Below, piece after piece: positions 1 through 38,503 of a stretch of DNA of 38,503 nucleotides. Source of the stretch: Bacteroidaceae bacterium (GTDB taxonomy: Bacteria > Bacteroidota > Bacteroidia > Bacteroidales > Bacteroidaceae). Location of the stretch: NCBI GenBank assembly GCA_017617335.1, contig JAFZWK010000043.1:1-38503 (forward strand), given 5' to 3'. Position numbers and translations under genes: made by a program. The notes under the pieces were generated by a model. The model was given only the letters and a program-made list of their open reading frames with translations. It ran no database searches and was not told the origin of the DNA. Every line of letters begins with the position of its first letter. Positions within the stretch are counted from its first letter, which is position 1.

Positions 1-1
1 A

Positions 2-844
2 TCTGTAACGGATTCTTGTAGGTTCGATGCGGTAATATATGGTAGCGATCAAATTTGGCGTAAGCAACATAAGCCGGCATTTGATTATTTCGATCCTGTT
101 TTTTGGGGAGAAGGTTTAGTTAAGACCAAAGTAAAGATTGCATATGCAGCAAGCATGGGTAACATAGAGATTGACACTCCTGAGGATAAAATTTTTATTA
201 AACATCATTTAGGTAATTTCCATGATGTCAGCATAAGGGAGAAAGACTTATTAGACCGTTTGGAGGAGGAGTTAGGTACTCGATATAAACACGTATGTGA
301 TCCGGTCTTTTTATTAACTAAAGAACAATGGAATACTCACATTGACAAGAAATATATTCCTACTTACAAATATATTTTATACTATCGTTTACAACCCATT
401 GTGGAAACTGACAAAATGGTAGATGAACTCACTAAAAAGACAGGGATGCAGATAATAGAAATGCGTGGCTATATTCCTTTTTTTCATTATGGATGTTGTT
501 ACCGGCTAACTGCTGATGCTCAAGAATTTCTGTCTCTCATAAGTGGAGCTGAATTTGTTGTTTCAACTTCATTCCATGGGATTGCATTATCTTTGATTTT
601 TCAAAAACAATTCTTTACCACATTTAATTTGAAGTGTGCAGGACGTATCAAATCAATTTTAAAACTATTAGAACTTGAACACCATTTTATGAACTATAAT
701 GATATTGTGGAGAATGGATTGAACAATCCAATAAACTATGAACTGGTCAATGTTAAATTGCAACCTTTTGTGGATTTTTCACGAAAATGGCTTCATGATC
801 AGCTAAAGGTTGCAAATATCGAAAAGGGCCTACCAAAAGATTAA
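2..844 (+). CDS. Polysaccharide pyruvyl transferase family protein (5' end outside window)
   Basis: The frame is open from base 2 with no stop, so the gene begins upstream of the window; the first in-frame ATG at 155 is internal. Near the visible N-terminus are YGSDQIW and, about 25 residues on, KIAYAASMGN, the pattern of the polysaccharide pyruvyl transferase family. Further on, FVVSTSFHGIALSLIF matches the late S/T-x-x-H-G motif of that family. Known members add pyruvate ketals from phosphoenolpyruvate to sugars of exopolysaccharides, in the cytoplasm. The next gene follows closely on the same strand, inside a polysaccharide cluster, which supports a role in capsule modification. The exact sugar cannot be told. 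About 280 residues are visible of a family that usually has 350-400. Confidence 0.85.
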   Translation, partial: SVTDSCRFDAVIYGSDQIWRKQHKPAFDYFDPVFWGEGLVKTKVKIAYAASMGNIEIDTPEDKIFIKHHLGNFHDVSIREKDLLDRLEEELGTRYKHVCDPVFLLTKEQWNTHIDKKYIPTYKYILYYRLQPIVETDKMVDELTKKTGMQIIEMRGYIPFFHYGCCYRLTADAQEFLSLISGAEFVVSTSFHGIALSLIFQKQFFTTFNLKCAGRIKSILKLLELEHHFMNYNDIVENGLNNPINYELVNVKLQPFVDFSRKWLHDQLKVANIEKGLPKD

Positions 845-860
845 AAATATCCTCTCCAAC

Positions 861-2018
861 ATGAAGAAGATAGTTCACGTACTTATTTCAGAACACTGGT
901 CTGAAGGTTATTCATATCAGCATAACAATTTGGCTCGTAAGCAGAAAGAACTTGGTTTAGGCGTGTATGTTATTACCACTCAAATGCAAGTTGACATAGA
1001 TGGTAAGATTCATTTTCAAGAGCCAAAGTCGTATGTTAATGATTACGGAGTGAAGGTTAACGTACTTCCATGTACGAGCCACAATACTAAACGGTTTGTA
1101 CTATTTGATAAATGTAAGGGATTATATGAGGCTTTATGTTTAATAAAACCAGATATAATTTTTTTACATGATTTTAAAACAAGGGATATTCGTTATGTAA
1201 TAAGGTACAAGAAAGAACATCCAGAAACAAAATTATTTGTAGATTGTCATAACGATTATTTTAACCGGCCAATTAATTCGTTACTTGTAAAGTTTGTGTC
1301 ATTGGTAATTCGACTTCGTGCCAGGTTTTTGTTTGCTTTGTCTGAAAAAATATGGGGCACGCTACCATGGCGAATGGATTACTTAAAGGAGGTTTACCAC
1401 GCTCCGACAGAAAAGGTTGATTTACTTATTATGGGGGCAGATGAACAGATTATTCAAGGTATAAATAGAGATGATGTAAGAAGAGAAATAATGAAACAAT
1501 ATGACATCCCTGCTGATGCCTTCATTGTAGCCACAGGCGGCAAGTTAGACAAGCGAAAGCAGCAAGTGTTGTTGTGCGAGGCTGTAAAACGGCTTGAGGC
1601 GGAAAACATTTATCTGTTGCTGTTTGGGACACCTACTCAGGAAATGAAGCCACAATTTGACTTATATAGCGAGTGTCCCAATATAAAAATGCTCGGATGG
1701 GCTGATTCACGAAAATGTTATGAGATACTCATGGCTGCGGATCTTGCTTTTTTCCCAGGTACTCACTCTATCTTATGGGAACAGGCTGTGGCGTGTGGCA
1801 CTCCTGCTGTGTTCAGATTCTGGGATCGAATCCAGCATGTGAACATCAATGGTAATGCTATTCTTCAGAAGGAGGTTAATGTTGATAGTATATCATCCAT
1901 TCTCCAAGAACTACATTTTACGGATCAATACTATTCTCTCAAAAAGAAAGCTGTTTCAGCCGCACCTTCATTTTATCTAAAGAACATCGCACTAAAGTCA
2001 ATAGGAATGCTACCTTAA
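861..2018 (+). CDS. Glycosyltransferase, GT-B fold, GT4-like
   Basis: Predicted 385-residue cytoplasmic glycosyltransferase. The start is placed at 861 (MKKIVHVLISEHW, a typical Rossmann first strand) rather than at the in-frame ATG at 810, which would overlap the previous gene by 35 bases and add a non-homologous-looking tail. The C-terminal half shows the GT4 layout: a sugar-nucleotide domain opening with VATGGKLDKRKQ at about residue 225, and EQAVACGTPAVF near residue 307, where the family acidic residue and proline-rich loop lie. The second half ends in a short helical region. It sits 16 bases after the pyruvyl transferase and 14 bases before the hydrolase-like gene, so all three are probably co-transcribed. 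Donor and acceptor sugars are unknown. The gene is AT-rich compared with the later part of the window. Confidence 0.8.
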   Translation: MKKIVHVLISEHWSEGYSYQHNNLARKQKELGLGVYVITTQMQVDIDGKIHFQEPKSYVNDYGVKVNVLPCTSHNTKRFVLFDKCKGLYEALCLIKPDIIFLHDFKTRDIRYVIRYKKEHPETKLFVDCHNDYFNRPINSLLVKFVSLVIRLRARFLFALSEKIWGTLPWRMDYLKEVYHAPTEKVDLLIMGADEQIIQGINRDDVRREIMKQYDIPADAFIVATGGKLDKRKQQVLLCEAVKRLEAENIYLLLFGTPTQEMKPQFDLYSECPNIKMLGWADSRKCYEILMAADLAFFPGTHSILWEQAVACGTPAVFRFWDRIQHVNINGNAILQKEVNVDSISSILQELHFTDQYYSLKKKAVSAAPSFYLKNIALKSIGMLP

Positions 2019-2032
2019 AAGAAATTATCTTT

Positions 2033-2785
2033 ATGCTGACAAAAAGCAAAATTAAGAAGGCTATTCTTCTTCTCAAGCTCAAATTGAAAGAGAAAATTTA
2101 TCAAGGCAGATTGAAATATGTTCTTGAGAATAATTCATCTGATACGCTGGTAATTATTTTCTCAGCTTTTAGTCCGCGTCCTGTTTATAACTATATGTAT
2201 ACACTTGAGAAACTTAGGAATGCTGACAAGTTATATATCCTGGATGATTTTGGTTATAAAGGTAGTTACTATTGGTATGAAAACGGACATAATACGCCCT
2301 TGATCTTAGTTAAGTCATTGATACAGGCTGCTATCAATCGAATGGGATACAAGAATCTTGTGACGATTGGGTCAAGTAAAGGTGGAACCTGTGCGATTTA
2401 TTATGGGTTGATGTTTGGCGCACAGCATATCTTCGCTGGTGCTTGTCAGTATTATGTCGGTAATTATCTGTCAGACAAACCAGATATACTAAATGCAATG
2501 ATGGGTGAAACTAATGAGGTGGTGATAGCAAAGTTAAACGACATGATGCCAGCCCATCTTAGACAGCATAAAGGTTCTACTTCACTCATTCATCTTCTTT
2601 ATTCCCCGAATGAAAATACCTATGATAAACATATCATATATTTGTTAGCGGATTTAAAGAAGTATGGGATTCCCTTTGAAGAAATAATAGATAACTTCAA
2701 GGATCATAATGATGTCGGAAAGCCTTTCTCACATTTGTTGTCTATTTACTTTGGATTTGAATCAAGTGGACGATCTATTAAGTAA
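2033..2785 (+). CDS. Alpha/beta-hydrolase-like protein of a capsule cluster
   Basis: A 250-residue protein with a Lys-rich N-terminus and a clear nucleophile elbow, GSSKGG, near residues 113-118 (serine about 115). A possible catalytic histidine lies in FKDHNDVG near residue 225, and acidic residues between could complete a triad. This arrangement resembles the hydrolase-like proteins annotated XcbB/CpsF in capsule clusters and the Asp2 protein of accessory secretion systems, but I cannot assign it firmly to either. No signal peptide or membrane segment is visible, so cytoplasmic action is likely. It lies between two glycosyltransferases, ending two bases before the next start, which suggests a tailoring role such as acetyl or other acyl transfer or removal. 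The family is inferred; the serine motif is seen directly. Confidence 0.6.
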   Translation: MLTKSKIKKAILLLKLKLKEKIYQGRLKYVLENNSSDTLVIIFSAFSPRPVYNYMYTLEKLRNADKLYILDDFGYKGSYYWYENGHNTPLILVKSLIQAAINRMGYKNLVTIGSSKGGTCAIYYGLMFGAQHIFAGACQYYVGNYLSDKPDILNAMMGETNEVVIAKLNDMMPAHLRQHKGSTSLIHLLYSPNENTYDKHIIYLLADLKKYGIPFEEIIDNFKDHNDVGKPFSHLLSIYFGFESSGRSIK

Positions 2786-2787
2786 CA

Positions 2788-3915
2788 ATGAAAAAGATTC
2801 TATATATTTACGGTAATCTTCCTTCTTACCGCGAAGAGTTCTTTACGCAACTGTCATCGCGTCTTGAGGAGGAAGGGATTGAGTTGAAGGTGATGTATGG
2901 CTACATTGCTAACAAACTGACGCGCCAGGCCGAAGCTCGTGATTTCAAGGCACAGAAGTTTGAGACCAAGTTGAATGATTTTAAGCTGCTTCGATTCTCG
3001 CGTATGGCTGGGTTGATGCGGGCAGTCAAGGAGGAACAACCTGACGGCATAATATTCCAATTCAATCAGACGAATCTCACCGAATGGCAAGTCCTGCGCT
3101 GGTGTATGAAAAATCATAACCCTTATGGTATTTGGGGATGTAACTACACAAGAGCTGACTTGAAAGGTTTCTTGGTGAAAATCAGGAATCTTATTTATGG
3201 ATTCATCTATCGGAATGCCAATATATGCATTCCATACGGAAGCCTATACCATGATTTCTTGGTCAAATCGGGAGTGCCAGAAGAGTGTGTTATCACGGCA
3301 CAGAACACCATCGATGTCGAAAGCATTGCAGAACGCGAGAAAGAGTTTCTCCCCAAAAACTATCATCACGATACAACACATGTCGTTTATGTGGGGGCAT
3401 TAGCACCACAGAAACGTATCGACTCTTCCATCGAAGCCGTATCCCAGCTGCTTGCTGAGGGCCTGGATATACAGTGTGATATTGTAGGTGGAGGAACTGA
3501 GCTCGATTATCTTAAGCAATATTGTTCGAGATTTCCTGAGGAAACAAGACGGCATATCCACTTTCATGGTGCCAAGTACGGTGATGATTTAATCCCTTAT
3601 TTCCGAAATGCAGATGTTTTCCTGATGCCTGGCACAGGTGGCTTAGGCGTTAATGAAGCTATGGCGTATGGCTTGCCAATTATCTCTACAATGGGTGACG
3701 AAACAGTTGTAGATCTGATAGATGGTAATGGTTATCTGCTCAACAACATGGGGGATGTGGAGGAACAGAAGACTGCTTTGAGGCAATTCATGAAGTTATC
3801 TCCTGAAGAGAAACTGGCGATGTCTCAACAGAGTGTCTTCATAGTACTTCAAAGGGCGACCTTAAAGAATATGGTGGATAAACATATTGAGGCCATAAAG
3901 AAAATGGTGATTTAA
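2788..3915 (+). CDS. Glycosyltransferase family 4 protein
   Basis: A 375-residue GT-B glycosyltransferase. The N-terminal domain starts MKKILYIYGNLPSYREEFF, typical of GT4 enzymes. The C-terminal domain begins with YVGALAPQKRIDSSIEA at about residue 200, the usual motif after the linker. It continues with FLMPGTGGLGVNEAMAYGLPII around residues 278-297; the glutamate in GVNEAMAYG matches the family E-x7-E region that binds the nucleotide sugar. It starts two bases after the stop of the hydrolase-like gene, so translation may be coupled. The enzyme probably adds one sugar of the repeat unit at the inner membrane face. Substrates are not predictable from sequence alone. Confidence 0.88.
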   Translation: MKKILYIYGNLPSYREEFFTQLSSRLEEEGIELKVMYGYIANKLTRQAEARDFKAQKFETKLNDFKLLRFSRMAGLMRAVKEEQPDGIIFQFNQTNLTEWQVLRWCMKNHNPYGIWGCNYTRADLKGFLVKIRNLIYGFIYRNANICIPYGSLYHDFLVKSGVPEECVITAQNTIDVESIAEREKEFLPKNYHHDTTHVVYVGALAPQKRIDSSIEAVSQLLAEGLDIQCDIVGGGTELDYLKQYCSRFPEETRRHIHFHGAKYGDDLIPYFRNADVFLMPGTGGLGVNEAMAYGLPIISTMGDETVVDLIDGNGYLLNNMGDVEEQKTALRQFMKLSPEEKLAMSQQSVFIVLQRATLKNMVDKHIEAIKKMVI

Positions 3916-3930
3916 TAAGATGATAAGGAT

Positions 3931-4356
3931 ATGATTAAGAAGTTTAGGGAAATCGTTAGATTATTGGCTATCTATCCTCGGCAAAGATATCTTGGGCTGT
4001 ATGGTATGCATATCTCCCCTTCTGCAAGGATTTCATTTGGAGCTAAATTAGACAAGACAAACGGGAAGGGGATTACTATCGGTGATGAGAGTTTTGTCGC
4101 TTCTGGAGCGCTAGTGTTATCTCATGATTTTTGTAGAAGAAAACATGCTGAAACAATAATTGGTAAACAGTGTTTTATTGGCGCAGGCTCCATCATTCTT
4201 CCTGGTGTCAGTATAGGTGATCATTGTATTATTGGAGCTGGGGCAGTCGTGACTAAGGATGTTCCGGCAAATTCTGTTGTTGCAGGCAATCCAGCCCAAG
4301 TCATCAAAAGTGGAATAATGACGGGCAAATATGGAAAATTATTGAAGAATACTTAG
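3931..4356 (+). CDS. Acyltransferase of the left-handed beta-helix (hexapeptide) family
   Basis: A compact 141-residue protein made of hexapeptide repeats such as ISPSARISFG, ITIGDESFV, TIIGKQCFIGAGSIILPGVSIGDHCIIGAGAVVTKDV and VVAGNPAQVI (listed as separate stretches of one coil). The likely catalytic histidine is His65 in VLSHDF, and the closing VAGNPA turn is the standard end of the coil. Family members (NodL, Maa and WcaF types) transfer an acetyl group from acetyl-CoA to a sugar hydroxyl; they act as trimers in the cytoplasm. It starts 15 bases after the GT4 gene and is the last of the tightly packed AT-rich genes. It probably O-acetylates the polysaccharide repeat unit. Confidence 0.85.
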   Translation: MIKKFREIVRLLAIYPRQRYLGLYGMHISPSARISFGAKLDKTNGKGITIGDESFVASGALVLSHDFCRRKHAETIIGKQCFIGAGSIILPGVSIGDHCIIGAGAVVTKDVPANSVVAGNPAQVIKSGIMTGKYGKLLKNT

Positions 4357-4593
4357 ATGTTTATCTGAGTAGGAGAGGTTATTTCTATTATCAGTTGAAG
4401 AAAAGCATGAACTCGAGAATCTGTCATGTGCGGTGGAGCAATGCTTTTATATCTTGTGCGATGACGTACTATCTTTTGAACACGATTTGCATGGATGACA
4501 CGAATAGTAAAGTCACACAGAAAGCACGGAAAACGCAGATATATCTTAAAATTCACACAGATCTCGCAGATATTAATAAAGGATCCGAGAATT
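4357..4593 (+). repeat. Intergenic stretch with coding debris and CACAGA-type degenerate repeats
   Basis: This stretch separates the hexapeptide acyltransferase from the WecG-type gene. Its second half (about 4478-4578) holds three related motifs, GATTTGCATGGATGACACGA, CACACAGAAAGCACGG and CACACAGATCTCGCAGAT, a degenerate CACAGA/CACGGA pattern that I recognise as a common kind of dispersed intergenic sequence in Bacteroidetes. Before it, frame 4373-4489 reads without a start codon through a protein-like run (EEKHELENLSCAVEQCFYI) ending in a stop, possibly the tail of a lost gene. Neither part is long enough to name. The longer start for the next gene at 4495 would run through the repeats and is therefore unlikely. 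Confidence 0.4.
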
Positions 4594-5310
4594 ATGCAAG
4601 ACAAAAAGAATAGAGTGACATTTAAGAACGGGGTGAAATGCTATGCATTCAACTCGTTTGATGATGTTATCGAATATGCATCCGAGAAGAAGGGTATTTT
4701 GGTAGCTATCAATGCGGAGAAGATACTTCATGCTACTGACCAGACAAGAGATATCATTAACCGCAACATTGGTTACAGCGATGGCATTGGAGCGGTGATG
4801 GCTCTGAAGAAACATGACTGCAAGGATGCCATGAAGATACCAGGTTGTGAGCTGTGGCTGAAGATAGTTGAACGCCTTTACAAGGAGGAAAAGTCATTTT
4901 ATCTTGTTGGTAGTAAACAGGAAGTGATTAACGAAACGGTGGAGAAGCTTCGCGAGGACTTCAAAGGGATTCGAATTGTGGGGTATCGGAACGGGTATAT
5001 CAAAACGGACGAGGAGAAAAAGGATCTGATTGAGGATGTTGCTATAAAGAAGCCAGACGTGGTGTTTGTGGCGATGGGGAGTCCGAAACAGGAACTTCTG
5101 ATGGAAGAGATACAGGAGCGACATGCGGCTATTTATCAGGGATTAGGTGGTAGCTTTGATGTGTATACGGGGCATGTGGAGCGGGCTCCGAAATGGTGGG
5201 TAGATCATAACTTAGAATTCGCATATAGACTGATTAAGCAACCATCCCGAATTAAGCGGCAGATTCATCTGGTGAGGTTCTTGATGATGGTGAAGATGGG
5301 AATGATATGA
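4594..5310 (+). CDS. WecG/TagA/CpsF family glycosyltransferase (GT26)
   Basis: A 238-residue enzyme when started at ATG 4594 (MQDKKNRVTF). An upstream ATG at 4495 is open but its extra 33 codons run through intergenic repeat sequence. Diagnostic motifs are VAINAEKILHATD near residue 35-45, a YSDGIGAV segment in the position of the usual D-G-x-G motif, and VAMGSPKQE near residue 161, followed by GLGGSFDVYTGHVERAPKWW, the hallmark end of the family. Known members add N-acetylmannosamine or its uronic acid to polyprenyl-diphosphate-linked GlcNAc, the second step of repeat-unit assembly at the inner membrane. The WecA-like gene downstream would provide the lipid-linked first sugar. The specific donor is unknown. 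Confidence 0.88.
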   Translation: MQDKKNRVTFKNGVKCYAFNSFDDVIEYASEKKGILVAINAEKILHATDQTRDIINRNIGYSDGIGAVMALKKHDCKDAMKIPGCELWLKIVERLYKEEKSFYLVGSKQEVINETVEKLREDFKGIRIVGYRNGYIKTDEEKKDLIEDVAIKKPDVVFVAMGSPKQELLMEEIQERHAAIYQGLGGSFDVYTGHVERAPKWWVDHNLEFAYRLIKQPSRIKRQIHLVRFLMMVKMGMI

Positions 5311-5443
5311 AAGGAGTTAGTTACTGTATGGCGACTGTTCTGCAGTAGTACCGATTCAAACACTAGGGTGGTATCGTTTTGCCGATATTATCAATTTGAC
5401 TATTCCCTAATCTTTACTCCCAACCTTTAATCTTTACTAACTT

Positions 5444-6490
5444 ATGCCTAGTTTTCTTATTGAACTACTTCAGGTATCTTTGGGCACACGGGAAACACTG
5501 TCGCGGATTCCCAAGGAGAGTGAGTGGATACTAGTATTGAACGAAATGTTTCGGCAGATGATTATTGGAGTGTTTGCGGACGGATTGGATCGTATACCTC
5601 AAGAATATCGTCCATCGAAGTTGACACTATTGCCGTGGATTGGAAGTATCCAAAAAGTAGAAGAATCGACACAACTGAATTTAGACCGGACAAGGGAACT
5701 GGTTTCTCTGGTTTTGAAGGCAGGTTATAAGAACTGCGTATTGAAGGGTGTAGCGATGGCTCTGTATTATCCTGAGCCACTTCATAGACAATGTGGGGAT
5801 ATAGACTTGTGGGTAAACGGTAAGCGAAAGGATGTAATGATGAGTCTGCGAGCAAAAGGATGGCAAACGAGCCATATTCTTTGGCATACAGTGAATGCAA
5901 ACGTTTTTGAAGATGTGTTAGTGGAGATTCATTTTCATCCTGCATGGCTTTGGAATCCTTGGCACAACAAAAGGTTGCAACGATTCTTTGAAAGTCATAA
6001 AGAGAAGATGATGGCTGACGAAGACGAAAGGCTGGGATTTGCTCGTCCGACAGTGGAGTTTGATGCGGTGTTCTCGCTGGTGCATACATTCAGACATTTT
6101 GTGGCAGAAGGAGTGGCGCTCAGGCACATTGTTGACTATTTCTATATCATGCGTAAATTGAGAGAAGGAGATGACGATGTTTTACATCACACATCATACA
6201 TCATCATACATCAGTTGGGTATGGGAAAGTTTGCAGGAGCAATGATGTGGGTGTTGTCTTATGTATGTGGCATGCCTCGCGAATGTTTACTATGTGAGCC
6301 GAATGAAAAGGAAGGAAGATTCCTGCTGAAGGAAATCACACAGGGCAGAAATCCTGAGGATTCTGGTACGGACGGCATATGGGCTCGATATTGGATGATG
6401 GCAAAACATTACCCCACAGAGGTGCTATGGATGATGCCCTGGAAAATTTGGCATAGGTGGTGGAGGGCGAGGTACAGAGGGGGAGAGTAG
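5444..6490 (+). CDS. NTP_transf_5-type putative nucleotidyltransferase
   Basis: A 348-residue protein of the uncharacterised nucleotidyltransferase group (Pfam NTP_transf_5 type). The signature is VLKGVAMALYYPEPLHRQCGDIDLWV at about residues 99-124, with Asp119 and Asp121 in GDIDLW as the likely metal ligands; LVEIHFHPAW further on would supply another acidic residue. The C-terminal half is helical with HTFRHFVAEGVALRHIVDYF, typical for this family. No signal peptide is visible. Members often occur in exopolysaccharide clusters, but their substrate is not known to me. It lies 133 bases after the WecG-type gene. A run of ACATCA-like triplets inside the gene (about 6182-6215) encodes HHTSYIIIHQ and is locally repetitive. 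Confidence 0.75.
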   Translation: MPSFLIELLQVSLGTRETLSRIPKESEWILVLNEMFRQMIIGVFADGLDRIPQEYRPSKLTLLPWIGSIQKVEESTQLNLDRTRELVSLVLKAGYKNCVLKGVAMALYYPEPLHRQCGDIDLWVNGKRKDVMMSLRAKGWQTSHILWHTVNANVFEDVLVEIHFHPAWLWNPWHNKRLQRFFESHKEKMMADEDERLGFARPTVEFDAVFSLVHTFRHFVAEGVALRHIVDYFYIMRKLREGDDDVLHHTSYIIIHQLGMGKFAGAMMWVLSYVCGMPRECLLCEPNEKEGRFLLKEITQGRNPEDSGTDGIWARYWMMAKHYPTEVLWMMPWKIWHRWWRARYRGGE

Positions 6491-6619
6491 GTGAATGTGT
6501 CTCCACGTATCTCGCGTGTCACGAGTATATCGACTTTACATTTTTTAACAACATTTATAAGGCTAGGTTTTTAGCCAGAATTTCCATTTACATAGATTTT
6601 ACAACAAATCAATAAAGAT
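6491..6619. other. Intergenic spacer with a small hairpin
   Basis: The 129-base spacer before the WecA-like gene holds a short hairpin (GGCTA and TAGCC arms near 6561-6577) and an AT-rich leader. No TAnnTTTG promoter with proper spacing is seen, so the WecA-like gene is probably read from further upstream. Confidence 0.3.
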
Positions 6620-7858
6620 ATGACACAACATGCATTATTACGCATCGTGCAGACGGTGGTGCCGGTATTGGTATCAATGGTGGCTGTACGCTGGATGTTC
6701 TTCAAGATCCTGAGGATAGCGAAAGAGAAGAATATAGTGGACAACCCGGAAGCGAGGAAACTGCAGAAGGAGCCTGTACCTGTGCTTGGTGGCATGGCGG
6801 TGCTCTTCGGCGTCCTGTGTGGATTACTGGTGGGATGCTGTCTGATGGGAACAGATGGCACGACGGTCTTCTATAAGCATCAGGATATCTGGCAGATCAT
6901 GGGAAGCTTACTCCCAGTGCTCCTTGGCATGGGGATTATGGTATACACAGGGGTGGTGGATGACATCATCGCCGTGAAACCCAGTCACAGAATTGTGATA
7001 GAAGTGCTGACCATCCTGGGCATCATCTATGGGAGTGGGGCGTGTGCGGATAACCTGCATGGTGTCTGGGGTATCTATCACATCAGTTGGAACATTGCCG
7101 TGCCAGTGACGGTATTCGGGGGAGTGGCCATCATCAATGCCATAAACATGGTGGATGGCGTGAACGGACTCTCGAGTGGACTGTGTATCATATATAGCGG
7201 AACCTTTGGTGTGGCATTCGTAAAGAGCAGCGATTGGGTGAATGCTATTCTGGCTTTCAGCATGGTGGGTGCCTTGCTACCTTTCTTCATCCATAATGTG
7301 TATGGCCAGAAGTCGAGGATGTTCATCGGTGATGCCGGAACGATGGTGATGGGCATCCTGATGACTTGGTTCTCGATAACCGTGTTGCGCACGGATACGT
7401 TCATCGGATGGGATATTCTCAAACAGAACATTTGTTTAGTAGCTATGTGTCTGGCTATCATGAGCGTGCCTCTGGCAGACATGGCAAGAGTGACAGTGAT
7501 GCGTGTGCTTCATGGAAAAAGTCCCTTTGCTCCAGACAAGACACATCTGCATCATGCACTGATTGCTGCTGGAATGTCGCACAGTTTCACTACGTTGGTA
7601 GAGATTTTGCTGGACATGCTGGTGATTGGAATCTTCGTGATGGGATTTAAATTGAAGTTGAGCATCACAAACCAACTCTATCTGGTGTGTATCGCGGGTG
7701 CCGCGCTGATATGGGGCGCATACGCTTTCCTGAACTACCATACGACGCGCAAGACGCGTACCTATGAGAGACTGAAGAGTTTCTCGGTTCAAGCTCAACT
7801 GAAGAACAAGAATTGGTGGGATCGATTCCAGACATGGCTGGATTCGCCAGCGAAGTAA
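6620..7858 (+). CDS. WecA/MraY-like undecaprenyl-phosphate sugar-1-phosphate transferase
   Basis: A 412-residue multi-span membrane protein of the polyprenyl-phosphate N-acetylhexosamine-1-phosphate transferase family. The family motifs are present in order: LGGMAVLFG near residue 56, VVDDIIAVKPSHR with Asp114-Asp115, NAINMVDGVNGLSSG with Asp179, RMFIGDAGTMVMG, and DKTHLHHAL with the His309-311-312 cluster. These residues bind magnesium and the nucleotide sugar on the cytoplasmic side. The enzyme starts the repeat unit by moving a sugar phosphate (commonly GlcNAc-1-P) from its UDP form to undecaprenyl phosphate. It fits with the WecG-type enzyme upstream as step one and two. The last 50 residues are a soluble basic tail. 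Confidence 0.9.
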   Translation: MTQHALLRIVQTVVPVLVSMVAVRWMFFKILRIAKEKNIVDNPEARKLQKEPVPVLGGMAVLFGVLCGLLVGCCLMGTDGTTVFYKHQDIWQIMGSLLPVLLGMGIMVYTGVVDDIIAVKPSHRIVIEVLTILGIIYGSGACADNLHGVWGIYHISWNIAVPVTVFGGVAIINAINMVDGVNGLSSGLCIIYSGTFGVAFVKSSDWVNAILAFSMVGALLPFFIHNVYGQKSRMFIGDAGTMVMGILMTWFSITVLRTDTFIGWDILKQNICLVAMCLAIMSVPLADMARVTVMRVLHGKSPFAPDKTHLHHALIAAGMSHSFTTLVEILLDMLVIGIFVMGFKLKLSITNQLYLVCIAGAALIWGAYAFLNYHTTRKTRTYERLKSFSVQAQLKNKNWWDRFQTWLDSPAK

Positions 7859-7862
7859 GGAA

Positions 7863-7891
7863 TTGACGATGACGTAAACGATAACGCTGAC
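7863..7891. repeat. TGACG/TAACG hexamer-type spacer repeat
   Basis: The short gap before the aminotransferase fusion reads as tandem degenerate 6-mers of the TGACG and AAACG type, followed by a run of nine or more T. Similar sequence occurs at 11,909-11,926 and 12,712-12,748. Confidence 0.45.
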
Positions 7892-7915
7892 GTTTTTTTT
7901 TAAAAACATATTTCG

Positions 7916-9826
7916 ATGAATTTTGGTACTGTTTTTCCACGTAAGTTTTTTTCTAAAGCTGCCTTGCCATATTGGATAATTGCCTTTTGGGACTGCATTA
8001 CCATTGTCTTGGCAGGACTACTTTCTATCTATCTGACTTTGGGAGGTCTGGAGGTGGTAGGCAAATTCTGGGATTATGTCCATATCTGGATATTTTCCTT
8101 GCCAATCTTCATCCTTCCCATGTTTATGCTTCGGACATACGATGGAGTGATTACAAAGTCTTTATCGGATAATCTGATTCGTGTATGTATTGCTCTTGTA
8201 ATCGGTGGCATAATGCTCCAGTTGCTTAGTTGGATGTTGTCGGATGTGGTGTTCCCGTTCCGCCCCTCCTTGCGTGCGACGATCCTGACGGTGATTTTGG
8301 CTGCTGTTTTCCAGTGTTTATATCGTTATGTGGCTAAGCAAGTGATACGTGTGGATGAAAAGGGTAAGGTCAGATATTTCTTTCCATTCCGTTCTTCATC
8401 AACTTTTAGGGGTGAGATGGAGGATAATGATGTCAGATCACGAAAGAAGATTAATCTTTGTCTGGCACGAATGAGTGAAGATGGACTGGAGAAGAAGTAC
8501 GTCAATGAGGCTTTCGATACGAATTGGGTTGTACCTTTGGGACCTAATGTTGATGCATTTGAGATTGATCTGGAGAACTTTGTTAATAAGATTGAAGGAA
8601 CAAAGGATGTGTTGCATAGTAAGGTGGCAGCCTTGTCGGCTGGTACGGCGGCTGTCCATTTGGCCTTGCTTGCCGTGGGGGTAGAACCTGGAGATGAGGT
8701 TTGTGTGCAAGATTTTACCTTTTGTGCTTCTGCAAATCCGATAGCTTATCTGGGTGCATTCCCTGTTTTTGTGGATTCTGAGTCTAAAACATGGAACATG
8801 GATCCCGTCTTGCTGGAGAAAGCCATAAAAGACCGCATTGCGAAGACTGGCAAGAAACCTAAAGCTATTATTCCAGTGGCGCTTTATGGCATGCCTTATC
8901 AGATTGATAAGATTATGGAGGTGGCTAACCGTTATGATATTCCTGTCATCGAGGATGCTGCTGAGGGTTTTGGCTCTCGCTTCAGAGGACAGGTACTTGG
9001 CACGTTCGGAAAATACGGTGTGCTATCGTTTAATGGTAACAAGATGATTACAACTTCTGGGGGAGGTGCACTAATTTGCAATGGCGAGAAGAATGCGAAA
9101 GATGGCAAGACTGAAGGGGAGGGATGTATTAGTCAGGACTCAGGGAAACTGTTGTCTGAGGTATCTGCTGAAGAATCTAAGAATAAAATTCTCTGGTATG
9201 CCACACAGGCACGAGAGGCATATCCATACTATCAGCATGAAGCAATCGGGTATAATTATCGGTTGAGTAATGTCTGTGCCGGTATCGGGCGTGGACAGAT
9301 GACAGTTCTGGAGAATCACTTGCAACATCACAAGCATGTTCAGAAAATGTACGAAGAACTGCTGGCTGATGTGTTAGGTATTACCGTACACAAGGCGCCA
9401 TCTAATTTAGAAATGGGATTTAATCCCAATGAACCTCTGGCGTATGACTCCAATTACTGGCTTTGCACGATTACCCTTGATCCCCATTTACGAATTAAAG
9501 GGCAGGAGAATGCTTATAAAAAGAAGATTACTGGGGCTGTTGGGGGAGCGGCAGGTGTCGTTCATGCAGTGGAGACAATGACGACGGATTGTCAGCCAAA
9601 TGACAATGTGGAGGCCTTACGTCTCTTTATGAATGAGGCACAGATTGAGGCTCGTCCCCTGTGGAAACCTATGCATCTGCAACCTGTATATAAAGATGCT
9701 CCAGCATATGTGAATGGTGTATCAGAAGCATTATTCAGGATGGGGATGTGCTTGCCTGCTGGACCCTGGGTGGGTGACGAAGAGGTGCGTTATATCGTTG
9801 AAAAAATTAAAGAAGCGATCGAGTGA
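7916..9826 (+). CDS. DegT/DnrJ/EryC1-type sugar aminotransferase fused to a CapD-like N-terminal membrane domain
   Basis: A 636-residue fusion. Residues 1-145 form four predicted membrane spans (about 18-40, 51-72, 86-108 and 118-138) that resemble the N-terminus of the next gene: both have FSK-ALPYW near residue 12-20, DCI near 26, GGL near 43-45 and a TY-G-I segment near 74-78. After a linker (about 146-177) a full-length aminotransferase begins (KKINLCLARMSEDGLEKKYV, then WVVPLGPNVDAFE). The PLP lysine is Lys376 in SFNGNKM, and EDAAEGFGS supplies the PLP-binding aspartate. Typical relatives such as PglE are soluble and about 390 residues; they transfer an amino group to UDP-4-keto-6-deoxy-GlcNAc. 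An extra 25-30 residues follow the lysine region (about 395-420). The fusion probably anchors the enzyme beside the dehydratase encoded next. Confidence 0.88.
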   Translation: MNFGTVFPRKFFSKAALPYWIIAFWDCITIVLAGLLSIYLTLGGLEVVGKFWDYVHIWIFSLPIFILPMFMLRTYDGVITKSLSDNLIRVCIALVIGGIMLQLLSWMLSDVVFPFRPSLRATILTVILAAVFQCLYRYVAKQVIRVDEKGKVRYFFPFRSSSTFRGEMEDNDVRSRKKINLCLARMSEDGLEKKYVNEAFDTNWVVPLGPNVDAFEIDLENFVNKIEGTKDVLHSKVAALSAGTAAVHLALLAVGVEPGDEVCVQDFTFCASANPIAYLGAFPVFVDSESKTWNMDPVLLEKAIKDRIAKTGKKPKAIIPVALYGMPYQIDKIMEVANRYDIPVIEDAAEGFGSRFRGQVLGTFGKYGVLSFNGNKMITTSGGGALICNGEKNAKDGKTEGEGCISQDSGKLLSEVSAEESKNKILWYATQAREAYPYYQHEAIGYNYRLSNVCAGIGRGQMTVLENHLQHHKHVQKMYEELLADVLGITVHKAPSNLEMGFNPNEPLAYDSNYWLCTITLDPHLRIKGQENAYKKKITGAVGGAAGVVHAVETMTTDCQPNDNVEALRLFMNEAQIEARPLWKPMHLQPVYKDAPAYVNGVSEALFRMGMCLPAGPWVGDEEVRYIVEKIKEAIE

Positions 9827-9932
9827 TTATAAATACAGATTATTGTAAATCTTTAAATATTTTCTTTGGAAAGAAGGTAAGTGTTTAATAGATGACCCCA
9901 GAGGTTTTGCCTTTATCTTTTTATATTATATT

Positions 9933-11894
9933 ATGAAGTGGATAAATAACTTTACAAATTGGTATTTCTCGAAGAATGCTTTACCTTATTGGTGTATCAT
10001 GCTTTTGGATTGCATTATCGTTATGTTTTCTGGATATGTGGGATGGTATTATACGATAGGAGGACTCAATTTTGCCAAATACTTTTGGTTATTGACATGG
10101 GGTTTGTTGATTTCATTGATATTCTTCCTCTTCTTCTTTAAGATTTTTCACACCTATTCTGGTATTATTAGGTATTCTTCTTTCGTTGACCTGAGAAGAG
10201 TGGCTTATGCCGTGATATGCAGCACGTTTCTGATATGGATAACTTTTGAGATATTTCATTATTCTGACATAGATTTTAAGTATTTCGTGCTGCCAACGAG
10301 GAGAGTAATCTTCTATATGTTGTTCTTTGCTACGGTTCTTATGTGGTTTGTTAGAATTGCCGTGATGCAACTATATGACGTGTTCCGTATCACAGAAATA
10401 ACCCAGGGAGCATTTATTTATGGCATAAAGGAGGGTGGCGTTGGTCTTGCAAGAAACTTACAAACACAGGATCCACAAAAATATAAGGTTGTAGGCTTTG
10501 TCAGTCCTACGGATGAATTCCCAGGGAAACTACTTATGGGACAGAATATTTACCATGACAATCTTGACCTTGTAAAAAACATGAAGAAGAAAGGGGCAAC
10601 TGTCTTGATAGTATCTCCATTGCAGGCGAATCATTTCCGTGATCGTAGCGAGATTGTTGACTTACTCGTTAAGAATAACATCAAAATAATGATGCTTTCG
10701 AGGGAGGAGGAATGGGATGGAAAGTCAGATTTTCGTCAAGGACAGTTACACGAGGTGGATATAGAAGACTTGTTGCCAAGAGACAAGATTGAGGTGGACA
10801 TGGATGCCATTGGTGAATTGCTCAAAGGGAAAAAGATTCTTATCACGGGCGCAGCAGGATCTATTGGAAGTGAGATGGCTCGCCAGATTGCTGTTTATAA
10901 ACCAGCAGAGTTGATACTCATTGATCAGGCCGAGACTCCGATGCATGATGTTCGCTTAGAGATGGCACGTAATTATTCATACATAAAGGTTGAAACTATA
11001 GTCACGAGTATCACAAACAAAGAATCCATGGAGAAGATTTTCAGTGAACATAGACCAGATTATGTGTTCCATGCAGCGGCATACAAGCATGTTCCAATGA
11101 TGGAGGATAACCCTGGCATGGCAGTTCAGAACAACATATATGGTACGCGAGTGATTGCAGACCTCGCCGTGAAGTATGGAACCAAGAAGTTCGTGATGAT
11201 TTCTACGGATAAGGCGGTGAATCCAACGAATGTGATGGGATGCTCGAAGCGTATCTGTGAAATCTATTGCCAGAGTCTCGACAGGGCGATTCATGACCAG
11301 AACCGCGAAGAGAGGATCTTGCAAGTCGATGGTTCTCCTGCCATCACCCAGTTCGTAACAACACGATTCGGTAATGTACTAGGCTCTAGTGGTTCTGTTA
11401 TTCCTATCTTTAAGGAGCAGATTCAGAAAGGTGGACCCGTGACGGTGACAGACCCGAAAATCATACGTTATTTTATGTTGATTCCTGAAGCATGTCAGTT
11501 GGTACTTGAAGCTGGAACCATGGGTAAAGGGGGAGAGATTTTTGTCTTTGATATGGGTAAACCTGTTCGGATTGTAGATTTGGCTCGTCGTATGATTGAC
11601 CTTAGTGGCGTGAAGAATATTGAGATCAGATTCACGGGGCTTCGTGATGGAGAGAAACTCTATGAGGAGGTTCTCAGCGATACTGAACAGTCAAAGGTTA
11701 CATCTCATCCGAAAATTAGAGTAGCTAGCGTGAGAGAATATTCCTACAATCAGGCACTCAAGAATGAAGAGGAACTCTACAAGCTCTCTTTCTCATTCGA
11801 TGACATGAGGATTGTGGCTAAGATGAAGGAAATTGTGCCTGAGTATAAGAGCCAGCATTCTAAATATGAAATTTTAGACTCTCCCCAGAATTGA
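9933..11894 (+). CDS. Membrane-bound UDP-sugar 4,6-dehydratase (CapD/PglF/FlaA1 type)
   Basis: A 653-residue protein in three parts. Four predicted membrane spans occupy residues 1-145. A Rossmann-like middle domain follows (FIYGIKEGGVGLARNL at about 161-176). The catalytic SDR domain starts with ILITGAAGSIGSE near residue 302-314. The family version of the active site is present: STDKAVNPTNVMGCSKR, with Met435 and Lys439 replacing the usual Tyr-x3-Lys, as in PglF and FlaA1. Such enzymes convert UDP-GlcNAc to UDP-4-keto-6-deoxy sugar. The product would be the substrate for the aminotransferase encoded just upstream. It is the last + strand gene of the cluster and ends before a strong hairpin. 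Confidence 0.92.
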   Translation: MKWINNFTNWYFSKNALPYWCIMLLDCIIVMFSGYVGWYYTIGGLNFAKYFWLLTWGLLISLIFFLFFFKIFHTYSGIIRYSSFVDLRRVAYAVICSTFLIWITFEIFHYSDIDFKYFVLPTRRVIFYMLFFATVLMWFVRIAVMQLYDVFRITEITQGAFIYGIKEGGVGLARNLQTQDPQKYKVVGFVSPTDEFPGKLLMGQNIYHDNLDLVKNMKKKGATVLIVSPLQANHFRDRSEIVDLLVKNNIKIMMLSREEEWDGKSDFRQGQLHEVDIEDLLPRDKIEVDMDAIGELLKGKKILITGAAGSIGSEMARQIAVYKPAELILIDQAETPMHDVRLEMARNYSYIKVETIVTSITNKESMEKIFSEHRPDYVFHAAAYKHVPMMEDNPGMAVQNNIYGTRVIADLAVKYGTKKFVMISTDKAVNPTNVMGCSKRICEIYCQSLDRAIHDQNREERILQVDGSPAITQFVTTRFGNVLGSSGSVIPIFKEQIQKGGPVTVTDPKIIRYFMLIPEACQLVLEAGTMGKGGEIFVFDMGKPVRIVDLARRMIDLSGVKNIEIRFTGLRDGEKLYEEVLSDTEQSKVTSHPKIRVASVREYSYNQALKNEEELYKLSFSFDDMRIVAKMKEIVPEYKSQHSKYEILDSPQN

Positions 11895-11908
11895 TGATGA
11901 TAATATAG

Positions 11909-11926
11909 ACGTCAACGCGTTGACGT
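11909..11926. repeat. Perfect 18-bp palindrome between convergent genes
   Basis: The sequence ACGTCAACGCGTTGACGT is its own reverse complement. It lies directly before the terminator hairpin. The half-site shares the TTGACG core found in several other spacers of this window. It could be a protein-binding site or a copy of the local spacer repeat. Confidence 0.6.
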
Positions 11927-11938
11927 TGGCTAACTGAA

Positions 11939-11984
11939 AAAGCCTCCAGTATTCTTCCGTAAAGGAAATGATACTGGAGGCTTT
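11939..11984. terminator. Bidirectional intrinsic terminator between convergent transcripts
   Basis: A perfect 14-bp stem (AAAGCCTCCAGTAT with its complement) encloses an 18-base loop. Because the arm ends are A-rich on one side and T-rich on the other, it can act for the + strand dehydratase transcript and for the - strand transcript ending in the phosphatase gene. It sits between the two converging stop codons. Confidence 0.85.
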
Positions 11985-12000
11985 CCCTTTCTCTATCCTG

Positions 12001-12705
12001 TTACCAGCGTAGTTGGCTAATGGCCGTGACTTGCTTGCTGGTGAGTGACTTGTCGCTCAGGGCATCCAGAAGGGTGTCGTAGCTATGGATGTCGGTGCCG
12101 CAGAGACTGTAGAGTCCTGAAATGAGGAGATTCTGTGCTTTCTTGCGAACGGGTTCTCCATAGTACCCAAGCATGGACATGAGATTGAGCTGAAAGAGGA
12201 TGCCACGTTTCTTGAGGTCAAGATAGTAGGCATCGTCCATGTACATATACCGCTCAGGGTGGGCCAGAACAGGGGTGTAGCCGCGAGACTTGATGTCCTC
12301 AAGAATGTCGCGGAAACGATAGGGGGGATTAAAATAGGAGGTCTCTACTAAGAGGTGGTCGCCCTTGCTGCCCAAAGGAAGGAGGTCATTGGTTGCCAGA
12401 CGCTCGAGGAAGAGGTTGTCGACCATGTTCTCGGCTGCAAGATGAAGGGTAATGGGCCCCTGATAGGACTGGCAGAGCTGGTCGAAACGCTGGCGTAGCT
12501 TATCTGGGGTGTTAGGAACATCCTCCATGATGTGGGGGGTAAGCCATACTTGCTGAACGCCAAGTTCTTCGTAGCATGAGAGGATTTGGAGGGATTCCTC
12601 CATGGTCTCCACTCCATCATCCACTCCAGGCAGGATATGGCAATGCCACTCCGTGAATCCCTGAAAGATTCCGCTCTTGCGATAATTCTTTTTGAATAAA
12701 GACAT
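12001..12705 (-). CDS. CpsB/CapC-type tyrosine-protein phosphatase (PHP fold)
   Basis: A 234-residue PHP-domain enzyme. The metal-binding motif HCHILPGVDDG is at residues 21-31, followed by the expected LTPHIMED near 56-63, an AAENMVDNLF segment, LAHPERY near 150, and GTDIHSYD close to the end. Relatives dephosphorylate the tyrosine tail of the partner BY-kinase, using metal ions. It is encoded directly after the kinase gene on the same strand, with a 49-base spacer, so the pair should form the phosphorylation cycle that controls chain length and export. The length matches the family (about 240-260). Confidence 0.9.
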   Translation of the reverse strand: MSLFKKNYRKSGIFQGFTEWHCHILPGVDDGVETMEESLQILSCYEELGVQQVWLTPHIMEDVPNTPDKLRQRFDQLCQSYQGPITLHLAAENMVDNLFLERLATNDLLPLGSKGDHLLVETSYFNPPYRFRDILEDIKSRGYTPVLAHPERYMYMDDAYYLDLKKRGILFQLNLMSMLGYYGEPVRKKAQNLLISGLYSLCGTDIHSYDTLLDALSDKSLTSKQVTAISQLRW

Positions 12706-12711
12706 ATTTTA

Positions 12712-12748
12712 AACGATGACGTTATCGTTAACGTTATCGTTATCGTTG
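12712..12748. repeat. GTTATCG/GTTAACG hexamer tandem repeat
   Basis: The spacer between kinase and phosphatase genes consists almost wholly of 6-base units (GTTATC, GTTAAC, GTTATC, GTTATC). Such runs can vary in copy number by slippage. No promoter match is seen. Confidence 0.6.
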
Positions 12749-12754
12749 AATTTT

Positions 12755-15196
12755 TTACTTCTTCTTTGACTTCTTGCTCTTGCCACCGTACTGGTACCCA
12801 TATCCATATCCGTACCCATATCCGTATCCGTACCTATAACCGTAACGGCTATTGGCGCTGTAGGTACCATTGAGGATGTATGACATGTTCTTGTACTTCT
12901 TCTCATCATAGAGATTCTCCAGAACAGGAAGCATGCTGCGCTCAAACAAGCCAGCACGCAGGATAAAGATGGTACGATCGGCAAACTTTTCGATAATCTG
13001 AGTATCAGCCACAACCTCAATAGGAGGACAATCGATAAAGACATAGTCGAACTGAGAACGGAACTGGTTGATCATCTGCTCGAGACGTTCGCTGAAGAGC
13101 AACTCCGTGGGGTTGGGAGGCATGGTTCCAATGGGTACCACAGCCAAGTTGGGGTACTCCTGAGGGTGAACAATGATACTCTGGAGATCATTGACTGCAC
13201 CACTGAGGTAATCACTCAAACCAACCTCGGGAGAATCGATGACTGCGGAGGTGGAACCGTGGCGCATATCACCGTCAATCACTACCACTTTCTTGTCCTT
13301 GATGGCCAAACTGATGGCGGTGTTGACACTGATGAAGGACTTACCACTACCAGGATTGAATGAGGTGAAAAGGATAACATTGCCTTGATCTGCCTTATTA
13401 GCCATGAACTCCAAATTGGTACGGAGAACACGGAATGCTTCGTTGATAACATCACGTTTGCCTGACTTGACCACAATGGATCGGGTCCTGGGCACCTGCT
13501 TACTCTTCCAGAACTGCCACCACTTACGTCTGCCTTTTCCGTAGAATGGAATCTCGCCAAGGAAAGGAAGACTGAGTTTCTCCACATCCTTGCGGCCACG
13601 GATGCGATTATTGAAGATTTCACGGAGGTAAATGATAGCAACGGGGATGGCCAATCCAAGCAGGAAGGCTGCCATCAGAATTTTTTTGCGAACAGGTGCG
13701 GTGGGACTCATGCTACCGATGGGAGGAGTGACGATGCGAGTGTTGTAAGCAGTAAAAGCCTGAGACAACTCGTTTTCCTCACGTTTCTGGAGCAGGAAGA
13801 GATAGAGAGATTCCTTCACCTTCTGCTGACGCTCAACAGAGAGCAGATACTTGGCTTGTTGGGGATTGGAAGTAATCTTGGCAGTACTGCGCTGCTCGCT
13901 AGCCTGGAAACTTCTAATCTGTGTGTTGAGTGAATTGATTTCGTTGTCAATTGAAGTGAGGATGGCACTACGCATGGAAGCCAGGTTGGCATCCATATCC
14001 TGAACCAATGGATTGTTGGTACTACTGTTGGCTACCAAGCTGTTGCGCTGAAGCAACTGCGTGTTGTAAGAGGTGATCTGCGTACCAATCTGTGCATTGG
14101 CTATACCCGTGTTGGCAGGGAGTAGCTGGTTGCTGTTGGCTGCATTGGAAATGAAATCGCGTATGTAGCGAGCCATGTACAATTGATTATTGAGCCCCAT
14201 TACCTGTGCATTGGCCTGCTGGGCTTGGTTCATGTACATGTCAGCAGCAGACTGTAAGTCGGGAATCTGGTTTTCACTCTTATAGGAAGAAATGTCGGTG
14301 TCCACATTACCCAACTCTTCTTCAATAACTTTCAGACGGTCGTTGATGAACTTAGAAGTGCTGACAGCAATTTGGTTCTTGTCTTTCACCCAATTCTCGT
14401 TATAGACAGAAACCAGGGTGTTGAGTACTTCTTCTGCACGCTGGATGGAAACATCCTGATATGCAAGTTGGATAATGGTGGTTTCTTCGCTAAGAAGGTT
14501 GGCTCCCAATCTGCCAAGACATGTGCCTATGCTTCCCAACATACTGTTGCGATTGACGTAGATGGTGCGATCCTCGTTGTCTTCCTTGTTGAAATAAGGA
14601 GATGGTTCGATGCAAACCAATCCGATAGGAGTTGGGATGCTGTCGCCCAATTGTCCTTTAGCCTGGATGGCTTCGTCAATTTCCTCTTGGCCGCTCATAG
14701 TGAACTTGGAAAGGGTGAGGTTCTTCCCCTTACTGATATGAAGGGTGAAGGAGCATGACTTGTTGTCGGGGAAATCGGGAATGGATACTTTGATGGGAAG
14801 ATTACGTCCATATAATGTGTTGATATGGAAGGTGCCATCCTCAGTGTAGTTCATCTCAAGATTAAGCCGTCTGACTACCTCAAGAATAAGAGCGGGAGAC
14901 TTCATGAACTCCAACTCGTTGTAGACGTTGGTGTAGTTATTAAACATTCCCAAATCAACGTTGGTACTGAGTTGGGAAGACAATGAACGACTGCGGCCAG
15001 CGCCTTCTTCCTTGATAAGAATAGTCTCTGAACGGGTATAAATGGGAGGGGTAGTGAGAATATAATAGATAGCGCACCCCAAACAGATTGCAAGAGAAAG
15101 AACAAACCATCTCCAATGGGCCAGACACAACATTAAAAGTCCACGAAGGTCTAAAGAGTTGTCGGTGTTCTCTACATTAGTTCTATCGATTGCCAT
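12755..15196 (-). CDS. Polysaccharide co-polymerase with BY-kinase domain (Wzc type)
   Basis: An 813-residue inner-membrane protein. A first membrane span (about 29-49) is followed by a Wzz-type periplasmic region with coiled coils, then a second span near residues 500-522. The cytoplasmic tyrosine autokinase follows, with Walker A FNPGSGKSF near residue 610-618, Walker A' VVVIDGDMRH and Walker B FDYVFIDCPP. The C-terminal tail is rich in tyrosine: alternating Gly-Tyr, then a Lys-rich end. Such enzymes autophosphorylate on the tail and cycle between oligomeric states to control chain length and export through the Wza-like pore. The start at 15196 is 46 bases after the export lipoprotein gene. 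The pore and phosphatase genes on either side complete the unit. Confidence 0.93.
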   Translation of the reverse strand: MAIDRTNVENTDNSLDLRGLLMLCLAHWRWFVLSLAICLGCAIYYILTTPPIYTRSETILIKEEGAGRSRSLSSQLSTNVDLGMFNNYTNVYNELEFMKSPALILEVVRRLNLEMNYTEDGTFHINTLYGRNLPIKVSIPDFPDNKSCSFTLHISKGKNLTLSKFTMSGQEEIDEAIQAKGQLGDSIPTPIGLVCIEPSPYFNKEDNEDRTIYVNRNSMLGSIGTCLGRLGANLLSEETTIIQLAYQDVSIQRAEEVLNTLVSVYNENWVKDKNQIAVSTSKFINDRLKVIEEELGNVDTDISSYKSENQIPDLQSAADMYMNQAQQANAQVMGLNNQLYMARYIRDFISNAANSNQLLPANTGIANAQIGTQITSYNTQLLQRNSLVANSSTNNPLVQDMDANLASMRSAILTSIDNEINSLNTQIRSFQASEQRSTAKITSNPQQAKYLLSVERQQKVKESLYLFLLQKREENELSQAFTAYNTRIVTPPIGSMSPTAPVRKKILMAAFLLGLAIPVAIIYLREIFNNRIRGRKDVEKLSLPFLGEIPFYGKGRRKWWQFWKSKQVPRTRSIVVKSGKRDVINEAFRVLRTNLEFMANKADQGNVILFTSFNPGSGKSFISVNTAISLAIKDKKVVVIDGDMRHGSTSAVIDSPEVGLSDYLSGAVNDLQSIIVHPQEYPNLAVVPIGTMPPNPTELLFSERLEQMINQFRSQFDYVFIDCPPIEVVADTQIIEKFADRTIFILRAGLFERSMLPVLENLYDEKKYKNMSYILNGTYSANSRYGYRYGYGYGYGYGYGYQYGGKSKKSKKK
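12786..12849 (-). repeat. In-frame hexanucleotide repeat encoding the (Gly-Tyr)n kinase tail
   Basis: Seen on the + strand as repeated CCATAT, CCGTAC and CCGTAT units. It encodes about ten Gly-Tyr or Arg-Tyr pairs at the C-terminus of the BY-kinase. The unit is six bases, so gain or loss of copies would stay in frame and change the number of phosphorylatable tyrosines. Confidence 0.85.
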
Positions 15197-15242
15197 ATTG
15201 CTGATTTTTTCGTTTTGTTTTACAAAGAGTTTCGCTGTTGCA

Positions 15243-16064
15243 TTATTTCGTGAGATTTACAACAAGTACTGCGATAGAGGTAAGCAATGAGGTCACAGAA
15301 ATCCAGAAGGATGTGCTGCGGACATTGTTGCCGTTAACGGTGGACTGACGAATCCTGGTGTCATTAGGCTCTACATATACGATATCCTTCTGTTGGAGAT
15401 AATAAACAGGGGAAGAATAAAGATTGTAGGCTGAAGTAAGATCAAGAGTATAGATATCTTGCTTCCCATTGTTCTCGCGAAGAACTGTGACATTTTGGCG
15501 TTTGCCATTGATGGTGAGGTCACCTGCCATACTGATGGCATCCAAGATGGAAATCTTGTCTTGATCAATTGTGAAACGACCAGGATGAGCCACTTCACCT
15601 AAAACGGAAAAATATAGATTCGCAAACTCAACAGTCACAACAGGGTCATTGACCAGCTGGGTTTCAACCAATTTTCCCTTAATAAGTCTGGCAATTTCCT
15701 CACGCTGCATGCCTGCTACACGAAGCTTGCCTAATTGGGGGAAGTCGATGTTCCCTTCAGTGTCCACTGTATAACATGAAATTTGTTGGCTTGCGGTCAG
15801 GTTGGAAGTTCTCTCAATTGCTCCTATACGACTCGTGTAGACTGGCAGATTGAACATGTTAGCCAGTTCGGGATTCTTACTATTGACAACGATAGACAAT
15901 TTGTCAGAGGGTTGAACCTTGATGACTTGCTGGTTGAGTATCTGGATAGAGGCACCGTCTGTCCTATCCTGAAAATAAGCAACGTCCTTGGGAGTGCTAC
16001 AGGCTGCTAATGCAAGTACCATCACTATGGTACCTGCGAATTTCATAAATAAATTTGATCTCAT
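15243..16064 (-). CDS. Polysaccharide export lipoprotein (Wza-like, SLBB)
   Basis: A 273-residue outer-membrane export protein. A lipoprotein signal ends in LALAAC, with the lipidated cysteine at residue 22. A second start at 16046 (MKFAGT) would give a more standard signal length. The mature part has the polysaccharide export motif (QPSDKLSIVVNSKNPELANMF, YTVDTEGNIDFPQLGKL) and one SLBB-like segment (YFSVLGEVAHPGRFTI). The C-terminus SFWISVTSLLTSIAVLVVNL is hydrophobic and may span a membrane, as in short Bacteroidetes Wza homologues. It should form the outer-membrane channel for the polymer and work with the BY-kinase encoded next. It is the first gene after the promoter at 16,161-16,194. 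Confidence 0.9.
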   Translation of the reverse strand: MRSNLFMKFAGTIVMVLALAACSTPKDVAYFQDRTDGASIQILNQQVIKVQPSDKLSIVVNSKNPELANMFNLPVYTSRIGAIERTSNLTASQQISCYTVDTEGNIDFPQLGKLRVAGMQREEIARLIKGKLVETQLVNDPVVTVEFANLYFSVLGEVAHPGRFTIDQDKISILDAISMAGDLTINGKRQNVTVLRENNGKQDIYTLDLTSAYNLYSSPVYYLQQKDIVYVEPNDTRIRQSTVNGNNVRSTSFWISVTSLLTSIAVLVVNLTK

Positions 16065-16160
16065 CTGTATTTAATGTTTTTTTGTTCAATTCTTGTCTGT
16101 GGAATCATAATCTTTTACCCCAAAGGGGTGAAATGGACGTTGAATCCACATTTTGCCGTG

Positions 16161-16194
16161 CAAAGATACGGAAAATTAATTAATTTTCTATCAA
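16161..16194 (-). promoter_or_regulatory. Bacteroidetes-type promoter for the export/kinase/phosphatase genes
   Basis: On the - strand a TTG is followed after 23 bases by TATCTTTG, matching the Bacteroidetes consensus (TTG ... TAnnTTTG). The spacer contains AATTAATTAATTTT, a symmetrical AT-rich stretch. It lies about 97 bases upstream of the Wza-like start. The wider gap 16,065-16,300 shows no gene. Confidence 0.7.
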
Positions 16195-16300
16195 TTTCAG
16201 CGAAAAATGCGACAACAAAACAAAAAACTGATGAAACTATTTAAATGAAGTGACTTTATTGATGATTTCGAGACAGCATTTATGACATAAAAACACAACT

Positions 16301-16831
16301 CTATCTATGAAGGGGGAGAACAGTAGCACGGGAATTGGTGATAGTGTCGCGTTGCCATGCTGGATTGGGGAAGGTTGCCATGGTATCACAATTGAGGATT
16401 AGCTTGGGGAGTTCTTCTGTCTCGTCCTCAGGTCTGAGTAGTGAGGGGTTGATGTCTTCTTGGATGGGGGTAATCTCGCACACGCAGAAGCCGGCACGGA
16501 TGATGCCCAGTTGGGAGGCAGCAGCTCGGCTGAGATCGAGGATGTAACGCTTTGAATAGGGACCGCGATCGGTGACGGTGACAACGACTTCCTTGCCGTT
16601 GGTGACGTTTCGAACCAGAAGCCTTGTGCCGAAGGGAAACTTGCGGTGAGCGCACGTCAGGCTGTCGCGATGATACTTCTGTCCATTGCTCATGAGACGT
16701 CCATGCAGTCTGTCGCTGTAGTAAGAGGCTTTTCCACGTGTTGACTCCTGCGACTCAACGTGTTGAGTCATAAGGGACAACATGATGAGAAGCAGCGGGG
16801 AGAGTATCTTTAGACGAGTCTTTTGTGGCAT
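16301..16831 (-). CDS. RlpA-like double-psi beta-barrel protein
   Basis: A 176-residue secreted protein. The N-terminus is a signal peptide (LSPLLLIMLSLMTQHVESQ). The next part matches the RlpA double-psi beta-barrel: GKASYYSDRLHGRLMSNGQ, then LTCAHRKFPFGTRLLVRNV, VTVTDRGPYSKRYILDLSRAA, with the conserved histidine and the DRGP loop. RlpA proteins bind or cleave naked peptidoglycan strands at the septum; many short forms lack the SPOR domain, as here. The final 50 residues are low in conservation. It lies 31 bases after mnmA on the same strand and may be its operon partner. Whether it is a lytic enzyme cannot be told. Confidence 0.85.
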   Translation of the reverse strand: MPQKTRLKILSPLLLIMLSLMTQHVESQESTRGKASYYSDRLHGRLMSNGQKYHRDSLTCAHRKFPFGTRLLVRNVTNGKEVVVTVTDRGPYSKRYILDLSRAAASQLGIIRAGFCVCEITPIQEDINPSLLRPEDETEELPKLILNCDTMATFPNPAWQRDTITNSRATVLPLHR

Positions 16832-16862
16832 TTGTTTTTAGTTAGGAGTGAAAGGGGCGGGC

Positions 16863-17939
16863 TCAGTAATCTTTGTAGATGGCTATCTCACCACTGCCGT
16901 AACAGATGCGGGCCTGATGGTCGTAGATGCAGCCGAACTGGCCAGGGGCAATGCCTTGAATGGGCAGGTCGCTGTGAATGTGATAGCCTTGGTCATCGAG
17001 GGTGATGACTCCTGGCATGAAGTGATCTACATGTCGAATCTTGAACTGAATGGGAAGTTCATGAGGGGGCTCAGACCAGGGATTCTGAGTGATGAAATGC
17101 ATGTCGGCGAGACGGAAATCATGGCCATACTGAAGTTGGGTGTCCCATCCGTTAGCTACAAAGATAATGTTTTTCTTCACGTTCTTTTTCACCACGAACC
17201 ACGGGCCTCCACCCAAGCCGAGACCTTTACGCTGGCCGATGGTGTGGAACCAGAACCCCTGGTGATGACCTATGACCTTACCCGTTTCGATGTCGATGAT
17301 CTTTCCCTCGCGCTCACCCATGAACTTGCGAAGAAAATCGTTGTAGTTGATCTTGCCCAGAAAGCAGATTCCTTGGCTGTCCTTGCGGCGGGCGCTGGGC
17401 AATTTGGCATCGAGGGCAATCTGTCGCACTTCCTCCTTCATGAGGTGGCCAATGGGGAAGAGAGTGTGCTGGAGCTGGCTGTAGTCGAGTTGAGCCAGGA
17501 AGTCTGTCTGGTCCTTGACTGGGTCCTTGGCTGTTCCGAGCCATACCTTGCCATTTTCCTCCACACGAGTAGCATAGTGACCCGTCGCTATCTTGTCGTA
17601 TTGATAGCCAATCTTTTGCTCGAAGGCACCAAACTTGATGAGGCGATTGCACATAACGTCAGGGTTGGGAGTGAGACCTGACTTGACGCGTTCGATGGCA
17701 TAGCCCACCACCTGGTCCCAGTATTCTTGCTGCAAGTCAGTCACTTCCAGATGGAGTCCGTACTTGCGGGCGGTGGCTTGGGAGAGTTCGATGTCTTCCT
17801 CGGCACTACAGCTGCTGTCCTCTCCCTCCATACCTATTTTTATATAGTGGAGGTCAGGCTTGTATCCTTGCTCGCACAGCAGATGGACTACCACCGCGCT
17901 GTCTACTCCGCCAGATATCAGAACTGCTAAACTCTCCAT
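16863..17939 (-). CDS. mnmA: tRNA-specific 2-thiouridylase MnmA
   Basis: A 358-residue cytoplasmic enzyme that thiolates U34 of tRNAs for Glu, Gln and Lys, using ATP and persulfide sulfur. The PP-loop SGGVDS is at residues 9-14. The catalytic cysteine is Cys97 in [13 protein letters not shown], and the second cysteine is in [15 protein letters not shown] near residue 192. Further family marks are ATGHYA and [19 protein letters not shown]. The C-terminal beta-barrel that covers the active site is complete. Length fits the family (about 360). The gene begins 59 bases after the NigD-like gene. Confidence 0.95.
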
Positions 17940-17998
17940 CTAAATCAGTTCGTTTTTAACGTGTAAAAAGAATTTGTTCCTACCCATAGAAAGAAACG

Positions 17999-18610
17999 TT
18001 AGGGAGTGAAATCAAAGCGTTTGGCCCCCTGGAACGTCTGGATGACGAGGGTGACGGTATCGGTAGCGTTGTAGGTGGCAATGCTGTCTAAAGGGATGCT
18101 GGCGTAGACGGTTTTGGTGTAGGACAACGGGTCCTCTCCCTGGCGATGATGGAGACTAAGGAAGGTATGCTGGGGATGAATGCTGTCTGTAATGAAGCCC
18201 CAATACTGGGTGCCGCCTTGGGTAAGGGGAGAGAGGTGGAGGTTGATGAAGCGTCCGCGACGCCATGCGCTGACGACTCCTGTTGGGTCGCGCTGGGCCT
18301 GCTTAAGGCTGTCGCGCAGCAGGTAGGCGCCATACAGCTGGTAAACCCTGGCTTTATTTCCTTCAGGCACAAAGCCGCATACCACACGATAAAGGGTATT
18401 GTGGAGGTATCCCTCCAGCAGATTGGTAATCTGGTAGGTATGATTGTCATCCGTGGTGAATGACTTCATGACGCCTGACTCGTTGGTCTTCATGTTGGCA
18501 AACTCTGTAATGATGCTGGGATAGGTGCCTTCATCATCCGAGGAGCAGCCTGTCAGCATCCAGGTGAAGGCCAGCGTGAGGCAGAGGAGGAGTATGGGGA
18601 GGCGTTTCAT
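17999..18610 (-). CDS. NigD-like lipoprotein
   Basis: A 203-residue predicted lipoprotein. The signal peptide ends in WMLTGC, with Cys22 as the lipid site, followed by SSDDEG, an acidic linker usual for surface lipoproteins of Bacteroidetes. The body (ITEFANMKTNESGVMKSFTTDDNHTY, split here by position) and the paired beta-strands resemble the NigD family, first noted in a nigerythrin-like gene context and of unknown function. Its start overlaps the stop of the acyltransferase gene by four bases (ATGA), so the two are translationally coupled. The family call is by general resemblance. Confidence 0.6.
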   Translation of the reverse strand: MKRLPILLLCLTLAFTWMLTGCSSDDEGTYPSIITEFANMKTNESGVMKSFTTDDNHTYQITNLLEGYLHNTLYRVVCGFVPEGNKARVYQLYGAYLLRDSLKQAQRDPTGVVSAWRRGRFINLHLSPLTQGGTQYWGFITDSIHPQHTFLSLHHRQGEDPLSYTKTVYASIPLDSIATYNATDTVTLVIQTFQGAKRFDFTP

Positions 18611-19824
18611 GCGTCGTCTAATGCTTTATCTTGTTGGGAATCAGGTCTGTTCATGGCTGCCAACGCCTTGAATTTATTCTTGACAGGATTGGCATACATC
18701 GTCCGTATCCGCTCGCGGAGATAGTCCCAGTCAGGATTCTCCAGTTTGACCTTTTTCAGCTGTTCCTCGACATACTGGTCAAAGGCGGCTTTCTCCTCTG
18801 GCGTGTACTTGTCAGTATAGTCATGCGAACCGTTCAACTCGTCGAGGGCGACGTAATTGCCAGGGAAGAGGCGGTAGGAGAGGTGTATCTCGTGATCCAT
18901 GCGCTTGGCAATCTCCTTGTAGACTTCCGTCTTGGGGAGGTCAGCGTATTCGTCGAGCCAAGCATTGATGCAGGGGCTTGCTTCGTAGTGAATCTTTCCC
19001 TTGAAGCCGAGTATGCCTGTGTCCATATTTTTCAAATCATCCTGGGGAGTCTTCTTGTAGGAGGGGTCGTCGCGCTTCATCTGGAACTCTGTGGCCTTTA
19101 GGTAGTCGCAGGGATCGTACTCGTAGCTGATGGTGAGAGGTACAATGTTCATGTCGCGCAGTTTGTCGACAGGATTGCCTTCACCTCCCATGGCAAGCAT
19201 TTTGAGAACGCTTTCCTGGGTGCGGTCGTCGCTGTCCTTGGCCCTTCCCTCGCGCTGGGCGATCCAGATGTTCTCGTGCTTGGCATTGATGGCATAATGC
19301 ATGTATTTGCTCATGGTGAGGCTGCTGTTCAGAAGGTCGCGGGCCGAGAGTCCACGCTTTACGGTGAAGGCCTTGTTCATCTTCACGATGGTCTCTATCC
19401 AGGGATAGATGAGCAGGTTGTCGCCAATGGCAATCTCACAGGTGGTGGGGAAGCGGGCATCGTGGAGCATGATGTCGAGGATGGCGCTGTCCAGTACGAT
19501 GTCGCGATGATTGCTGATGAAGGTGTAGCGAGGCTCGCCTGCTTCGATGCGGTCGTGGCCAAAGGAGTAGCCAGTGCTGCATTTGTGGAGGATGTAGCGC
19601 ACGATGGGCTTCATGAATCGCAGCTGGAAGTCCATGGGACTCTTCACTCCGATGAAGGCCAGACGAATGATACCGTTGCGGGCCCAGCGGGGCAACCAAG
19701 GAACGGCTCCCTGCAGGATCACGTTCAGTTGGCGGTCCTTGAGCAGTGAATCCAGGGCGCCCTTCAACTCGTTGTCGTTGTAGGGACGGATGGAATCGAA
19801 CTCAGGTAAATATTCGTATCTCAT
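18607..19824 (-). CDS. PlsC-like glycerophospholipid acyltransferase family protein
   Basis: A 405-residue protein with an acyltransferase core: FISNHRDIVLDSAIL near residues 106-120, and further on AFTVKRG and IWIAQREGRAKDSDDRTQ, corresponding to the glycerophosphate-binding blocks of PlsB and PlsC proteins. The His-to-Asp distance in HRDIVLD is one residue longer than the usual HX4D. No strong membrane span is visible. Proteins of this type sit next to ddl in many Bacteroidetes. They probably acylate a glycerophosphate or lyso-lipid at the inner membrane face, but the substrate is not established. It begins 13 bases after the ddl stop. Confidence 0.65.
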   Translation of the reverse strand: MRYEYLPEFDSIRPYNDNELKGALDSLLKDRQLNVILQGAVPWLPRWARNGIIRLAFIGVKSPMDFQLRFMKPIVRYILHKCSTGYSFGHDRIEAGEPRYTFISNHRDIVLDSAILDIMLHDARFPTTCEIAIGDNLLIYPWIETIVKMNKAFTVKRGLSARDLLNSSLTMSKYMHYAINAKHENIWIAQREGRAKDSDDRTQESVLKMLAMGGEGNPVDKLRDMNIVPLTISYEYDPCDYLKATEFQMKRDDPSYKKTPQDDLKNMDTGILGFKGKIHYEASPCINAWLDEYADLPKTEVYKEIAKRMDHEIHLSYRLFPGNYVALDELNGSHDYTDKYTPEEKAAFDQYVEEQLKKVKLENPDWDYLRERIRTMYANPVKNKFKALAAMNRPDSQQDKALDDA

Positions 19825-19837
19825 GCATCACGATGCT

Positions 19838-20821
19838 TTAGTTTAACTTGTCCTCGATGATGTCCGCCAGTACCTCCTTCATCTCCAGTCCTGCGGCACG
19901 GACCTGTTGAGGGATGAAGCTGGTGGGCGTCATGCCAGGGGTGGTGTTGATCTCCAGCAGGTTGATGTGGTCGTTCTCCGTAATGATGTAGTCGATGCGG
20001 ATGATGCCGTAACAGCCCAGAATGTCGTAGATCATGCTGGTGAGTTTCTGGACTCGACTGGTCAGCTTGTCGCTGATGCGTGCTGGGGTGATCTCATCGC
20101 TTTCATTGTTGTATTTGGCAGCATAATCGAAGAACTCGTTCTTTGAAACCACTTCCGTGATGGGGAAGACGTGAGCCTTCTGGCGTGTCTTGTAGCAGCC
20201 GCAGGTGATCTCCGTTCCCTTCATGAAGGCCTCCACCATGACGTCCTCTCCCTCCTGTAGGGCGAAGTCGATGGCAGGGCGGAGTTCCTCGGCTGTCTTG
20301 ACCTTGGTGGTACCAAAGCTGCTGCCTCCGCTGGCAGGCTTCACGAAGCAGGGCAGGCCGATGCGGCTGATGATGTCCTCGTCGCTCACCTCCTTGTCAC
20401 GTCCCTGGCGTATGAGGAGGCTGTCGGCCACGCTTACGCCCAGCGAGCGCATGTAGTTGTTGAGGACGAACTTGTCATACGTCATGGCCTCTATGAGGAC
20501 GTTGCAGGTGCTGTAGGGCATGCCGATGAGGTCGAGATAGCCTTGCAGGATGCCGTTCTCGCCTGGTGCGCCATGAATGGTGATGTAGCAGAAGTCAGGA
20601 CGTACACGTTGCCCCTCGACCAGGAAGCTGAAGTCATTGCGGTCTACTGGAGTCCGCTCGCCGTTGGGCAGGATGGCTTCCCACTTGCCTGCGTGGATCT
20701 CCACCTTATAGGAAATATAGCGCTCCTGGTCCATGAAGGACTCGATGCCTGCAGCGCTTCTTAGGCTGACGTCGTGCTCAGAGGTGTCGCCTCCGCAAAC
20801 GATAGCAATTGTTTTCTTCAT
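19838..20821 (-). CDS. ddl: D-alanine--D-alanine ligase
   Basis: A 327-residue ATP-grasp enzyme that makes D-Ala-D-Ala for peptidoglycan. The N-terminus AIVCGGDTSEHDVSLRSA shows the S-E-H-x-V-S motif. ATP-grasp marks follow: LPCFVKPASGGSSFGTTKV, then GEDVMVEAFMKGTEITCG, and near the end IIRIDYIITENDHINLLEINTTPGMT. The closing N-T-x-P-G-M segment carries the metal and D-Ala binding residues. Length fits the family (about 300-370). It lies between the RluD-type gene (68 bases upstream) and the acyltransferase gene. Confidence 0.95.
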   Translation of the reverse strand: MKKTIAIVCGGDTSEHDVSLRSAAGIESFMDQERYISYKVEIHAGKWEAILPNGERTPVDRNDFSFLVEGQRVRPDFCYITIHGAPGENGILQGYLDLIGMPYSTCNVLIEAMTYDKFVLNNYMRSLGVSVADSLLIRQGRDKEVSDEDIISRIGLPCFVKPASGGSSFGTTKVKTAEELRPAIDFALQEGEDVMVEAFMKGTEITCGCYKTRQKAHVFPITEVVSKNEFFDYAAKYNNESDEITPARISDKLTSRVQKLTSMIYDILGCYGIIRIDYIITENDHINLLEINTTPGMTPTSFIPQQVRAAGLEMKEVLADIIEDKLN

Positions 20822-20838
20822 CTTTTCTTATATCTTTG
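20809..20838 (+). promoter_or_regulatory. Possible antisense promoter facing into the pseudouridine synthase gene
   Basis: On the + strand TTG is followed after 19 bases by TATCTTTG, a full match to the Bacteroidetes pattern. It would read into the opposite strand of the pseudouridine synthase gene. No + strand gene follows that I can support. It may be a chance match. Confidence 0.3.
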
Positions 20839-20889
20839 CCCTGTCTTCCTCGAAGGACTCCTCGTGGGAGCGTGGGGAGGGAGGGGGCT

Positions 20890-22002
20890 TCATTTCATTG
20901 CCTGAACATATCTTCTCCACTTGGCCAGCAGCGCCTCCATGTCGGCTGGGAGGGGACTGGTGAAGAACATCTCCTCACCTGTACTGGGATGCTGGAAACC
21001 CAGGGTGCGGGCGTGGAGGGCCTGACGCGGACAGAGCTCGAAACAGTTGTGGATGAATGCCTTGTAACTGGCCGTCTTCTCGCCTCTCACTATCTCGTTG
21101 CCCCCATAGCGCTCGTCGTTGAAGAGGGTGTGTCCTATGTGTTTCATGTGGACACGTATCTGGTGGGTTCTCCCCGTCTCGAGCCTGCATTCTATCAAGG
21201 TGACGTGAGCCAGGCGTTCCACCACCTTGTAGTGGGTGACGGCAGGCTTGCCCACTTCGCTGTCAGGGGGGAAGACGGCCATCTGGAGCCTGTCTTTGGG
21301 GTTGCGCCCTATGTTGCCTTCCACGGTGCCCTCGTCCTCGCGGAAGCTGCCCCACACCAGGGCGTTGTACTGCCTTTTTGTCGTGTGGTGGAAGAACTGC
21401 TTGCACAGATGCGTTTTTGCCTCAGGCGTCTTCGCCACCAGCAGTAGTCCGCTCGTGTCCTTGTCGATGCGGTGCACCAGCCCCACGTTGGGGTCGTTGG
21501 GGTCAAAGTCCTTGTCGTCGCGCAGGTGCCAGGCGATGGCGTTCACCAGCGTGCCGCTGAAGTTGCCGCACCCAGGATGCACCACCATGCCTGCAGGCTT
21601 GTCGATGACCATCAGCTGGCTGTCCTCGTAGACCACGTTGAGGGGAATCTCCTCAGGCACTATCTCCCAATCGCGCTTGGGATGGTCCAGCACCAGGGTC
21701 ACCACGTCGCCTGGCTTCACGCGGTAGTTGCTCTTGACGGGCTTCTCGTTCACGCGTATGCAGCCTGCCTCGGCAGCCTTCTGTATGCGGTTGCGGCTCG
21801 TGTCAGGCATGTGGTCCATCAGGAACTTGTCCACCCTCACTACCGCCTGTCCCTTGTCCGATACGATGCGCCAATGCTCATGCTCAGAGGGAGCGTCCTG
21901 CGGCGAGCCGTCCCACTCGTCCAGGTCCTCCTCGTTCTCCCATTCCTCGTTGGGCAAGGGGAGGGCCGACAGGACATCTGCTTCAGTCAGGGTGCTACTC
22001 AT
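20890..22002 (-). CDS. RluA/RluD-family rRNA pseudouridine synthase
   Basis: A 370-residue enzyme. An acidic N-terminal extension (about 45 residues) precedes an S4 RNA-binding domain (about 52-105: VRVDKFLMDHMPDTSRNRIQ, RVNEKPVKSNYRVKPGD). The catalytic domain has the signature HRIDKDTSGLLLVAKT, with Asp180 as the nucleophile, and ends with GRTHQIRVHMKHIGH. The family converts uridines in large-subunit rRNA, as RluD does in helix 69; I cannot fix the exact sites. The extension is longer than in E. coli RluD. Its start lies inside the end of the PASTA gene (8-base overlap). Confidence 0.9.
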   Translation of the reverse strand: MSSTLTEADVLSALPLPNEEWENEEDLDEWDGSPQDAPSEHEHWRIVSDKGQAVVRVDKFLMDHMPDTSRNRIQKAAEAGCIRVNEKPVKSNYRVKPGDVVTLVLDHPKRDWEIVPEEIPLNVVYEDSQLMVIDKPAGMVVHPGCGNFSGTLVNAIAWHLRDDKDFDPNDPNVGLVHRIDKDTSGLLLVAKTPEAKTHLCKQFFHHTTKRQYNALVWGSFREDEGTVEGNIGRNPKDRLQMAVFPPDSEVGKPAVTHYKVVERLAHVTLIECRLETGRTHQIRVHMKHIGHTLFNDERYGGNEIVRGEKTASYKAFIHNCFELCPRQALHARTLGFQHPSTGEEMFFTSPLPADMEALLAKWRRYVQAMK

Positions 22003-22636
22003 CCTCCAGTTTCAGTTCGTCTCCTATGTCGGAGATATCCAGCAGGGTCTCCACCTCCGTGGTATCCTCCTCGTACTCGTCGAAGACATCCTCGTTGTTG
22101 CCCACCACCAGGATGACAGGAACGTCGATGGGTACCCGCTCGCCGGCTGCCACATGATGGTTTCCTGTCTTCACGTCCATCACCCAGTCCTTGTCGCCAT
22201 GCACGTACTCCACCTTCCCCAGCTTGAATCCCAGCGCCTTCAGCTTGGCCTGAGCCTCTCGCAGGGAGCAGTTGTCAGCAATGTCAGGCATGACCAGGGT
22301 AGGCATCTCGCGGCTGTTGACGGTCAGGAAGATGGTACGTCCTGACTTCACCATCTTGCCCTTGCTGGGAGTCTGGTCCAGCACGGTGCCCGCTGGCAGG
22401 TTGCGGTTGTAGCTGCTGTCGCTCACCTCCGCCTCCAGGTCTGTTTTCTCCAGATGGAATTTGGCATCCTCCAGGAGCATGCCCTTCACGTTGGGCACCT
22501 CGATCTTCTCCCCATGGTGGGTATAGATGCGCATGGCCTGCCAAATCAGAAACACCAGCACGATGACCGCCACCACCATGGCCAGCAAGTTCCCCCAAAT
22601 GATGGGGCTGAATATCTTTTTCAGGAAATTTCTCAT
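21995..22636 (-). CDS. PASTA-domain membrane protein
   Basis: A 213-residue protein when started at ATG 22636 (MRNFLKKIFSPIIWGNLL). The frame is open further up to 22924, but that part is intergenic repeat sequence, and a promoter at 22,679-22,708 lies inside it, so the shorter start is right. One membrane span (about 14-38) is followed by two PASTA modules (IEVPNVKGMLLEDAKFHL; TLVMPDIADNCSLREAQAKL) and a very acidic tail. PASTA domains bind uncrosslinked peptidoglycan. Here no kinase is attached, as is usual in Bacteroidetes. The gene leads a run with the RluD-type gene, ddl and the acyltransferase. Confidence 0.88.
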   Translation of the reverse strand: MRNFLKKIFSPIIWGNLLAMVVAVIVLVFLIWQAMRIYTHHGEKIEVPNVKGMLLEDAKFHLEKTDLEAEVSDSSYNRNLPAGTVLDQTPSKGKMVKSGRTIFLTVNSREMPTLVMPDIADNCSLREAQAKLKALGFKLGKVEYVHGDKDWVMDVKTGNHHVAAGERVPIDVPVILVVGNNEDVFDEYEEDTTEVETLLDISDIGDELKLEDE

Positions 22637-22678
22637 ATATTTTCTATGTATGCGAGTGCGCGAAGCCCTATTTGGGGC

Positions 22679-22708
22679 CAAAGTTACGAATAAGTGAGCG
22701 AAATGCAA
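22679..22708 (-). promoter_or_regulatory. Promoter for the PASTA-RluD-ddl operon
   Basis: On the - strand TTG, 19 bases, then TAACTTTG. The start codon at 22636 is about 43 bases downstream. A second TAACTTTG lies at 22,765-22,772 but without a TTG at the right distance. Confidence 0.65.
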
Positions 22709-22970
22709 AGAAAACGGCCCTGTTTTTCTTTGCATGTCCGAACGGAAGTATCTTCGGCGCCAGCCAAAGTTACGAAAATTTCGGTTAAGCGAAGAGAAAA
22801 CAAAATGTTTTTTTTCTTGAGCGGAAGAAATTTGGAGCCAGCGGCTCAATAAGCGAGCACAAAACAAAGAGATTTCCTCCTTTTTTTGTCGAGCGGGAGA
22901 ATTCCGCCTGCGCCTGAGCACCAACTGGAGCGCAAGAATTTCGGCGCCAGCCCAAACAAAACCATACAGG
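22687..22970. repeat. Degenerate intergenic repeat cluster (GGCGCCAGCC, GAGCG and TTACGAA modules)
   Basis: This part of the 723-base gap between the PASTA gene and rpmH holds no gene. TTCGGCGCCAGCC occurs at 22,753-22,765 and again at 22,940-22,952. CAAAGTTACGAA occurs at 22,679 and 22,765. AAGCGAGC and GAGCGG units are scattered between. Positions 22,911-22,938 match 27,396-27,423 perfectly in inverted orientation. The pattern looks like copies of a dispersed intergenic sequence. Confidence 0.55.
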
Positions 22971-23018
22971 CATTAACACTTTCATGAAGAAGACGACAAG
23001 TCATTTCTTGGTGAAACT

Positions 23019-23192
23019 GTTTTTTCAGCGAAAGCGGGGTTTTCCCTCTGATGATGTTTCCTGTTGCAAGGCAACAAGCGTTGATGGAAGGGCTGGTGCT
23101 GAGAGTTCGCTCTCAAGCACAAGGCCATGACAGTAGCGCAAGGCTCGAAGAGCAAAACATCATTAGAGAGGTTTTAAAGGTTTTCTTTTATC
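23019..23192 (+). ncRNA. Structured element copy 1 (GGTTTT-box, multi-stem)
   Basis: Closing stem P1 pairs 23,046-23,059 with 23,155-23,168 (14 bp, one G-T pair). Hairpin P2 is GTTGC-aag-GCAAC at 23,063-23,075, P3 is a 10-bp stem at 23,096-23,120 with loop TTCG and one bulged A, and P4 is GCTC-gaa-GAGC at 23,143-23,153. GATGG lies between P2 and P3. GTTTT boxes flank P1: GTTTTTTCAGC and GGGGTTTTCC on the left, AGGTTTT and GGTTTTCTTTTATC on the right. A small GC-gaaa-GC hairpin sits between the left boxes. It lies between rpmH and the PASTA operon. Strand is set by the GGTTTT orientation and is not proven. Function unknown. Confidence 0.6.
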
Positions 23193-23235
23193 ATTTTCAA
23201 CTGAATTGCAGAAGAGCCGTTTTCTTTGAGAAATA

Positions 23236-23266
23236 TCATTTTGACGGATAATTGACGCAAATTGAC
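23236..23266. repeat. Three TTGACG units beside element copy 1
   Basis: TTGACG occurs three times within about 35 bases (near 23,230-23,265), each after an A/T-rich hexamer. The same core is found next to element copies 2 and 3 and in spacers of the polysaccharide cluster. Confidence 0.4.
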
Positions 23267-23301
23267 GTTCTCCCCCCAACGCAAACCTCCATAAAAAACA
23301 A

Positions 23302-23323
23302 AAAAGGAGTAAGGGGCTTACTT
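23302..23323 (-). terminator. Weak intrinsic terminator for rpmH
   Basis: On the - strand AGTAA, loop GCCCC, TTACT, followed by CC and a T-rich run. It lies about 40 bases after the rpmH stop. A second small hairpin (TCTGCG with CGCAGA, 23,342-23,359) directly abuts the stop codon. Confidence 0.4.
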
Positions 23324-23359
23324 CTTTTCTATTTCTGCATTTCTGCGCAAATCCGCAGA

Positions 23360-23518
23360 TTACTTCTTGCCGTGAACTTCGTCAGACACAGTCAGCTTCT
23401 TGCGACCTTTGGCGCGGCGGCTTGCCAATACTCTGCGACCGTTCTTGGTAGCCATTCTCTGACGGAAACCGTGCTTGTTGTTGCGGCGACGGTTGTGGGG
23501 TTGGAATGTTCTTTTCAT
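23360..23518 (-). CDS. rpmH: 50S ribosomal protein L34
   Basis: A 52-codon gene too short for most ORF filters. It encodes [20 protein letters not shown], then [20 protein letters not shown] and [12 protein letters not shown], the clear L34 pattern of the large ribosomal subunit (KRTFQP at the start, GFRxRM, GRxVLxxRRAKGR). Compared with the usual 44-47 residues it has a slightly longer C-terminus, normal for Bacteroidetes. It is read away from efp, sharing the 186-base gap between them. A TAATTTTG promoter lies upstream. Confidence 0.96.
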
Positions 23519-23564
23519 TTTCTTATATTCGTTTTATTGTTTGTACAACTTAGGATTCGGGGTG

Positions 23565-23594
23565 CAAAATTAGGACTTTTTTTTCAATCTGCAA
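23565..23594 (-). promoter_or_regulatory. Promoter for rpmH
   Basis: On the - strand TTG, 19 bases, then TAATTTTG. It lies about 47 bases upstream of the L34 start and faces away from the efp promoter. Confidence 0.6.
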
Positions 23595-23646
23595 AACTTT
23601 CCGTATATTTTTCGTCGATTCCGTTTCTCTTTTCACATTTTTTTCT

Positions 23647-23654
23647 TACCTTTG
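23647..23654 (+). promoter_or_regulatory. -7 element for efp
   Basis: TACCTTTG matches TAnnTTTG and lies 50 bases before the efp start. A clear TTG at the -33 position is not seen, only a T-rich stretch. Confidence 0.5.
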
Positions 23655-23704
23655 TGACCGATTTCAGACAAAAAGATTCAAAAAACAGTAAAATAACAAG
23701 CCTT

Positions 23705-24268
23705 ATGATTAATTCACAAGACATCAAGAAGGGCACCTGCATCCGCATGGACGGCAAGCTCTATTTCTGCATTGATTTCCTTCACCGCAAGCCAGGTAAG
23801 GGAAATACCATCATGAATGTAACCCTCAAGGACGTGGTCAACGGTGGCGTTATCGAGAAGCGCTTCAACATTGGCGAGCGCCTCGAGGATGTGCGCGTCG
23901 AGCGCCGTCCCTACCAGTACCTCTACAAGGACGGTGACGACCTCGTTTTCATGAACAACGAGACCTACGAGCAGATCACCATCTCCCCTGACCAGGTCAA
24001 CGGTGTGAAGTTCATGAAGGAGAGCGAGAACGTAGAGGTTGTTGTTGACGCCAGCACCGAGACCGTGCTCTATGCCGATGTGCCTGTCAAGGTACACCTG
24101 CAGATCGTATGGACCGAGCCAGGTCTGAAGGGCGACACCGCCACCAACACCTTGAAGCCCGCCCGCGTAGAGACAGGTGCAGAGATCCGTGTTCCCCTGT
24201 TCATCGAAGAAGGCGAGACCGTGGAGGTCGACAGCCGCGATGGCAGCTATCTGGGTCGTGTAAAGTAA
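23705..24268 (+). CDS. efp: Elongation factor P
   Basis: A 187-residue translation factor that relieves ribosome stalling at proline runs. The frame is open back to 23252, but the real start is ATG 23705 (MINSQDIKKGTCIRMDGKLY), because the upstream part covers rpmH on the other strand and a promoter. The three domains are present: a KOW-like domain with HRKPGKG, where Lys32 is at the site modified in many bacteria, then two OB domains ending GETVEVDSRDGSYLGRVK. Length matches the family (185-190). Codon use is strongly biased to C-ending codons, as expected for a highly expressed gene. Confidence 0.96.
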   Translation: MINSQDIKKGTCIRMDGKLYFCIDFLHRKPGKGNTIMNVTLKDVVNGGVIEKRFNIGERLEDVRVERRPYQYLYKDGDDLVFMNNETYEQITISPDQVNGVKFMKESENVEVVVDASTETVLYADVPVKVHLQIVWTEPGLKGDTATNTLKPARVETGAEIRVPLFIEEGETVEVDSRDGSYLGRVK

Positions 24269-24325
24269 GACATTTTTCCTCCCTCCCTCTGTGAAGAGGG
24301 CCATTTTAGATTTTTCTTACCTCAG

Positions 24326-24355
24326 AAGGGGTCCACTCGTTAGAGCAGGCCCCTT
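24326..24355 (+). terminator. Terminator hairpin after efp
   Basis: AAGGGG-t-CC pairs with GG-CCCCTT around a 13-base loop, followed by a C/T-rich run (CCCCTTTCTC). A smaller hairpin (CCCTCT and AGAGGG) lies just before it. The gap 24,269-24,650 holds this terminator, a short inverted repeat (CGAAATCC and GGATTTCG, 24,410-24,445) and the next promoter; I see no gene. Confidence 0.6.
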
Positions 24356-24505
24356 CCCCTTTCTCGTTCCATCGTCAAACAAAACCAATTTGAAAAGCGG
24401 AGGGGTGGACGAAATCCTCTCTTGTTGAAAATTTGGGGATTTCGACAGCAAATATAATGATATATGGTTGTCTGCTCTTATTTATTCAAAAAAATGCTTT
24501 TGGAG

Positions 24506-24536
24506 TTGGTGTTCTCAAAAAGATTTTGTATCTTTG
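24506..24536 (+). promoter_or_regulatory. Promoter for the Mfa2-like lipoprotein gene
   Basis: TTG, 20 bases, TATCTTTG. The start codon is 115 bases further on, so the leader is long and AT-rich. Confidence 0.65.
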
Positions 24537-24650
24537 TACCATGAAACATACCACATGTCCGACACCGATTTTTAATGTTATCATATAATGTGTTGTGAAT
24601 ATGATATACTTCTTTTGTGTTCATTAGTAAACGCATAAAAAAATAAATTT

Positions 24651-25811
24651 ATGAAAAAGAATTACAATTTCTTTAGTGTTCTTTTATTGCTTCTGTCATG
24701 GATGCTGATAAGTTGCGAGAAAGTGGACTTGTCGAGCGAGATGGAGAAGCAAAATGTGAAGGTGACTACACGTGCTACCACGTCTTTCTCGAAGGAAGAT
24801 TTTCCCATTAGTATCTATGCCTTGGATGCCTCAGGAAAGAAAGTAGCAGAACAAAGTATGAACGATGGTAACCAGACGTTGAACCTTAAATTGCCCCCAG
24901 GGTCTTACAGGATTGTGGCAAGAAATGAAACTGCTCTGGGATATGCAGACGTTACAGTAGCTTCTAAGGGACTGAGTGTGAGCATCACAATGGTACAGCA
25001 AAATGCACGAATCAGTATGAGTCTGTCAGGATTGCCTGACGAAATAAAGAATATTGGAGTGACAGTAAGTCCGTTATATACTGCACTGGAATTGAATGGG
25101 GAACTTTCTGGCTCTGGGACAAAATCTTTCGAACTAACGAAGGAGAATGATACTTGGAAAACAGGTGAGATTTTGCTTTATCCTTCCACTAGTTCTACAA
25201 CAACATTCACCTTGACTATATCGAGTGATTCGGAGCAAAAATCATATAGTTATGTCTATGGAAAACCTTTGGAACGCAACAGACCTTATAATTTTGTTGG
25301 CAATTATCAAGGAGGTGATGATGCATTCGATGTGACAGGATTGATTTATCTGGAAGATTGGGGTGAGGAGGAAACTGTGGAGTTTGAATTTGGACCTAAT
25401 GTGGAAGGAACTCTAGATGGAAACGGTGATCATTTGGTTGTTACCGAGAATCTGTATTTGTCTTTGATGGAATGGACTGATATTGTCTCTGCCAATAACG
25501 AAGGAAATCCCAAGCAGGCGAAAGAAATAGCAGCTGAGTATAGCGAAGGGGGAATGACGGGCTGGAGAATGCCAACAGCTGATGAAGCTAAAGAACTGAA
25601 GAACCTATATGGTGGTAGTCAGCTTGCCAGTTTGAATGAGTCTTTACAGACTTTGGGCGGAACTCCTTTGAGTGATATAGATGAGAAGGGTGACAAAGTG
25701 CGATATTTGTGTGACGATGGATTGAAAACATTCTCTTTTGCTGACAATACAACGGTATCAAATGCAGGGGCAAAGTCCACATACCGTCTCCGTCTTGTTC
25801 ATTCCAGATGA
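24651..25811 (+). CDS. Mfa2/FimB-like surface lipoprotein with a C-terminal GWRMPT motif
   Basis: A 386-residue lipoprotein. The signal peptide ends in WMLISC, with Cys22 as lipid site. Residues about 50-130 (FPISIYALDASGKKV, LNLKLPPGSYRIVARNE) and a second beta-rich part (RISMSLSGLPDEIKNIGVTV) resemble the two transthyretin-like domains of FimB/Mfa2 fimbrial anchor proteins. The last third contains GGMTGWRMPTADEAKELKNLY, like the G-W-R-x-P-T motif of DUF1566 and Fibrobacter-type surface proteins. The combination suggests a surface-exposed adhesion or fimbria-related protein. No fimbrillin gene is next to it, so it may stand alone. It is the first of two secreted-protein genes with their own promoters. 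Confidence 0.6.
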   Translation: MKKNYNFFSVLLLLLSWMLISCEKVDLSSEMEKQNVKVTTRATTSFSKEDFPISIYALDASGKKVAEQSMNDGNQTLNLKLPPGSYRIVARNETALGYADVTVASKGLSVSITMVQQNARISMSLSGLPDEIKNIGVTVSPLYTALELNGELSGSGTKSFELTKENDTWKTGEILLYPSTSSTTTFTLTISSDSEQKSYSYVYGKPLERNRPYNFVGNYQGGDDAFDVTGLIYLEDWGEEETVEFEFGPNVEGTLDGNGDHLVVTENLYLSLMEWTDIVSANNEGNPKQAKEIAAEYSEGGMTGWRMPTADEAKELKNLYGGSQLASLNESLQTLGGTPLSDIDEKGDKVRYLCDDGLKTFSFADNTTVSNAGAKSTYRLRLVHSR

Positions 25812-25853
25812 TTGTTGGTTTTCCTTTAAAAATCAAAAAAGAGAGCGAAAAAT

Positions 25854-25884
25854 TTGGTGGAATGGAGAAAATGACTTATTTTTG
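25854..25884 (+). promoter_or_regulatory. Promoter for the Lys/Ala-rich secreted protein
   Basis: TTG, 20 bases, TATTTTTG, 54 bases before the ATG at 25938. Confidence 0.6.
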
Positions 25885-25937
25885 CGGTGTGAGAACGTAA
25901 AAAAATAGGTAAAAACGTACAATTAAACTGACTGAAT

Positions 25938-26318
25938 ATGAAAAAGATTAAGTATTTGATTGCAGCATTGATGCTCTGCGCTCCCCTGCTGGTGAATGCC
26001 GACAGCCTGAGCGATAACAAGGCTAAGAGTGATCAGTATAAGCAGGAGATTAAGATCCTGACCCAGGAGATCAAAACGCTGAAGGCTAAGCAGAAACTGC
26101 ACCCTGAGGATTCTTCCCTGGCTGGCCAGATGGTGTCTAAGAAGGCTGAACTGGCTGAGGTGAAGAACAAGAAGAAGATCATTGACGAGGCTATCAAGAC
26201 TGAGAAGGCTAGCCAGAAGGCCGCTGATGCCGCTGAGAAGGCTAAGGATAAGGCTGAGAAGGCTACGAAGAAGGCTGCTGAGGCAGCTAAGAATGCTGAG
26301 AAGGCGAAGAAGAGCTAA
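25938..26318 (+). CDS. Secreted Lys/Ala-rich helical protein, function unknown
   Basis: A 126-residue protein. Residues 1-22 are a signal peptide (KYLIAALMLCAPLLVNADS). The rest is almost entirely helix-forming: a heptad-like middle (KSDQYKQEIKILTQEIKTLK), then a tail of Lys, Ala and Glu only (KAADAAEKAKDKAEKATKKA and so on). The tail resembles histone H1-like and TolA-like low-complexity helices, but this does not establish homology. No membrane anchor or lipid cysteine is visible, so it is probably periplasmic, perhaps a coiled-coil spacer or envelope-associated protein. It has its own promoter and terminator, so it is a single-gene unit. Confidence 0.75.
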   Translation: MKKIKYLIAALMLCAPLLVNADSLSDNKAKSDQYKQEIKILTQEIKTLKAKQKLHPEDSSLAGQMVSKKAELAEVKNKKKIIDEAIKTEKASQKAADAAEKAKDKAEKATKKAAEAAKNAEKAKKS

Positions 26319-26439
26319 TCGTATTATATATTAGGATATAAAGTAGTTTTTGAATGTTTTTTCTTTCCCCCTTTCGTAAATGGATTTCTGAAAAAAAGGG
26401 TAGGTCGTGAGACCTTTAGTTGAGAAAATGTAATTCGAT

Positions 26440-26475
26440 CAGCGGCTTCTGTGAAGAAGCTGCTGTTTTTTTATG
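26440..26475 (+). terminator. Intrinsic terminator after the Lys/Ala-rich protein gene
   Basis: CAGCGGCTTC pairs with GAAGCTGCTG (one G-T pair), followed by seven T. It is a textbook intrinsic terminator. Confidence 0.85.
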
Positions 26476-26531
26476 GTCTTACCAGGGGGGAAACGGTGAC
26501 GTTGACGGTTGAGGGTCAGGGGAGTTTTTAC

Positions 26532-26700
26532 AAAAACCAGGAAAACCCTTTCATTCTGATTACGACTGCGTCTTGAGAGGATGTGTTTGCGGGCTTTCCC
26601 CTGTGTGCAAGCACCCGGACAAAGCCTGCAACCCCATCATCACCCCTCTGGGGTTCAATCAGAATGAATGAAAAACCATCGCCCTTTGGGCTCAAAAACC
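26532..26700 (-). ncRNA. Structured element copy 2 (GGTTTT-box, multi-stem)
   Basis: Closing stem P1 pairs 26,550-26,561 with 26,657-26,668 (12 bp, perfect). P2 is ACCCC-tct-GGGGT at 26,642-26,654. The middle stem joins 26,590-26,597 to 26,621-26,629 (GGCTTT with AAAGCC, extendable) over an inner GTGC-aa-GCAC. P4 is a 3-bp ACG-CGT hairpin near 26,562-26,572. The element orientation is taken from the GGTTTT boxes, seen here as AAAACC on the + strand at both ends; a GCCC-aaa-GGGC hairpin lies between the two boxes at its 5' side (26,681-26,691). GATGG between P2 and P3 is present as CCATC. It lies in the convergent gap 26,319-26,764. Confidence 0.6.
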
Positions 26701-26764
26701 TACGTAGCACCCATGTCTATACATAACACCAAGAAGAAAACGACGGTGACTCTTTCTCTTGACT

Positions 26765-27337
26765 TCAGGCTTTCATGCGGCGATGCCACTGGCGGTATCC
26801 GTAGAAAACCATGAGGGTGTAGATGCCGTAGAGGAGGGCGCGGCCATAGATGCCTTTGTAGAGGTAGAGGCCGACGGAGATGGCGTCGACAACGAACCAG
26901 ATCCACCATTGCTGGATGTACTTGCGGGAGAGCATCCAGAGGCCGATGATGGAGAGGGCTGTGGTGAGGGCGTCGAGAAGGGGGACGTTGCTGTCGGTGA
27001 AGCGGACGAGGATGAAGGTGAGGGCTGCCCAGAGGATGAGGGCGATGGCGGCGAGGGGGAGATAGAGCCTGGGGGGAGTGGAGGTGATGGGGAGCTGGCG
27101 GCGGTTGGCTCCCTTGCCCTGACGATGACGGAGCCAGTAGAGGAGGCCGTAGATGCCTGCAAGGAGGTAGTAGACTTCCATACCGCAGTCGGCATAGAGG
27201 CCTTTGTCGAAGAGGACAAAGACGTAGATGAGGGGCATGATGGAGCCTACAACCCACATCCATGCGTTCTCGCGTATCTCGAGGATGAGGTAGAGGAGGC
27301 CGAGGGTGGTGCCGAGAAAATCGAGGAAATTTACCAT
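26765..27337 (-). CDS. pnuT: PnuC-family transporter, probably for thiamine (PnuT)
   Basis: A 190-residue protein with about seven hydrophobic segments, starting MVNFLDFLGTTLGLLYLILEIRENAWMWVVG, the standard PnuC N-terminus (written here as position 1-31 of the protein). Near the C-terminus is KYIQQWWIWFVVDAISVGLY, the W-x3-D-x5 type motif of the family, followed by KGIYGRALLYGIYTLMVFYGY. PnuC relatives move nicotinamide riboside; PnuT relatives move thiamine by facilitated diffusion. Assignment to thiamine rests on the TPP riboswitch and TonB receptor upstream on the same strand. No thiamine pyrophosphokinase gene follows, unlike in the Bacteroides operons I know of. Confidence 0.85.
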   Translation of the reverse strand: MVNFLDFLGTTLGLLYLILEIRENAWMWVVGSIMPLIYVFVLFDKGLYADCGMEVYYLLAGIYGLLYWLRHRQGKGANRRQLPITSTPPRLYLPLAAIALILWAALTFILVRFTDSNVPLLDALTTALSIIGLWMLSRKYIQQWWIWFVVDAISVGLYLYKGIYGRALLYGIYTLMVFYGYRQWHRRMKA

Positions 27338-27396
27338 TTAGTCATTTACGATTTAATCATTTACGATTTACTATTTACCATTTACTATTTACCATT
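27338..27396. repeat. ATTTACC/ATTTACG short tandem repeats
   Basis: The spacer between the TonB receptor and the permease is made of 7-11-base units (ATTTACGATTTA, ATTTACCATTTACTATTTACC). The same unit type recurs at 31,480-31,532 and, inverted, at 31,581-31,615. It is probably a variable-number spacer. Confidence 0.7.
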
Positions 27397-27423
27397 TCTT
27401 GCGCTCCAGTTGGTGCTCAGGCG
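27396..27423. repeat. 28-bp dispersed repeat, inverted copy of 22,911-22,938
   Basis: TTCTTGCGCTCCAGTTGG and the next ten bases are the exact reverse complement of 22,911-22,938, 4.5 kb away. Both copies are intergenic. A match this long and exact is not expected by chance. Confidence 0.8.
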
Positions 27424-27457
27424 AGCAAGCTCGGAGTCCCATTTAGTCATTTAGGGG

Positions 27458-29842
27458 TTAGAATTTGAGGGTGAGGGTGCCGAGGAGGGTGAAGCCGGAG
27501 AGGGGGATGTAGCCAATCTGGGTGAAGCGGTTGCCTTCTGGATTGCCTCCGCTGGCGTAGAGGGCGCTGTAGACCCATCCGCTGGTGGCTTGGTGGGCGT
27601 TGAAGAGGTTGTTGAGGTGGAGGCCGAAGATGGTTTGCTTGAGGCCTCGCTGACCGCAGGGGAGGGTGTAGCCGAGGGTGAGGTCGGTGCGGCTATAACT
27701 GGGGAGGGAGCGCTGGGTGGTGGCTGTATTGTCGAGGTACTGGCGGGAGACGAAGCCTGTGTGCCAGGTGGCCTGGAAGCCGTGGAGATGGAAGTCGGCA
27801 AAGCCGTTGACGATGGCGGAGGGGGAGAAGGCGAGGGTGGAGTGGTCGTAGTGGCGGACGGTGTATTGCTGTCCGTTGGTCCAGTCCCAGTCCTCGATGT
27901 ATTCGTCGAAGTCCTGGATGCGGTTCTGGCTGAGGGCTGCATTGGCCTGGAGGGAGAGCCAGGGGGTGAGGGTGAGGCCTGCGGTGAGCTCGATGCCGAG
28001 GCGGTAGCTGCGCCGAATGTTGGTGGTGAGGGACTCGCCGATGTCGCTGACCTGCCCTGTCTGTACGAACTGGTTGTGGTAGAGCATGGCGTAGAGGTTG
28101 GCTCCTGCGTTCCAGAGGGGACGGGTGAAGCTGTAGCCGAGCTCCATGTCGTTGAGTATCTCTGCACGTGGGGCGGGGTAGGCTCCGTTGTCGGTGAAGT
28201 TATTGCGCTCAGGCTCGCGATGGCTGAGGGCATAGGAGGCGTAGGCGTTGTGTCCGCTATGATGGAAGCTGATGCCTGCCTTGGGATTGGCGAAGTTGTA
28301 CTTGCGTGAGATGTCGAGCTGCTGGTTGGCGTAGGTGCCGTCGTCGAGGGCGTAGAACTTATCGTTGATGCCGCTGGTGGAGAAGCCCACGTGGCGGTAC
28401 TGGATGTCGCCAAAGATGTCCCAGGCGGGGGTGATGTGGCAGGTGGCCTTGAGGAAGGAGCTGATGTCGCTCTTGTCGGCGCTGCTGTCGTAGTACTGAT
28501 AGCGTCCTTGGGCGAGGATGGCTTGGCGCAGCTCAGGGTTTGCGACGTAGGTGAGATAGCCGTAGTGGGTGGCCTGGAAGTTCTGGAAGGAGGCTCCGCC
28601 GATGATGTCCCAGCGGCGATCCTGGTAGTTGGCGTTCCACACCATGCCGTAGGTGTCCTGGGAGAGTCCCTTCTGTCGCACGAAATCGGTGCGCTTGAGC
28701 AGGGAGCCGTCGGAGAGGGGATAGTCGGAGAGGCCGAACTTGGAGAGCTTGTTGCTGGAGCGGAACTCCTCGTAGTAGCCGTGCCCATGGGTGTAGTGGA
28801 TGGTTCCGCTGGTGCTCCAATGGGAGTTGACCTGATAGGCGAGGGAGAGGAGGTTGTGGTTCTGCCAGAAGTTATCCGTGGTGCGAGGCCAGAGGGAGCC
28901 GTCGGCCATCTGGTAGCGCGAGGTGCCAGCCGAGGGGTCGTAGCTGTCGTTGAGGTACTCGTAGAGGGTGTTGAAGCGTCCCAGACCTGCCTTGTAGAGG
29001 TCGTGATAGTCGAAGAGGCCTGTGCCCATGCCTCCGTAGTTCCAGTCGAGGAGCTCGCCGCTATCGACACCATTCCACGCCTGTCCCGTCTTCTCGTAGT
29101 TGCCGATGTTCTTGTAGCTGACCTTGATATTTCCGTCAGGATTGATCCACGTGATGCCAGCGAAGTAGCTTCCGCTGTTGCCTGAGGTGCCGTGCATATA
29201 GCCGTCTGTGCCTGTGTGGTGGTATGCGCCATCGAGGGAGAGGAAGCCGCGAGGGATGCGGATGCCAGTCATGCCCGTCGAGAAGTTGGCTCCCACGTTG
29301 TAGGTGTTGTATGAGCCATAGGAGGCGTTGACGTCGAGGGTGGGGAGATAGGACGACGACTTGGTGGTGAGGGCAATGGTCCCCCCAAAGGCTCCGTCGC
29401 CGTTGGTGCTGGTGCCCACGCCCCGCTGAATCTGGACGTTGTCGAGCAGGGAGGCATAGGAGTTGGTATTGGCCCAGAAGACACACTGGTCCTCAGGGGA
29501 ATTAAGGGAAACGCCGTCGAGGGTGACGTTGATGCGGCTATCGGCAGCCCCACGTATGCGCATGTAGGTGGTGCCTGTGCCCAATCCGTTCTCGCTCCAT
29601 GAGATGACGCCTGGAGTGCGCGAGAAGAGGAAGGGCAGCTCCTGGCCGGTGCGGCTGAACTGCTGGAGTTCCTGCAGGCCTATCCGACTGACTGCGAAGG
29701 GTGCGTTCTGAGGTGCCTTGACGGCCTTGACTATCACCTCGTTGAGTTCGTTGATCTTGATGGAGTCAGGTTCTGCAGCCAAGGCTGAGGAACCCAGGAG
29801 GGCACTGCCCATGAGTGCCACGGAAACACAAAGTCTGTTCAT
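27458..29842 (-). CDS. TonB-dependent outer-membrane receptor, probably for thiamine
   Basis: A 794-residue receptor. The signal peptide ends near ALAAEPDS. A plug domain occupies about 45-160 (NEVIVKAVKAPQNAPFAVSR, then LPFLFSRTPGVISWSENG, MRIRGAADSRINVTLDGVSL), followed by a 22-strand-type barrel rich in aromatic residues. It ends in LLGTLTLKF, with the terminal phenylalanine needed for barrel assembly. Length is normal (about 700-800). It is the first gene after the TPP riboswitch, so it should be switched off when thiamine pyrophosphate is plentiful, and it probably imports thiamine or a precursor with energy from TonB. The long reading frame in the other phase (27,451-29,232) is a shadow. 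Confidence 0.92.
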   Translation of the reverse strand: MNRLCVSVALMGSALLGSSALAAEPDSIKINELNEVIVKAVKAPQNAPFAVSRIGLQELQQFSRTGQELPFLFSRTPGVISWSENGLGTGTTYMRIRGAADSRINVTLDGVSLNSPEDQCVFWANTNSYASLLDNVQIQRGVGTSTNGDGAFGGTIALTTKSSSYLPTLDVNASYGSYNTYNVGANFSTGMTGIRIPRGFLSLDGAYHHTGTDGYMHGTSGNSGSYFAGITWINPDGNIKVSYKNIGNYEKTGQAWNGVDSGELLDWNYGGMGTGLFDYHDLYKAGLGRFNTLYEYLNDSYDPSAGTSRYQMADGSLWPRTTDNFWQNHNLLSLAYQVNSHWSTSGTIHYTHGHGYYEEFRSSNKLSKFGLSDYPLSDGSLLKRTDFVRQKGLSQDTYGMVWNANYQDRRWDIIGGASFQNFQATHYGYLTYVANPELRQAILAQGRYQYYDSSADKSDISSFLKATCHITPAWDIFGDIQYRHVGFSTSGINDKFYALDDGTYANQQLDISRKYNFANPKAGISFHHSGHNAYASYALSHREPERNNFTDNGAYPAPRAEILNDMELGYSFTRPLWNAGANLYAMLYHNQFVQTGQVSDIGESLTTNIRRSYRLGIELTAGLTLTPWLSLQANAALSQNRIQDFDEYIEDWDWTNGQQYTVRHYDHSTLAFSPSAIVNGFADFHLHGFQATWHTGFVSRQYLDNTATTQRSLPSYSRTDLTLGYTLPCGQRGLKQTIFGLHLNNLFNAHQATSGWVYSALYASGGNPEGNRFTQIGYIPLSGFTLLGTLTLKF

Positions 29843-29871
29843 TTCAGAAAAGAAGAAAATTTGTTCATACT

Positions 29872-29945
29872 CTCTACGCCAGCACTACCTGGTTCAGATA
29901 TTGGGGTGTGATCTCAGCGGCACAAAAAATGCCGCACCCCCGAAA
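29872..29945 (-). ncRNA. TPP riboswitch (THI element)
   Basis: On the - strand the conserved cores are clear: GCTGAGATCACACC, then CTGAACCAGGTAGTGCTGGC and GTAGAGAG. These correspond to the C-U-G-A-G-A-box and the A-C-C-U-G-A..G-C-x-x-G-C-G-U-A-G part of the THI element. The optional helix GTGCGGCATTTTTTGTGCCGC lies at the 5' side. It is 30-odd bases before the TonB receptor start. It is expected to repress translation or transcription when thiamine pyrophosphate binds. Confidence 0.93.
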
Positions 29946-29952
29946 ACGAGAG

Positions 29953-29983
29953 CAAAGTTACACCTTTTCCCTGAAATGACCAA
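29953..29983 (-). promoter_or_regulatory. Promoter for the thiamine uptake operon
   Basis: On the - strand TTG, 20 bases, TAACTTTG, directly before the riboswitch. The predicted transcript starts just upstream of the first riboswitch helix. Confidence 0.7.
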
Positions 29984-30018
29984 AAAAGATAAGGGAAAAA
30001 CGTGGATGAGGGAGATAT

Positions 30019-30046
30019 AGGGTCAAGAGTCTAGGGTCAAGAGTCT
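30019..30046. repeat. 14-bp tandem duplication
   Basis: AGGGTCAAGAGTCT occurs twice without a gap. An inverted partial copy (GACTCTTGAC) lies at about 30,273-30,282, on the other side of element copy 3. Confidence 0.75.
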
Positions 30047-30090
30047 GGAGTCGAAGGCGTCTTTTCAGTTGGGGGCAGGGGGAGATTTAA

Positions 30091-30250
30091 CCAAAACCAT
30101 AAAAACCTCTTTTGCTCAGGTTGAGACGATGTCTCTGATGCCGTGCCTGTGCCCTTTTCCTTGTGAACCAGTTCCCAGCTAAAAGCCCCCAGCCACACCA
30201 TCCATTCCTTTGGAATTTTCAACCTGAACAAAAGAAAAACCATGAAAACC
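30091..30250 (-). ncRNA. Structured element copy 3 (GGTTTT-box, multi-stem)
   Basis: Closing stem P1 pairs 30,109-30,124 with 30,219-30,234 (16 positions, 15 standard pairs and one that is G-T on the - strand). P2 is ATTCC-ttt-GGAAT at 30,204-30,216. The middle stem is weak (CTTTT with AAAAG, and GAAC-ca-GTTC at 30,165-30,174). P4 is GAGAC-gat-GTCTC at 30,123-30,135, overlapping the end of P1 by two bases. The joining segment has GATGG (CCATC on the + strand). AAAACC boxes occur at both ends on the + strand. It is oriented away from copy 4, 43 bases to its right. Confidence 0.6.
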
Positions 30251-30293
30251 GACGTTGACGATAGAAGGCTCTCGACTCTTGACTGGAAGCATC

Positions 30294-30470
30294 GGTTTTT
30301 TAGCGCAGCGTGGTTTTTCTCTTGAAAGTCATGATATCCCTAGGGATAGGTTATGGTATCGACGGGAAGATGGTGGAAGCAGGCTTCCAACCAGATTCAG
30401 GGCGATGGCAGAACATGGGCACAATAGTGCCAAGGACTTTCAAGAGAGGTTTTCCTTGTTTTCTTTTATC
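30294..30470 (+). ncRNA. Structured element copy 4 (GGTTTT-box, multi-stem)
   Basis: Closing stem P1 pairs 30,318-30,330 with 30,435-30,447 (13 bp, perfect). P2 is TATCC-ctag-GGATA at 30,335-30,348. P3 is TGGAAG-cagg-CTTCCA, 30,374-30,389. P4 is GGCAC-aata-GTGCC at 30,418-30,431. GATGG lies at 30,369-30,373. The left boxes are GGTTTTTTAGCG and GTGGTTTTTC; the right ones are AGGTTTTCC and TGTTTTCTTTTATC, the latter shared with copy 1. It ends 22 bases before the carbamoyltransferase stop codon, which lies on the other strand. Confidence 0.65.
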
Positions 30471-30491
30471 TTTTAAATAGGGCAGGACCCC

Positions 30492-31469
30492 TTAGAGGCT
30501 TTGCAGGATGCGCTTGAGCACCACGGTGGCGCTGATCTCGCGATTGGCTGCCTCAGGGATGACAAGACTGGTGGGAGCCTCGATGACCTCGTCAGTAACG
30601 ATCATGTTGCGACGAACGGGCAGGCAATGCATGAAGTGTCCCTGGTTGGTGACTGCCATCTGGCGGCTGCTGACGGTCCAGTCGAGGTAGTCGCGGTAAT
30701 CGCCCAGCACCTTGCCGTAGTCGGAGGGACAGGTGATGCCAGGGCAGCTCCAGTTCTTGGCGTAGATGAAATCAGCATCCTGGAAGGCTTTCATCTGGTC
30801 GTACTCGACAGGTGCATTGCCCAGGAAGGCAGGGTCCAGTTCATAGCCCTTGGGGTGGGTGACGACGATGTCTACATCGGCAGCATTCATCCACTGCACG
30901 AAGGAATTGGGGACGGCCTGAGGCAGCGCACGGGGATGGGGAGCCCACGTGAGAACCACCTTGGGGCGCTTCTTGCCAGCGACAGGAGTCTCGGCGATGG
31001 TAATGAGGTCGGCAAAGGCCTGCAGAGGATGCACGGTGGCTGTCTCCATGGCAAAAACAGGTCGGCCGCTGTATTGCACAAACTGGTTGAAAACCGTCTC
31101 TGCATAGTCGTACTCGCGATCGACGAGTCCTGCGAAAGAGCGTATGCCGATGACGTCGCAGTAGCTTCCCATGACGGGAATCGCCTCAAGCAGATGCTCA
31201 CTCTTGTCGCCATCCATGACGACTCCACGCTCCGTCTCGAGCTTCCATGCTCCTGCATTTACATCGAGCACGATGACATTCATGCCCAGGTTGAGCGCTG
31301 CCTTCTGGGTGGAGAGACGTGTGCGCAGGCTATTGTTGAAGAAAACGAGGAGAGCTGTCTTGTTGCGCCCCATCTGGACGTACTTGAAGCGTTCTTGCTT
31401 GATCTCCTGTGCCTCGGCCAATGCCTGATGCAGATCGCCGAGGTCTTGCACGTTGAGGAAAGTTTTCAT
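30492..31469 (-). CDS. argF': N-acylornithine carbamoyltransferase (N-succinyl or N-acetyl type)
   Basis: A 325-residue carbamoyltransferase. The carbamoyl phosphate motif is FNNSLRTRLSTQKAALNLGM at about residues 44-63, differing from the S-T-R-T-R of ordinary ArgF; the second marker HCLPVRRN lies near residue 286. Bacteroides fragilis has an N-succinylornithine enzyme of this type, and the segment EAIPVMG (proline about residue 98) appears to match the proline reported to favour succinyl over acetyl substrates; this match is from memory. It makes N-acylcitrulline for arginine synthesis. It lies downstream of the acyl-CoA synthetase with a 153-base repeat-filled spacer. Confidence 0.85.
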   Translation of the reverse strand: MKTFLNVQDLGDLHQALAEAQEIKQERFKYVQMGRNKTALLVFFNNSLRTRLSTQKAALNLGMNVIVLDVNAGAWKLETERGVVMDGDKSEHLLEAIPVMGSYCDVIGIRSFAGLVDREYDYAETVFNQFVQYSGRPVFAMETATVHPLQAFADLITIAETPVAGKKRPKVVLTWAPHPRALPQAVPNSFVQWMNAADVDIVVTHPKGYELDPAFLGNAPVEYDQMKAFQDADFIYAKNWSCPGITCPSDYGKVLGDYRDYLDWTVSSRQMAVTNQGHFMHCLPVRRNMIVTDEVIEAPTSLVIPEAANREISATVVLKRILQSL

Positions 31470-31479
31470 ACCTATGTGA

Positions 31480-31615
31480 TTTACGATTTAATCATTTACG
31501 ATTTACCATTTACGATTTACGATTAACGATTGAATTTTTAATGATTTCATAACGATTAGCCGATTGACCAAATAGTGGCTAAATAGTAAATGGTAAATGG
31601 CTAAATAGTAAATAT
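31480..31615. repeat. Inverted ATTTACC-type repeat spacer
   Basis: ATTTACCATTTAC at 31,501-31,513 is the exact reverse complement of GTAAATGGTAAAT at 31,586-31,598; each arm is part of a short tandem run. The spacer has no visible promoter. It is the second site of the repeat type seen at 27,338-27,396. Confidence 0.75.
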
Positions 31616-31622
31616 AAATTGG

Positions 31623-33299
31623 TTATTGCTTTCTGAAGTCTTTTTCGCGAATCTCCACACGCTTGATCTTACCGCTGATGGTCTTGGGGAGCTCGTCGAC
31701 AAATTCCACGATGCGAGGATACTTGTAGGGGGCAGTCACCCGCTTGACGTGGTTCTGAAGTTCGAGAATGAGGTCAGGACCAGCCTTCTCCTTCCATTCC
31801 TGAGCCAGAACGACGGTGGCCTTCACCACCATGCCTCGCGTCTCGTCAGGGACTCCTGTAATGGCACATTCCACCACTGCATCGTGGGTCATCAGGGCGT
31901 TCTCTACCTCGAAGGGTCCGATGCGATAGCCAGAGCTCTTGATGACATCATCGGCACGCCCCTCGAACCAGTAGTAGCCGTCGTGGTCGCGCCATGCCAT
32001 GTCGCCAGTGAAGTAGTAGCCATCGTGGATTGCCTCGTGAGTGAGACGCAGGTCACGATAGTATTCCTTGAAGAGTCCGATGGGCTTCTCTCCGTCAGGG
32101 ATGCGCACCACTATCTCGCCCTTCTCACCGTCCTCGCAGGGTGTGAGGTCAGGACGAAGAAGGCAGATCTGATACTGTGCATTGGGTTTGCCCATGCTGC
32201 CTGGCTTGGGAGTCATCCAGGGCATGGTGCCCAGGGTCATGGTGGTCTCTGTCTGCCCGAATCCCTCCATCAGAGGGATGCCTGTAAGCTCATGGAAACG
32301 CTGGAAAACGGCTGCATTGAGCGCCTCGCCAGCGGTGGTGCAGTACCTGAGGGAGGACAGGTCGTATTTCGAGAAATCCTCGCGTATGAGGAAGCGATAG
32401 ACTGTGGGAGGGGCGCAGAGCGACGTGATGCGATACTTCTGGATCTGCTCGAGAATCTTCTGGGCTGTGAACTTCTCGTGGTCATGGACGTAGACACATG
32501 CTCCAGCAAACCATTGGCCGTAGAACTTGCCCCACACAGCCTTGCCCCAACCTGTGTCGGCCACTGTCAGATGGATGCTGTCCTGGCTGAGGTTATGCCA
32601 GAAGACACCTGTGGAGAGATGGCCCAGCGCATAGAGGAAGTCGTGGGCCACCATCTTGGGTTCACCCGTTGTCCCAGACGTGAAGTACATGATCATGGTG
32701 TCCTCGTTGGTGTTCACGAATCTGGGTTTGGTGAATTCTGGGGCATTGTCAATTTCAGCGTGCCAGTTGTGGAATCCCTCAGGAACCAGTGGGCCGATGG
32801 AAACCAACGTGTCGACCGTGGGGCTGTCAGGGATGGACTTCTTCACCTCTCCCAATACATATTCCTCGCCCACGCAGACGATGGCCTTGACGGAAGCCGC
32901 ATTGTTGCGGTAGACGATGTCGTGCTTGGTCAGCATGTGAGTGGCTGGAATGGCAATGGCGCCAATCTTGTGGAGGGCGAGTAGGCAGATCCACCACTCG
33001 AGGCGACGCTTCAGGATGAGCATCACCATGTCGCCGCGCTCGATGCCCAACGAGAGCAGATAGGAGGCAGCCTGGTCGCTTCTGTTCTTCAGATCGAGGA
33101 AAGAGAGACGCCGTTCTTCGCCCTTGTCATTGGTCCAAAGCAGGGCGAGCTTGTTGGGCTTGATGCGGGCCCATTCGTCCAACACGTCGTAGGCGAAGTT
33201 GAAATTGCTTGGAATGGTGAACTCCAGGTTCTGGGCGTAATCCTCCTCAGAGATGAATTCAGTCTGTTTAAGGAATCGCCTTAGAATAGAATTACTCAT
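31623..33299 (-). CDS. AMP-binding acyl-CoA synthetase
   Basis: A 558-residue adenylate-forming enzyme. The P-loop-like motif YFTSGTTGEPKMVAHD is near residue 205-220, the A5 motif GFGQTETTM lies further on, and the A8 motif YYWFEGRADDVIKSSGYRIG precedes the C-terminal lysine region (ELPKTISGKIKRVEIR), so all catalytic parts are present. It resembles acetyl- or medium-chain acyl-CoA synthetases; the acid used is unknown. It follows the XRE-cupin gene by four bases, a pairing I have often seen in gut Bacteroidales. No membrane segment is visible. Confidence 0.88.
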   Translation of the reverse strand: MSNSILRRFLKQTEFISEEDYAQNLEFTIPSNFNFAYDVLDEWARIKPNKLALLWTNDKGEERRLSFLDLKNRSDQAASYLLSLGIERGDMVMLILKRRLEWWICLLALHKIGAIAIPATHMLTKHDIVYRNNAASVKAIVCVGEEYVLGEVKKSIPDSPTVDTLVSIGPLVPEGFHNWHAEIDNAPEFTKPRFVNTNEDTMIMYFTSGTTGEPKMVAHDFLYALGHLSTGVFWHNLSQDSIHLTVADTGWGKAVWGKFYGQWFAGACVYVHDHEKFTAQKILEQIQKYRITSLCAPPTVYRFLIREDFSKYDLSSLRYCTTAGEALNAAVFQRFHELTGIPLMEGFGQTETTMTLGTMPWMTPKPGSMGKPNAQYQICLLRPDLTPCEDGEKGEIVVRIPDGEKPIGLFKEYYRDLRLTHEAIHDGYYFTGDMAWRDHDGYYWFEGRADDVIKSSGYRIGPFEVENALMTHDAVVECAITGVPDETRGMVVKATVVLAQEWKEKAGPDLILELQNHVKRVTAPYKYPRIVEFVDELPKTISGKIKRVEIREKDFRKQ

Positions 33300-33303
33300 G
33301 AGC

Positions 33304-33858
33304 TTAGATGATAACAGTAATGAATTCCGCCTTCTCGTTGTTCAATGCCCTCATGCAATGCGGATTGTTGGCGTCGAAATAGATGCTGTCTCCTGTGTTC
33401 AGCACGATGATCTTGTCGCCAAGCGTGATTTCCAGCACACCACTTAGCACGTAATCCCATTCCTGGCCATCGTGGCTGTTCTTGCTGCGGTTCTTTCCTT
33501 CTGGGAGAGGGTCGATGGTGGTGAAGAAGGGCTCCACTTTGCGGTCCTTGAATCCGCTGGCCAGTCCCTCGTACTTGTAGTCGTTGCGAGTCTCCACCTG
33601 AGTGCTCTGCCCCTTGCGCGTCACGAAATAGCCCACCATACGCGGCTCCTCGCCAAAGAGCAATACATCCAGCGAGATGCCGAATTTCTTAGCCACTCTG
33701 CTCAAACGATAGACGCCAGGGTCTGCCTCGCCACTTTCCATCCTGAGGTAGTGCTCTACGCTGGTCTCGCAGACCTGAGCCATCTGCTCGATGGGAATCT
33801 CCAATACCTCGCGCAAGCCCTTGAGCCGCTGAGCCAGATGTTTAATGTCTTCTGCCAT
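33304..33858 (-). CDS. XRE-type regulator with C-terminal cupin domain
   Basis: A 184-residue regulator. An N-terminal helix-turn-helix (about 8-65: LKGLREVLEIPIEQMAQVCE, HYLRMESGEADPGVYRLSRV) is followed by a cupin barrel (about 110-184: HDGQEWDYVLSGVLEITLGD, GDSIYFDANNPHCMRALNNE). Such proteins sense a small molecule in the cupin pocket and control adjacent genes. The neighbour acyl-CoA synthetase is the obvious target, with argD 15 bases upstream on the same strand. The ligand is unknown. Confidence 0.88.
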   Translation of the reverse strand: MAEDIKHLAQRLKGLREVLEIPIEQMAQVCETSVEHYLRMESGEADPGVYRLSRVAKKFGISLDVLLFGEEPRMVGYFVTRKGQSTQVETRNDYKYEGLASGFKDRKVEPFFTTIDPLPEGKNRSKNSHDGQEWDYVLSGVLEITLGDKIIVLNTGDSIYFDANNPHCMRALNNEKAEFITVII

Positions 33859-33873
33859 AAGCCATTCTTCAGA

Positions 33874-35007
33874 TTATGATTCTATGCATCTCTTGAACTT
33901 CTCTATGAAATTAGCTGCCTGGTCCATGCTCAGGCAGAGAGGGGGAAGCAGCCGCAGTACATTCGTGCCGCTGCAACCTGTGAAGCAGTGCTCCTCAAAG
34001 AGCAGTCTCTCACGTATCGACTTGTAGGGCTGATCCAGTTCAATGCCAATCATCAGGCCTTCGCCACGAACATCCACGATGTGGGGCGATTTCATCTCGC
34101 GAAGCGTATGGATAAGGTATCTGCCAACGAAAGCGGCGTTCTCGACCAGATGCTCCTGTTCCATGACGTCGAGGACTGCCAAGGCAGCCGTACAAGCCAG
34201 ATGATTGCCTCCGAAAGTGGTGCCCAGACGGCCATAGACAGCCTCGAACTTGGGATGGATGAGCACAGCACCCATGGGGAAGCCGTTTCCGATGCCCTTG
34301 GCCACAGTAATCAGATCGGGCTGGATGCCATAAAGCTGGTGCGCAAAGAACCGCCCAGAACGGCCATAGCCACATTGTATCTCGTCGCAAATGAGGACTG
34401 TACCTGTCTCGTCGCAAAGTCTGCGCAGGCCCTGCATGAATTCAGTCGTGACCAGACGGATGCCTCCAACACCCTGGATGCACTCTATGATGCAGCATGC
34501 CACGTCGCCTTTGCGCAGCTCAGCCTCCCACGCTGGCAGGTCGTTGAGCGGAAGATAGGTGGCATGGCCGTTGTCGTTGATGGGTGCGATGATCTTAGGG
34601 TTGTTGGTGACCTCGACAGCTAGGCTAGTCCTGCCGTGAAAGGCTTTCTCCAGAGAGAGGACACGCTTGCGGCCTGTGTGGAAACTGGCCAGCTTCATGG
34701 CGTTCTCGTTTGCCTCGGCACCTGAGTTTATCAGGAACAGGCTGTAGTCTTCGTAACCGCTTGCCTTGCCCAACCTGTGAGCCAGCTCTGCCTGAAGCTT
34801 GTTGATAACGCTGTTGCTGTAGAATCCCAGTTTCTGCAACTGGTCAGTCATCCTCTCGATATAATGTGGATGGCAATGGCCGATGCTGATGACTGCATGG
34901 CCTCCATAGAGGTCGAGATATTGGGTTCCCTCCTCATCCCATACGTAGCAACCTTTTCCCTTGACGATGCTGATGGGGAAGAGGGGATAAACGTTGAAAA
35001 GTTCCAT
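33874..35007 (-). CDS. argD: Acetylornithine (or succinylornithine) aminotransferase
   Basis: A 377-residue class III PLP aminotransferase. The start is set at 35007 (MELFNVYPLFPISIVKGKGC), because relatives begin there; an in-frame ATG at 35046 would add 13 residues. The PLP lysine is in DLITVAKGIGNGFPMGAV, near residue 235; the aspartate pair site LICDEIQCGYGRSG precedes it, and NSGAEANENAMKLA binds the cofactor phosphate. It converts N-acylglutamate semialdehyde to N-acylornithine. It lies between argC and the XRE-cupin gene. Confidence 0.93.
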   Translation of the reverse strand: MELFNVYPLFPISIVKGKGCYVWDEEGTQYLDLYGGHAVISIGHCHPHYIERMTDQLQKLGFYSNSVINKLQAELAHRLGKASGYEDYSLFLINSGAEANENAMKLASFHTGRKRVLSLEKAFHGRTSLAVEVTNNPKIIAPINDNGHATYLPLNDLPAWEAELRKGDVACCIIECIQGVGGIRLVTTEFMQGLRRLCDETGTVLICDEIQCGYGRSGRFFAHQLYGIQPDLITVAKGIGNGFPMGAVLIHPKFEAVYGRLGTTFGGNHLACTAALAVLDVMEQEHLVENAAFVGRYLIHTLREMKSPHIVDVRGEGLMIGIELDQPYKSIRERLLFEEHCFTGCSGTNVLRLLPPLCLSMDQAANFIEKFKRCIES

Positions 35008-35056
35008 AAAAATATTCTTGCGTGTAAAAAATTTTCCAACTGACAAGAGTGCTTCC

Positions 35057-36073
35057 CTAAAAGGCTGACGCCTTGAGGACGAGTCCTGTCTGTTCAGGGA
35101 GATTGAACATCAGATTCATATTTTGAACGGCTTGCCCAACGGCTCCCTTGAGAAGATTGTCGATGGTTGACGTGACGACAATCTTGCGCCCAAAGACCTC
35201 TGTATGGAGGAGTGCCTTGTTGGTGTTCACCACCTGCTTCATGTTGATTTCTTTCTCGCAATAATGAGTGAAGACTGCATCCTGATAGAATTCACGATAG
35301 AGGGAGGCAACCTTGTCGGCAGCCATCTCTTGATCGAGGGTGATCACCTCGGTGCAGAAGATTCCGCGAGTGAAATCCCCACGGTAGGGAATGAAGTCGA
35401 GCGTGATGCCTTGGGAGGAGAATCCCTCGTTGAGCGTGTCTATGACGCGAGGAGCCGACGCGGGGCGCAACTCGTTGAGTGTCTGGCAAATCTCATGCAG
35501 GTGTTGATGGGTGAAGAGCTTGTACACGCTGAAATTGTTGTCTCGCCAGCTGAAATGTGTTGTTGCAGACGGTTTCTGCCCTGCACCCGTGCTGCCAGTG
35601 ATGGCGTTTATGCTGACGTCGTGTGTCAGCAGTCCAGCCTTGGCGAGAGGCAGCAATCCCAACTGGACACAAGTGGCAAAGCAGCCAGGGTTGGCGACAT
35701 GCTGAGAACTTCGGATTTTCAACCTGTTAACTTCTGGAAGTCCATACGTGAAGTCGTGGTTTCCAACGAGTCGAAAATCCTGAGCCAAATCGATGATCTT
35801 CACATGGGAAGGAATCTCATGCTCGCGGATGAAAACCTCGCTCTTGCCATGACCAAAGCAGAAGAACACGACGTCAACCTGATCCCAGGGCAGTTGGCTG
35901 GTAAAACGCTGATCTGTCTCACCCACCAGACTTTCATGGACATCGCTCACTGGGTTCCCTGCATTGCTCTCGCTGTTAGCAAAGACAATCTCCACGGAGG
36001 GATGATTGAGCAGTACCCTGATCAATTCGCCACCAGTGTAGCCGGCAGCGCCTAAAATGCCAACTTTTACCAT
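35057..36073 (-). CDS. argC: N-acetyl-gamma-glutamyl-phosphate reductase
   Basis: A 338-residue NADPH-dependent reductase of arginine synthesis. The N-terminal Rossmann motif is GILGAAGYTGGELIRVL; the catalytic cysteine is Cys131 in ANPGCFATCVQLGLLPL; GSTGAGQKPS and HQHLHEICQTLN follow as in the short (type 1) family. It reduces N-acylglutamyl phosphate to the semialdehyde. It lies 9 bases after argG on the same strand. argB is not in the window. Confidence 0.95.
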   Translation of the reverse strand: MVKVGILGAAGYTGGELIRVLLNHPSVEIVFANSESNAGNPVSDVHESLVGETDQRFTSQLPWDQVDVVFFCFGHGKSEVFIREHEIPSHVKIIDLAQDFRLVGNHDFTYGLPEVNRLKIRSSQHVANPGCFATCVQLGLLPLAKAGLLTHDVSINAITGSTGAGQKPSATTHFSWRDNNFSVYKLFTHQHLHEICQTLNELRPASAPRVIDTLNEGFSSQGITLDFIPYRGDFTRGIFCTEVITLDQEMAADKVASLYREFYQDAVFTHYCEKEINMKQVVNTNKALLHTEVFGRKIVVTSTIDNLLKGAVGQAVQNMNLMFNLPEQTGLVLKASAF

Positions 36074-36082
36074 CTTCCTGTT

Positions 36083-37282
36083 TTATCTTTCCTCGTCAGG
36101 GTGAGCCAAATAATAAGCACGCAGCGGCGTAGAGGTAACCTTGATGAATCCCTTTGCCTCATCACTGGTCCACCCCTTGGCGCCCTCGCCATATTCACCC
36201 AGTTTGTTCTTCACTAAATCGTCTGCAGTGTCGCAGCCAACAGTCTGGAAGCAATAGGGGCGCAATTCCAATGTCACCTCACCATTTACATGGCGTTGGC
36301 TACTCTCGAGCATAGCCTCGATGTCTGGCATGACAGGCTCGAGGTACTGACTCTCGTGGAGGAACATTCCATACCAGTTGGATACCTGGTCCTTCCAGTA
36401 CTGTTGCCACTTCGAGAGTGTGTACTTTTCAAGGAATCGGTGAGCCCCAATGATCAGCATGGGAGCTGCAGCCTCGAAGCCAACACGTCCCTTAATGCCG
36501 ATGATGGTGTCTCCCACGTGGCAGTCGCGTCCGATGGCATACGCTGCTCCGATCTCCTCAACAGCTTGGATGGCCTCGATCTTGTTCTCGTATCTCGTGC
36601 CGTTGACGCTCACCAACTCACCCTTCTCGAATCCCAGTTTCAGGTTCTCCTGCTCGTGTCTGGTCAGGTGTTTCAGGTAAGCGCTTTCAGGAAGGCCTTG
36701 CTTGCTGTCGAGAATCTCTCCGCCACAGATGCTAGTTCCCCAAATGCCCACGTTATAACTGTACTTCAGTTTTGTGAAGTCGGCATGGAACCCATGTTCG
36801 TTGAGGTAATCCACCTCTTCCTGACGTGTCAGGTTCTTGTCTCTGGTCAGGGTAATAATCTCTATTCCAGGAGTCATGACGAGGAAGGTCATGTCGAAGC
36901 GAATCTGGTCGTTCCCAGCGCCTGTGCTGCCATGAGCAATGGCACTTGCCCCAATCTCCTTTGCATAGCGGGCGATGGCCAAGGCCTGGAAAATACGCTC
37001 AGAGGATACAGAGACAGGATAGCAATTATTGCGAAGCACATTGCCATAGATCATGTATCGAAGGCTTTTCTGGTAATACTCCTGAGTTACATCAAGAGTG
37101 ACGTATTTCGTTGCGCCTAACTTGTAGGCATTCTCTTCGTTTGTCTTCAACTGCTCGGCACTGAAACCGCCAGTGTTGGCACATGCTGCATGTACCTCAT
37201 AGCCTTCGTTGGCCAAATACATCACAGTATAGCTGGTGTCCAAACCTCCGCTATAAGCGACGACTACCTTTTTCTTTTCCAT
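36083..37282 (-). CDS. argG: Argininosuccinate synthase
   Basis: A 399-residue enzyme joining citrulline and aspartate with ATP. The PP-loop AYSGGLDTS is at residues 9-17. Family marks follow: AHGSTGAGNDQIRFD near 115-129, and GIWGTSICGGEILDS. The length fits. The 20-base gap to the GNAT gene and 9-base gap to argC support one operon. Confidence 0.95.
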   Translation of the reverse strand: MEKKKVVVAYSGGLDTSYTVMYLANEGYEVHAACANTGGFSAEQLKTNEENAYKLGATKYVTLDVTQEYYQKSLRYMIYGNVLRNNCYPVSVSSERIFQALAIARYAKEIGASAIAHGSTGAGNDQIRFDMTFLVMTPGIEIITLTRDKNLTRQEEVDYLNEHGFHADFTKLKYSYNVGIWGTSICGGEILDSKQGLPESAYLKHLTRHEQENLKLGFEKGELVSVNGTRYENKIEAIQAVEEIGAAYAIGRDCHVGDTIIGIKGRVGFEAAAPMLIIGAHRFLEKYTLSKWQQYWKDQVSNWYGMFLHESQYLEPVMPDIEAMLESSQRHVNGEVTLELRPYCFQTVGCDTADDLVKNKLGEYGEGAKGWTSDEAKGFIKVTSTPLRAYYLAHPDEER

Positions 37283-37302
37283 ATCTATTATTATATAATG
37301 TA

Positions 37303-37926
37303 TTATCCGTTTGTTTCCTTCTTCTCTCCCTTTTCTATCCTCCTTATTCTCTCAAGCACCTCGTTGGGTATCTTGACAGGCAGATATTCCTCAGGGTCAT
37401 AGAGCATACCTGTGCAAATGCAATACTTGCGTCCAGTGCGGTGCAGTACATCCACATTGACACACCCTTCGCATCCTCGCCAGAATGCCTCATCGTCTGT
37501 CAGGTCAGCAAAGGTGACAGGCTTGTATCCCAATTGAGTGTTCATGGCCATTACGGCTGCGCCACTTGTCAGGGAGAAAATCTTTGCATGAGGCCAACGT
37601 GTACGCGCCAAAGAGAACGTCATATCCTTGATGCGCTTGGCTAATCCCAATCCTCGATAGACGGGATGGACGATCAGACCTGACGTGGTGACATATTCCT
37701 TGTTTCCCCACGTCTCGATATAGCTGAACCCAGCGAACGTGTCTCCATCGAGGGCAATCACGGCTTTTGCCTCGCGTATCTTGGCAGTCAAGTAGTCATG
37801 GGTTCGCTTGGCGATACCAGTTCCACGAACCTTGGCAGCCTCCTCTATTGTCTTCAGGATGGTGTCAACGTATTTCTCGTGACATTCATCAGCCACCATT
37901 ACTTTTATATCTGTTTTACTATCCAT
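37303..37926 (-). CDS. GNAT-family acetyltransferase in the arginine operon
   Basis: A 207-residue N-acetyltransferase. The acetyl-CoA-binding motif is VHPVYRGLGLAKRIKD, near residue 92-107, after a beta-strand ending TTSGLIV. A less usual C-terminal part has GCEGCVNVD and KYCICTGML, giving four cysteines that could bind metal or form disulfides. Located between argR and argG, it could supply acetylglutamate synthase activity, a step for which no classical ArgA or ArgJ is seen here. That role is inferred from position only. No signal peptide. Confidence 0.75.
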   Translation of the reverse strand: MDSKTDIKVMVADECHEKYVDTILKTIEEAAKVRGTGIAKRTHDYLTAKIREAKAVIALDGDTFAGFSYIETWGNKEYVTTSGLIVHPVYRGLGLAKRIKDMTFSLARTRWPHAKIFSLTSGAAVMAMNTQLGYKPVTFADLTDDEAFWRGCEGCVNVDVLHRTGRKYCICTGMLYDPEEYLPVKIPNEVLERIRRIEKGEKKETNG

Positions 37927-37945
37927 TCCTTATAAATAAAATGTA

Positions 37946-38416
37946 TTAATTCAATTGAGGGATTAACCTTTGCATTTGATATATCACTTCGTCGCGATCT
38001 GCATCCTCTGTCAAGACAATCAGGACAGTATCGTCTCCTGCGATGGAACCTAATATCATCGGATTTTCGGTAGAGTCTATATCATAGGCCACCATTCCTG
38101 CATGCCCAGGTGGAGTGTGGATAACTAACAGATTGTGAGAGGCTCGAATGCCCCACTTTGAATTGTTGATTTCCTTTTGAGTGGGAACTGGCGCAAATTG
38201 ACCTTCACGTGGCAAAGCATATACAGAATGTCCATTGCGCCCGCGTACCTTACTTATACGTAATAGCTTCAGGTCGCGGCTGAGAGTGGCTTGACCGCAT
38301 GGGAATCCGGCTTTGTCCAGTTCAATCAGCAATTCATCTTGGCTCTCGATATGTTGTGAGCTTACAATCATACGGATTACCTGAAGTCTAGTTTTCTTGT
38401 TTTGCTTATCCTGCAT
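37946..38416 (-). CDS. argR: Arginine repressor ArgR
   Basis: A 156-residue regulator. The N-terminal winged helix-turn-helix is residues 1-70 (SSQHIESQDELLIELDKAGF, then ATLSRDLKLLRISKVRGRNG, where the S/T-x-S-R-D-L motif contacts DNA). The C-terminal domain has VLIVLTEDADRDEVIYQMQR, preceded by ILGSIAGDDTVL, the arginine-binding G-x-x-A-G-D-D-T motif. It forms hexamers and binds arginine as co-repressor. It is the first gene of the arginine run, so it probably represses itself and the genes that follow. Confidence 0.94.
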   Translation of the reverse strand: MQDKQNKKTRLQVIRMIVSSQHIESQDELLIELDKAGFPCGQATLSRDLKLLRISKVRGRNGHSVYALPREGQFAPVPTQKEINNSKWGIRASHNLLVIHTPPGHAGMVAYDIDSTENPMILGSIAGDDTVLIVLTEDADRDEVIYQMQRLIPQLN

Positions 38417-38435
38417 AAATTTTCATTTTCTGGTG

Positions 38436-38443
38436 CAAAGATA
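38436..38443 (-). promoter_or_regulatory. -7 element of the argR operon
   Basis: TATCTTTG on the - strand, 20 bases before the argR start. No TTG at the -33 position is seen. Upstream (38,454-38,495) are two TGCATATT repeats and GTGAATAAAATATGAAT, resembling the T-G-A-A-T half-sites of ARG boxes, so ArgR may bind here. Confidence 0.55.
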
Positions 38444-38503
38444 CAACATTTTGTGCATATTAGCTGCATATTTGTGAATAAAATATGAATAAAAACAAAA
38501 AAA

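Follow-up and report, generated by a model that had tools for sequence, protein, structure and literature searches.

Cloverleaf-forming repeats in a Bacteroidaceae genome are probably the ends of small mobile DNA elements whose full-length form carries a GxxExxY nuclease

A 38,503-nucleotide contig of a Bacteroidaceae bacterium (JAFZWK010000043.1, the whole of which is referred to as the window) contains four stretches that fold alike while their stem sequences look unrelated, which raises the question of what such a fold is kept for. The original prediction left two main options, a structured RNA or the folded single strand of a nonautonomous mobile element. The four copies are present where it placed them (Table 1), and each folds as it described, into a cloverleaf with a closing stem P1, a hairpin P2, a long arm P3, and a hairpin P4. 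As single-stranded DNA (ssDNA), copies 1 to 4 have folding z-scores of -4.8, -4.8, -7.1, and -7.0, with none of 200 shuffles equally low for any copy; as RNA, the minimum free energy z-scores are -5.2, -1.9, -3.5, and -4.1, copy 2 being the weakest (7 of 200 shuffles equally low). The P1 arms are 93%, 94%, and 100% complementary in copies 1, 3, and 4, respectively, and copy 2 has a perfect 12-bp P1 as read from the sequence. A GATGG joining segment, proposed as common to all copies, is not general, as copy 4 has TTATGGT instead. The sequence GGTTTTNNNNGGTTTT occurs 16 times with up to two mismatches, compared to 3.3 expected (0 of 100 shuffles equally high), and nine of these occurrences are at the copies, some being one site counted in two registers. 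The inner box, small hairpin, and second box of copy 1 are arranged similarly in other copies.

Table 1. Positions of the cloverleaf ends and their parts in the window
Feature	Position	Strand	Details or basis
Copy 1, single cloverleaf end	23037..23187	+	P1 23046-23059 with 23155-23168; covariance-model match
Copy 1 inner side: inner box, small hairpin, second box	23019..23043	+	Read in sequence
Copy 1 outer double box GGTTTTAAAGGTTTT	23170..23184	+	Box pattern search
Copy 2, single cloverleaf end	26530..26678	-	P1 26550-26561 with 26657-26668; covariance-model match
Copy 2 outer double box GGTTTTCCTGGTTTT	26533..26547	-	Box pattern search
Complete gene-less unit, 376 bp	30090..30465	.	Left end (-), 68-nt spacer, right end (+)
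Copy 3, cloverleaf end, left end of unit	30090..30242	-	P1 30108-30124 with 30219-30235
Copy 4, cloverleaf end, right end of unit	30311..30465	+	P1 30318-30330 with 30435-30447 (13 bp, 100%)
Left terminal repeat of unit ACCAAAACCATAAAAACC	30090..30107	+	Sequence and divergent-pair comparison
Right terminal repeat of unit GGTTTTCCTTGTTTTCTT	30448..30465	+	Sequence and divergent-pair comparison

The family is far larger than the four copies originally counted. A covariance-model search, which had been suggested together with a test of covariation, recovered further copies both in the genome itself (22 in all; model R1, E ≤ 1e-3) and in at least 44 of the 121 genomes of the genus, own genome included, a lower bound because 25 candidates were scored per genome. 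Searched alone, the GGTTTT pattern matches the genome 14 times, and one match (C37:75338) falls outside the R1 elements at this threshold. An order-level search of 198 genomes with a second model (R2) returned the own genome and one weak match (G032), a result that sets no bound on the range because 15 candidates were scored per genome; elements in other Bacteroidales were recovered through the nuclease protein described below. Rfam gave no match overlapping any copy, either at the gathering score or at E ≤ 10, and the original prediction had likewise recognized no named RNA family.

Selection on structure, as originally proposed, is borne out by covariation. In the first alignment the score was 0.607, compared to 0.183 for shuffled and at most 0.101 for slid alignments, and 80.3% of cells were paired versus 52.1%. 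With 148 distinct rows, 87.2% were paired and the score rose to 0.830, compared to 0.201 shuffled and at most 0.133 slid. Identical rows were counted once (108 of 113 in alignment A5 and 148 of 150 in A9, which holds the best 150 of 175 matches). The simpler count of pairs changed on both sides, 57 of 58, did not separate from shuffles (mean, 55.0). The stems of the copies look unrelated because the copies fall in different subfamilies, and each copy does have relatives elsewhere in the genome. Among the matches listed, the closest are 93% identical for copy 1 (C50:26993-27140), 95% for copy 2 (C50:16319-16467), 83 to 87% for copy 4, and 74% for copy 3. The homology of copy 1 ends 3 nt inside its right terminus and continues 78 nt past its inner side.

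Copies are often paired divergently in units of about 365 bp with inverted termini, an organization that the original prediction missed. In spacing and termini, copies 3 and 4 look like a single inverted unit of this kind, matching other divergent pairs, and 25 of 29 gene-less pairs span 322 to 409 bp. The commonest form of the terminal inverted repeats, a feature that DDE insertion sequences and MITEs also have, is ACAAAAACCnnnAAAACC / GGTTTTnnnGGTTTTTGT. Where flanks differ, homology between units stops at or within a few nucleotides of the termini (e.g., 0/-2 and 0/0 nt); some homologies extend 17 to 81 nt beyond a terminus, which counts against a mobile element. All three window insertions are missing beside conserved gene neighbors in the closest relative, G009, and copy 1 and the complete unit are also absent at the matching sites of G070. 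It counts against a mobile element that no exact empty site was obtained at the matching intergenic regions of relatives; these regions have changed in other ways too. The marks of a mobile element that we found are presence or absence at matching sites and recurrent boundaries. The same observations bear on a cis-acting structured RNA, or a terminator or processing element, kept by descent for a host function. The copies are intergenic in the window and their RNA folds are stable, as such an element would require, but its absence beside conserved gene neighbors in close relatives, the different flanks of near-identical copies, and the inverted pairing and nuclease association already contradict this explanation, which we consider highly improbable.

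Among 79 units, no fixed-length target duplication was dominant, which counts against a mobile element and sets the units apart from DDE insertion sequences and MITEs. Short flank matches showed a weak excess, for example, 10 compared to 3.2 expected in one 3-mer register and 7 compared to 1.9 in one 4-mer register. A general preference for inserting into host hairpins was rejected: of 54 gene-bearing and 25 gene-less units, 3 and 2, respectively, had flank complementarity above the 99th percentile of mismatched controls, and 8 and 5 were above the 95th percentile, with medians of 12.5 versus 12 for gene-bearing and 12 versus 10 for gene-less units. Units with short or repeated flanks were excluded from both flank tests.

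In relatives, the element ends flank a single gene, likewise absent from the original prediction, that encodes a GxxExxY-family PD-(D/E)XK nuclease of about 150 residues. Three of these partner open reading frames (ORFs; L067, L068, and L069) score 96 to 102 bits against PF13366 (cut-off, 22) and 96 to 98 bits against TIGR04256 (cut-off, 35). Among the best 80 of 129 nuclease loci, 74 have an element within 400 nt, 71 have an element oriented as expected on one side or both, and 55 show the complete (-)end-gene-(+)end arrangement, with a median full length of 898 bp; for 70 of these 80 loci, the gene end was fixed at start+430. Adjacent elements at these loci are oriented 65 (-) to 9 (+) on the left and 63 (+) to 11 (-) on the right. 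The 9 and 11 elements in unexpected orientation, as well as the 6 loci without an adjacent R1 element, count against a nuclease-driven element. The complete unit of the window belongs, on inspection of the alignment by eye, to the same two subfamilies as a gene-bearing unit in another genome (G061:C4:23593-24490, locus L149).

Residues E46, D86, E96, K98, and Q110 of the nuclease are invariant in alignments of 20 (A6) and 24 (A8) sequences and, judging from the PD-(D/E)XK superfamily, are probably catalytic. The AF2 model has a pLDDT of 89.5. At E ≤ 0.001, it matches nothing in the PDB but chains of SSO0001, which we take to be a Cas4 (best E, 2.7e-4), and these matches are partial, with TM-scores of 0.34 to 0.51; the match to T7 endonuclease I (E, 0.23) is not significant. 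In a GxxExxY tree, a clade of 14 of the 88 rows (support, 100/98) includes 12 of the 16 rows that we ourselves labeled as element associated. The locus set taken from 60 stretches is not random because these were hand-picked, mainly from lower-scoring PF13366 hits plus loci already known near elements. In a separate count, 83 of 88 ORFs, flanked on each side by 150 nt or more, were retained. Matches to the nuclease were also found in seven records filed as plasmids, at 29 to 42% identity (Prevotella, Treponema, Persicobacter, Sphingomonas, Gemmatirosa, Bernardetia, and Fusobacteria), and none in phage records.

The nuclease could instead be a passenger, such as a defense-like gene, with the ends moved by an enzyme encoded elsewhere in the genome. 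The own genome carries many copies and gave no GxxExxY hit, which counts against a nuclease-driven element, but this genome is just 62% complete. Several box types track the nuclease clade, cloverleaf matches also flank, on both sides, genes of a second clade that are 27 to 29% identical to L149, and the nuclease motif residues are retained, all of which make a passenger very unlikely. Six box labels required 9 changes on the tree, compared to 21.4 when shuffled (0 of 200 equally low), with 52 of 91 ORFs that lacked a box in at least three copies left ungrouped. GGTTTW needs one change for 8 rows and ATTCATG one for 6; the poor fit of TCTGTG (5 changes for 9 rows) and TTTGCG (4 for 4) counts against such tracking. 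Mobilization by a RAYT/IS200-type Y1 (HUH) transposase, as for REP/BIME-like repeats, would suit the folded single-strand ends and the divergent, intergenic, multicopy pairs. However, PF01797 was above its cut-off in just 2 of 10 element-bearing genomes (G067 and G109), 7 of the 10, including the own genome, had no match at E ≤ 1e-3, and full-length units carry the GxxExxY nuclease instead. A Y1 mobilizer is thus largely refuted, and we regard it as scarcely credible.

Mismatch types and ssDNA energies both point to the outward-reading strand as the one that folds at each end. Left ends have 64 G.T versus 28 A.C and 98 G.A plus A.G versus 2 T.C plus C.T mismatches; right ends have 58 versus 19 and 91 versus 3, respectively; and the ssDNA fold of the outward strand is the more stable one in 230 of 236 cases, with the limits that matches were chosen with a + strand model, which favors that strand, and that related sequences are not independent. 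A strand-specific fold with a G.U wobble preference would also suit a transcribed cloverleaf that serves the nuclease as a cofactor or guide RNA. The omega RNAs of TnpB and IscB are of this kind, and their scaffold ends at the element border. The right end follows closely downstream of the gene and is in the sense orientation, and the scaffold would stop at the terminus as in omega RNAs. On the other hand, the left end has the same bias though antisense to the gene, and the 33 to 99 nt between matches in 25 of 29 gene-less pairs leave little room for two outward promoters. We also know of no PD-(D/E)XK enzyme with a guide RNA, and on balance we find an RNA-level element unlikely. A stand-alone RNA, the other option originally considered, is disfavored because both ends share the strand bias despite the antisense position of the left end. 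The mobile-element option is upheld by the insertion differences between species, the unit boundaries, and the gene-bearing versions.

The window copies are therefore probably the ends of small mobile DNA elements whose full-length form carries a GxxExxY nuclease between inverted cloverleaf ends; they are best read as nonautonomous derivatives that lack the gene, two of them being single ends and the other two forming a complete pair. Such an element would become single-stranded, during replication or by extrusion of its ends, and the strand running 5' to 3' outward and finishing at each terminus would fold into a four-way junction, with GGTTTT boxes on either side of the base of P1. The nuclease may recognize its own box type together with the fold and cut at the base of P1 and the box, after which the freed element would be reinserted or copied in with host help. 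To our knowledge, a lone PD-(D/E)XK nuclease does not carry out strand transfer, which counts against this scheme. More generally, the evidence seems to us evenly poised on whether GxxExxY nucleases serve as the enzymes of mobile elements with one gene, an undescribed class in which the 3'-terminal strand, folded as a four-way junction, and short clade-specific boxes would mark the two ends and in which a PD-(D/E)XK nuclease acting alone would suffice for mobility, with no DDE, HUH, serine, tyrosine, reverse transcriptase, or Cas1 enzyme. In a bolder version, the outward strand might be transcribed and guide the nuclease.

The proposed element in Prevotella-like bacteria points to an undescribed way of moving DNA. 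If true, this would assign a role to the GxxExxY proteins, also present in distant bacteria, account for interspersed families of folded repeats found in Bacteroidales, and bring one more type of nuclease into the known repertoire of DNA mobility chemistry. The many natural four-way-junction sequences, with differing letters and one fold, would be useful for studying how enzymes read DNA shape. Our searches of the open-access literature found no account of such elements under GxxExxY, PF13366, PDDEXK_3, or TIGR04256 and nothing matching under rRNA intervening sequences, Prevotella or MITE-type repeats, or nuclease-only transposons; as far as these searches go, the system is unpublished.

Several known systems are comparable in part. 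In integron attC sites, a folded single strand is the recombination substrate, a likeness to the ends described here, which differ in their inverted arrangement around a nuclease gene. For the nuclease, Cas4, lambda exonuclease, and T7 endonuclease I are the nearest folds or sequences. The gene in full-length units is a member of the GxxExxY proteins (TIGR04256; PF13366, PDDEXK_3), a family named in PMC8934634 and given no function in the family records examined. MITEs such as BrickBuilt of Porphyromonas gingivalis are likewise gene-less and multicopy with inverted termini, but BrickBuilt has termini matching IS5-family elements and contains a minisatellite, according to PMC4596501, whereas the elements described here have cloverleaf ends and, in full-length units, a nuclease gene of the PD-(D/E)XK type; BrickBuilt was rejected as an identification since the termini differ. 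The IS200/IS605 elements (PMC6006769) and the TnpA_REP/REP system are small, with ends recognized as folded single-strand DNA, a likeness to the window elements. Those systems use a Y1/HUH transposase, whereas the window-type element has a PD-(D/E)XK nuclease, inverted termini, and four-way-junction ends of about 150 nt.

All four folded patches of the window (copies 1 to 4) share the architecture that the original prediction gave them: read directly and folded, each forms a four-way junction in which closing stem P1 is followed by hairpin P2, a long arm with interruptions (P3), and hairpin P4. The inner side carries a GTTTTT-type box, a small hairpin in most copies, and a second box, and the outer side carries GGTTTTnnnGGTTTT or a close variant. 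Most of the single-sequence folds listed gave the cloverleaf unaided; L030, L035, and L054 are examples of those that did not. Rfam returned no match overlapping any of the four copies, in line with the earlier statement that no named RNA family was recognized. The copies are real, but their number is not four: a covariance model (R1) built from 12 copies of the window's own genome, G000 (2.37 Mb, 62% complete), found 22 matches in that genome at an E value of ≤1e-3. Within the genus, R1 matched at least 44 of 121 genomes, G000 included (25 candidates scored per genome); in a set of 40 relatives, it matched none of the 16 that belong to other families. The proposed selection on structure also held up, with covariation scores far above the controls in two alignments that were both fitted to the model structure and are biased in its favor: 108 distinct sequences had 80.3% of cells paired (52.1% shuffled) and a score of 0.607 (0.183 shuffled, at most 0.101 for slid structures), and 148 distinct sequences matched by a second model (R2) were 87.2% paired and scored 0.830 (0.201 shuffled, slid maximum of 0.133). 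In the 108-sequence alignment, the count of pairs changed on both sides (57 of 58) could not be told apart from shuffles, which averaged 55.0 and reached that level in 40 of 500 cases.

Ten of the 22 own-genome matches fall into (-)(+) pairs with their inner sides facing. Among 29 gene-less pairs, 25 are 322 to 409 bp long, and the remaining four measure 475, 479, 578, and 624 bp; their outer ends are inverted repeats, most commonly ACAAAAACCnnnAAAACC and GGTTTTnnnGGTTTTTGT. Heterotypic pairs occur, in which the stems differ between the two ends and fold the same, and end combinations recur (loci L087 and L091 hold the same pair in opposite orientation). By inspection, the gene-less unit in the window combines the same two subfamilies as a gene-bearing unit in another genome (L149; G061:C4:23593-24490). 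The riboswitch and the two genes tabulated with it likely form a thiamine uptake operon. A 28-bp perfect inverted repeat (22911-22938 with 27396-27423) belongs to another dispersed repeat at about 27330-27455, with many partial matches in genomes G070, G088, and G051. Intergenic DNA at 30010-30060 and in L007, L008, and L309 is filled with low-complexity repeats (for example, GGGTCAAGAGTC and CGATGACGTTGACG), some adjoining elements.

Folded elements and neighboring features in the window
Feature	Position	Strand	Remarks
Single end	23037-23187	+	Copy 1
Single end	26530-26678	-	Copy 2
PnuC-like gene	26765-27337	-	Named by eye; after the TonB-dependent receptor-like gene
TonB-dependent receptor-like gene	27458-29842	-	Named by eye; downstream of the TPP riboswitch
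TPP riboswitch	29854-29951	-	Rfam RF00059, 55.1 bits (gathering threshold, 54.3)
Gene-less unit	30090-30465	(-)(+) pair	Copies 3 and 4

An open reading frame (ORF) of the GxxExxY family of PD-(D/E)XK nucleases (PF13366/TIGR04256) lies between paired elements in genomes G006 and G061 and adjoins elements in G017. Separately, an Abi_2 (PF07751) gene sits between two element pairs at L067:6442-7368 (G017:C20). Across 90 nonrandomly chosen loci, 85 of them with a GxxExxY ORF, R1 matches concentrate around a single subset of the genes. A tree of 88 GxxExxY rows has a 14-row clade (support, 100/98) that contains 12 of the 16 rows labeled associated; at one of the four outside it (L158), the element is about 790 nt away. 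Searching named genomes with this clade gave 129 relatives. Among the best 80 of these, an R1 element lies within 400 nt of the gene at 74 loci, the expected orientation is present on at least one side at 71, and the (-)gene(+) arrangement is complete at 55; left-hand elements are 65 (-) versus 9 (+), and right-hand elements are 63 (+) versus 11 (-). Six of the 80 have no adjacent R1 element (L251, L270, L274, L284, L286, and L287), and R2 detects both ends at L286. The 55 complete units have a median length of 898 bp (range, 759 to 1358). With two ends of about 155 bp each and a nuclease gene of about 440 bp, some 150 bp remain, so that a second enzyme gene inside them is unlikely.

The nearest relatives found for G000 are G009 (67% complete) and G070 (97% complete), with EF-P 99% identical, and no R1 match was listed in either (25 candidates scored per genome). 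Copy 1 is missing from the site upstream of rpmH in both. The argF/TonB-receptor stretch holding copies 3 and 4 spans 495 bp where G009 has 29 bp; measured against G070, the figures are 489 and 2 bp. The stretch holding copy 2 spans 295 bp versus 13 bp in G009, and the matching region of G070 is occupied by other repeats. For many of the listed pairs of units at different places, homology breaks off at the terminus or a few nucleotides from it (0 and -2 nt for L015/L073, 0 and 0 for L080/L086; on the outer side, -3 for c1/C50 and +3 for c2/C50); for others it runs 17 to 81 nt past the terminus. No fixed-length target duplication was found at units, and no exact empty site was found among the sites compared with relatives. 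At L236, L263, and L071, for example, the DNA on either side of the unit forms a long inverted repeat, giving the look of insertion into a hairpin loop; insertion inside host hairpins occurs but was rejected as a general rule.

Mismatches indicate which strand folds, with part of the bias being selection, because matches were picked by a plus-strand model: at stacked helix positions, G.T outnumbers A.C by 95 to 35 (49 sequences versus 18), and G.A plus A.G outnumber T.C plus C.T by 157 to 12. In the 80-locus set, these ratios are 64:28 and 98:2 at left ends and 58:19 and 91:3 at right ends; G.T:A.C is 139:48 in 128 sequences outside eight loci recognized as shared with the R2 training set. As single-stranded DNA (ssDNA), the outward strand, which finishes 5'->3' at the terminus, beats its complement in energy in 230 of 236 copies by a mean of 7.0 kcal/mol, the mean absolute strand difference of random 153-mers being 2.5; the choice of matches by a plus-strand model contributes to this difference too. 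Folding of the gene's own mRNA does not account for the bias, since the folded strand of the left end is antisense to the gene; what the two folded strands have in common is that they extend to the element's 3' end.

Inverted arms tend to flank GxxExxY genes as a class: when upstream flanks were compared with reverse-complemented downstream flanks, 49 of 83 loci exceeded the 99th percentile of mismatched-locus controls, as did 4 of 415 controls. Arms of other clades carry the short boxes ATTCGTG, ATTCATG, TCTGTG, TTTGCG, and ATTAGTG, and the best box points outward in 205 cases and oppositely in 62, from a box list picked after inspecting the arms. Repeated short boxes (AAAATCTGAC, CGCATTAGTG, and CTTTGCG) are seen in arms at L135, L165, L112, and other such loci. 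Box type tracks the tree for GGTTTW (1 change for 8 rows), ATTCATG (1 for 6), ATTAGTG (1 for 2), and ATTCGTG (2 for 5), whereas TCTGTG tracks it less closely (5 for 9, a count as low arising in 6 of 500 shuffles) and TTTGCG does not track it (4 for 4); jointly, the six labels need 9 changes versus 21.4 shuffled (0 of 200 as low). In a second clade, whose aligned members are 27 to 29% identical to L149, R2 cloverleaf matches lie on both sides of the gene at L106/L180 (one place), L110, and L116, and R1 weakly matches L178. L122 has two R2 matches in a single orientation. Five of the six distinct second-clade matches omit the box-bearing model ends. Fold and boxes can thus change independently.

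The PD-(D/E)XK motif residues are invariant in the nuclease alignments, and the AF2 model is confident (pLDDT, 89.5; pTM, 0.83). Foldseek against the PDB at an E value of ≤0.001 returned only four chains of SSO0001, a Cas4 (best, 2.7e-4), with lambda exonuclease next. A sequence profile search at an E value of ≤5 returned only 3cae and 1m0d, nonsignificantly (0.23 to 0.24); both are endonuclease I, the junction-resolving enzyme of T7. The PF13366/TIGR04256 family records examined give no function.

The best-supported reading is a mobile unit composed of the nuclease and two folded ends. Specificity for the clade would come from the boxes and recognition of the ends from the outward strand's junction fold, and gene-less units would be mobilized in trans; we infer cutting by the nuclease, an ssDNA form, and reinsertion. 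The main tension is that no GxxExxY gene was matched in G000, at 62% completeness, which may reflect incompleteness or loss. The literature searched yielded no description of such elements. None of the mobility chemistries considered resembles a lone PD-(D/E)XK nuclease whose element ends fold as four-way junctions; were the nuclease a passenger, the claim of a new mobility chemistry would fall.
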